Part shown: positions 1 to 41,626 of the stretch, in pieces
Layout: each line of letters begins with the position of its first letter
Position numbering within the stretch: position 1 is the stretch's first letter
Assembly: GCA_900321605.1 (NCBI GenBank)
Contig: ONWR01000015.1
Coordinates: 1 to 41,626 of the forward strand
DNA length: 41,626 nucleotides
Origin: an uncultured Bacteroidales bacterium
GTDB lineage: Bacteria > Bacteroidota > Bacteroidia > Bacteroidales > Paludibacteraceae
Reading direction: 5' to 3'
Position numbers and translations under genes: made by a program
The notes under the pieces: model-generated
Told to the model about the DNA's origin: nothing
Databases searched by the model: none
The model's input: the letters and a program-made list of their open reading frames with translations, nothing else

Positions 1-30
1 GAGGAAGAATATGTATATCAATCGTTTCAT
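1..30 (-). CDS. start of a gene running off the left edge (possible DUF4249-type lipoprotein)
   Basis: An ATG at 30-28 on the minus strand lies one base after the TGA stop of the TonB receptor gene (34-32). The ten visible codons read MKRLIYIFFL, a positively charged start followed by a hydrophobic run, as expected of a signal peptide. In Bacteroidota, receptors with this architecture are often followed by a DUF4249 lipoprotein gene, so that family is a context guess only. Ten codons cannot identify a family. Confidence 0.5.
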   Translation of the reverse strand, partial: MKRLIYIFFL

Positions 31-31
31 C

Positions 32-2473
32 TCAGAACTTAAAGGTATAACTCAAACTTGGTAATATCGGTAAGAGGCTGAATTTATATAACTTACCACC
101 TCTCGGATAGACCAGAAAGGGGTTCAGATGGCTGTATACATTATAAATGGATATATTGAGCATATGGTCAAAATCCGGATGTTTCTTATCGGGCAGATGA
201 CAGGTAGCGCCTAAGTCCAGACGGTGATAGTCCGGCATCTTATAGTTATTCCGTTCGCTGACGTAGTTGACATCAATAGCCTTAGGTTCTTTGGGTGTTT
301 GGATAGCGGAATAGAGCCATGAGTCATAGTGCTGCAAAGCGAGAGTTCCGCGCGTACCCGTACCATAAACAAAAGTAGCGGCTACTTCCCATTGCTTGTT
401 GATCTTGTACTGCAAGGTGACACTCAGATCATGCTCACGGTCGTACTTGGCGTGAAAAGGCTCCCCGCCGTTGAGTTCCTGACCGGCTTTATTGAACTGC
501 CTCATCGTCCGGCTCCATGTATAACCGATCCAACCGGTGACGGGTCCTACGGTACGTTTGGCAAGGAGCTGCACGCCGTAACTCCAACCGTCCCCTATAC
601 AGACCTGTGTCTGCCAATTCTTACCGCTCATGTACGAGGCGCCGTCTTGGTACTCCAAGAGGTTCAGCATCTTCTTGTAGTATCCCTCCACGGAAAGTTC
701 CACCTGATTGCAGATGTTATAGGTGATACCTGCGGCTACCTGCATCGACCGCATCGGCGGCACTTTGGCGGTCACGGGCACCCAGAGGTCAGTAGGCATA
801 GAGACGGAGCTGTTGGAGAGCATATGGACGTACTGCGACATATAGGCGTAGCTCATCTTGATGGCTACATCCTTATGGGGCAAGAACCGCAGTCCTACGC
901 GGGGTTCGAAGGAGTAATAGGTCTTGCCTTCGGTATGATAGAGGGCGGCATGAAGCCCCACGTTCGCCTTAAACCACGAGCAAGGTGTATAGCTGTCCTC
1001 TATGTATAGCCCTGCCTCATGCGTATAGACCGTCCCGCCCACAGAGATCGTGGTGTCCAGACGCATGTCCCTTGAGCCATCATTGGAGTCCACTATCCAA
1101 TGTCCTACCTGCGGATGAAACGTATGCCACGTATAGGTAGCCCCGAAATGCACCTCATGACGCGCGTTCGGTCTCCATTCAAAGTTCATCTGCGCCATCA
1201 GATCCATGATAAAAGAGTTATACCCTGCCTGCCGCTCGGTATTACCGTCCTCAGCATTCTTGGCAAACTCGGTCTGCGTCATCGCCAGTTTGTATTTATA
1301 CCTCGTGCAACTGATTTGCGAAGTACTATAGAGCCGACCGTTGAACCGATGTTCGTACTGCAAAGCGCCGAAGATATTTCCCCAGTTATACCGCATACGG
1401 AGGTTCGTGGGTCCTTTGGTGGCGGTGGACTGCTTGGTGCGGATACGGTTATAGACGACATCATCGCCCATGTAGAAAGAGACGCTCAGTTTGTCATCGG
1501 AAGAGAAGGTATGGGTTATTTTGGCATTGAGGTCATAGAAATAATAGCCACCGGTAGAGATGGAGTCTCCTCCGGATTTGGCAGTAGAGAGCGCTGTGGT
1601 GATCGGCAGCGCCAAGAGGTCATAGAGCGTACGGCGGGCAGAGATGATAAAGGTCGTCTTTGCCTTCACCGGATCTTTGGCACGAAGCCGTCTCCATTCG
1701 TCCTTTTTCCAATAGATCGGTCCTTCGACCGACAGTTTGGTGGAGACGATGCCGATAGTGAGGTTGCCGTGATAGCCGAAAGCGTCACCGTCTTTCTGCC
1801 GCACATCGATGATAGACGAGAGCCTTCCGCCGTACCGAGCCGGGAAATTGCCCTCGTAGAGGGTCACGTTCTTCACCGCGTCGGCATTGAAGACCGAGAA
1901 GAATCCGAACATATGGTTGACCGAATAGAGCGGCACGCCGTCGAGCATGATCAGGTTCTCATCGGGTCCACCGCCTCGTACGTAGAGTCCGGACGAACCT
2001 TCCGAACCGGACTGCACACCGGGCAGCAGTTGGATCGCCTTCATGACATCCACCTCACCTCCGATAGCGGGGATGCCTTTGATCTGCGAGACCGGCACTT
2101 CGACTGCGGACATCTGCACCGACTGCGGCGCAGAGACCGACTGTTTGCCGGAGATCACCACCTCTTCGAGGATATTCGAACTCTCCAAGGGCAGTTCAAT
2201 GAGGGTGTCTGAACGCAGTACGAAAGGCTCCGTCCACGGGGCGTCATACCCCACATATCCGGCTTGCAGATGAACGGAGTCGGCAGGGATAGTGAGCGAG
2301 TAGAAACCATTGACGTTCGTCACGGTACCTACTCCGCTGTACAGATCCATCACGGTGGCACCAATGAGTCTCTCGCCGGTCTTGCTATCCAACACGAATC
2401 CGCTCACCGTAGGGTTTTTAGCCCATACGACAAGCGGAATCAGGGTTGCTATCAGACCGACGGTGTATCGCAT
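32..2473 (-). CDS. TonB-dependent receptor with N-terminal carboxypeptidase-like regulatory domain
   Basis: An 813-aa outer-membrane receptor expected to import a ligand using TonB energy. It has a signal peptide (residues about 1-18, ending VVWAK). A CarboxypepD_reg-like beta-sandwich follows (about 20-105, SGFVLDSKTGERLIGATV). The plug domain is at about 110-225, with LPGVQSGSEGSSGLYVRGG and ENLIMLDGVPLY. The rest is a long beta-barrel ending in the aromatic terminus SLSYTFKF typical of BAM substrates. It is shorter than SusC proteins (about 1000 aa), and no SusD gene follows, so a glycan-specific SusC role is not supported. The substrate is unknown. The start ATG (2473) lies 10 bp after the rseP stop, suggesting co-transcription with rseP and dxr. 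A possible lipoprotein gene follows at once. Confidence 0.93.
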   Translation of the reverse strand: MRYTVGLIATLIPLVVWAKNPTVSGFVLDSKTGERLIGATVMDLYSGVGTVTNVNGFYSLTIPADSVHLQAGYVGYDAPWTEPFVLRSDTLIELPLESSNILEEVVISGKQSVSAPQSVQMSAVEVPVSQIKGIPAIGGEVDVMKAIQLLPGVQSGSEGSSGLYVRGGGPDENLIMLDGVPLYSVNHMFGFFSVFNADAVKNVTLYEGNFPARYGGRLSSIIDVRQKDGDAFGYHGNLTIGIVSTKLSVEGPIYWKKDEWRRLRAKDPVKAKTTFIISARRTLYDLLALPITTALSTAKSGGDSISTGGYYFYDLNAKITHTFSSDDKLSVSFYMGDDVVYNRIRTKQSTATKGPTNLRMRYNWGNIFGALQYEHRFNGRLYSTSQISCTRYKYKLAMTQTEFAKNAEDGNTERQAGYNSFIMDLMAQMNFEWRPNARHEVHFGATYTWHTFHPQVGHWIVDSNDGSRDMRLDTTISVGGTVYTHEAGLYIEDSYTPCSWFKANVGLHAALYHTEGKTYYSFEPRVGLRFLPHKDVAIKMSYAYMSQYVHMLSNSSVSMPTDLWVPVTAKVPPMRSMQVAAGITYNICNQVELSVEGYYKKMLNLLEYQDGASYMSGKNWQTQVCIGDGWSYGVQLLAKRTVGPVTGWIGYTWSRTMRQFNKAGQELNGGEPFHAKYDREHDLSVTLQYKINKQWEVAATFVYGTGTRGTLALQHYDSWLYSAIQTPKEPKAIDVNYVSERNNYKMPDYHRLDLGATCHLPDKKHPDFDHMLNISIYNVYSHLNPFLVYPRGGKLYKFSLLPILPSLSYTFKF

Positions 2474-2483
2474 AGACAGCCGA

Positions 2484-3908
2484 TTAGAAGAAATATCTCA
2501 ATATATCATTTCCGTTCGCTAAGATCAACAGCGCTATCAAGATCCACCAACCTATGTTATTCGCTTTCTCCAAGAACTGATCACTCGGTTTGCGGCGGGT
2601 GATCATCTCCACAATGAGGAAGAGGATATATCCACCGTCCAAAGCAGGGATCGGCAGGAAGTTCATGAAGGCGAGGATGAGACTGATGATCGCGGTCTTG
2701 TACCAGAAATCAGCCCAGTTCCATACGGAAGGGAAGAGACTGCCGATAGCACCAAAACCACCGACCGACTGTGCCCCTTCTTTGGTGAAGACGAGACGGA
2801 ACTGCTTGACGTAGTTCACGAGGAATTTCCAACCGTGCTTGATGCCGGCAGGAATAGCCTGCAGGAAGGTGTAGGACGTATGTTCGAACGGCAGATCCAA
2901 ACGAGCCTGTACGCCCAAGAGACACTGGTCGCCTAAGAAAGCACGGGTGCTCATCAGCTCCTGATGGCGGTAGAAACCGATCGTGATGGAGTCACAGGGA
3001 TGATTTCTCAGTTCCTGCGTCATCATGACGTAGCAAGGCGTCTCTATCCCTGCGATAGAGACGATACTGTCGCCTTTCTGCAAACCGGCATAATGGGCAG
3101 GCAGGTCAGGCAGGACAGTGTCTAAGACGCAGGGGATCCACTCCGATATGAGTACAAAATGTTGCTTGCGGTAGGACTTATCGGCACGCGCTTTGGCACG
3201 CTCGATCTTATCGAAATCATTCTGGAGAGCGAGGTAACGCGTACCGAGATCTTCGCTCATCGTGAGCGAGACGGTGTCGTCACCGCGCAGAACGAGTACG
3301 TCTCTCTCTCCTTTGATAATCAGGTCGTTCACTACGTCGCCTAACTGCTCCGGTTCAACGCCGTTGATAGAGAGGATCTTATCCTGCTGCTCAAATCCCT
3401 CGCCTTGCAATAACTGCGAATAGTAGAGACCGTCATGCAGGTTGCGAAGCGGTAACTTGTCCGAACCGTAATGCCACGTCAGTAGCACGAAGATCAGCAT
3501 CGCCGTCAGGAAATTGACGAGAATACCGCCTAAGATGATGAAGAAACGTTGCCAAGCGGGTTTGGAACGGAACTCCCAAGACTGCGGCTCGGACGCTAAA
3601 TCGTCCGTCGAGTGCGTCTCATCCACCATACCCGATATCGCACAATAACCGCCGAAAGGCAACCAACCTATACCCCATTCTGTTGTCTCGGGATACTTGC
3701 TCCATTCCTCGTCTTCATTGGAAGCGAAGAACTTAGCGTGCCACTTGCCTTCAAAGAACTTGAAACGCACCAAACTGATGTAGGGGTTAAAAAAGAGATA
3801 GAACTTCTCCACGCGCACCTTAAAGAGCCGTGCGAAGAAAAAATGCCCTAACTCGTGTACGAACACGAGAATACTGAGGGCGAGTATTAACTGTAAAGCT
3901 TGAACCAC
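2484..3908 (-). CDS. rseP: RseP-type site-2 zinc metalloprotease (M50B)
   Basis: A 474-aa intramembrane protease that in other bacteria cleaves anti-sigma factors and leftover signal peptides in the inner membrane. The zinc site HELGH is at residues 18-22 in the first hydrophobic segment. The second catalytic motif, PIPALDGG, lies in a late membrane segment (about 420). The periplasmic part between them contains PDZ-like sequence (for example VLPDLPAHYAGLQKGDSIVS). The length is usual for the Bacteroidota family. The start codon is GTG at 3908; no ATG gives a better amino end. It is 69 bp downstream of dxr, the widely conserved dxr-rseP order, and 10 bp upstream of the TonB receptor gene. The 69-bp gap is filled with short AT-rich repeats. 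Confidence 0.95.
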   Translation of the reverse strand: MVQALQLILALSILVFVHELGHFFFARLFKVRVEKFYLFFNPYISLVRFKFFEGKWHAKFFASNEDEEWSKYPETTEWGIGWLPFGGYCAISGMVDETHSTDDLASEPQSWEFRSKPAWQRFFIILGGILVNFLTAMLIFVLLTWHYGSDKLPLRNLHDGLYYSQLLQGEGFEQQDKILSINGVEPEQLGDVVNDLIIKGERDVLVLRGDDTVSLTMSEDLGTRYLALQNDFDKIERAKARADKSYRKQHFVLISEWIPCVLDTVLPDLPAHYAGLQKGDSIVSIAGIETPCYVMMTQELRNHPCDSITIGFYRHQELMSTRAFLGDQCLLGVQARLDLPFEHTSYTFLQAIPAGIKHGWKFLVNYVKQFRLVFTKEGAQSVGGFGAIGSLFPSVWNWADFWYKTAIISLILAFMNFLPIPALDGGYILFLIVEMITRRKPSDQFLEKANNIGWWILIALLILANGNDILRYFF

Positions 3909-3917
3909 AAGAAATGA

Positions 3918-3984
3918 ATAATTAATAATGAATATTTAATAATGAATATTTACAAATGACAAATGTCAAATCTCAAATCACAAA
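3918..3984. repeat. AT-rich short tandem repeats between dxr and rseP
   Basis: Two copies of an AATAATGAATATTT-like unit are followed by 7-8-bp units of the type CAAATnT/CAAATCA. The array touches the 3' end of dxr. It belongs to the family of short intergenic arrays seen throughout the window. Confidence 0.75.
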
Positions 3985-5126
3985 TATTGCTCCGCAATGC
4001 GGCGGGCTTCGGCGTCGGACGCCACGTAGTCCTCATACGTCGGTTTGGCGATGAAGGGCGTTTGGTCCATCGTCTTAGCGATGATGTCAGACATTTGGAG
4101 GAAGCCGCATCGTCCTTCTCGGAAAGCGAGGTTCGCCACTTCGTTGGCTGCATTGAGCACGCAGGGGATGTTACCTCCTCGGCGCATCGCATCGTAAGCG
4201 AGACCTAAGTTCGGGAACCGATGTAAGTCCGGCTGCTCGAAGGTCAGATCCTTGAGGGCAAAGAGGTCTGCCCTCGGAAAATCGCTTGCGAGTCGTTCGG
4301 GGAACGAGAGGGCGTATTGGATCGGCAGCCTCATGTCGGGTGCCCCGAGTTGCGCTTTGATAGCGCCATCGGTGAACTGCACTGCCGAGTGTACGATCGA
4401 CTGCGGATGAACGAGCACTTGGATCTTCTCCACCGGCACGCCGAAGAGCCATTTGGCTTCTATGACCTCAAAACCTTTGTTCATCATCGAGGCGGAGTCA
4501 ATGGTTATCTTCGCGCCCATATCCCAGTTAGGGTGCTTGAGGGCGTCGGCAGCGGTGACGGTTTTCATCTGGTCGAGTGTGAAGGTACGGAAGGGACCAC
4601 CGGAAGCGGTGAGCAGGATCTTCTCTATCTCCGAGCGGTCTTCGCCTACGAGGGATTGAAAGATAGCGCTGTGCTCACTGTCCACCGGCAGGATCGGCGT
4701 ATGGAACTGCTGCGCGAGGGAGCAGATGATCTCACCTGCTACAACGAGCGTCTCCTTGTTTGCTAAAGCGATCGTCTTACCGGCTTTGATGGCTTCAATC
4801 GTCGGACGGAGTCCTGCGTACCCCACCATGGCGGCTACCACGATATCAATACTGGGCATCGTAACCACCTCGGCGATGGAGTCCGAGCCTGCCCATACTT
4901 TAATGTTGAGTGTTGAGAGTTGAGCGTTGAGAGAGTCATACAGGCTCTCATCGGCGATGCAGACCACTTCGGGATGAAACTCCCTTGCCTGCTCCACCAA
5001 CTTATCTATACTGCGGTTCGCGCAAATAGCGTACACGCTGTACCGCTCGGGGTACGCGCGCACCACATCCAAGGTCTGTGTACCGATCGAACCGGTACTA
5101 CCTAATATACAAAGATTCTTAACCAT
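3978..5126 (-). CDS. dxr: 1-deoxy-D-xylulose 5-phosphate reductoisomerase
   Basis: Converts DXP to 2-C-methyl-D-erythritol 4-phosphate with NADPH, the committed step of MEP isoprenoid synthesis in the cytoplasm. Visible motifs are the nucleotide-binding GSTGSIG at the amino end, the metal/substrate site PVDSEHSA, TASGGPFR, and HPNWDMGAKITIDSASMMNKG followed by FEVIEA. The 382-aa length is normal. I start it at ATG 5126, which shares its A with the TAA stop of the upstream gene (TAATG), implying translational coupling; an in-frame TTG at 5132 would add two residues. Residues about 65-74 (SLNAQLSTLN) are encoded by four 7-bp repeat units of the kind otherwise seen between genes. The fold appears intact. 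Confidence 0.97.
   Translation of the reverse strand: MVKNLCILGSTGSIGTQTLDVVRAYPERYSVYAICANRSIDKLVEQAREFHPEVVCIADESLYDSLNAQLSTLNIKVWAGSDSIAEVVTMPSIDIVVAAMVGYAGLRPTIEAIKAGKTIALANKETLVVAGEIICSLAQQFHTPILPVDSEHSAIFQSLVGEDRSEIEKILLTASGGPFRTFTLDQMKTVTAADALKHPNWDMGAKITIDSASMMNKGFEVIEAKWLFGVPVEKIQVLVHPQSIVHSAVQFTDGAIKAQLGAPDMRLPIQYALSFPERLASDFPRADLFALKDLTFEQPDLHRFPNLGLAYDAMRRGGNIPCVLNAANEVANLAFREGRCGFLQMSDIIAKTMDQTPFIAKPTYEDYVASDAEARRIAEQYL
4905..4932. repeat. four 7-bp tandem units inside dxr
   Basis: Top-strand units GTTGAGT, GTTGAGA, GTTGAGC and GTTGAGA follow one another without a gap inside the dxr reading frame. They are almost the same heptamer as the six-unit array after kdsB at 21601. Confidence 0.9.
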
Positions 5127-5935
5127 TACCAAACAATCGCTTCTTCGGGGTTAACGAACTCACCGGCGTTCCAGATCTCCATCTCCAGATCCAGCTGACC
5201 GTCCATCTGTCCGACGGCTTCACCGGCTTCCACTAACGCGCCTTGCGCCTTGAGCGGACGAGCTACATGACGGTAGATAGTCATGTACGGCGTATGCTGG
5301 ATGATGATGGTGAAGGTGTTGTCTTCGGCACGCTCAATGAGGACTATATGTCCGCGCATGATAGCGAGCACGTTCTCGTTCTTAGGCGTACGTACCACGA
5401 TCGAATACCGATGTTCATCGGGTTTAGCGGACTGCATGATCGCACCCCGTACAGGGCGGTAGAGCTGCTGAACGGTGCGGTTCGGCACGTCGAAGAGCAG
5501 CAGTCGGTCACGCTCTTTGAGTTCGTACTGCTCCTTGAAGGACTCGGTCACTTCGTTGCGTTGCTGCTCCAAGATCTGCGCACGTTCTACACGCTGCATC
5601 GAGTCCAGACTCTGCACGCTGTCCGATTGGATGTCTCCGGCAGTAAGCTGCTTGATGACATCGAGGTACTGACGTTGCAGGGTCAGGTCGGCTTGCAGCG
5701 AGTCCACACGGGCGGATTCCTGAATCAGCTGCTGACGTAAGCTCGCGCTATACCCCGGAAGAATATTCCTCAGCGGGGTATAGACGATCAGTACGGACAG
5801 CAGCACGATCAGTGCCACTATCGAGATGGTGATGAAGCTGATGGCGCCTAACAGACTGACGCGGATGTGAAACACTTCCCGCAGCGTCAGGTCGTCCAGC
5901 ATCGCAAAACGATATTTTCTACGTTTGTTTGACAT
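5126..5935 (-). CDS. M23/LytM-domain membrane protein, catalytically degenerate
   Basis: A 269-aa protein with a short basic amino end, one membrane segment at about residues 30-57 and a coiled-coil-prone stretch (about 70-150, rich in Q, E, L and R). The C-terminal domain has the LytM pattern (QHTPYMTIYRHV, GALVEAGEAVGQMDG, NAGEFVNPEEAI). The zinc signatures are missing: the expected HxH is LDLEME, and the aspartate of HxxxD is absent. It is therefore more likely an EnvC/NlpD-like activator or wall-binding factor than a peptidase. I start it at ATG 5935 (MSNKRRKYRF); the longer frame to 5992 only translates the upstream tandem repeat. The stop overlaps the dxr start. Confidence 0.82.
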   Translation of the reverse strand: MSNKRRKYRFAMLDDLTLREVFHIRVSLLGAISFITISIVALIVLLSVLIVYTPLRNILPGYSASLRQQLIQESARVDSLQADLTLQRQYLDVIKQLTAGDIQSDSVQSLDSMQRVERAQILEQQRNEVTESFKEQYELKERDRLLLFDVPNRTVQQLYRPVRGAIMQSAKPDEHRYSIVVRTPKNENVLAIMRGHIVLIERAEDNTFTIIIQHTPYMTIYRHVARPLKAQGALVEAGEAVGQMDGQLDLEMEIWNAGEFVNPEEAIVW

Positions 5936-6015
5936 TGTTTGATGTCGTTTGATGTTGTTTGATGTTGTTTGATGTTGTTTGAACGATTTCAAACCCTCAA
6001 ACTTTCAAACCTTCA
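5936..6015. repeat. 10-bp and 8-bp tandem repeats between fumA and the LytM gene
   Basis: About four copies of a TGTTTGATGT-type decamer (5936-5980) are followed by CAAACCCT/CAAACTTT/CAAACCTT octamers. The decamer array stays open in the LytM frame and produces a false amino-terminal extension of that gene. Confidence 0.8.
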
Positions 6016-6017
6016 AA

Positions 6018-7658
6018 CTATAAAATAGTGCAACCCTCGCAGGGCTTCAACTGTTTGAAGAAATCATTGCCTTTGTCGTCCACGAGGATGAATGCCGGGA
6101 AGTTCTCCACCTCAATCTTCCAGATGGCTTCCATACCCAGTTCGGGGTACTCCACGCACTCGATGGACTTGATATTGTTCTGCGCCAAGATAGCAGCAGG
6201 ACCGCCAATAGAACCGAGGTAGAAGCCGCCGTGTTTCTGACAAGCATTGGTGACGTCGATGGAACGGTTACCCTTAGCGAGCATGATGAGCGAACCGCCG
6301 TGATCTTGGAACTCATCTACGTACGGATCCATACGTCCGGCGGTAGTCGGGCCCATCGAACCGCAAGGCATACCAGCAGGGGTCTTTGCCGGTCCGGCAT
6401 AGTAGATAGGATGATTCTTGAGGTACTCGGGCATCGGTTCGCCTGCATCCAGACGCGCTTTGATCTTCGCATGAGCGATGTCACGACCAACGATGATTGT
6501 ACCGTTCAGGCTCAGACGCGTACCGATCGGGTATTTCGTCAGAATAGCGCATACATCTTTCATCGGCTGATTGAGGTCGATACGAACAGCATCGCCTTCA
6601 CCTGCCTGACGCAGCTCCTCGGGAATGAGGGAAGCGGGGTTGTTATCGAGTTTCTCGATCCAGATACCGTCTTTGTTGATCTTACATTTGATGTTACGAT
6701 CGGCAGAGCAGCTCACGCCCAGACCGATCGGGCAGCTCGCACCGTGACGCGGCAGACGAACGACACGCACGTCATGCGCCATGTACTTACCGCCGAACTG
6801 CGCACCAAGACCGATCTTGTATGCCTCTTGGAGCAGCTGTTTCTCCAACTCGATATCGCGGAAAGCACGACCTGTCTCATCGCCGGTGGTCGGCAGGGAG
6901 TCGTAGTAATGGGTCGAAGCGAGCTTGACGGTCAGCAGGTTCTTCTCCGCCGAGGTACCGCCGATGACGATAGCGATGTGGTAAGGCGGACAAGCAGCCG
7001 TACCGAGGCTCTTCATCTTCTCCACGAGGAACGGAATGAGCGTACCCGGGTTCTGGATACGCGCCTTGGTCTCTTGGTAGAGGTAGGTCTTGTTAGCCGA
7101 ACCACCACCTTTGGTTACGCAAAGGAAACGATACTCGTTGCCCTCGGTAGCCTCTAAGTCAATCTGTGCCGGGAGGTTGCATTTGGTGTTCACCTCGTCG
7201 TACATGTTGAGCGGTGCATTCTGCGAATAACGCAGGTTGCACTCGGTGTAGGTATTGAACACTCCTTTGCTCAACGCCTCTTCGTCGCAGAAACCTGTCC
7301 ACACCTCTTGGCCTTTCTCGCCGTGGATGATAGCCGTACCGGTATCTTGGCAGAGCGGTAACTGTCCTTTGCAAGCCACTTCAGCGTTGCGCAGGAAGGT
7401 CAGCGCTACGTATTTATCATTATCGGAAGCCTCGGGGTCACGCAGGATTTTCGCTACCTGCTCGTTATGCGAGCGGCGAAGCATGAAACTCACGTCATGA
7501 AAAGCCTGTTGCGCCATGAGGGTCAATGCCTCCGGCTGCACTTTGAGGATCTCGTGTCCTTCAAACTCGCTGACCGATACATAGTCTTTGGTCAGCAGAT
7601 AATACTCTGTTTCGTCCTTACCAAGTTGAAACATCGGAGCATACTTAAAATTTGCCAT
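6018..7658 (-). CDS. fumA: class I (4Fe-4S) fumarate hydratase
   Basis: Catalyses reversible hydration of fumarate to malate. In anaerobic Bacteroidota this serves the reductive branch to succinate. The 546-aa length matches E. coli FumA/FumB (548 aa). The family cysteines are visible in [30 protein letters not shown] and [18 protein letters not shown], consistent with an oxygen-sensitive 4Fe-4S cluster. The C-terminal part contains [21 protein letters not shown]. The ATG at 7658 is preceded by a clear Bacteroidota promoter at 7788-7818 and a long heptamer array lying within the 5' leader. FumA and FumB cannot be told apart from sequence. Confidence 0.97.
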
Positions 7659-7673
7659 AGTATATATATTTTT

Positions 7674-7771
7674 GTCGTTAGTCGTTGGTCGTTGGTCGTT
7701 AGACCTTAGTCGTTGGTCGTTAGACCTTAGTCGTTGGTCGTTGGTCGATGGTCTTTAGTCGATGGGCGTTA
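7674..7771. repeat. 14-unit heptanucleotide array
   Basis: Fourteen consecutive 7-bp units, mostly GTCGTTG, GTCGTTA, GACCTTA and GTCGATG. It is the longest such array in the window. It sits in the transcribed leader of fumA, downstream of the promoter at 7788-7818. The reverse complement of GTTGGTC matches the GACCAAC units at 31782-31802. Confidence 0.95.
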
Positions 7772-7787
7772 GACCGCAATTTGGGTG

Positions 7788-7818
7788 CAAAGGTACACTT
7801 TTTTTTGCATATATGCAA
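7788..7818 (-). promoter_or_regulatory. Bacteroidota sigma-ABfr type promoter for fumA
   Basis: On the minus strand, TTG (7818-7816), then 20 bp, then TACCTTTG (7795-7788). This fits the known Bacteroidota consensus TTG-N19-21-TAnnTTTG. Transcription would start near 7782, giving a leader of about 120 nt that contains the heptamer array. Confidence 0.88.
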
Positions 7819-7985
7819 GAAAAATAATTAAAAATTAAAAATTAAGAATTAAAAATATAGAAAAAGCGTCCGATTTTCGGACGTGTACGCACGGTTGGAG
7901 TCACTATTTCATCGGTATTAAGTCGATATTTTAACGATATTACATCGGTATCCCGATTTTAAATCTTCAAATTTTTCATTTTTTT

Positions 7986-8016
7986 TTGTTTATGTCAAAA
8001 AAAAGATGTACCTTTG
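7986..8016 (+). promoter_or_regulatory. Bacteroidota-type promoter for the ArsG/CcdA-like gene
   Basis: TTG (7986-7988), 20 bp, TACCTTTG (8009-8016), 28 bp before the start codon at 8045. The match is as good as that of fumA. Confidence 0.88.
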
Positions 8017-8044
8017 CACGATTTTTTGAGAAGAAAGACAATTT

Positions 8045-8770
8045 ATGGTACAACTATTCACTGCATTGCTATTAGGTCTGCTGACGATACTGGATCCCTG
8101 CACACTGATGACCAGTATAACAGCTATTGGCTATATAGACAAGGAGATCAACAACAAAAAGCTCGTTCTGACGAACGGGTTGATGTTCGTTTTGGGTAAG
8201 TTAGCGACGTATGTTCTGCTGAGTATTCCGTTTCTTGCGGGGGCTCAGACCGATGGTATTCAACATCTGTTGGCGCATTGGGGTGAACCGATATTGGCAG
8301 GGTTCATGCTCATCTGCGGCGTGGTGTTGCTCTTCAGCGGACACCACCACCATGAGCATGATCACGGAATCAGCAAATGGCTCAAAGACACAGACAGCAA
8401 AGAGAGCTGGATCTGGTCGTTTATATTGGGTATATTCTTTGCGATCGCTTTCTGTCCGCATCGGTTAGTGTATTTCCTGACGATGATAGATATCACGCTG
8501 ACCCTTCCGAGCACTTGGAATTGGGTCATGCCGGTGGTGTTCAGTTTAGGAACCGGTGTGCCTATTATGCTGATTGCATGGTTAGTAAGTTACAGCGCGG
8601 TAAGTATCGGCAACCTTACAAGCAAGATGGGAGCCTTCGAGAAATGGTTCCGACATATATGCGCGGTGTTGTTCCTCATTTTGGGCGTATATCTCGCTAT
8701 CCATTGCTATATTGAGGCGCACGACCACAATCACTGCTGCGAACACCACCATTGTGAATTGACGATTTGA
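8045..8770 (+). CDS. CcdA/DsbD-like membrane protein, ArsG-type permease family
   Basis: A 241-aa inner-membrane protein with about six membrane segments. The two-cysteine signature of the CcdA/DsbD superfamily is present: LDPCT in the first segment and AFCPHRL in the fourth. FTALLLGLLT and ITAIGYIDKEI resemble Bacteroidota proteins annotated as ArsG-family aromatic arsenical permeases. Unusual features are a His-rich loop, HHHHEHDHG (about 99-107), and a His/Cys-rich C-terminus, HDHNHCCEHHHC, which suggest metal binding. Likely roles are thiol/electron transfer across the membrane or metal/metalloid export; the sequence does not decide. It has its own promoter (7986-8016). No arsenic or cytochrome c genes are adjacent. 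Confidence 0.8.
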   Translation: MVQLFTALLLGLLTILDPCTLMTSITAIGYIDKEINNKKLVLTNGLMFVLGKLATYVLLSIPFLAGAQTDGIQHLLAHWGEPILAGFMLICGVVLLFSGHHHHEHDHGISKWLKDTDSKESWIWSFILGIFFAIAFCPHRLVYFLTMIDITLTLPSTWNWVMPVVFSLGTGVPIMLIAWLVSYSAVSIGNLTSKMGAFEKWFRHICAVLFLILGVYLAIHCYIEAHDHNHCCEHHHCELTI

Positions 8771-8821
8771 CGATTGACGAGGTACGATTTATTGACGATT
8801 TATTTATATTGACGATTGACC
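8757..8821. repeat. TTGACGA-type repeats between the ArsG/CcdA-like gene and trmN6
   Basis: Repeated TTGACGATT-like units with insertions of TTATTTA. The array overlaps the last codons and stop of the ArsG/CcdA-like gene (8757-8770). A similar array lies at about 11530-11600. Confidence 0.75.
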
Positions 8822-8825
8822 AAAT

Positions 8826-9518
8826 ATGTCGTTTCGGTTCAAGCAGTTTTATATAGAGGATAGTAAGTGCGCCATGAAGGTAGGAACCGATGGCGTGCTG
8901 TTGGGATGCTGGGCAGAAACGGAAGATGTCAGATGTCAGATGTCAGATTTCAGAATTCTCGATGTTGGCACCGGAAGCGGATTGATTGCACGGATGATGA
9001 TGCAGCGGTTCCCGGAAGCGGAAGTAGAGGGAATAGACATTGACGAGGCGGCTGTGGAGCAAGCAAGAGAAAACGGCGTACAAGCTTATGTATCGAGGCT
9101 GCAAGAATGGAAGAAAGAAGGCGGGTACGACCTGATTGTTTCTAATCCGCCGTATTTTCAGAATAGTTTGAAGAATCCGGACAAAGGGCGTGAGTTAGCG
9201 AGACACACGGATAGCTTGAGTTACGAAGAGCTGATTGATCACAGCGCACGTTTGTTGCGGGAGGGAGGGCAGTTAGCGCTGATCCTTCCGGCAGATAAGG
9301 AAGCGGAGATGCGACAAATAGCGGCAAGCAAGAACCTGTTCCTCACGCACGTAACGCGCGTATATAGTAAGGAGTCAAAACCGGCAAGACGGGTGCTTTT
9401 AGCCTTCAGATATCAGATATCAGATATCAGCCGGACTGAAGATACGTTGGTTTTGGAGGATGAGAAAGGCGGGCGATCTACGGCGTACCAAGAATTAACA
9501 AAGGACTTCTACCTATAA
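8826..9518 (+). CDS. trmN6: tRNA1(Val) (adenine(37)-N6)-methyltransferase (YfiC/TrmN6 family)
   Basis: A 230-aa SAM-dependent methyltransferase predicted to make m6A37 in tRNA-Val. Visible motifs are the SAM-binding loop ILDVGTGSGLIARMM, the acidic EGIDIDEAA and the catalytic VSNPPYF. The amino end FRFKQFYIEDSKCAMKVGTDGVLLG is characteristic of the family. Two short segments are encoded by 7-bp repeat arrays: residues about 34-45 (EDVRCQMSDFRI) just before the SAM motif, and about 195-202 (YQISDIS) near the C-terminus. Both keep the frame, so the enzyme is probably functional. The stop codon is the first triplet of a 23-bp tandem duplication. Confidence 0.92.
   Translation: MSFRFKQFYIEDSKCAMKVGTDGVLLGCWAETEDVRCQMSDFRILDVGTGSGLIARMMMQRFPEAEVEGIDIDEAAVEQARENGVQAYVSRLQEWKKEGGYDLIVSNPPYFQNSLKNPDKGRELARHTDSLSYEELIDHSARLLREGGQLALILPADKEAEMRQIAASKNLFLTHVTRVYSKESKPARRVLLAFRYQISDISRTEDTLVLEDEKGGRSTAYQELTKDFYL
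8924..8958. repeat. five 7-bp units inside trmN6
   Basis: AGATGTC three times, then AGATTTC and AGAATTC, all within the reading frame. The same TTTCAGA-type heptamer occurs at the 3' end of zapA (11201-11228). Confidence 0.93.
9408..9428. repeat. three perfect AGATATC units inside trmN6
   Basis: Three identical heptamers (21 bp, frame-neutral) near the 3' end of the gene. They encode part of FRYQISDIS. Confidence 0.93.
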
Positions 9519-9561
9519 AGACCGCTTCGCTGAAAGAATAAAGACCGCTTCGCTGAAAGAA
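9516..9561. repeat. perfect 23-bp tandem duplication over the trmN6 stop
   Basis: Two identical 23-bp units beginning TAAAGACCGCTTCGC, at 9516-9538 and 9539-9561, plus seven bases of a third. The first TAA is the trmN6 stop codon. Confidence 0.95.
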
Positions 9562-9592
9562 TAAAGACAAAAATGCCCCTAAGATACAAAAT

Positions 9593-9628
9593 AAAGATAG
9601 GGTGTGTTAAGAGACACACCCTATCTTT
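9593..9628. terminator. bidirectional intrinsic terminator between trmN6 and rny
   Basis: A perfect 15-bp stem (9593-9607 with 9614-9628) closes a 6-nt loop. It starts with AAA and ends with TTT, so either strand gives a U-run. It lies between the convergent genes trmN6 and rny. Confidence 0.9.
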
Positions 9629-9651
9629 TATTGTGCATTAATGCACGATGC

Positions 9652-11175
9652 TTATTTAGCGACGTTGACGGCGCGGACCTCACGGATGACGGTCACTTTG
9701 ATCTGACCCGGGTAGGTCATCTCGTCCTGAATACGTTTCGCGAGATCGAAAGAGAGGAGTTCGGTATCCTTATCGGAGATCTTATCGGCTCCGACGATCA
9801 CACGCAGTTCACGTCCTGCCTGCAGGGCATAGGTCTTCACTACGCCCGGGAAGGACATAGCAAGGTTCTCCAGATCGTTGAGACGTTTCACATACGACTC
9901 CACGATCTCACGACGGGCACCCGGACGGGCACCGGAGATCGCATCGCAGGCTTGAACGATAGGAGCGATGATGGTGGTCATCTCGCACTCATCGTGGTGA
10001 GCACCTACCGCATTGCAGATATCGGGTTTCTCTCCGTATTTCTCACAGAGTTTCATACCAAGCTCTGCGTGCGGCAGTTCGACATCATCATCGGCTACTT
10101 TACCGATATCGTGAAGAAGTCCGGCACGTTTAGCAGCCTTGACGTTCAGACCTAACTCACCCGCCATGGCGGCACAGAGGTTAGCGGTCTCACGGCTGTG
10201 TTGGAGCAAGTTCTGTCCATAGGAAGAACGGTATTTCATCTTACCGACGAGGCGCACCAACTCCGGATGCAGACCATGGATACCAAGGTCAATAGTCGTA
10301 CGTTTACCTACTTCGACGATCTCATCCTCCACTTGTTTGGTTACTTTCGCAACAACCTCTTCGATACGCGCGGGGTGAATACGTCCGTCTTGCACGAGTT
10401 GGTGCAAAGCGAGACGCGCTATCTCACGGCGTACGGGATCGAAGGCAGAGAGGGTGATTGCTTCGGGTGTATCGTCCACTACGATCTCGACGCCGGTAGC
10501 GGCTTCGAGTGCGCGGATGTTACGTCCTTCACGACCGATGATACGTCCTTTGACTTCGTCATTCTCAATGTGGAAGACAGAGACGGTACTCTCAGCAGCC
10601 GTTTCCGAAGCCACACGCTGGATCGTCTGGATGATGATTTTCTTGGCTTCTTTGTTTGCCTCCAGACGGGCATTGTCCATGATCTCATTGATATAGGACA
10701 TAGCCGAAGTCTTCGCTTCATCCTTGAGGGCTTCAACAAGCTGCTTTTTCGCTTCCTCGGCAGACATTCCGGAGAGTTGCTCCAATTGTTTCTCTGCCTG
10801 TTGGTGCATCTTGTCCACCTCTTGCTGCTTGTAGTCGAGGGCTTGTTGGCGTTGCTCTACTGCTTGCGTTTTTTGATTTACTTCGTTGAGGGATCGTTGG
10901 ATCTCACCCTGACGCTGATTGAGCTGCTGCTCGCGTTGGTTCAAACGCTGTTCATGCTGTTGAATACGTTTGTCCTGCTCACGTACTGTATTGTCGTGCT
11001 CCAGTTTCAGGGCGATAAATTTCTCTTTTGCCTCAACAATCTTGTTTTTCTTGATCACCTCAGCTTCCTCTGCCGCTTTCTTGAGTAAGTTTGCAGCTGC
11101 GGTACGCGAGATGAGATAGTAGATACCGGCTCCGAGAAGGAGACCTGCTACTCCAAATAAAATTGCTGTCATCAT
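9652..11175 (-). CDS. rny: ribonuclease Y
   Basis: A membrane-anchored endoribonuclease that starts mRNA decay. The 507-aa protein has an N-terminal membrane segment ([19 protein letters not shown]). A long Q/E/K-rich coiled coil follows (about 35-150). The KH domain has [17 protein letters not shown]. The HD domain carries [12 protein letters not shown] and the flanking GAHHDECE. The C-terminal part is conserved ([20 protein letters not shown]). Length and order match the family (about 510-520 aa). It is preceded by zapA at 35 bp and a ZapB-like gene, a gene order I regard as common in Bacteroidota. A second Met follows the first; ATG at 11175 is used. It ends at the terminator shared with trmN6. 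Confidence 0.97.
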
Positions 11176-11200
11176 TGATTTATCGTGTTTGTTTTGTTAG

Positions 11201-11228
11201 TTTTCAGAATTCAGATTTCAGATTTCAG
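11201..11228. repeat. four 7-bp units overlapping the zapA stop
   Basis: TTTTCAG, AATTCAG, ATTTCAG and ATTTCAG in a row. The zapA stop codon (11213-11211) lies inside the array, so the last residues of ZapA (KSEI) are repeat-encoded. Confidence 0.9.
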
Positions 11229-11507
11229 ACAATTGAGAATCTGTTCATTCAATGCTTTTAGTTCTTTCTCCACGGGAACAAGTGATTTCTCCCGTGCGTC
11301 AGACTGTAGGGCGACTGCCACTTCGAGGGCAGTATACATCCATAATTGTTCTGCGGAGGCGTTTGGTCGCAATTTAAGGTAATATTGATAACGCCTATTG
11401 AGCAAGTCCGCAGCCTTGCGATAAATGGGTTCTTGATCACGCTCTACCTCCAGCCCCACGGTGTGGGCATCGAGATGCAAGTTAATATGTTGCTTATCAA
11501 CAATCAT
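11211..11507 (-). CDS. zapA: cell division protein ZapA
   Basis: A 98-aa protein fitting ZapA, which binds and bundles FtsZ at midcell. The N-terminal HINLHLDAHTVGLEV and the following RDQEPIYRKAADLLNRRYQ match the small ZapA globular domain. The C-terminal part (ALEVAVALQSDAREK...VEKELKALNEQIL) is a helical coiled coil. It lies between a ZapB-like coiled-coil gene (91 bp upstream) and rny. Its C-terminus is formed by the heptamer array over its stop codon. Confidence 0.85.
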   Translation of the reverse strand: MIVDKQHINLHLDAHTVGLEVERDQEPIYRKAADLLNRRYQYYLKLRPNASAEQLWMYTALEVAVALQSDAREKSLVPVEKELKALNEQILNCLKSEI

Positions 11508-11529
11508 TTTTATGTACGAAGGACAAATG

Positions 11530-11597
11530 TACGATGTACGATTTATTGACGATTTATTTTAATTGACGATTTACGCGGTCAATTTTTAAGTGACGAT
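11530..11597. repeat. TTGACGATT-type degenerate repeats
   Basis: Units of the type GACGATTTATT and TTGACGATTTAC fill the gap between the ZapB-like gene and zapA. They resemble those at 8757-8821. Confidence 0.65.
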
Positions 11598-11873
11598 TTA
11601 TTTTTTGAGGGCGTTGATGGCGCGATCGAGTTGTGCTATGAGGGCATTGAGACGCTTGAGTGCTTCCTCGTTGGTCTCTGCCGAAGTGAGAGCGTTAGCA
11701 GTGGCTAAACGTCGGTTCTTTTGCTGCAGATCCAGCAGGTCAGCGTGCGTACGGATGAGTTCCTGACGCTGCCGATCGACATCTTCACGCAGTTGAACAT
11801 TCTCCTTCTGCAACGCTTGGTAACGCTGCAGAAGGAGTTGCACATTTTGCGATAGATCGTCGAGAGCCTGCAT
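11598..11873 (-). CDS. small coiled-coil protein, ZapB-like
   Basis: A 91-aa protein that is almost entirely predicted coiled coil. It has leucines and isoleucines at heptad spacing (VQLLLQRYQALQKENVQLRE; LKRLNALIAQLDRAINALKK), is rich in Q, E and R, and has no cysteine. It lies immediately upstream of zapA, in the position where Bacteroidota carry a cell-division coiled-coil protein. Because coiled coils resemble each other, the ZapB assignment rests mainly on location. No clear TAnnTTTG promoter was found upstream. Confidence 0.7.
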   Translation of the reverse strand: MQALDDLSQNVQLLLQRYQALQKENVQLREDVDRQRQELIRTHADLLDLQQKNRRLATANALTSAETNEEALKRLNALIAQLDRAINALKK

Positions 11874-11875
11874 GA

Positions 11876-11916
11876 TTTACAATTCACAATTTATAATTCA
11901 CAATTCACAAAGGGCT
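11876..11916. repeat. AATTCAC-type short repeats
   Basis: Units such as AATTCAC, AATTTAT and AATTCAC fill the start of the gap (11874-12015) between the ZapB-like gene and the DUF3078 gene. No gene is visible in the rest of that 142-bp gap. Confidence 0.7.
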
Positions 11917-12015
11917 TTGGGAGTCGAGTACGATTTATCAAGATACGTACGGTTCTCAAAATTTGGTACAAAACTCTTTAGGAAGCTTTGTTCATTATAA
12001 TTTGATAATTGTTCA

Positions 12016-13248
12016 TTAGAAACTGTAACCAACGCCGATACCGATGACGCCTTTGAATTGGCAACGCTCAGCTACATCGCCGTTCTTGTTGGCAATCAGG
12101 ACACCCGGGTAGTATTTCAGACTCGTCTGAAGGGTCACTTGGAGACATTTGAGGAACTGATAGCTCAGCGCTACATCCCAGTCCACATCAAAATGACCGA
12201 AGGAACGATTCTTGTTCGAATACTTGAAATAACGCTCTGCGTCGGAAAGCAGGTCCCATGAACCAGCTCCGTTCACTTTCTCGTATGCCTCTTTGCGGTC
12301 AAAACCTTTGCCCTGATACGGGGAGAAGAGAGCCAGCGTAGTGGTCAGTTTGAAATCCTTGTAGGTATAAGCAATAGCACCCTTTAAGCTCAAACCGAAC
12401 TCAGCACGGAAATCACGGAATTTCTTGTCACCATTTCTGGAATACGTATAGGTACCATAGGTATCTTGCAGTCTGGTACGAAGATCGTTGTGATTTTCCA
12501 CTTGTACATCGTAAGAATAGTCAGCTAACGCTGCATCGTACTCAGCCTGCGTGATCTCACCAGCTGCCAAAGCGGCATCCTCCATAGCGACGAAAGCCTC
12601 TTCGGTATATTTCTTATTCCAAGCCTTGCCGGTATAAGCAGTAGTGATACGACCGGCGATCGGAGAGAGATACACCGAGAAGTCAGCTCCGTTATAGCTG
12701 TACTTGTAGTCAATACCGACAGAGATATCGGTGTACGACGGAGCAAGCCATTTGGAGATAACCGGGTTGTAGCCATCTACGTAATCACGACCGAGGGAGT
12801 ATTGGCTCTGGAAGCCACCAAGAACGGTCAGATACCAGTTTTTCTTAAACTCCCAGCCCAGTTTCGTAGCGAGTTTGATATTATCGCTGGATTTCTGGAA
12901 TTTGTCCTCTTTTTGGTCAATCCAAGTCATTCCGTAATCGGTGTCGAAATTGGTTTCCCAAGCGAGTGAATTCTTGTGATAGAGCAGATGGAGTTTCGCA
13001 TAAGCGATAGCGTTCACATTATTCTTACCACCGGCAGACCAGTTCACGAGTCCGGTAGCAGCGGCATTGAGACCGATTGTTCCGTCAAATTTCCATGCCT
13101 TCTCACCTTCCTCTAACTTCTTGAGATCATCCCCGGCTTTAGCAGCAGCTTCCACGTTACCGGTCACTTTTGCTTTGTCCACCTCCTGGGCATTGATTGT
13201 AAGCGCCGCCATAAGGCAAATCGCTACAGATAAAAATGTTTTTTTCAT
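12016..13248 (-). CDS. DUF3078 outer-membrane protein
   Basis: A 410-aa secreted protein with a clear signal peptide (MKKTFLSVAICLMAALTINAQ). The family pattern is visible: WKFDGTIGLNAAATGLVNWSAGGKN and YHKNSLAWETNFDTDYGMTW, followed by alternating aromatic strands and the C-terminal GVIGIGVGYSF expected of an outer-membrane beta-barrel. Function is unknown; DUF3078 proteins are common and often single in Bacteroidota. It has its own promoter (13330-13360) and appears monocistronic. The segment at about residues 210-245 (AMEDAALAAGEITQAEYDAA and onward) looks like a charged insertion between strands. Confidence 0.88.
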   Translation of the reverse strand: MKKTFLSVAICLMAALTINAQEVDKAKVTGNVEAAAKAGDDLKKLEEGEKAWKFDGTIGLNAAATGLVNWSAGGKNNVNAIAYAKLHLLYHKNSLAWETNFDTDYGMTWIDQKEDKFQKSSDNIKLATKLGWEFKKNWYLTVLGGFQSQYSLGRDYVDGYNPVISKWLAPSYTDISVGIDYKYSYNGADFSVYLSPIAGRITTAYTGKAWNKKYTEEAFVAMEDAALAAGEITQAEYDAALADYSYDVQVENHNDLRTRLQDTYGTYTYSRNGDKKFRDFRAEFGLSLKGAIAYTYKDFKLTTTLALFSPYQGKGFDRKEAYEKVNGAGSWDLLSDAERYFKYSNKNRSFGHFDVDWDVALSYQFLKCLQVTLQTSLKYYPGVLIANKNGDVAERCQFKGVIGIGVGYSF

Positions 13249-13329
13249 ATTCGATGTTGTTTGTTAATGTTTATTGTTTTCTCAATCTCCGATCGGCAGC
13301 TCAAACGACACTTCATCGGAAATCGGGCA

Positions 13330-13360
13330 CAAAGGTACAAAAAATTTCTGATATACGCAA
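13330..13360 (-). promoter_or_regulatory. Bacteroidota-type promoter for the DUF3078 gene
   Basis: Minus strand: TTG (13360-13358), 20 bp, TACCTTTG (13337-13330), about 80 bp before the start at 13248. Confidence 0.87.
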
Positions 13361-13517
13361 ATAAATTAAGAAAAAAATGCGCGCATACACGAGAAAAAGT
13401 TCAAAAGGAGCCTTTAAGACCCCCGTAAAAAGCCCGAATCAATATCGAAAACCGCGTACTTACGACGCACTTACCACGCACTAACAACGCACTACGCGTG
13501 CTCTATTCTCACAAAAG

Positions 13518-13624
13518 CGTAGTTACTACGTAACTACGGTAATTGTTCGAATGAGCCCGCTTTCAAGAAAAATCAGAGATTTTTCTTGGTTCTTATATGT
13601 ATTATATACTAAAGTATATAATAC
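13518..13624. promoter_or_regulatory. three consecutive inverted repeats (operator or RNA hairpins)
   Basis: Hairpin 1 has a 9-bp stem (13518-13526 with 13530-13538, CGTAGTTAC) and a 3-nt loop. Hairpin 2 has an 11-bp stem (13564-13574 with 13578-13588, CAAGAAAAATC) and loop AGA. Hairpin 3 is a near-perfect palindrome, 12-bp arms (13599-13610 with 13613-13624, GTATTATATACT) and spacer AA. All three are perfect by eye. No gene end is near, so simple termination does not explain them. Confidence 0.75.
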
Positions 13625-13796
13625 TGCAATGTTGAAGGAATTTGATAAAAATTAAAAATTAAGAATTAAGAATTTGGAGGGGTATTTGGATGAGGAAAAG
13701 GGGTAAAATATGTGTAAAAAGTAACGAAAATATAGAAAGTGTCAATTTTTACACATTTTTTTATAATATATACACACGTGTTTGCGAAAAAAGCAG

Positions 13797-13804
13797 TAAT
13801 TTTG
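13797..13804 (+). promoter_or_regulatory. probable -7 element for the T9SS cargo gene
   Basis: TAATTTTG at 13797-13804 matches the Bacteroidota -7 motif, 65 bp before the start at 13870. No TTG stands at the usual 20-bp distance (the bases there are CAC), so the -33 element is weak or the promoter needs help. Confidence 0.55.
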
Positions 13805-13869
13805 CAGCGTGATTTAATATCCCCTAATACGGGGTGTAAAGAAAAACGAAATTTAACAATAAAAAAAAT

Positions 13870-16800
13870 ATGAAAAACATTAAATTACTTGCTTTAACAT
13901 TCATCACAGCGTTAAGCACAAGTATTTGGGCACAAAAGACCTACACCTTTGATGACGGTGTAGCTTTAGCGACCGATTGGACTGTTGCAGACAACACCTC
14001 TTCAGTAGGTGGAACAGCCAAATGTGAGATTGCTTCACCCGGTAAATTTTCAGCTAAAAACGGAAACTATTTGTATTTTGGATTCGAGAACAAGAGCGGT
14101 ATTTCGATTTCTATTACCAGTACTGCTTCTTTTAGCAACATCAGTAATATCACTTTCGATGTTGTAGCTAACGACAATAGCAAGCCGAATTTTACTTTGG
14201 ATATAGTAGATGACAGCGGAAATGTAGTTAAGAATATATACAGCAACAAGGCTACGAAAGCCGATTTCAACACCGGAGGTACCAATAAATGGGGTGTTTC
14301 GAATAGTGACATCAGTCCGGTGGTTACGGGTCATATAAAATTGACGTTGACGGCTTCATCGTCCGGTAAATATGCAGCTATTGATAATTTAGCGGTAACT
14401 TACCAAGCAGGTCCTCCTCCTGCTTCGACAGATGCGACGTTGAGTTCTATAGTATATGGAACAGAGCAAACTCCGGTTCCGGGTTTTGCGGCAGATCAGT
14501 TGAGTTATGAGGTAGAGCTTCCCGCGGACTATGTAGGCGGTGCTCCTTCCGTTCAGGTGACGACAAGCGATGCCAACGCAACGACTAATATCACACAGGC
14601 TACTACCCTACCCGGCGTAGCTACTATCGTGGTAACGGCAGAAGATGGTACGACTACGAAGACGTACACTGTGACGTTCACCAAAGAGAGTGCGGCTCCG
14701 AAAGTGGAGAGCGCTACATGGCCAAACATCCGCGGAACAGCGGTTATTGACCAAGTGAACAAGACGATTACCGGTCAAGTGCTCAATGGAAGCAGTCTGA
14801 GTTTGGAGCCTACTTTTACCGGAAAATACCTTAACACACAGTCTCCGACAGGTGTTCAGAACTTTGCTAACGGTGCAATCAGTTACACGTTTACGAGTGC
14901 CAGCAACGAGCAAACCGTTTATAGTGTGACGATTACCGAGTCTCCGGCGGTTTCAACCGATGCTACATTGAGCAGTTTGACCTACGGAGGTAAGAGTGTT
15001 CCTAATTTCTCGCCGAGTACGCTGACCTACAATATAGAGTTAACGGCAGGAACCAAGACTCCTCCGACGATAGCTGCAACGCCTAATGACAACAAAGCTA
15101 CGATGACTATCACGCAGGCTTCGTCTGTTCCGGGCGTAGGCAAAGTAGAGGTGACCGCAGAAGATGGTACTACGAAATTGACTTATACGATCAATTATAC
15201 GGTACAAGTACCGCCCAGCGGATTGACCACACACGTACCGGAGATCTATGAAGCGAAAGAAATTGCAGGCGGATATAACACTCCGCTGACGGTAGTAGGC
15301 GGACGTGAATACGAGGTATTCTACATCAACCGTGATAACAGCAGTAACCTGACGATAGCTACCTCCAATATCGACAAGGCAGGAAATATATGCGATGATA
15401 CCGGCACTTCCAACACGGCAAAGACCAAAGACGGATGGCTCACCATCAGTTGTAACGGAACCGGCGGTGACTCGAATGCAGGTACCAGAGACGAGTTCCA
15501 AAGCTCTATCCGTAGCGCGAAGTTCAACAGCAGCAGTCATGTGATGGAGATGCATATTCAGGGCTATGACCAGTTCTCGTTCTACGGCAAGGATAACAAC
15601 CAGAACCCCGATAAGGGCAAGATGTTTGAGTTGTATATTGACGGCGTCAAACAAACACGTACTCCGCAGGACTATGCGATCAACCGTTTTGACATCTCCA
15701 CAGGCGAGCATGTGATTAAATTGACAGCTATCGGTGGTAGCGACAGTAAGTTGTGTTCGTTCTCTCTGCGCGTAGCACAAGAGCCGAGAACGAAATGGTT
15801 GAAAGGTAACGACTCGACACAGCGTGTATTGCAAACACAAGCTATTCAGCCGATTACCTACGTAACGAAATACAATAATATCCCGGGTGCCGAGACCCGT
15901 CTGGAGTGGATCGGCAATGAGGCAACGGGTATTCGTTTGCAGGAGGTCGGAGGAGATCTCACGGATACATTGCTGGTAAGCGGTGTGGCTAATTGTCCGA
16001 CAGGTACGTATAACTACGCCGTTGTGGCTTATTACAACGGCGTTCCGACAAGCCGCGCTACCGGTTCATTCCGTATAGCAACAGATATTCAGGCGATGAC
16101 GGAATTGGCTGTCGATGTGTACCAGAATGAGGAGATGGATCAAATCAAATTCCGCTACTACGCGTTGGACGAGAGTGCCGTTCAACTGACTTGGCCGAAC
16201 GGTCAGCCCGCAGGTATAGCAGGTAGTGGAGCAACCAACAACACCTATGTAATAGGTGGTACGCCGACTGCTGCAGAAGGTGTGTATAAGTTCGAGATCA
16301 CCGCAATAGGCGCCGATACCACGTTCAAAGGCTCAATCCATGTGAAGAAACTGGACTATGGTCAGAACCCCGTACTCTATCTGTATAAGAACACCGGTGC
16401 GGACGAGAAAGACGGCGTTTATACGCATCTAAAGACCAAGAATTGGAATGTGATTTCCCGTAAGGCGAAAGAGGACGGTTTGCGTCCGGCTGATCAGTAC
16501 TCGAAATATAAATGGATCTTAATCTCTGAAGATGCAGATTCGAATAACGAGGAAGTGTTAGCAGTAGTTCGCGGTGGAGCAAGTCTGCCGGTTCTGAACA
16601 TGAACGCGTTCAGTTATGCGTACGAGCGCAATGAGGACACGCCAAACGGATGGGGTGAACCCGACAACGGAAGTATCAGCGAAGGAGGCCGTTATATCAC
16701 CGTACAACGCGCTGATCATCCTATTTTCAAGACCCTCAACAAGAAGAAAGGCGATCGTATTCAAGTGCTTGATACTGTGATCTTCCGTGGATTGATGCCG

Positions 16801-17493
16801 ATTAATATCAAGCAGCAAGGCACACTCTGTCTGGCTACTTCGCCGACGCGTAATATCGAAGATTATGAAGCCGACGGCGAGATGCAGACGATCATCCATG
16901 AGATACCTGCCGGTATGCGCGGAGGAACTAAATATATCGGTTTCCCGATGTCGAAGCACAGCACAGAGCACCTTACGTCAGATGGTAAGAAAACGCTGGA
17001 CGCTATCGTTTCCTATCTGCTGAGCCCTGAGCCAACGGTATTCGTTCCTACCGTCCAGATCACCGGTTTCTCGCTGAACGGTATTGCCGGTAAGATTGAC
17101 CAGAGCAATAATACGATTCAAGTCAGCATCAATCGTAATGAATATCCGGATATAGACCTCGTCAATGCACAACCTGTAGTTACTTTGGCAGATCCCCAAA
17201 CTACCGTCACGCCGGCATCCGGAGAGACAGTCGATCTTTCCACCAGTAATATCCTGCCGGTGAAATACGTAGTGACCGATTTCATCAACCGTCGCGTATA
17301 TAACGTCTCTGTCACTTTCTATTCTCCGGAAGGCATTGAGGAAGTGTATACCGCAGGAGATTGGATTAACATCTATGATATTTTCGGACGCAAGATAGCT
17401 ACCACCAATGAGGATGTCTATACGATGAGCCTGCCTCGCGGCGTTTATATCATCGTGAACGAAAATGGTAACACCTTTAAGATAACACGTTAA
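13870..17493 (+). CDS. large secreted multidomain protein with T9SS type A sorting tail
   Basis: A 1207-aa protein with signal peptide (cut after IWAQ, residue 22). Order: beta-rich domain (about 23-180); cadherin-like beta-sandwich modules starting STDATLSSIVYG (188-273) and STDATLSSLTYG (362-447), each with ITQA...PG and V.AEDGTT.TYT; a related module between them (278-357); a jelly-roll-like stretch (454-637); two Ig-like segments (638-830); an alpha/beta-looking domain (about 835-1055, LYLYKNTGADEKDG to DAIVSYLLSPE); another beta module (1058-1150). The last 50 residues fit the Por/T9SS sorting domain (INIYDIFGRKIA, LPRGVYIIVN, FKITR). It is predicted to be surface-attached or released. 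No catalytic motif was recognised. mfd follows in the same frame after a single TAA. Confidence 0.9.
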   Translation: MKNIKLLALTFITALSTSIWAQKTYTFDDGVALATDWTVADNTSSVGGTAKCEIASPGKFSAKNGNYLYFGFENKSGISISITSTASFSNISNITFDVVANDNSKPNFTLDIVDDSGNVVKNIYSNKATKADFNTGGTNKWGVSNSDISPVVTGHIKLTLTASSSGKYAAIDNLAVTYQAGPPPASTDATLSSIVYGTEQTPVPGFAADQLSYEVELPADYVGGAPSVQVTTSDANATTNITQATTLPGVATIVVTAEDGTTTKTYTVTFTKESAAPKVESATWPNIRGTAVIDQVNKTITGQVLNGSSLSLEPTFTGKYLNTQSPTGVQNFANGAISYTFTSASNEQTVYSVTITESPAVSTDATLSSLTYGGKSVPNFSPSTLTYNIELTAGTKTPPTIAATPNDNKATMTITQASSVPGVGKVEVTAEDGTTKLTYTINYTVQVPPSGLTTHVPEIYEAKEIAGGYNTPLTVVGGREYEVFYINRDNSSNLTIATSNIDKAGNICDDTGTSNTAKTKDGWLTISCNGTGGDSNAGTRDEFQSSIRSAKFNSSSHVMEMHIQGYDQFSFYGKDNNQNPDKGKMFELYIDGVKQTRTPQDYAINRFDISTGEHVIKLTAIGGSDSKLCSFSLRVAQEPRTKWLKGNDSTQRVLQTQAIQPITYVTKYNNIPGAETRLEWIGNEATGIRLQEVGGDLTDTLLVSGVANCPTGTYNYAVVAYYNGVPTSRATGSFRIATDIQAMTELAVDVYQNEEMDQIKFRYYALDESAVQLTWPNGQPAGIAGSGATNNTYVIGGTPTAAEGVYKFEITAIGADTTFKGSIHVKKLDYGQNPVLYLYKNTGADEKDGVYTHLKTKNWNVISRKAKEDGLRPADQYSKYKWILISEDADSNNEEVLAVVRGGASLPVLNMNAFSYAYERNEDTPNGWGEPDNGSISEGGRYITVQRADHPIFKTLNKKKGDRIQVLDTVIFRGLMPINIKQQGTLCLATSPTRNIEDYEADGEMQTIIHEIPAGMRGGTKYIGFPMSKHSTEHLTSDGKKTLDAIVSYLLSPEPTVFVPTVQITGFSLNGIAGKIDQSNNTIQVSINRNEYPDIDLVNAQPVVTLADPQTTVTPASGETVDLSTSNILPVKYVVTDFINRRVYNVSVTFYSPEGIEEVYTAGDWINIYDIFGRKIATTNEDVYTMSLPRGVYIIVNENGNTFKITR

Positions 17494-17541
17494 GCAACGC
17501 AGATACATGATCTGAACATACTATTCGGTCAACACCCGGAA

Positions 17542-20500
17542 TTGTCCATTGTGCGCCGGGAGTTGGAAAAAGGGAAGGTGTCACACCTTCTCTTAACCGG
17601 CGTGTACGCGAGCGCACGCGCTCTCGTGCTCACGCACGTAAAGCGTCCTTTGTTCATCCTTTTGGATAATTCCGAAGCGGCGCAATACCTATATGCTGAT
17701 CTGAAAGTGCTATCCGAAAGCCCCGAGGCGAATGTGTTCTTTTTCCCGAGCAGCAAAAGGCGCCGTACTACCGACGAGGCGATGGTGATCCAACGAACGG
17801 AGGTGCTTGCGGCACTTAGCCGACTTGCTACTACGCCTTCTGCAAGCCCTATTGTGGTCACGTATCCCGAAGCCCTTTCGGAAACGGTACCGGCGAAGAA
17901 TGAGTTGTCGGCTATCAGTTTTCAGTTGAGTACCGGACAAGAGATCGCACATTCCGCGCTTAGCAAACAACTATTGGAACTTGGCTTCGAGCAAGTGGAT
18001 TTTGTGTTTCAACCCGGGCAATACGCTATACGCGGAAGTATCGTGGACATATACAGTTACAGCCACGATATACCCTATCGTCTTGATTTCTTCGGCGATG
18101 AGATTGATTCGATCCGTGAGTTTGATATCGAAGATCAGCTGTCAAAGACCAAGGTCGAGAAAGCGGAGATTGTCGGCGCACAGAAGACTGACCGAGCAGA
18201 GGATGCACAGAGCTATATAACCGACTACCTTACGGATGATTTCATATGGGTCAGCAACGATTGGAGTATCGTTCGGTTTAAGTTAGACGGTCTCGGAGTC
18301 ATGGACAGCATAGGTGCCATAGAAGCGCACAAGACCATCGAGCTGAACGAGAAGAGTACCTTCCCTACTCACAGCAAGATCACTCTCGATATCGTACCTC
18401 AACCGCTGTTCCATAAGCAGTTTGATCTGCTGACGGAGGATATTAGGCGCCATATGGCAGACGGATACAAGATCTATATCCTCGCCGAGCAACAGAAACA
18501 ACTCGACCGCTTGAAAGCGATCTTCGAGGCGGATAGCGATGCTCCATTAGCCGATAACCCATCGCCTTTAGCCTTTATCGGCATCAATGCAACATTGCAT
18601 GAGGGATTTGTGGATCATGGTTTGAAGATCTGCTGCTATACCGACCATCAGATCTTCGAGCGGTATCATCGTGTGACCTTGGCGAGCGAGAACGCACGCC
18701 GAGGAAAGGCGATTATTACTCTTCGCGAGATCAATCAGTTACAGATAGGCGATTATGTGGTTCACGCCGACCATGGTATAGCGCGGTTTGGAGGATTGGT
18801 GACCACGCCGGTGAACGGCAAACCGCAGGAGATGATCAAACTCAATTATCGAGACGGGGCGAATGTGTTTGTCTCGATTCATAACCTGCACCGGATCAGC
18901 AAATACAAAGGTCGTGAAGGCACAGAACCGACTATTGCACGACTTGGCTCGGGAGCGTGGGAACGACTCAAAGAACGCACCAAAGAGAAAGTCAAAGATA
19001 TAGCTCGTGATCTGATACGTCTGTACGCTACCCGTAAGCAGCAGAAAGGATTTGCTTACACGCCGGACGGATATATGCAGCATGAGTTGGAAGCTTCGTT
19101 CCTATACGAGGACACACCGGATCAAGCTAAAGCGACGGCAGAGGTTAAGCGCGATATGGAGAGCCCGATGCCGATGGATCGTCTGGTGTGCGGAGATGTT
19201 GGTTTCGGTAAGACCGAAGTAGCAATGCGTGCTGCTTTCAAAGCTGCTACCGACGGCAAACAAGTGGCGGTATTGGTGCCAACGACCGTGCTGGCTTTGC
19301 AACACTATAACACGTTCAAAGAGCGCATGAAGAACCTGCCGGTACGCATCGAGTACCTCAGCCGGTTGAAGAGCGCCAAAGAGATCAAAGAGCTGCTGAG
19401 CGAATTGGAGGCAGGTAAGATAGATATCCTCATCGGTACCCATAAGCTCATCGGAAAGAGCGTCAAATGGCACGATTTAGGATTGCTCATCATTGACGAG
19501 GAGCAGAAATTCGGAGTAGCAGCCAAAGAGAAACTCAAAACGCTGCGTGCGAACATCGATGTGCTGACCTTGACGGCTACGCCTATCCCGCGTACGCTGC
19601 AGTTCTCCTTGTTGGGCGCACGAGACCTGAGTGTGATGACTACCCCACCGCCTAACCGTTACCCCGTACAGACAGAGCTCATCACCGTAGAAGACGAAGA
19701 CATCATCAAAGAGGCGATTGACTTGGAGTTGGAGCGTAACGGACAGGTGTTCATCGTCAATAACCGCATCGATATGTTACCGCGCATTGAGAACCGGATC
19801 CATAAACTGTGTCCGGAGGCGCGTATCATCACCGCCCACGGACAGATGACTCCCGGCGAGATGGAAGAGAGACTCGAAGCGTTCATCAACTACGACTACG
19901 ACATCCTCATCTCCACCACGATCATCGAGTCCGGTGTGGATATACCGAACGTGAACACCATCCTCATCTTCAGTGCCAACAAGTACGGTTTGGCGGACTT
20001 ACACCAACTCCGAGGACGTGTCGGACGATCGAACCGCAAGGCGTATTGCTACCTCATTGCGCCGGAGAAAGAGTTGCTGACCGAAGATGCCAGAAGACGT
20101 CTGGAAGCGCTGAGTACGTTTGCAGAGTTAGGAGCCGGTTTCAATCTGGCGATGCAGGACTTGGACATCCGAGGCGCAGGAAACATGCTCGGTTCGGAGC
20201 AATCGGGATTCATTGCCGACTTAGGATACGAGACCTACCAACGGATCTTGAACGAAGCCGTGGAGGAACTCCGCGAAGAGGAAGGACTTGGTTCCGATGA
20301 GGATCAAATGGTAAATGGTAAATATCCAAATGAAAAAATGACTTGGTGTTCGGACAGCCAATTGGAAACCGACCTGCCGATTAGTTTCCCACCGGAGTAT
20401 ATTGAGAACATCTCCGAGCGTATCACGCTCTACCGCGAATTGGATAACTTACACAGCGAAGACCAGTTGCTCGAATACCGCAAACGGCTCATTGACCGTT

Positions 20501-20822
20501 TCGGAGTGCTCCCGGAACCGGCAGAGGAACTGCTGAGCGTCGTTCGGCTTAGATGGCTCTGCTGTCGTTTGGGAATCGAGAAGATTCTGCTCAAGGGAGA
20601 GCGAATGACGATGTATCTGGTTCAGAACAAAGATGCTTACTGGCAATCCGAAGTGTTTGGACGTATCATCCAATACGCCGTGAGCCGAGCAGAACGATGC
20701 AGCCTGCACGAAGAGACCGATAAGAAAGGTATCAAAACAGGCAGACGATACGTCACCATCACCAACGTCAAAACGATTGCCGGAGCGATCAACTTACTGT
20801 CGAAAATAGAAAATAACGAAAT

Positions 20823-20826
<4 letters not shown>
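17542..20826 (+). CDS. mfd: transcription-repair coupling factor Mfd
   Basis: Removes stalled RNA polymerase and recruits UvrA at lesions. The 1094-aa frame has an N-terminal UvrB-like part (FVFQPGQYAIRGSIVDIYSY), an RNA-polymerase interacting/CarD-like domain (GDYVVHADHGIARFGGL, about 400-470), Walker A GDVGFGKTE (about 551), the DEEQ box (IIDEEQKFGV, about 653), helicase motif TLTATPIPRTLQ, the motif IIESGVDIPNVNT, HQLRGRVGRSNRKAY and a TRCF C-terminal domain. No ATG is available: TTG 17542 gives this length. Mfd-like residues (HDLNILFGQHPE) continue upstream in frame to the TAA at 17491-17493, so a non-standard start such as CTG 17512 is possible. Residues about 922-928 are encoded by AAATGGT repeats. 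The ATGA overlap couples it to kdsB. Confidence 0.96.
20306..20326. repeat. three 7-bp units inside mfd
   Basis: AAATGGT, AAATGGT and AAATATC within the reading frame (21 bp), giving QMVNGKYPN in a linker between the helicase and TRCF C-terminal domains. Confidence 0.8.
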
Positions 20827-21649
<823 letters not shown>

Positions 21650-21691
21650 AATTTATTTTATTTAATAACCTTATAAAAAAACACAACAATT

Positions 21692-22405
21692 ATGGCAAAA
21701 GAACAATGTCCTACTCCGCACATTGGTGCGCAGTACGGAGAAATTGCAAAAACAATGATTATGGCCGGTGACCCGCTCCGCGCTAAACTGATGGCAGAGC
21801 GTTTTTTGGAGAATCCGGTTCAAGTGAACAACGTACGCGGAATGCTTGCCTTCACCGGCACATACAAAGGTAAAAAAGTGACCGTCATGGGTCATGGTAT
21901 GGGTATCCCGTCCATCGGTATCTACACGTATGAGCTCTTCAATTTCTACGATGTAGATACGATCATCCGTGTGGGTTCATGCGGTGCGCGTCAGATGTAC
22001 GTCAACCTCGGCGACCTCGTGATTGCACAAGGTAGCTGTACCGACAGTAACTGGGATGCACAGTACAACCTGCCGGGTCGTTATTGCCCGATTGCTGACT
22101 TCGATCTGTGCCGCAAGGCGGTAGAAGCAGCTGAAAAACGCGGCTACAAATACCACGTGGGTAATGTCTTCTCTGCGGATATCTTCTACTGCGAAGACGA
22201 GCGTAAGAAGAACTGGACAAAGATGGGCGTCCTCGCTGACGAGATGGAAGCTCCGTCGCTGTATATGAACGCAGCACGTGCTGGTAAGAAAGCACTGGTA
22301 ATCTGCACCGTAAGCGATCACATCCTGACCGGCGAAGCAACCACCGCGGAACAGCGTCAGAACTCGTTCACGAACATGATGGACGTTGCGTTTGATATCA
22401 TCTGA
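21692..22405 (+). CDS. deoD: purine-nucleoside phosphorylase, DeoD type
   Basis: Phosphorolysis of purine (deoxy)nucleosides to base and (deoxy)ribose 1-phosphate for purine salvage. The 237-aa length fits hexameric DeoD enzymes (E. coli 239). Visible are the phosphate-binding MAGDPLRAKLMAERF, GHGMGIPSIGIYTYELF, VGSCGARQ, the ribose-contacting DEMEA and the catalytic aspartate in CTVSDHI. It lies 89 bp after kdsB, across the heptamer array, and its TGA shares one base with the ATG of the next gene (TGATG). Confidence 0.97.
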   Translation: MAKEQCPTPHIGAQYGEIAKTMIMAGDPLRAKLMAERFLENPVQVNNVRGMLAFTGTYKGKKVTVMGHGMGIPSIGIYTYELFNFYDVDTIIRVGSCGARQMYVNLGDLVIAQGSCTDSNWDAQYNLPGRYCPIADFDLCRKAVEAAEKRGYKYHVGNVFSADIFYCEDERKKNWTKMGVLADEMEAPSLYMNAARAGKKALVICTVSDHILTGEATTAEQRQNSFTNMMDVAFDII

Positions 22406-23199
22406 TGAAGAAAACGCTTCTCATATGCGCATTGGCTCTTCTGCCCCTGGGTCTCATGGCTCAGGAGCAGGAGAGACACGCGTATGACTCATCTGCGTCC
22501 TCTGAGCAGAACCCTGCCGAGGAGCAGCAGACACAGGAAAGCCCGAAAAAAGAAAAGAAAAAGACTGCCCTATTCACCGGTTTCTCAGGCGGAATGATGG
22601 TTCACGGAGGATACTTGTTCTCCGATGATCCCCGTAAGGTGTTCAGTAACTCCGGTTTGGGCGATGCTTCATACGTCAAAGGACTGCCTAAAAGCGGTTT
22701 CTGTTTCGGTATCGGCGGCGCACTCCGAATCCATCTGATCAACCATATACACGTAGGAGCAGAGGGCTTTGTGAGCACTATGCCGCTCATGGGAACAGGT
22801 TCCAGCGTACGATCAGGATGGGGCGGCGGTTTCTGCGATTTCTACACCCAATGGGGCAAGGTGCAACCTTTCATCGGAATGACAATAGGCGGTGGTTCCA
22901 TGAGCCGGTTATTTGTCCCCAAACAAGCAGCAGATGTCAACTACACTACTGCTGACAGCACGTATTACAATGCTTCTTACACCAAAACACCTTTCTTCCT
23001 GCTCGATCCGTATGTAGGTATCGAAATAGGACTCAAAGGACACGCTGCGATATTGATTCGCATCGATTATATGCTTCCTTTCGGCAAGACCGGCAGCAAA
23101 CTGACGGAAGACGTCCGATGGAGCAATTTTATGTCCCCTACAGGACCACGCCTGTATATAGGCTTTATGTTTGGAATAATAAACAAAAACAAGACATAA
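22405..23199 (+). CDS. outer-membrane beta-barrel protein of unknown function
   Basis: A 264-aa protein with signal peptide (MKKTLLICALALLPLGLMAQ). A charged low-complexity spacer follows (about 22-55, rich in E, Q and K, ending PKKEKKKT). Then come glycine- and aromatic-rich strands (GFSGGMMVHGGYLFSD, GFCFGIGGALRIHLINHIHVGAEG, WGKVQPFIGMTIGGGSMS) and a final GPRLYIGFMFGIINKNKT. It is consistent with a small outer-membrane barrel. Its start overlaps the deoD stop and its end is 3 bp from yidC, so the three are translated from one message. The partner is unknown. Confidence 0.8.
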   Translation: MKKTLLICALALLPLGLMAQEQERHAYDSSASSEQNPAEEQQTQESPKKEKKKTALFTGFSGGMMVHGGYLFSDDPRKVFSNSGLGDASYVKGLPKSGFCFGIGGALRIHLINHIHVGAEGFVSTMPLMGTGSSVRSGWGGGFCDFYTQWGKVQPFIGMTIGGGSMSRLFVPKQAADVNYTTADSTYYNASYTKTPFFLLDPYVGIEIGLKGHAAILIRIDYMLPFGKTGSKLTEDVRWSNFMSPTGPRLYIGFMFGIINKNKT

Positions 23200-23202
23200 C
23201 AA

Positions 23203-25107
23203 ATGGATAAAAACACTTGGGTCGGCTTCCTTCTAATAGCCGCAATCATCGTTGGGTTCACCATGCTTAATCGTCCTTCGAAAGAACAATTAGCGGAACG
23301 CCAACGCGTACAGGATTCAATCAAACTAGCCCGTATGGCAGAGTTAGAGGCACAACGTATCTCTGATTCGCTGCAATACGTAGCGGGCAATGCAGCACAA
23401 ACTGAGACCATCAGCGAAGAGCAACAACAAGCGCATATGCAAGCCGCTTATGGCACTTTTGCTCAAGCTGCGCAAGGCGAAGAGCAATGGGTAACGCTGG
23501 AGAACGAACACTTACGTCTGACGCTCTCCACCCTTGGCGGACGTATTCAACGCGCAGAACTGCCGGAATACCATGCCAGCGGAGACTCTGTCAACCCGCT
23601 CTGTCTCTTCCGTGCGGATGAGAGTACCTTCGGCTTCACGCTGATCACTGCCAACAATCGTATTCTGCAAACCTCTAACCTCTATTTCACGCCGGTAGAA
23701 ACAGCCCAAAAGAACAAAGCTATTCTGCGTCTCAAGACCGCTTCGCCGGACGCTTGGTTAGATTTCGTATATGAGTTGTCGGACTCCTATATGGTACATC
23801 TGTCCTTGGAGCCGCATAACATGCAGAGCGAGTTGGCGCAAAACATCAACTCCTTGGAGCTTCAATGGCGTCAACTCATCCCGCAACAAGAGCAAGGACG
23901 TAAGTTCGAAGAGCGCTATGCACGTTTGCAGTACATGCTTGTAGGCGGCGATATGGAGGAGCTGAGTGAGAGCAAGGATGACAGCGAGAAAGAGTCTGCA
24001 CGCGTCAAATGGATCGGTTATAAAGACCAGTTCTTCTCGACCGTCCTCATTGCCGACGATGCGTTCAGTTCGTCGCAGTTCAGCTCTACGCTGCAAAGCA
24101 GACATTCCGGCTATATCAAGCAGTACACTACGCATACATCGGTGCCGTTTGACCTCACCGGCAAAACATACACAGGTTTCCGTTTCTACTTAGGACCGAA
24201 TCACTACCACACGCTCAAAGCGTATGACAAAGACCTCGCACGCGATGAGAGACTGCATCTGAACAAGTTAGTTCCGCTGGGCTGGAAGATCGTGAGCTGG
24301 ATCAATACCGCATTGGTTATTCCGATGTTTGACCTCTTCACCAGTTGGGGATTACATATCGGTATTGTCATCCTGCTGATGACCTTGGTGATCAAACTCA
24401 TCATCCTGCCTTTTGTCTTCGTTTCCTATAAATCCAGCGCGAAGATGCGTGTTCTGCGTCCGCAGATTGATGCAATCAATGAGAAATATCCGGCAGAGAA
24501 GATGCAAGAACGTCAAGCAGCTACGATGCAACTTTACCAACAGGCCGGTGTGAGCCCGATGAGCGGCTGTCTGCCGATGTTGTTCCAGTTCCCGGTATTG
24601 ATGGCTATGTTCTGGTTCCTGCCTACCGCTATCGAACTACGTGGCAAATCGCTGCTGTGGGCAGACGATCTCTCCACCTATGACGCTGTCTTCCAATGGG
24701 GCTTTAACCTGCCGCTTATCGGAGACCACCTCTCCCTCTTCTGCTTGCTGATGACGGTTTGTAATATCGCTTACACCTATATCACCATGCAGTCTCAGGC
24801 AACGGATCCGAACATGAAGTTCATGAAGTACATGATGTACGCTATGCCGCTCATGTTCCTCTTTATCTTCAATGACTATGCAGCAGGTCTGAGCTACTAC
24901 TACCTCGTTTCGCTCTTCATCACGATCCTGCAAACGATGATCTTCCGCTGGTCGTTGGACGATGAGAAGATGCTTCGTGAGATGGAGGAGAACAAAAAGA
25001 AGAAAGCCGGCAAGCCGAAATCCGGCTTCATGCAGCGTTTGGAACAGATGCAACGTGAGCAGCAACGTATGGCTCGCGAGAATGCGAAAGCGAACATGCG
25101 GCGCTAA
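23203..25107 (+). CDS. yidC: membrane protein insertase YidC
   Basis: Inserts and folds inner-membrane proteins, alone or with SecYEG. The 634-aa length is usual for Gram-negative YidC. An N-terminal membrane anchor (TWVGFLLIAAIIVGFTML) is followed by the large periplasmic beta-sandwich (about 95-360). The conserved five-segment core begins at about 375 (LHIGIVILLMTLVIKLIILP), with CLPMLFQFPVLMAMFWFLP, MKYMMYAMPLMFLFIFN and YYYLVSLFITILQTMI. The lysine/arginine-rich tail (from about 590) is typical. It is the last gene of the plus-strand run. Its 3' end overlaps the convergent 174-aa gene by 80 bp. Confidence 0.97.
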   Translation: MDKNTWVGFLLIAAIIVGFTMLNRPSKEQLAERQRVQDSIKLARMAELEAQRISDSLQYVAGNAAQTETISEEQQQAHMQAAYGTFAQAAQGEEQWVTLENEHLRLTLSTLGGRIQRAELPEYHASGDSVNPLCLFRADESTFGFTLITANNRILQTSNLYFTPVETAQKNKAILRLKTASPDAWLDFVYELSDSYMVHLSLEPHNMQSELAQNINSLELQWRQLIPQQEQGRKFEERYARLQYMLVGGDMEELSESKDDSEKESARVKWIGYKDQFFSTVLIADDAFSSSQFSSTLQSRHSGYIKQYTTHTSVPFDLTGKTYTGFRFYLGPNHYHTLKAYDKDLARDERLHLNKLVPLGWKIVSWINTALVIPMFDLFTSWGLHIGIVILLMTLVIKLIILPFVFVSYKSSAKMRVLRPQIDAINEKYPAEKMQERQAATMQLYQQAGVSPMSGCLPMLFQFPVLMAMFWFLPTAIELRGKSLLWADDLSTYDAVFQWGFNLPLIGDHLSLFCLLMTVCNIAYTYITMQSQATDPNMKFMKYMMYAMPLMFLFIFNDYAAGLSYYYLVSLFITILQTMIFRWSLDDEKMLREMEENKKKKAGKPKSGFMQRLEQMQREQQRMARENAKANMRR

Positions 25108-25552
25108 CTAATGCTTTACCTGCCTCGGAGAGCGTGATACCATCTTGCAAAAGTAAGGTTCCGCTCTCCTCGCAGGCAAGCATAGGGCTCGTAATATCAA
25201 TAATATGTACGCATTGCACCGCTGCCAAACGGAACAAAGCAATGTTATACAGTTCATGCAGATCACGAAGGCGCTTCGTGCTGCCTCCTAACCAATAGAG
25301 GACGTTCTTACGCTCTTCCGTACTCATGCCACGGGTGATATACGCGAAATAACGATCCTCGTCAATAATAGGAAGACTAACTAACATAGGTTCGTTTCCG
25401 CACGCACGTGTTTGCGCAATCTTATTGACATATAGTGCTTTATAAGCCACCAGATCCATCTGCGGTTCATAGTGACCACCTGGGTTTTGAGCGATGCTCT
25501 TCCAATCATATTGCAAACCGCTCTCAGAATGAATGATTACCAAATTGTCCAT
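25028..25552 (-). CDS. conserved-looking protein of unknown function
   Basis: A 174-aa protein I do not recognise, with no signal peptide or membrane segment. It is rich in short hydrophobic strands alternating with polar helices (NEPMLVSLPIIDEDRYFAYITRG; TEERKNVLYWLGGSTKRLRDLHELYNIALFRL). This looks like a compact cytoplasmic alpha/beta fold. The ATG at 25552 is 25 bp after the stop of a 31-aa peptide gene, and both sit behind a good promoter (25735-25765), which supports real expression. The last 26 codons are antisense to the end of yidC, so the C-terminus is constrained by, or a by-product of, that overlap. Confidence 0.65.
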   Translation of the reverse strand: MDNLVIIHSESGLQYDWKSIAQNPGGHYEPQMDLVAYKALYVNKIAQTRACGNEPMLVSLPIIDEDRYFAYITRGMSTEERKNVLYWLGGSTKRLRDLHELYNIALFRLAAVQCVHIIDITSPMLACEESGTLLLQDGITLSEAGKALVSAACSLSHSREPYVAAHVASVPNAA

Positions 25553-25577
25553 AACAGTAAGTATTTAAATTGATTGA

Positions 25578-25673
25578 TTACAAGTTTATTACCAGATACG
25601 CTATCACAGCCGGTAACTGGAGACAATAGAGTGCGACCAACAGGTCAAATCCGATACGTTTAATAGCTTTCAT
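25578..25673 (-). CDS. 31-aa membrane peptide upstream of the 174-aa gene
   Basis: ATG 25673 to TAA 25578 encodes a peptide with a basic start (MKAIKRIGFD), then a single hydrophobic stretch (LLVALYCLQLPAVIAYLVIN) of the right length to span a membrane. It lies about 60 bp after the promoter at 25735-25765 and 25 bp before the 174-aa gene. The positive-inside start followed by a clean hydrophobic helix is the pattern of a translated small protein. I do not recognise a family. It could be a leader peptide, a small membrane regulator or a hydrophobic toxin-like peptide. Confidence 0.6.
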   Translation of the reverse strand: MKAIKRIGFDLLVALYCLQLPAVIAYLVINL

Positions 25674-25681
25674 ATTTGTAC

Positions 25682-25714
25682 TAATTTAACAGTTTAACAA
25701 TTTAACGTCTTAAC
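25682..25714. repeat. TTTAACA-type 8-bp repeats
   Basis: Units AATTTAAC, AGTTTAAC, AATTTAAC and GTCTTAAC in the leader between the promoter at 25735 and the 31-aa gene. Confidence 0.75.
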
Positions 25715-25734
25715 GTTTTTATCGTTTGACGGTG

Positions 25735-25765
25735 CAAAATTACTGCTATTTGACGACGTGTGCAA
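25735..25765 (-). promoter_or_regulatory. Bacteroidota-type promoter for the 31-aa and 174-aa genes
   Basis: Minus strand: TTG (25765-25763), 20 bp, TAATTTTG (25742-25735). Transcription from here would read the 31-aa peptide gene and then the 174-aa gene. Confidence 0.85.
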
Positions 25766-25778
25766 ATCATTGTGATGA

Positions 25779-25866
25779 GTGACGAAAAAATGTGACGAAA
25801 TAGGCACTTTTGGTGACTAAAATGCAAATATAGGGACGAAATCCGGTAAAAACCCATTTCGTCACA
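25779..25866. promoter_or_regulatory. cluster of GTGACGAAA-like sites (candidate operator)
   Basis: Direct copies of GTGACGAAA at 25779-25787 and 25792-25800 (13 bp apart). A variant GGACGAAAT is at 25834-25842. An inverted ATTTCGTCACA at 25856-25866 is the exact reverse complement of TGTGACGAAAT at 25791-25801. Weaker GTGACTAAA and GGACTAAAT copies occur at about 25813 and 25877. The cluster lies between two divergent genes, just upstream of a LytTR regulator, whose family typically binds paired direct repeats. Confidence 0.65.
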
Positions 25867-25886
25867 CCATAAAAAGGGACTAAATT

Positions 25887-26678
25887 ATGACTAAAATTCC
25901 TGATTCTATTCTATCTGTCAGCTCTCTGTTGCTGCATATATTCTTGGTGCCGGTATTCTACCTCTGTTTCATTCTGTTTTACTCAAGCGAATGGATTATG
26001 GAGTTCTATGACGCAGGGCTCGGCATCGTTTTTAATACACTCATGACGATGTGTATTCTGATCGGTGTGCTGTGTCTCTCGCGTATCCCGATGACGGCTT
26101 GCAGGCATCGTCTCACTCTGACTTGGAGAGATTACCTGCTCTGGTCAGGAGCAGAATTCATCGTGTTCAGTTGCTTTGCGGCGTTGTATATGGCGCTGGT
26201 ACGCAAGCACTACGGATACTTCCCTGCCTTAAGCCAATGCCTGCAGATAGCTACCACAGTGCTTATCTATCCCTATACCCTGTTTGCCCTACTCATTGCG
26301 CTTGTTCGTCCGGACGAAGAGAAAGCGGCAGAGGATGACCTCGTCCGTTTCATTGATAACACAGGGCGCCTCAAACTTGTCATCGCACACGACGCAATAC
26401 TCTATGTAGAGGCAAAAGAGAACTACGTCTCTATCCTCTATACGGAAGGAGAAAAGATCAAAGAATACTCACTTCGACAATCCATGAGAGGCATTGAGCA
26501 AGTCATGGACAAACATGGAATTATCCGTTGCCAACGTTCGTATTTCGTCAACCCCAGACACGTCAAGATTCTCAGACGTGACAAAGAAGGGATGATCCAA
26601 GCGGACTTGGACATCCCTAATACAAAATCGGTTCCCGTATCACCTAAGTACTACGAGGAACTGAGCAAGATGCTTTAA
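25887..26678 (+). CDS. membrane-anchored LytTR-family DNA-binding regulator
   Basis: A 263-aa protein. Residues 1-145 contain four hydrophobic segments (for example HIFLVPVFYLCFILFYSS and LQIATTVLIYPYTLFALLIAL). Residues about 160-263 fit a LytTR DNA-binding domain: LVIAHDAILYVEAKENYVSIL, EYSLRQSMRGIEQ, IRCQRSYFVNPRHVKIL and SVPVSPKYYEELSKML. It therefore senses from the membrane without a phospho-receiver domain, and no histidine kinase is adjacent. The cluster of GTGACGAAA-like repeats upstream suggests autoregulation or control of the divergent small-peptide operon. Its stop shares bases with the stop of the convergent permease gene. Confidence 0.9.
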   Translation: MTKIPDSILSVSSLLLHIFLVPVFYLCFILFYSSEWIMEFYDAGLGIVFNTLMTMCILIGVLCLSRIPMTACRHRLTLTWRDYLLWSGAEFIVFSCFAALYMALVRKHYGYFPALSQCLQIATTVLIYPYTLFALLIALVRPDEEKAAEDDLVRFIDNTGRLKLVIAHDAILYVEAKENYVSILYTEGEKIKEYSLRQSMRGIEQVMDKHGIIRCQRSYFVNPRHVKILRRDKEGMIQADLDIPNTKSVPVSPKYYEELSKML

Positions 26679-27529
26679 ATAGTGTCGATAAAATACTTCT
26701 GCTTGCGGTTGAACATCGCAATACCGATGAACAGCAGCACGACGATGATCGCTGCGCTGTATCCTAACGATACCCAAGAGAACTCACCTGCCCCATAAGC
26801 GCCGTATTTGAACGTCTCTATGATAGCCGTCATGGGGTTGAAGAGCATGATCTTATGCAGCGTCGGGTTCGTGACGTAACTCAGCGGATAGACAATCGGT
26901 GTAGCGTACATCCAAAGGGATACAAACACTCCGAAGAAATTGATCAGGTCACGATATTTGGTGGTCATGGACGAGATCATCAATCCTAAACCCAATGCCA
27001 GACACTCGATCATCAGAATGAGTACCGGGAAGAGGCACAGGTACCAGTTCGGCACTAAATGTACGCCTTTGAACGCATACAGCAGATAGACAAAGACGAA
27101 TGTCGATAGCTGCAACGAGAAACGGAACAATTTAGAGATCACCACCGACACCGGAGATACCAAACGCGGGAAATAGACTTTTCCGAACAAGTTAGCGTTC
27201 GTCTGAAACGTACCGGAAACAGCCGTCAGACACTCCGAGAAATACTCCCACAGACAGATTCCGCTCAGATAGAAAACCGGCTGAGGTATATCATCCGTCG
27301 GAATGCCAGCTATACGCCCGAACACCACGATATACATAAACATCGTGAATAAAGGCGACAGGAAATACCAGCCCATACCAAAAATGGTCTGCTTATACTG
27401 AACCGTAATATCGCGCTTGATAAACAGCCAAATCAGGTACTTCTTATCCCATAGTTCTTTCAATCCCAAACCCTTCGCAAAGGTATTCGGGCTTATCTCT
27501 GTAGTCCAATATTGATTATCTTGCGTCAT
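26675..27529 (-). CDS. ABC-2 type permease, Wzm/TagG-like (second copy)
   Basis: A 284-aa inner-membrane permease of the polysaccharide/O-antigen export family, with about six membrane segments. The family pattern is clear: FIKRDITVQYKQTIFGMGWYFLSPLF, VVFGRIAGIPTDDIPQPVFYL, NANLFGKVYFPRLVSPV and MTTKYRDLINFFG. It is a paralogue of the gene at 27526-28374, agreeing along its whole length. Its ATG overlaps the stop of that gene (ATGA). It ends tail-to-tail with the LytTR gene. No Wzt-type ATPase gene is present in the window, so the nucleotide-binding partner must be encoded elsewhere. The substrate is unknown. Confidence 0.9.
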   Translation of the reverse strand: MTQDNQYWTTEISPNTFAKGLGLKELWDKKYLIWLFIKRDITVQYKQTIFGMGWYFLSPLFTMFMYIVVFGRIAGIPTDDIPQPVFYLSGICLWEYFSECLTAVSGTFQTNANLFGKVYFPRLVSPVSVVISKLFRFSLQLSTFVFVYLLYAFKGVHLVPNWYLCLFPVLILMIECLALGLGLMISSMTTKYRDLINFFGVFVSLWMYATPIVYPLSYVTNPTLHKIMLFNPMTAIIETFKYGAYGAGEFSWVSLGYSAAIIVVLLFIGIAMFNRKQKYFIDTI

Positions 27530-28374
27530 ACTGTGTCCATGAATGATTTTTGAACCTTGTTAAAAAGCATAAGGCCGAAGATTAATAATACGAGTGTGAA
27601 AGCAGCACTATAGGCAAGCCAAAGCCAACTGAACTGACCTTGCCCCAAAAGCGAGTATTTGATCGCCTCCATCACCGGCGTAACGGGATTCAGACTCATT
27701 GCCAGATGCAGTTTCTCGTTCGTTACCATACTCAGCGGATAGATCACCGGCGTGACATACACCCAGAGCGAGATGATCTTGGCTAACATGATCTGCAAGT
27801 CGCGGTATTTAGTCGTCATGGACGAGAAGATCATACCAAAACCTACAGCCATAAGCGCCAACAGCACGATCAGAACAGGGAAAAGAACCAACTGCCAATG
27901 AATGACCAGCTCCGTTCCGGTAGCTACATAGTAGATATAGAAGGCGGTGAAGATCGCCAACTGGATTGCGAACGACAACAGATTCGTCGTCACCGCTACC
28001 AGAGGCATGATAATACGCGGGAAATAGACTTTACCGAAGATATCTGCGTTCGATACAAATGAATTGGAGGTGGCGCTCAAGCAACTGGAGAAATAACCCC
28101 AGACCGAAATACCGAGCAGGTAAAATAAGATCGGCGGCACACCATCGGTCGGGATATTGGCTATACCCCCGAATACCGTCACATAGACAATCACGCTCAA
28201 CACCGGTGTAATGATAAACCACAGCGGACCGAGGATTGTCTGTTTATATGCCACACGGAATGCCCGTTCTACGAACAGAACGAACATATCGCGATACCGC
28301 CATATCTCTTTCCAATCCACCGCAAGCAGTTTATCCTTCGGTGTGATGACCATATCCCATTGATTTTCTTTCAT
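27526..28374 (-). CDS. ABC-2 type permease, Wzm/TagG-like (first copy)
   Basis: A 282-aa permease with the same layout: FVERAFRVAYKQTILGPLWFIITPVL, VFGGIANIPTDGVPPILFYLLG, NADIFGKVYFPRIIMPL and MTTKYRDLQIMLAK. It overlaps the MMPL gene upstream and its paralogue downstream, each by ATGA, so all three are translationally coupled. Two different permeases in tandem suggest a heterodimeric channel, whereas most Wzm proteins are homodimers. That is inference from gene order only. Confidence 0.9.
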   Translation of the reverse strand: MKENQWDMVITPKDKLLAVDWKEIWRYRDMFVLFVERAFRVAYKQTILGPLWFIITPVLSVIVYVTVFGGIANIPTDGVPPILFYLLGISVWGYFSSCLSATSNSFVSNADIFGKVYFPRIIMPLVAVTTNLLSFAIQLAIFTAFYIYYVATGTELVIHWQLVLFPVLIVLLALMAVGFGMIFSSMTTKYRDLQIMLAKIISLWVYVTPVIYPLSMVTNEKLHLAMSLNPVTPVMEAIKYSLLGQGQFSWLWLAYSAAFTLVLLIFGLMLFNKVQKSFMDTV

Positions 28375-31300
28375 TCTTTACTATCAGATTTGACTTCACC
28401 ATTAAACCGGTTCTTCTTGCCATACACTACCCATCTATCCAGCGCCACTAACACAGCAGGCACCACAGTCAGCGTCAGTACGATTGCCATAAAGGCACCG
28501 ACTGCCAGACATCCGACGATATTACTAATCATCAGATCGTCAATAAACAGTGCCATCGCTCCAGGACCCAATACGGTGATCAGACCGGAAGTCAGAATAG
28601 TACGGATCGAACCTCTGTACGCCGCACAGACCGCATCCAGTTGGAACATGGTCTTACGGCTCTCACGATAATAGCTGGCGAAAAGAATACCATAGTCTAT
28701 CGTAGCACCCATGAGGATTGCCTGCACAATCAGGTACGCGAGGTATAACATCTGTCCCGTAACCCATCCTGCCACCACTACATTCACATACACCGCCGTC
28801 ATGACCGTTACCACCAAGATAGTCGGTACGATCACCGAACGGAACGTCAGCGCCACGATCAGGAAAATCGACAGAATAGTCAGCAGCGACACCACATTCA
28901 TCTCATGGTCAAAACCGCCGCGCATTTCAGCGTACATCACCGATTCGCCTACGTAATAATGCTCGTGCTTCAGACGGGCGTCCGCCAAAGCCGTCAGCGT
29001 ATCAACAAACGCATAGGTCTCCGGCGACTCTTTCGGCAGCGAGGACAGAACGACCAAGAGCGAGTGATTCTCCTTGCGCAACATTCCCAAACCGTCTTTC
29101 ATCTGCGCCTTGATATCCGTAGCTTGAGCTTGCACCGAATCCGGCAGCACATCTGCCAAACGCGGGTCATAAACCATCGTGTCGCACAGATAGACTAACA
29201 GCGGCTCAAAGCCCAAACGGAGCGTATCACATTGACTATGCACAGCGCCGTAATAATCGTATAATAAGGACATCTGCGCCGGAGTCACCGGATCTGCTTT
29301 GACGTTTGACAACTTCATCAACCTTGCTAACTTGGACGCCATCTGCGCAGAGGTATATTCCTTTCCTCCGAACACCAACTCGGTGAACAACTCTGCCTGC
29401 AGATCCTCTCTCGAAGGACCTTTGTGTGCCGGAACGGGCTCTACCATAGGCTTGGACTCTACGGACAGAGCACGGCTCGTATCGGTACTATGCAAGGTAC
29501 GCTGCACATCCACCACGGAGTTGACGATCTCCTCCGGATTCATCTCGGCAACAGGCGTCACCTTAGCTATCTGAGGCTTCTCTTTCTGAGGCGGATAAGC
29601 AATCGTCATCAACTCATCATCCGTAAAGCCGTCTATACCGAACGCACGGAGAAGGATATTCAGATCCGTAGGCGTCAGAGAAGCGTTCTCATTCGCCAAA
29701 TCCATCAGATAAGCACGTTGCCCCAATTGGGTACGCTGCTCATCAGAGATCATTCCCGCCAAACCCGGACGCTTGAACAGATCATCCACCAACAGGTGTA
29801 CATACTGCAACGGTGTGAGTTTCTTCACTTTACCATGCGCATAGCCAAAGACGAGCTGCGTCTGAATAAGCGTCGAACCGATGAACAGAGACATCTCCTT
29901 GACGGACATCGGCAGGCGGATAGCCGTCGTGTCGGTCAGCTTACGCATCTCCACCGATGTAGCAGATGCCTGTTTGGCATTGAGTTTCTCGATGAACGGA
30001 ACGATAGCTATCTTGTCTATATTCATCTGCGGAACAGTGAGCGTATCTTCATAGATAGCCAAGGGCTCCATAGTAGTCGTTAACGGAGCGATGGTCTCAC
30101 GTTTGAGGACAACCGAATCTTCCAACAACTCTTCGTCCACGGCGGCGATTACCGGCTCTTCTTGCTGAGCTTGAGCAGCGGGCTGCTCTTTCTCCTCCTC
30201 CATCGGTGCCACATCGAGCATCGACTGCAGATCCGCTATCTGTTTCTTCATATCCTCATCCAGATACGAAGCAAACAGCGGATTTGAAGCCACATGCGAA
30301 TGTAGGAACCGCGCTACGTCCGGGAACGCCAGATGCAGATGCTCTTCCCCGCCCTGTGAGTGCATGTAATACAGCAGCTTCATCATCTCGGGATTGATCA
30401 TATCCAGCGCCTCAGACGGTACTTTGGTACCTTCCGGCATGAAACCCTTGAAATCCGTCAGCAACGAACGAACATGGCTCGCCATCTCGACAGGCGTCAA
30501 GGGCTGACTCATCAGCGTCGGATACGAGATCACCGACTGAATACCGGGCTGCGCCATCAGACTGTCCACTAAGCTATAGACCGAATCCTCGTCCTGCGTG
30601 TCATACACCAACACGAACGGATTCGGAGAAGGGAAGACTTTCTCTATCTGCGACTCTGCTTCAGCGGAGAAGAAGATCGTCGTCTTGCTGGAGAGATACC
30701 ATGATCCGAAGAACAGCAACACGGCGCCTACCGCCATCGGCAATTTATGCCGCGAGATGAACAAGGCCATCTTGTCCGTAGGAGGAATATAGGCTTTCTT
30801 CGCCGTAAAATTGATTGTCTTGCGGAACAGCAACATCAGTGCCGGCATAGCCGTGAACGTACAGATAAGCGAACAAACGACACCTTTGGCAAGCACGATA
30901 CCCATATCTGCGCCGATTTTCAGACGCATGAAACAGAGCATCAGCAGACCTACTACCGTCGTCAAAGCAGACGAAAGGATAGAAGGAGCTGCACGCTTGA
31001 TAGCATGATTCGCGGCTATACCTGCCGTTTCTTTATCAGTATGCTCGTCCTGCTCCTGACGGTAACGGTTCAGCAGCACGATACAGTAATCCAGCGAAAG
31101 CACCGCTTGCAGGATAGAGCCGATGAAGTTCGTGGTGATGGATACAGAAGGCAGCAGGGCGTTCGTACCCATGTTCAGCACGATAGCGAGCAAGGCGGTG
31201 ATCAAGATCACCACGGGCTCAAACCAACTCTGTGCCATCACAAACAGCACTACCATGATCAGCACGGCAGCGAAGATCATGACCGACACAGGAGGTGTAG

Positions 31301-31718
31301 CGCCGTCCTGACTCGTCTCCACTACGCAGTTTCCACCAAAACGGTCACTGATCTGCTTGCCTAAAGCTTTCTGATCCACCGACTTCGGTACATCCAGATC
31401 AAACACCGTGTGGGTACTATCCGCACTATAGCGGTACGACACACCGTTCACATCCGGATAACCGTCCAGCAACGTACGGATACCGGGTACTTCGTTCGGA
31501 CGAAGACCTTCGAACATCACATGCACATCTGTTCCTGACATCTGAGCGGAAGAGCCAAACTCGGACATGATAATCTCCAAGCCGCGCTTCATCTGAGAGT
31601 CATCCGGCAGATATTTCGTCATGTCGGCATTGACATTCACGTGGAAGGTCAATACCCCGCACACAACTGTCAACGCAACTGTAATTGCAAATAATATGTA
31701 ATGGAAACTACGCTTCAC
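28371..31718 (-). CDS. MMPL/RND-superfamily transporter
   Basis: A 1115-aa inner-membrane transporter, probably for lipids or hydrophobic envelope compounds. It has two related halves, each starting with one membrane helix followed by a periplasmic domain and then a block of five helices. First block: about 145-345 (VSVMIFAAVLIMVVLFVMAQ, LDYCIVLLNRYRQE). Second block: about 930-1100 (VVSLLTILSIFLIVALTFRS, TIDYGILFASYYRESR). The SLDYCIVLLNRY and IDYGILFASYYRES signatures are those of MMPL proteins. The second periplasmic part (about 400-900) is unusually long, with an acidic Pro/Gln/Glu stretch near 515-535. The start codon is GTG at 31718. It overlaps the permease gene, which suggests a joint envelope export role. 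Confidence 0.92.
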   Translation of the reverse strand: MKRSFHYILFAITVALTVVCGVLTFHVNVNADMTKYLPDDSQMKRGLEIIMSEFGSSAQMSGTDVHVMFEGLRPNEVPGIRTLLDGYPDVNGVSYRYSADSTHTVFDLDVPKSVDQKALGKQISDRFGGNCVVETSQDGATPPVSVMIFAAVLIMVVLFVMAQSWFEPVVILITALLAIVLNMGTNALLPSVSITTNFIGSILQAVLSLDYCIVLLNRYRQEQDEHTDKETAGIAANHAIKRAAPSILSSALTTVVGLLMLCFMRLKIGADMGIVLAKGVVCSLICTFTAMPALMLLFRKTINFTAKKAYIPPTDKMALFISRHKLPMAVGAVLLFFGSWYLSSKTTIFFSAEAESQIEKVFPSPNPFVLVYDTQDEDSVYSLVDSLMAQPGIQSVISYPTLMSQPLTPVEMASHVRSLLTDFKGFMPEGTKVPSEALDMINPEMMKLLYYMHSQGGEEHLHLAFPDVARFLHSHVASNPLFASYLDEDMKKQIADLQSMLDVAPMEEEKEQPAAQAQQEEPVIAAVDEELLEDSVVLKRETIAPLTTTMEPLAIYEDTLTVPQMNIDKIAIVPFIEKLNAKQASATSVEMRKLTDTTAIRLPMSVKEMSLFIGSTLIQTQLVFGYAHGKVKKLTPLQYVHLLVDDLFKRPGLAGMISDEQRTQLGQRAYLMDLANENASLTPTDLNILLRAFGIDGFTDDELMTIAYPPQKEKPQIAKVTPVAEMNPEEIVNSVVDVQRTLHSTDTSRALSVESKPMVEPVPAHKGPSREDLQAELFTELVFGGKEYTSAQMASKLARLMKLSNVKADPVTPAQMSLLYDYYGAVHSQCDTLRLGFEPLLVYLCDTMVYDPRLADVLPDSVQAQATDIKAQMKDGLGMLRKENHSLLVVLSSLPKESPETYAFVDTLTALADARLKHEHYYVGESVMYAEMRGGFDHEMNVVSLLTILSIFLIVALTFRSVIVPTILVVTVMTAVYVNVVVAGWVTGQMLYLAYLIVQAILMGATIDYGILFASYYRESRKTMFQLDAVCAAYRGSIRTILTSGLITVLGPGAMALFIDDLMISNIVGCLAVGAFMAIVLTLTVVPAVLVALDRWVVYGKKNRFNGEVKSDSKE

Positions 31719-31753
31719 TTTTCAAATTTTGTTTTAAGACCGTTGCGCCCTTG

Positions 31754-31802
31754 GACTATCGACTATCGACTATCGACTATCGACCAACGACCAACGACCA
31801 AC
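31754..31802. repeat. seven-unit heptamer array between rluB and the MMPL gene
   Basis: GACTATC four times, then GACCAAC three times, ending GACC. The second unit is the reverse complement of the GTTGGTC phase of the array at 7674-7771. Confidence 0.95.
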
Positions 31803-31813
31803 GACCTTTCACA

Positions 31814-32914
31814 TTAAAACTGCCCCATCTGGAGGAAAGATACCTCTTTCGGAGTCAGGAAACGCCATTTACCGCGACCCACGTTCTTCTTGGTCAAACC
31901 GGCAAACGACACGCGATCCAGATTGACTACTTTGTAGCCTACTTTCTCGAAGATTCGGCGTACCACACGGTTCTGACCCGAGTGAATCTCCAGACCGATA
32001 TGCTTGCGGTCCTCTTTCGGGAACTCCAAGGCATCGGGGATGATACGCTCGTCATCCAGTACCACACCGGCACGAACGATAGCCTCATCGACCTCCTCCA
32101 AATCACGATCCAACGTTACGGCATAGACCTTCTTCTTGTGGAATTTCGGATGCGTCAACTTAGCTGCCAAATCACCATCATTGGTCAACAGCAGCACGCC
32201 GGTGGTGTTACGATCCAGACGACCTACCGGATAGATACGCTCGTTGCAAGCATTACGCACGATGTCGATCACCGTGTGACGCTCCTGAGGATCATCGGTC
32301 GTGGTGACAGTATTCTTCGGCTTATTGAGCAAGATATACACTTTACGTTCGCGACGAACGGGCTGATCATGGAAACGAATATCATCCGTCGGCAGCACTT
32401 TCACGCCCAGATTATCTACCGTCACACCATTGACGGTGATCACACCTGCTTGAATGAAATCATCTGCTTCACGACGGGAACAAATACCTGCGTTGGCAAG
32501 GTATTTATTGAGACGAACCGGCTTGGTCGGATCTTCGTGTTGCTCACGATAAGTCTGCTGCTTGCGGTTCGAATAAACACCATTGTTACGTTTAGGTCTA
32601 CCTCCGAATGACGGACGACTCGGACGCTCTGAACGCTCACCGTTGAACGAACGCTGTGGACGTTCTGCACGTTCACCATTGAACGAACGTTGCGGACGCT
32701 CGGTACGCTCACCATTGAAACTGCGTTGTGGACGCTCGGTACGCTCACCATTGAACGGACGACTCGGACGCTCGGTACGCTCACCATTAAAACTACGTTG
32801 CGGACGCAACTCTCCGTCCTCGCGACGGAAACGCGGACGAGCATTTACCGGCTCGCTCTCTCTGTGAAAACGCGGACGAGGTCTGCGTTCTCCTTCGTTG
32901 TTGGAATTAAACAT
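31814..32914 (-). CDS. rluB: 23S rRNA pseudouridine synthase, RluB/RsuA family, with repetitive basic extension
   Basis: A 366-aa protein. Residues about 130-365 are a standard RsuA/RluB enzyme: an S4 RNA-binding domain (VRLNKYLANAGICSRREADDFI), a connecting HDQPVRRERKVYILLNKP, and the catalytic loop with its aspartate in YPVGRLDRNTTGVLLLTNDGDL, then GLEIHSGQNRVVRRIFEKVGY. Residues 1-130 are Arg/Pro/Gly/Asn-rich, with five near-identical 12-residue repeats (38-97, PQRSFNGERTER type). Basic disordered extensions occur in Bacteroidota RluB proteins and probably bind RNA; the precise repeat is the local feature. RluB cannot be separated from RluF/RsuA on sequence alone, but the large 23S-type assignment is the usual one here. 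Confidence 0.92.
   Translation of the reverse strand: MFNSNNEGERRPRPRFHRESEPVNARPRFRREDGELRPQRSFNGERTERPSRPFNGERTERPQRSFNGERTERPQRSFNGERAERPQRSFNGERSERPSRPSFGGRPKRNNGVYSNRKQQTYREQHEDPTKPVRLNKYLANAGICSRREADDFIQAGVITVNGVTVDNLGVKVLPTDDIRFHDQPVRRERKVYILLNKPKNTVTTTDDPQERHTVIDIVRNACNERIYPVGRLDRNTTGVLLLTNDGDLAAKLTHPKFHKKKVYAVTLDRDLEEVDEAIVRAGVVLDDERIIPDALEFPKEDRKHIGLEIHSGQNRVVRRIFEKVGYKVVNLDRVSFAGLTKKNVGRGKWRFLTPKEVSFLQMGQF
32624..32803. repeat. five 36-bp coding repeats in rluB
   Basis: Five in-frame units of 36 bp, each encoding a 12-residue block (PQRSFNGERTER, PSRPFNGERTER, and variants with A or S at position 10). Units differ by a few substitutions. The array can expand or contract without breaking the frame. 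Confidence 0.93.
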
Positions 32915-32996
32915 GTTTGCTTAAAACATTAAAACATTAAACATTAAACGTTTTCAAAGTGGCCCTCACGGGTCACATGCGTACTCACGTACGCGC
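32915..32996. other. rluB leader with AACATTAA repeats and a small hairpin
   Basis: Short AACATTAA-type units (about 32923-32950) and a 6-bp hairpin (GCGTAC 32979-32984 with GTACGC 32989-32994). No TAnnTTTG promoter was found, so rluB may be read from the rpmF side. Confidence 0.55.
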
Positions 32997-33007
32997 GTTA
33001 ATTAGAT

Positions 33008-33066
33008 AAGGTGAAAAGGCAAAAGGTGTTATTCCCTTTCGCCTTTTACCTTTTGCCTTTCGCCTT
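33008..33066 (-). terminator. long inverted repeat directly after rpmF
   Basis: A 20-nt arm (33008-33027) pairs with a 19-nt arm (33048-33066) with one bulge and one G-U pair around a 20-nt loop. Both arms consist of AAAGGC/AAAGGT-type repeats. It starts 2 bp after the rpmF stop, so it could act as a terminator or attenuator before rluB. There is no strong U-run. Confidence 0.5.
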
Positions 33067-33067
33067 A

Positions 33068-33250
33068 TTAGGCCTCAGCTTGTTCGATAGCCAATTTACC
33101 ACGGTAATAGCCGCAAGACGGGCAAACAGTGTGGTAGATGTGCAATGCGCCACAGTTCGGGCATGTTGCCAATGTCGGAGCTTTTACTACGTCATGGGTA
33201 CGACGCTTAGCTTGTCTGGTGTGGCTTTGTCTTCTTTTAGGATGTGCCAT
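33068..33250 (-). CDS. rpmF: 50S ribosomal protein L32
   Basis: A 60-aa protein with the L32 start MAHPKRRQSHTRQAKRRTHD and a zinc ribbon made of CPNCG and CPSCGYYRG. It lies 43 bp after the DUF177 gene, the widely conserved yceD-rpmF order, and shares that gene's promoter. All four zinc cysteines are present, so this is the zinc-binding form. Confidence 0.97.
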   Translation of the reverse strand: MAHPKRRQSHTRQAKRRTHDVVKAPTLATCPNCGALHIYHTVCPSCGYYRGKLAIEQAEA

Positions 33251-33293
33251 AGTTATTTACGTTTTTAAAATTTACCAATTACTTTCTCTATTA

Positions 33294-33749
33294 TCAATTT
33301 TCTTCGGGTTCCGGCTCGTCACATAGGTGATCATGGAGGAGAAGTTCCATTTGCTGGTTGCACTCACCCGGTTGGTGACTGTGAACAAGCGGAATATTGA
33401 TACTTACTATTTCATAGGCGAGCCATTGGAGATCAAGAGTGGACATCTGCGATTTGTCATCGGACATCTCTTCTTCGTCTTCCGAAAAAATCTCCTGCTC
33501 GTCTTCTATTTCAAGGGGCATCGGGTCGAGGCATCGGTCGCACACAACAAAAACAGTTCCATGAACCGATATCTTGAGCGTATAATCCTCCTCCCGGAGA
33601 TTGAGCACCGCTTTGCAATCCACCTTTCCGCTCAGCACTTCCGACTTCTCCAACGATGTAAAGAACTCGTCATTCAGCTGAATATCAAAGGAATGAGTGC
33701 CTATTGGCATTCGTTTCAAATCGATGATATAGGGGTTCTGCTCGCTCAT
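33294..33749 (-). CDS. DUF177 (YceD) family protein, rRNA accumulation factor
   Basis: A 151-aa protein upstream of rpmF. The family pattern CDRCLDPMPLEIEDEQEIF is visible in the middle, followed by an acidic stretch (EDEEEMSDDKSQ) and the C-terminal LVHSHQPGECNQQM. YceD/DUF177 proteins are linked to 23S rRNA accumulation. Promoter 33767-33797 lies very close to the start, giving a leader of only about 12 nt. Part of the acidic loop (SDDKSQMSTLDLQW) is written in the short-repeat style seen elsewhere. Confidence 0.9.
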   Translation of the reverse strand: MSEQNPYIIDLKRMPIGTHSFDIQLNDEFFTSLEKSEVLSGKVDCKAVLNLREEDYTLKISVHGTVFVVCDRCLDPMPLEIEDEQEIFSEDEEEMSDDKSQMSTLDLQWLAYEIVSINIPLVHSHQPGECNQQMELLLHDHLCDEPEPEEN

Positions 33750-33766
33750 AGGCGCAAAATCGGGTG

Positions 33767-33797
33767 CAAAGGTACTACTTTTTTTTCAAATATGCAA
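33767..33797 (-). promoter_or_regulatory. Bacteroidota-type promoter for the DUF177-rpmF operon
   Basis: Minus strand: TTG (33797-33795), 20 bp, TACCTTTG (33774-33767), 18 bp before the start at 33749. Confidence 0.87.
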
Positions 33798-33817
33798 ATA
33801 TTTTCGCAAAAAAATTG

Positions 33818-33845
33818 CTTTCGACTTTCGACTTTTGACTTTCGA
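33818..33845. repeat. four 7-bp units after pheS
   Basis: CTTTCGA, CTTTCGA, CTTTTGA and CTTTCGA, directly downstream of the pheS stop. Confidence 0.93.
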
Positions 33846-33850
33846 CTATT

Positions 33851-34891
33851 TTAGCAACTCTCAAATTGCCGCAAGAACCGGACGTCGTTCTCCGAGAACA
33901 GACGAAGGTCTTTCACTCGGTATTTGAGGTTCGTGATACGCTCTACGCCCATACCAAAAGCATAGCCGCTATACTCCTTGCTGTCAATACCGCAAGCCTC
34001 CAACACGTTCGGATCAACCATGCCGCAGCCTAAGATCTCAACCCACCCTGTGCCTTTACAGAACGAGCAACCTTTTCCGCCGCAGATATTACAACTGATA
34101 TCCATCTCCGCACTCGGCTCCGTGAACGGGAAATAACTCGGACGCAGACGGATCTTCGTCTCCGAACCGAACATCTCCTTGCTGAAATACAGCAGTGCCT
34201 CGCGCAAGTCCGCAAAACTAACATGCTTGTCGATATACAGACCTTCTACTTGGTGGAAGAAACAATGCGCACGAGCGGAGATTGCCTCGTTACGATATAC
34301 TCTACCCGGGCATAACACACGAATCGGCGGCTTTTGGCTCGTCATCACACGCGTCTGAACCGAACTCGTATGCGAACGAAGCAGCACATCCGTCGGCTTC
34401 TGAACACCCTTCTCTTTCTCAATAAAGAACGTGTCCTGCATATCGCGTGCAGGATGCTCCGGTGCAAAATTCAGCATTCCGTACACGTGCTTGTCGTCCT
34501 CTACCTCCGGTCCCTGAGCGATCGTAAAACCGATGCGGGAGAAGATATCCTCTATCTCCTCGCGAACCATAGACAGCGGATGACGCGTACCCAAAGCAAT
34601 CGGATCCGGCGTACGAGTCAAATCCAACTTGTCCGCCTCTGCCTGCTTGGCTTCAAACTGCTCTTTCAACTCGTTGATACGGCTCTCTGCCTGCTGACGA
34701 AGCTGGTTCAACATCTGTCCCAACTCCCTTTTCTGGTCTCCCGGAACGGTACGAAACTCATTGAACAGCGCGGTGATCTCGCCTTTCTTACTCAGATACT
34801 TAATACGCAGGGACTCCAACTCCTCAGCACTCGTTGCCTTCATCTCGCCCACCTGCGCAAGTAATGTTTGTATATTCTCTTTTAATGCCAT
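33851..34891 (-). CDS. pheS: phenylalanine--tRNA ligase alpha subunit
   Basis: The catalytic alpha chain of the (alpha-beta)2 enzyme that charges tRNA-Phe. The 346-aa protein has an N-terminal tRNA-binding coiled coil (about 1-90) and the class II core, with motif 2 in RVYRNEAISARAHCFFHQVEG and motif 3 in GYAFGMGVERI. The cysteine-rich insert ISCNICGGKGCSFCKGTGW is found in many bacterial PheS proteins. The beta-subunit gene pheT is not next to it, as is common in Bacteroidota. It has its own promoter at 34919-34949. Confidence 0.97.
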   Translation of the reverse strand: MALKENIQTLLAQVGEMKATSAEELESLRIKYLSKKGEITALFNEFRTVPGDQKRELGQMLNQLRQQAESRINELKEQFEAKQAEADKLDLTRTPDPIALGTRHPLSMVREEIEDIFSRIGFTIAQGPEVEDDKHVYGMLNFAPEHPARDMQDTFFIEKEKGVQKPTDVLLRSHTSSVQTRVMTSQKPPIRVLCPGRVYRNEAISARAHCFFHQVEGLYIDKHVSFADLREALLYFSKEMFGSETKIRLRPSYFPFTEPSAEMDISCNICGGKGCSFCKGTGWVEILGCGMVDPNVLEACGIDSKEYSGYAFGMGVERITNLKYRVKDLRLFSENDVRFLRQFESC

Positions 34892-34918
34892 AATGCGGAT
34901 AATTTACAAAATCGGCTA

Positions 34919-34949
34919 CAAAATTACTGCTTTTTTTTGACATACGCAA
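34919..34949 (-). promoter_or_regulatory. Bacteroidota-type promoter for pheS
   Basis: Minus strand: TTG (34949-34947), 20 bp, TAATTTTG (34926-34919), 28 bp before the start at 34891. Confidence 0.86.
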
Positions 34950-35024
34950 ATAAAAAGCAAAAAAACATAAAAATTTGCCGATTTTACGATTGAGAATATT
35001 GCCTCCCTTTCCCTCTGTGCACTT

Positions 35025-35280
35025 TTCGCGCATCATTGCGCGAATCTTCTCTCCCCCTTATTGGGGGAGCCGGAGGGGGCTTTTTCATTTTTCATTTCTG
35101 TCGCATATTTGCGGCAGTTTCCCTTTCGGCCTATTCCCTTCCTCTCCCCCCCCTCTCTCCTTTCATTCGGCATTTCCCTTTTTGTATCCGCCAAGCTTGG
35201 CGGATTGGAAATGCCGCTTCCCCTTCGCTCTGCTATCTTCGCCCTCATTTTTCATTTCTGTCGCATATTTGCGGCAGTTT
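35025..35280. repeat. hairpin block with a 36-bp direct repeat
   Basis: Hairpins: TTCGCGC/GCGCGAA (35025-35044); CTCCCCC/GGGGGAG (35051-35069); CTGTCGC/GCGGCAG within each direct repeat; and a composite stem with outer arms 35168-35177 and 35207-35216 (CGGCATTTCC) around a perfect 20-bp palindrome at 35186-35205 (centre CCAAGCTTGG). A 36-bp sequence is repeated exactly at 35085-35120 and 35245-35280. Confidence 0.8.
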
Positions 35281-35310
35281 TCCTCTCTTCGCCTCTTCTT
35301 TGTCCCTTGC

Positions 35311-35338
35311 GTCGGGATTTAATCCCGACATTTTTTTT
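35311..35338 (+). terminator. intrinsic terminator, rightward
   Basis: An 8-bp stem GTCGGGAT/ATCCCGAC (35311-35318 with 35322-35329), loop TTA, then a run of eight T at 35331-35338. No rightward gene ends here, so it would terminate a transcript of the hairpin block or shield the next promoter. Confidence 0.75.
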
Positions 35339-35398
35339 GAACATTTTGGGTAATTTTGGACAAAAATAAGAAAAACATTGTTTTCCAAGCCCCAAAAT

Positions 35399-35429
35399 TT
35401 GCATATATCAAAAATTTTGCGTACCTTTG
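35399..35429 (+). promoter_or_regulatory. Bacteroidota-type promoter for the 292-aa gene
   Basis: TTG (35399-35401), 20 bp, TACCTTTG (35422-35429). Transcription would start near 35436, leaving a leader of about 165 nt before the start at 35601. Confidence 0.87.
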
Positions 35430-35490
35430 CACCAAAATTCAGGACAACCTCTCATCCCCTAACCCTCTCACCCACTAACCCACTTCAAGG

Positions 35491-35572
35491 GCTCTGCCCG
35501 AGACCGGATACAGAGCGGATCGAGACCGGAAAGGAGGTATCCTAGACCATGCTAATTGTCATACCACTATAA
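35491..35572 (+). promoter_or_regulatory. leader with hairpin, SD-like site and 7-codon open frame
   Basis: GCTCTG (35491-35496) can pair with CAGAGC (35511-35516). CGAGACCGGA occurs twice (35499-35508 and 35521-35530). AAGGAGGT (35531-35538) is a perfect Shine-Dalgarno-like site 10 nt before an ATG at 35549 that opens MLIVIPL and stops at 35572. Strong SD sites are rare in Bacteroidota. Confidence 0.45.
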
Positions 35573-35600
35573 CAATCACATATACAACGTTTTACAGCCA

Positions 35601-36479
35601 ATGCCAAAGCATCTAAAAACAACCATATTTTTAACTTTAACAAGCACCCTTTTCCAAGAGGTGCCTTCTCCTGCGGTTTCCAAGGTTCACGCCCGTGGTG
35701 TGCGCTATTTATACCCTATTGACGGCATCAATTATTACTGCGGAATGATGAACTCCCACAAGCAAGGTCAAAAATACCGCAAACACATCATCGTCCGTCG
35801 TGTTCCCCGTTTTGGCGGCTTGCACCAACTCTATACGTACCATTTTCCCAAGACGTGGTCTGCAGCCTGTGTAGCTAACCGCGAACTCATCAAAACCGCT
35901 CAGAAACTCGCTCACGCCCTCGAACACGACTACTCCCCGGAAGGCATCGAATGGAGACTCCGTTTCTTCCATCATTATTTCCATGTCGTCAAAGGTGGCG
36001 CCAAACCGGAACCCGGTCTCAAGCCCTATACCCGTTTCTATCAATACGTCTACGTCTGCATCTACCGCGACCTCAAATCCGCCGTTACCGCCGCCCAACA
36101 AGCCGCCGCTCAAGAAGCCTCCCTCTCTACCGCTCAAGAAACCTCCCTCGCCGCCCAACAAGCCTCCCTCGCCGAGCAACCCACCGCTGCCTTCCTCGCC
36201 CAAAATGCCTCCGCCGAGCAGTCTTTGTTGAGTGCTCCGTGCGTCAGCGCGGAGTCTCTTACCATTGCTCACCCCCACACCGTGCTGTCCACTTCTCGGC
36301 GCTGTCTCGCCGAGCCTTCCCTTGTCGAGCCTTCCCTCGCCCAACCATCCCTCGCCGAGCCTTCCCTCCCGACTCCCGAGGACATCTCCTTTGTGCCCAT
36401 TAACCCTCGTCCTCTCCGTTCTCGCCGCACGTACCCCCTCAACGCCCTCATCCATCGTCAAATCGTCAATATAGATTAG
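35601..36479 (+). CDS. protein of unknown function with low-complexity C-terminal repeats
   Basis: A 292-aa protein from ATG 35601 (MPKHLKTTIFLTLTSTLFQE); an in-frame TTG at 35556 would add 15 residues. Residues 1-165 look like a genuine compact domain, basic and rich in Tyr and His (RYLYPIDGINYYCGMMNSHK, RRVPRFGGLHQLYTYHFPKTW, LRFFHHYFHVVKGG). Residues about 170-265 are low complexity: Ala/Gln/Ser/Leu blocks (AAQQASLAEQ) and 5-residue EPSLA repeats coded by 15-bp units. The tail is basic (PRPLRSRRTYP). G+C content is high and synonymous codons are C-ending, unlike the AT-rich genes that follow. There is no signal peptide, and I do not recognise a family. It has its own promoter and an odd leader. 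Confidence 0.7.
   Translation: MPKHLKTTIFLTLTSTLFQEVPSPAVSKVHARGVRYLYPIDGINYYCGMMNSHKQGQKYRKHIIVRRVPRFGGLHQLYTYHFPKTWSAACVANRELIKTAQKLAHALEHDYSPEGIEWRLRFFHHYFHVVKGGAKPEPGLKPYTRFYQYVYVCIYRDLKSAVTAAQQAAAQEASLSTAQETSLAAQQASLAEQPTAAFLAQNASAEQSLLSAPCVSAESLTIAHPHTVLSTSRRCLAEPSLVEPSLAQPSLAEPSLPTPEDISFVPINPRPLRSRRTYPLNALIHRQIVNID
36312..36371. repeat. four 15-bp coding repeats
   Basis: Units of the type GAGCCTTCCCTCGCC at 36312, 36327, 36342 and 36357, encoding EPSLV, EPSLA, QPSLA and EPSLP. A looser set of Ala/Gln/Ser repeats precedes them at about 36080-36180. Confidence 0.9.
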
Positions 36480-36505
36480 AAAACGTCATTTTTTTGACCA
36501 AAGAT

Positions 36506-36536
36506 TTGCATATATCAAAAATTATTTGTAATTTTG
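36506..36536 (+). promoter_or_regulatory. Bacteroidota-type promoter for the DUF4160-DUF2442 pair
   Basis: TTG (36506-36508), 20 bp, TAATTTTG (36529-36536), 28 bp before the start at 36565. Confidence 0.87.
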
Positions 36537-36564
36537 CACCGCAAAATGAAAGGGAATAGCAATT

Positions 36565-36822
36565 ATGCCTGAAATAAGTCGTTTTTATGGAATAGTTATA
36601 ACAATGTATAATTCGGAGCACAACCCTCCGCACTTTCACATTCGTTATAATGACTATCGTGCTACTATGGATATTAACACCGGCGAAATAAATGGTAACT
36701 TACCCCGCCGCGTCTTGAATCTTGTTTATGAATGGTACGACGAGCATAAAAGCGAGTTGAAAGAGAATTGGCTTCGCATGGAAAAAGGCGAAGAGATTAT
36801 CAATATTAAACCACTTGACTGA
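36565..36822 (+). CDS. DUF4160 domain protein
   Basis: An 85-aa cytoplasmic protein with the DUF4160 signature: MPEISRFYGIVITMYNSEHN, then PPHFHIRYNDYRATMDI and the C-terminal EWYDEHKSELKENWLRM. DUF4160 genes are very often followed by DUF2442 genes, as here (one base between the stop TGA and the next ATG). The pair has been suggested to act as a toxin-antitoxin-like or accessory module, but its activity is not settled. It has its own promoter. Confidence 0.92.
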   Translation: MPEISRFYGIVITMYNSEHNPPHFHIRYNDYRATMDINTGEINGNLPRRVLNLVYEWYDEHKSELKENWLRMEKGEEIINIKPLD

Positions 36823-36823
36823 T

Positions 36824-37069
36824 ATGAATCTGATTTGGATAAATAGCGCCAAGTATTTAGGCGATTACCGCTTGTCTCTGTCATTTTCTAATGGCGAGCA
36901 ACGTGTGTTTGATGCAAAGGAGTTTATCGCGTCTCATCCTTTGTTTGCCCCCCTTCAAGACAAGAAATTATTCAGTCAGTTTCAGTTAGACGGATGGACT
37001 ATTTCGTGGCAAAATGGCACATTGGATATAGCGCCGGAATATCTCTATGAGGTAGGCACAGCCGCTTAG
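36824..37069 (+). CDS. DUF2442 domain protein
   Basis: An 81-aa protein from ATG 36824, one base after the DUF4160 stop; an in-frame TTG at 36815 would add three residues and is less likely. The DUF2442 pattern is visible: YRLSLSFSNGEQRVFDAKEF, then FQLDGWTISWQNGTLDIAPEYLYE. It is co-transcribed with DUF4160. In related pairs this member is considered the likely antitoxin or partner; that is context only. Confidence 0.9.
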   Translation: MNLIWINSAKYLGDYRLSLSFSNGEQRVFDAKEFIASHPLFAPLQDKKLFSQFQLDGWTISWQNGTLDIAPEYLYEVGTAA

Positions 37070-37408
37070 CCCCACAGTCCCGCATGACATAAATCCGAGC
37101 TGCTGAACTCAACAGCGCAAAAATGAGAACATAAGAAATAATTAGCGCGAAGCGTCGCGCAATAATAAAGCATTCAGCTAAGTTGAAATCGAACCCGAAA
37201 GGGTGAGAACTTGGGCCTTCGAAAACTGGACACTTTCGAACCTATTACTAAACCAAGAACAAGGCTTTTATGCTCACGCAATGACGTGAGCCTTGTTCGG
37301 TAGATATTTGGTTTAGTAAGGTAGTCCAGAAATCCTCGAAGACCCAGATTGAAGCTAACAAGCCTCACGTTTTTCGTGTATATATGAATAACCAAAATAT
37401 TTACTATT
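37070..37408. other. 339-bp intergenic region before the P-loop gene
   Basis: Contains a small hairpin (GCGCGA 37145-37150 with TCGCGC 37155-37160) and the long nested structure at 37211-37347, followed by CACG-TTTTT-CGTG (37366-37378). I see no protein-coding frame of note and no clear TAnnTTTG promoter. Confidence 0.7.
37211..37347. ncRNA. candidate structured RNA or small inverted-repeat element
   Basis: Four nested helices pair in order. Arm pairs: 37211-37222 with 37336-37347 (TTGGGCCTTCGA against TCGAAGACCCAG, with a G-T pair and a C-A mismatch); CTGGAC 37226-37231 with 37324-37329; TTACTAAACCAA 37245-37256 with 37308-37319, a perfect 12 bp; and GAACAAGGC 37257-37265 with 37290-37298. 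The tip is GCTCACG 37272-37278 with 37285-37291 around loop CAATGA. The whole forms one imperfect hairpin of 137 nt. It resembles no RNA class I can name. It may be a regulatory RNA of the downstream operon, a retron-like or MITE-like element, or a recombination site. Strand of action is undetermined. Confidence 0.55.
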
Positions 37409-37867
37409 ATGAATAAATACTTTATTTGTATTGATGCAGATGAAGATAGTGGCAAATCTGCTACACTTCTATGCCTCATTAGAATGTTAGAGGCACAAAA
37501 CGTCGACAAATTAGAGGCTTTCCCACATAACGAGGAGGAAGCGAAAGAGTATCAAGCTGACCGAACAGTGGCTTTCCAAATGAACAATCATTTGGTACTC
37601 ATTCAATCGCAAGGTGATCCGGGTACGCATGTCTTCGCCGACACAAAGGCTTATTTGGAGAAGAACGAGCCACGTATTATTATTTGTGCCGCCCGTCCAA
37701 ACGGAGAACCGATGAAACAGGCAAGAGAAAATGCAGCGGGCTACACCTTCATCCATTTTCAGAACTATAGGTCTGAACAACCAAACAATTATCTTCTTAA
37801 CAATCAACTCAACCGCCTTTCTGCGGAAAGTTTGTTAAGTGCAATTCATGAACTTTTAAATATTTGA
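37409..37867 (+). CDS. small P-loop protein of unknown function
   Basis: A 152-aa cytoplasmic protein. The amino end MNKYFICIDADEDSGKSATL places a beta strand before ADEDSGKS, which fits the Walker A pattern [AG]xxxxGK[ST] with Ala in the first position. HLVLIQSQGDPG could be the Walker B strand, and PRIIICAARPNG the next one. The size fits a minimal P-loop NTPase or kinase-like fold, but no specific family is recognised. It follows the nested hairpin element and lies 4 bp before the long LRR-GHKL frame, so the two are almost certainly one operon. Confidence 0.65.
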   Translation: MNKYFICIDADEDSGKSATLLCLIRMLEAQNVDKLEAFPHNEEEAKEYQADRTVAFQMNNHLVLIQSQGDPGTHVFADTKAYLEKNEPRIIICAARPNGEPMKQARENAAGYTFIHFQNYRSEQPNNYLLNNQLNRLSAESLLSAIHELLNI

Positions 37868-37871
37868 TATT

Positions 37872-40800
37872 ATGAAACGTCTTTTATCACTCCTTTTTGT
37901 CTGCCTTTGTTTTTCTATATTTGCAAATGCAGTTAACAACATTAAAGACACTACTATCATCTATTGTGATACTATTCATTACGAAATGAATGGTAGTCAA
38001 ACAAGATACTATCGCTATGAAATTAAGTATCAGGTGAATTTATTAAATCACAATGCAAAGATTTCACGAATAACAGCTTTAGGACAAGATAACAATATTT
38101 CGTGGTTGGAGTACTTGACAGAGAATAATTATATTGACTCCAGTGCGATATACGTTGAGGTTCCTGAGACATTAAGCATCAACAATGAATTTTATATCGT
38201 AGATTCCATATTAAATTTCGAATATTTTTCCCCTACATACGATATATACAGAGGAATAAAAATTCCGAAGACCATAAAATTCATAGCTTGTTCTTTGCAA
38301 CCATTCACTATAATGAAACATTTAGAATGGTTTGAAGTGGATGCCGAAAATCCGTACTATAGTTCAGTGTCTGGATGCTTATGTGACAAAACTGGTAAAG
38401 TGTTAATTTGTTATCCAGTATGTCAAAGAGAAGATATTACTGTGCCTGAAGGATTTGAAGAAGTGAGAAGATATGCCTTTGCGCCTGCGACCAGTTATGT
38501 GAATAATCCAAGCACGGTAAAAACAATACGTTTAGCGTCCACTATCAAAAAAATGGATTCTCCTGCAGATTTTGCTTGTCCAAATTTGGAATCGGTTTAT
38601 ATTCCAACTTTGTCCCAGTGGTATAACATCGATTTTAATAGCCCTTATGTACTGCAACACAATTTTGATTTGTATGCAGATGGAAATTTGGTAAGTAGCA
38701 TTACTCTTCCCGACTCTGTGCAACGCGTCAAATACGGGCAGTTCATGGGCTGTAATTTAGATACTGTTATCATCCCAGAGGGTATAACCAATATTGAAGA
38801 ACATGCGTTTCACGGATCTACAATAAAATGTGTATATATACCGACAACTATTGATTCTATAAAATATGCGGCTTTTTCAGCAACCAATAGTTTGAAATAT
38901 GTGCATACGAAAGATATTTACAAATGGAGTCAGATATTTTTTGAGTTTATAACATCCCAACCATTATTATATGCTCAAAATCTTTATTTGAATGGAGAGT
39001 TAGTAACAAATCTTGAGATAAACAACAACATCTCCAAGTATGCCTTCTGTGGTGATACTTCTCTGGTCTCTTTGACTTTAGATTCCAACGTTAAGAATAT
39101 AGAAAGTCAAGCTTTTTATCTTTGCAAGAATCTTAAAAATGTAACATTGAATGATAGTTTGTTAAGTATAGGAAAAATGGCTTTTGAATCATGTTCTATG
39201 ACATCAATAGTTATCCCCGAAAATGTAGATACAATAGGCGATAGCTTTATTTCACATAACCCTCTAAAGGATATTACCTTCAAATCCTTACGACCTTTTC
39301 GATATAGTAGAAGCACCCTTGCTTATACAGATAGTTTAAAAGATATTTATATCCCTTGCGGCACGTATGATATTTATTCTAATATTATTGGGTATAAGGA
39401 TCTTTTGCAAGAACCGACATTTGACTTTTCATATCAAGTAGATATTAACGATAGTGAACTTGGATCAATCGCTTTGCTTCATACTCCTGATTGTTCGGAT
39501 TCCACTCTTACAATAGAAGTTACTCCATATTCATGGGCTCACTTTGTACAATGGAGCGATGGAAATACAGACAATCCTCGCTCTATTAAAGTGGACCAAG
39601 ATACAACATTAAGTGCTGAATTGGAATATAATAATGTTACTCTTACTCTTTCGTGCGATGACGAAAAAGGAACTGTTGTCGGTTCTGGGACATACCCCTA
39701 TAATACTGAAGTTACTATTTCAGCAACACCTAAACATGGTTACAAGTTTTATCTTTGGAATGGGGATTCTTACTCAAAAGAACAAACATACACATTTACT
39801 ATTGTAAATGATATGGAAATGGTTGCCCATTTTACACCAGAAACTTATACAGCAACTATTCAATCCGCGAACGAAGAAATGGGATATGCATATGGATCAA
39901 CAACAGCGGAATATTTATCTACAATTGAGATTTCAGCGTACCCGAATTATGGCTACCATTTTGCCCAATGGAGCGATGAGAACAAAGAAAATCCGCGTCA
40001 ATTTGTTGTAGAAAATGATACGACATTGATTGCGATATTTGAGCCTGATACATTTGCTGTATATGACTACTACGAAGAAGATGGTTACACCATAGGAGGA
40101 GGTTCATATCCTTACATGGCGGAAATATCGGTTACTGCTATTCCAAATAAAGGCTACGATTTTTACAGTTGGGATGATGGTATTTATGAAACGACAAGGA
40201 CAATCACCATTACTGGAGAAATGTATTTGTATCCTATTTTTGGAAAACATCTCTATCAAGTCAATATTTACTCTAATGATTATAATATGGGTAGTGTTAA
40301 TTATAGCGGAGAAAACCAATTCTATTATCAGGACGTGATACGTTTGGAAGCTTATCCGTCTTATGAGCGATATGAGTTTGAGCGTTGGAGTGACGGAAAC
40401 ACAGAAAACCCCAGAACAATCATAATTGATAGAGATATAGAACTTGAACTTGAGAGTGTAAAGCATAGAATATCATCTTTTCTTAGACCAAGCCAGTTAA
40501 ATGAGATTATTTGGAAAACTGGCTTGTTCCTCAAAGAAGCCATCAATAATGTATATGAACATGCCTATGGCAATAACTGCACGAAATATGTCGGGTATTA
40601 TATACGGCATCGTACTGGGCTGACAGACAATACATTGTCGCCAACATCGAGGAAGGATTTGGAAAAATCTTTCAACTCAGAAATGAGGGACGTGAAATGT
40701 TTTGTCAAGAACTTCCCCATGACTACAACCAATTTTTTGGAGATTTATGTAATTGATGCAGGAATTGGATTAACCAAGCACTTTTCTCTTAAGAGAAATT

Positions 40801-41626
40801 ATGTTAAGATGAGCTTTAGGGAAGCCTGGAGAGAAACTATTGGACTAGGCCAAAGGGGTATTGAAAAAGAAAAATACACGCATTTTGGAGGCCTTTATAC
40901 ACTTGGAAAATTATTAGATAAAGAGTTCCTCTTAGCAAGAGATTACGATTATTGGATAGGTGATGTCATTCCTGTTGTAGCAACAAATGGTTCATATGTT
41001 GCAGCATGTTCTAAAGGAGAAGACCATTACGTACAAGGTCTTTCATTGATGAGTCGTTTGGCAATTCTTCAACCAATGGATTATAAAGATTGGGTGCTGT
41101 CACCAGATTGCGGTGTTTGCTTCATTGAGGCGATGAAAGAAGAACGAAGTATCTACGAAAAGTATTTCCACTGTAGTTACAGCAAAATGCCTTTTTGTTT
41201 GTCATATATAAAGGACAATAGGTATGATGTGTCTTTTATGGATAATGTAAAGTATTTGAAACAGAAAGAAGGCGTAAAGTTTTGTTTTTTCCTTCCAAGC
41301 GAACATGTTTCTAAAAATGGTATTTACGACTACATTACAGAAATCAAATCGCTAGCGGGAATTAGCAATGACAGCAAGACCGTCATTATAGCAGATATTC
41401 CCGTCAACGAATGTGGACTCTATCAACAGGCTTTGAAAGATGCCTACTTTAAGAGCGGATTTACAAAGAGAGTTGAGAGGATTATCATGATTTCACAGCG
41501 TTTATCTGTCTATGTTCTTATTAAACAAGGTGAAACCTATGTGGACTCATACAGCGAAACTATGAAGTACATCCAGAACAAACCAAAGGATTTCTCTCCA
41601 CATTTATCACTTCTTCATGCAGTGGA
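37872..41626 (+). CDS. signal peptide-LRR-InlB-repeat protein fused in frame to a GHKL ATPase-like domain (runs off the window)
   Basis: Reading from ATG 37872 I find 1251 codons with no stop to the window edge. Residues 1-20 form a signal peptide (LLSLLFVCLCFSIFANA). Residues about 110-510 contain BspA-type leucine-rich repeats (VIIPEGITNIEEHAF; LTLDSNVKNIESQAF; SIVIPENVDTIG), closing with IYIPCGTYDIY. Residues 521-863 are five InlB-like repeats (each with GY.F..W.DG...NPR). From 865 the character changes to a GHKL ATPase: an N-box KEAINNVYEHAYG (E889, N893), a G1 box VIDAGIGL (D962 to G966) and a G2-like THFGGLYTLGKLLD (about 1003-1016). There is no membrane segment between the parts. Similar LRR-InlB proteins normally end in a T9SS tail. 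Samples of 60 bases are mostly 25-30% G+C. The gene sits 4 bp after the P-loop gene. Confidence 0.8.
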   Translation, partial: MKRLLSLLFVCLCFSIFANAVNNIKDTTIIYCDTIHYEMNGSQTRYYRYEIKYQVNLLNHNAKISRITALGQDNNISWLEYLTENNYIDSSAIYVEVPETLSINNEFYIVDSILNFEYFSPTYDIYRGIKIPKTIKFIACSLQPFTIMKHLEWFEVDAENPYYSSVSGCLCDKTGKVLICYPVCQREDITVPEGFEEVRRYAFAPATSYVNNPSTVKTIRLASTIKKMDSPADFACPNLESVYIPTLSQWYNIDFNSPYVLQHNFDLYADGNLVSSITLPDSVQRVKYGQFMGCNLDTVIIPEGITNIEEHAFHGSTIKCVYIPTTIDSIKYAAFSATNSLKYVHTKDIYKWSQIFFEFITSQPLLYAQNLYLNGELVTNLEINNNISKYAFCGDTSLVSLTLDSNVKNIESQAFYLCKNLKNVTLNDSLLSIGKMAFESCSMTSIVIPENVDTIGDSFISHNPLKDITFKSLRPFRYSRSTLAYTDSLKDIYIPCGTYDIYSNIIGYKDLLQEPTFDFSYQVDINDSELGSIALLHTPDCSDSTLTIEVTPYSWAHFVQWSDGNTDNPRSIKVDQDTTLSAELEYNNVTLTLSCDDEKGTVVGSGTYPYNTEVTISATPKHGYKFYLWNGDSYSKEQTYTFTIVNDMEMVAHFTPETYTATIQSANEEMGYAYGSTTAEYLSTIEISAYPNYGYHFAQWSDENKENPRQFVVENDTTLIAIFEPDTFAVYDYYEEDGYTIGGGSYPYMAEISVTAIPNKGYDFYSWDDGIYETTRTITITGEMYLYPIFGKHLYQVNIYSNDYNMGSVNYSGENQFYYQDVIRLEAYPSYERYEFERWSDGNTENPRTIIIDRDIELELESVKHRISSFLRPSQLNEIIWKTGLFLKEAINNVYEHAYGNNCTKYVGYYIRHRTGLTDNTLSPTSRKDLEKSFNSEMRDVKCFVKNFPMTTTNFLEIYVIDAGIGLTKHFSLKRNYVKMSFREAWRETIGLGQRGIEKEKYTHFGGLYTLGKLLDKEFLLARDYDYWIGDVIPVVATNGSYVAACSKGEDHYVQGLSLMSRLAILQPMDYKDWVLSPDCGVCFIEAMKEERSIYEKYFHCSYSKMPFCLSYIKDNRYDVSFMDNVKYLKQKEGVKFCFFLPSEHVSKNGIYDYITEIKSLAGISNDSKTVIIADIPVNECGLYQQALKDAYFKSGFTKRVERIIMISQRLSVYVLIKQGETYVDSYSETMKYIQNKPKDFSPHLSLLHAV

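Follow-up and report, generated by a model that had tools for sequence, protein, structure and literature searches.

The reading frame at 37872-41624 on the forward strand, in which a surface protein appears to run into a GHKL-type ATPase, is probably a chimeric join of two unrelated genes at about 40422-40445, with a false assembly join or a chimeric library molecule as its likeliest origin. The frame thus probably does not encode a novel type of protein, even though it looks like a surface protein with an ATPase tail. The window, i.e. the whole stretch of DNA that was analysed, comprises 41,626 bases and is one entire contig of a 64-contig, 2.32-Mb draft assembly rated 94.9% complete and 0.9% contaminated. 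Two genes are truncated within a shared junction zone, the hybrid frame runs to the contig end, and the remainder of the ATPase gene finds no match in the assembly. Taken together, the loss of sequence from two genes at a single point, a look-alike junction, the contig end and the missing remainder form the pattern of a chimeric contig.

Results and Discussion

In agreement with the original prediction, a single uninterrupted frame of 1251 codons leads from LRRs through five InlB-type repeats into GHKL motifs and is free of stops up to the contig end. It opens with a signal-peptide-like start, MKRLLSLLFVCLCFSIFANA (37872-37931, judged by eye), which is followed by BspA-type LRRs. Pfam counts three LRR stretches, the best of which (LRR_5, residues 386-506, 39027-39389) reaches E=1.4e-39. 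The five InlB-type repeats span 39426-40445 and were located with a profile built on 28 repeats taken from relatives; Flg_new_2, a divergent InlB repeat, is additionally matched by Pfam before residue 864 (E=5.4e-31). Around residue 864 and beyond it the only Pfam match is HATPase_c_2, which is sub-threshold. The downstream half (40446-41624), recognised by profile and motifs as a piece from within a giant GHKL-type protein that is cut by the contig end, contains an N-box, KEAINNVYEHAYG (40533-40571), a DAGIG motif (40755-40769) and a G2-like HFGGLY motif (40881-40898), all on the forward strand. The repeats and the three motifs had thus been read correctly from the start, and the motifs are conserved in two relatives, referred to here by their genomes G302 and G1136. 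No membrane segment between the halves was seen by eye. The frame is clean over 400 codons of the ATPase half with its motifs intact, which counts against a chimera.

The junction was placed with two profiles, neither of which contained window sequence: the InlB profile and an ATPase-family profile built from G302, G1136 and a third relative at locus L043. The InlB profile yielded copies at residues 519-583, 580-630, 643-723, 735-789 and 789-858, the fifth ending at profile position 78 of 82 and hence being cut short. The match to the ATPase-family profile begins at residue 851, corresponding to position 181 of 1497. Residues 851-858 (IIDRDIEL, 24 bases, 40422-40445 on the forward strand) therefore fit both profiles, closing an InlB repeat and at the same time opening the homology to the ATPase family. 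An abrupt switch had been predicted at about 40460; the switch exists, but it is positioned slightly earlier, 1.2 kb from the contig end. Around the join the window reads IIDRDIELELESVKHR, while the end of an InlB repeat in a relative (L011) reads VVDRDIELQALF and the GHKL gene at L043 reads IDNEIERELEEIKHR, so that the pattern I-D-x-D/E-I-E-x-x-L is common to both parents in the same codon phase. Because the join falls within this look-alike stretch and in the same phase, the frame stays open without selection. The 24 junction bases would presumably be identical or nearly so in both parents, with the proviso that peptide letters alike in both do not prove alike DNA. A search with the junction DNA gave no second match in the genome itself, though sharing over only about 24 bases would have escaped that search. 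No repeats of at least 18 bases that could drive inversion were found at the junction.

The LRR/InlB half was matched in 82 of the 101 genomes searched, its own included, with no close relative among them, the five best-scoring others being 36-41% identical. Nineteen LRR/InlB loci (L004-L022) were inspected, the longest frame ending in a stop in 14 and running off the locus in five. All 14 stop-bearing relatives continue into a C-terminal tail as judged by eye, short and conserved in 12 (for example ILRGDKTYTLTGQEVR) and longer in two, and this tail is missing from the window. A regular expression for the tail flagged only 4 of the 19 loci. When tails of five relatives were compared with sorting models, one passed: the longer tail of L010 exceeded the cut-off of the T9SS type A model TIGR04183 (24.6 vs 23 bits), the longer tail of L018 stayed below it (14.2 vs 23), and the short tails of L008, L011 and L067 matched none of the models. 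For most of the LRR relatives the label 'sorting tail' is accordingly given by analogy. As our argument rests on the presence of a tail in the relatives and not on its name, the odds of the explanations weighed below are kept. The LRR half would represent an exported surface protein, ordinary for the genus, that is cut before its C-terminal tail.

The ATPase half has a very different distribution. It found no match in 100 relatives, of which 60 belong to its own genus, nor in any of 177 other genomes of the genus. Besides the own genome, a search of 393 genomes of the order returned G302 only, and a two-row ATPase profile run against 395 genomes of the class returned a strong match in G1136 and a weak, partial one in G569 (E=6e-4), the genome draws for these searches overlapping. 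A scan of genome contigs added one locus, L043, from a yak abomasum Bacteroidales MAG, and the whole G302 protein compared with 395 genomes of the phylum added only a remote match in G581 (residues 900-1086). By tblastn, neither the tail nor the G302 protein had a relative in phages and plasmids, and none was confirmed in viral contigs.

Within this family the window holds an interior piece. Its ATPase half corresponds to residues 170-587 only of the G302 protein (1568 aa, counted from the chosen start codon), and the N-terminus it lacks is present in G302, in G1136 (1590 aa) and at L043, where it is 36% identical to that of G302 over residues 9-206. The starts of these three proteins and of the distant G581 protein differ from that of the window frame and have no signal peptide by eye. 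The motifs NVYEHAY, DAG-G and FGGL are invariant across the window, G302 and G1136, and in the ATPase half the N-box is followed by the G1 and then the G2 motif. Since HATPase_c_2 remains below its cut-off of 27.4 bits (14.3 bits, E=0.041, for the window and 16.2 bits for G1136), the name GHKL rests on these motifs and on family conservation. A PDB profile search gave one chance-level match and no GHKL protein, and an AlphaFold single-sequence model of the tail alone was unusable (pLDDT 36). The tail meets the PADLOC model PDC-M65A weakly (E=0.0018, 15.2 bits). The N-box region is also covered by phrog_3364, a phage-protein profile of unknown function (E=2.3e-4 for the tail, 5.3e-7 for the G302 protein), which may reflect the shared ATPase motif only. 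The labelling of the tail as a lincosamide nucleotidyltransferase was discarded as a chance match (12.5 bits vs a cut-off of 540).

The G581 protein (1584 aa) carries N-box-like, DNGIG, PRPP-loop and CPxC motifs. The PRPP-loop pattern occurs in G302 as well and was not found in G1136, so that 'PRTase-like' fails as a name for all three giants; Pribosyltran exceeds its cut-off in G581 only. 'STAS-like' as a name for the N-terminus of the giant proteins was unsupported, and an RE_endonuc match in the G302 protein lay below its own cut-off. At L043:284-940 the GHKL gene is cut after ...WKAGLFLK, and a hairpin-like GCCGTA...TACGGC and then a T run lie directly behind (by eye). Elsewhere in the genome of L043 the giant protein has no good match, the second hit being at E=0.088.

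When the own genome was searched with the whole G302 protein, only the window piece was recovered, and the assembly yielded no match to the rest of the gene; nor was the parent that gave rise to the ATPase piece found. In the L043 genome this query does pick up the N-terminus, at 36% identity, hence the own-genome search was able to see such a relative. The PADLOC profile PDC-M60C gave nothing better than E=0.03 in the own genome. It matched 12 of 14 control genomes, presumably via ordinary nucleosidases or receivers, and is therefore not a specific marker. Composition was tried as a separator of the two halves, and GC3, codon usage and dinucleotide distance all failed to distinguish them. GC3 amounts to 0.29 and 0.36 in the two halves, the median of 111 own ORFs being 0.58, and some other LRR genes of the genome are AT-rich as well (GC3 down to 0.34).

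Along the contig, GC content drops from about 51% in a pheS-like gene (33851-34891, by eye) to about 31-43% over 36500-41626, a stretch that resembles an acquired island and covers a DUF4160 and DUF2442 gene pair, a small P-loop-like ORF and the hybrid frame. The ORF at 35556-36479 has 54% GC, tandem 15-nt repeats and no Pfam match. The P-loop-like ORF (152 aa, 37409-37867, forward strand, P-loop by eye) ends shortly before the LRR gene, which starts 4 bases downstream. It has no Pfam or NCBIfam match, meets a thymidylate-kinase phrog at E=0.016 and has weak relatives in 5 of 248 other genomes. In one of these (G018, locus L067) an 813-aa LRR gene with a short tail lies directly behind the small gene, the small proteins being 26% identical, so that one relative has both genes in window order with the LRR gene ending normally. 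The other four have no LRR gene directly behind; at L071 another large repeat protein follows that is not an LRR protein by eye. With direct adjacency in one of five relatives only, the P-loop gene was rejected as a system partner of the LRR gene.

Origin of the join

We infer that the join arose in assembly and not in the cell. The upstream parent would be a secreted LRR/InlB surface gene cut before its C-terminal tail, and the downstream piece an interior part of a giant GHKL-type, probably cytoplasmic sensor protein of a defence-like locus, minus about 170 N-terminal and the last 980 or so residues. The two would be joined where they read alike in equal codon phase, so that the frame would automatically stay open, either by a false join during assembly or through a chimeric library molecule near the contig end.

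The main alternative, which we regard as possible but distinctly less probable, is that the join is present in the DNA of the cell, where recent illegitimate recombination at a short shared sequence would have combined the LRR gene with an acquired GHKL copy into a non-functional hybrid. The anatomy of the junction would be the same as that of an artefact, as a real recombination would leave identical letters, and both halves are AT-rich relative to the genome, as acquired DNA should be. Further, the gene at L043 is also cut, 24 residues past the equivalent of window residue 864, and the GHKL family thus does occur in broken form. Against recombination in the cell stand the absence of the remaining 2.9 kb or so of the gene from an assembly of the stated completeness, the position of the hybrid at a contig end and the lack of a longer junction repeat. 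The first two of these points, the contig end and the missing remainder, let us lean towards an artefact over a recent fusion.

Three readings had originally been offered, and two of them, a recent fusion replacing the tail and an assembly chimera, fit the sequence. The third, a genuinely new architecture in which an exported LRR/InlB adhesin carries a working GHKL domain, is very improbable: a single open frame and intact GHKL motifs speak for it, but the ATPase half is absent from the 177 other genomes of the genus that were searched, the four family relatives with a readable start begin otherwise, the fifth InlB repeat is cut short, the two halves do not occur together in any examined relative, each half is truncated where the other begins, and an exported GHKL domain would be without ATP. 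We give equally little credence to a real, expressed surface adhesin that has captured the GHKL module of a defence-type sensor, one conceivable route being gene-diversifying recombination in a repeat-rich locus; the sole support for a functional secreted GHKL protein is the open frame.

The giant GHKL-type proteins and their neighbours

The GHKL parent of the tail is probably a cytoplasmic, sensor-like giant. Three giant genes have a receiver-type gene behind them. In case of G302 (L044:4221-10162), this neighbour has a nucleosidase effector part (PNP_UDP_1, 5.7e-21) and matches PDC-M60C (E=1.8e-33) and the PADLOC model 'Effector, PN-superfamily' (E=4.5e-14), its receiver match remaining below the cut-off (23.2 vs 30.2 bits). 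The neighbour in G1136 (L075:2259-8490) has a receiver-like start by eye and no Pfam receiver match; it meets the PADLOC models 'Effector, Peptidase' (E=9.9e-70) and 'SAVED_peptidaseM48' (4.7e-17), the latter a name associated with CBASS. At the G581 locus (L052:2711-9127), where no effector name was given, the receiver exceeds its Pfam cut-off, the only one of the three to do so. The giants of G302 and G1136 themselves matched no PADLOC model at the limits used, and that of G581 meets TmtA at E=0.025 only. The G581 locus is flanked by transposase-like genes at L052:1-816 and 10299-12001, a mutator-type transposase and an IstA/IstB-like pair by eye.

One type of sensor combined with differing effectors suggests a role in defence. 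The giant GHKL and receiver-type genes may form a candidate modular defence family, and their arrangement side by side would fit a phosphorelay-like, abortive system. GHKL domains are known in defence proteins, e.g. in the Shedu protein VcSduA, which has a GHKL ATPase at its N-terminus (PMC12137116), and PRTase, HATPase and REC are among the domain abbreviations in a legend of PMC13092281. No paper on the giant GHKL family was recognised in a search of the open-access literature, which is not proof of absence.

In conclusion, a probably spurious 'secreted ATPase adhesin' can be kept out of the record, and the parent of its tail, a rare giant of the GHKL type with receiver-type neighbours that vary in their effector part from genome to genome, is the more interesting protein. 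The analysis also provides a usable test: a chimera should be suspected where, close to the end of a contig, independent profiles of two families converge on the same few residues and each parent is cut off there.

Comparison with known systems

Likeness to the PADLOC candidate system PDC-M60, an unpublished system as described in PMC11811056, lies in the gene next to the G302 giant (PDC-M60C), and no partner gene occurs within the window. With the giant proteins of G302 and G1136, window residues 851-1251 align at 42% and 33% identity, respectively, and have the N-box, G1 and G2-like motifs in common, whereas in those giants the matched stretch is internal, preceded by an N-terminus of about 170-200 aa and followed by a CPxC motif and a long C-terminus. 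BspA-like LRR/divergent InlB-repeat surface proteins of Bacteroidales (PF13306, PF18998) resemble the window protein in the signal-like start (by eye), the LRR_5 repeats and the five InlB repeats; they differ in their C-terminal tail, in place of which the frame of the window enters an unrelated gene.
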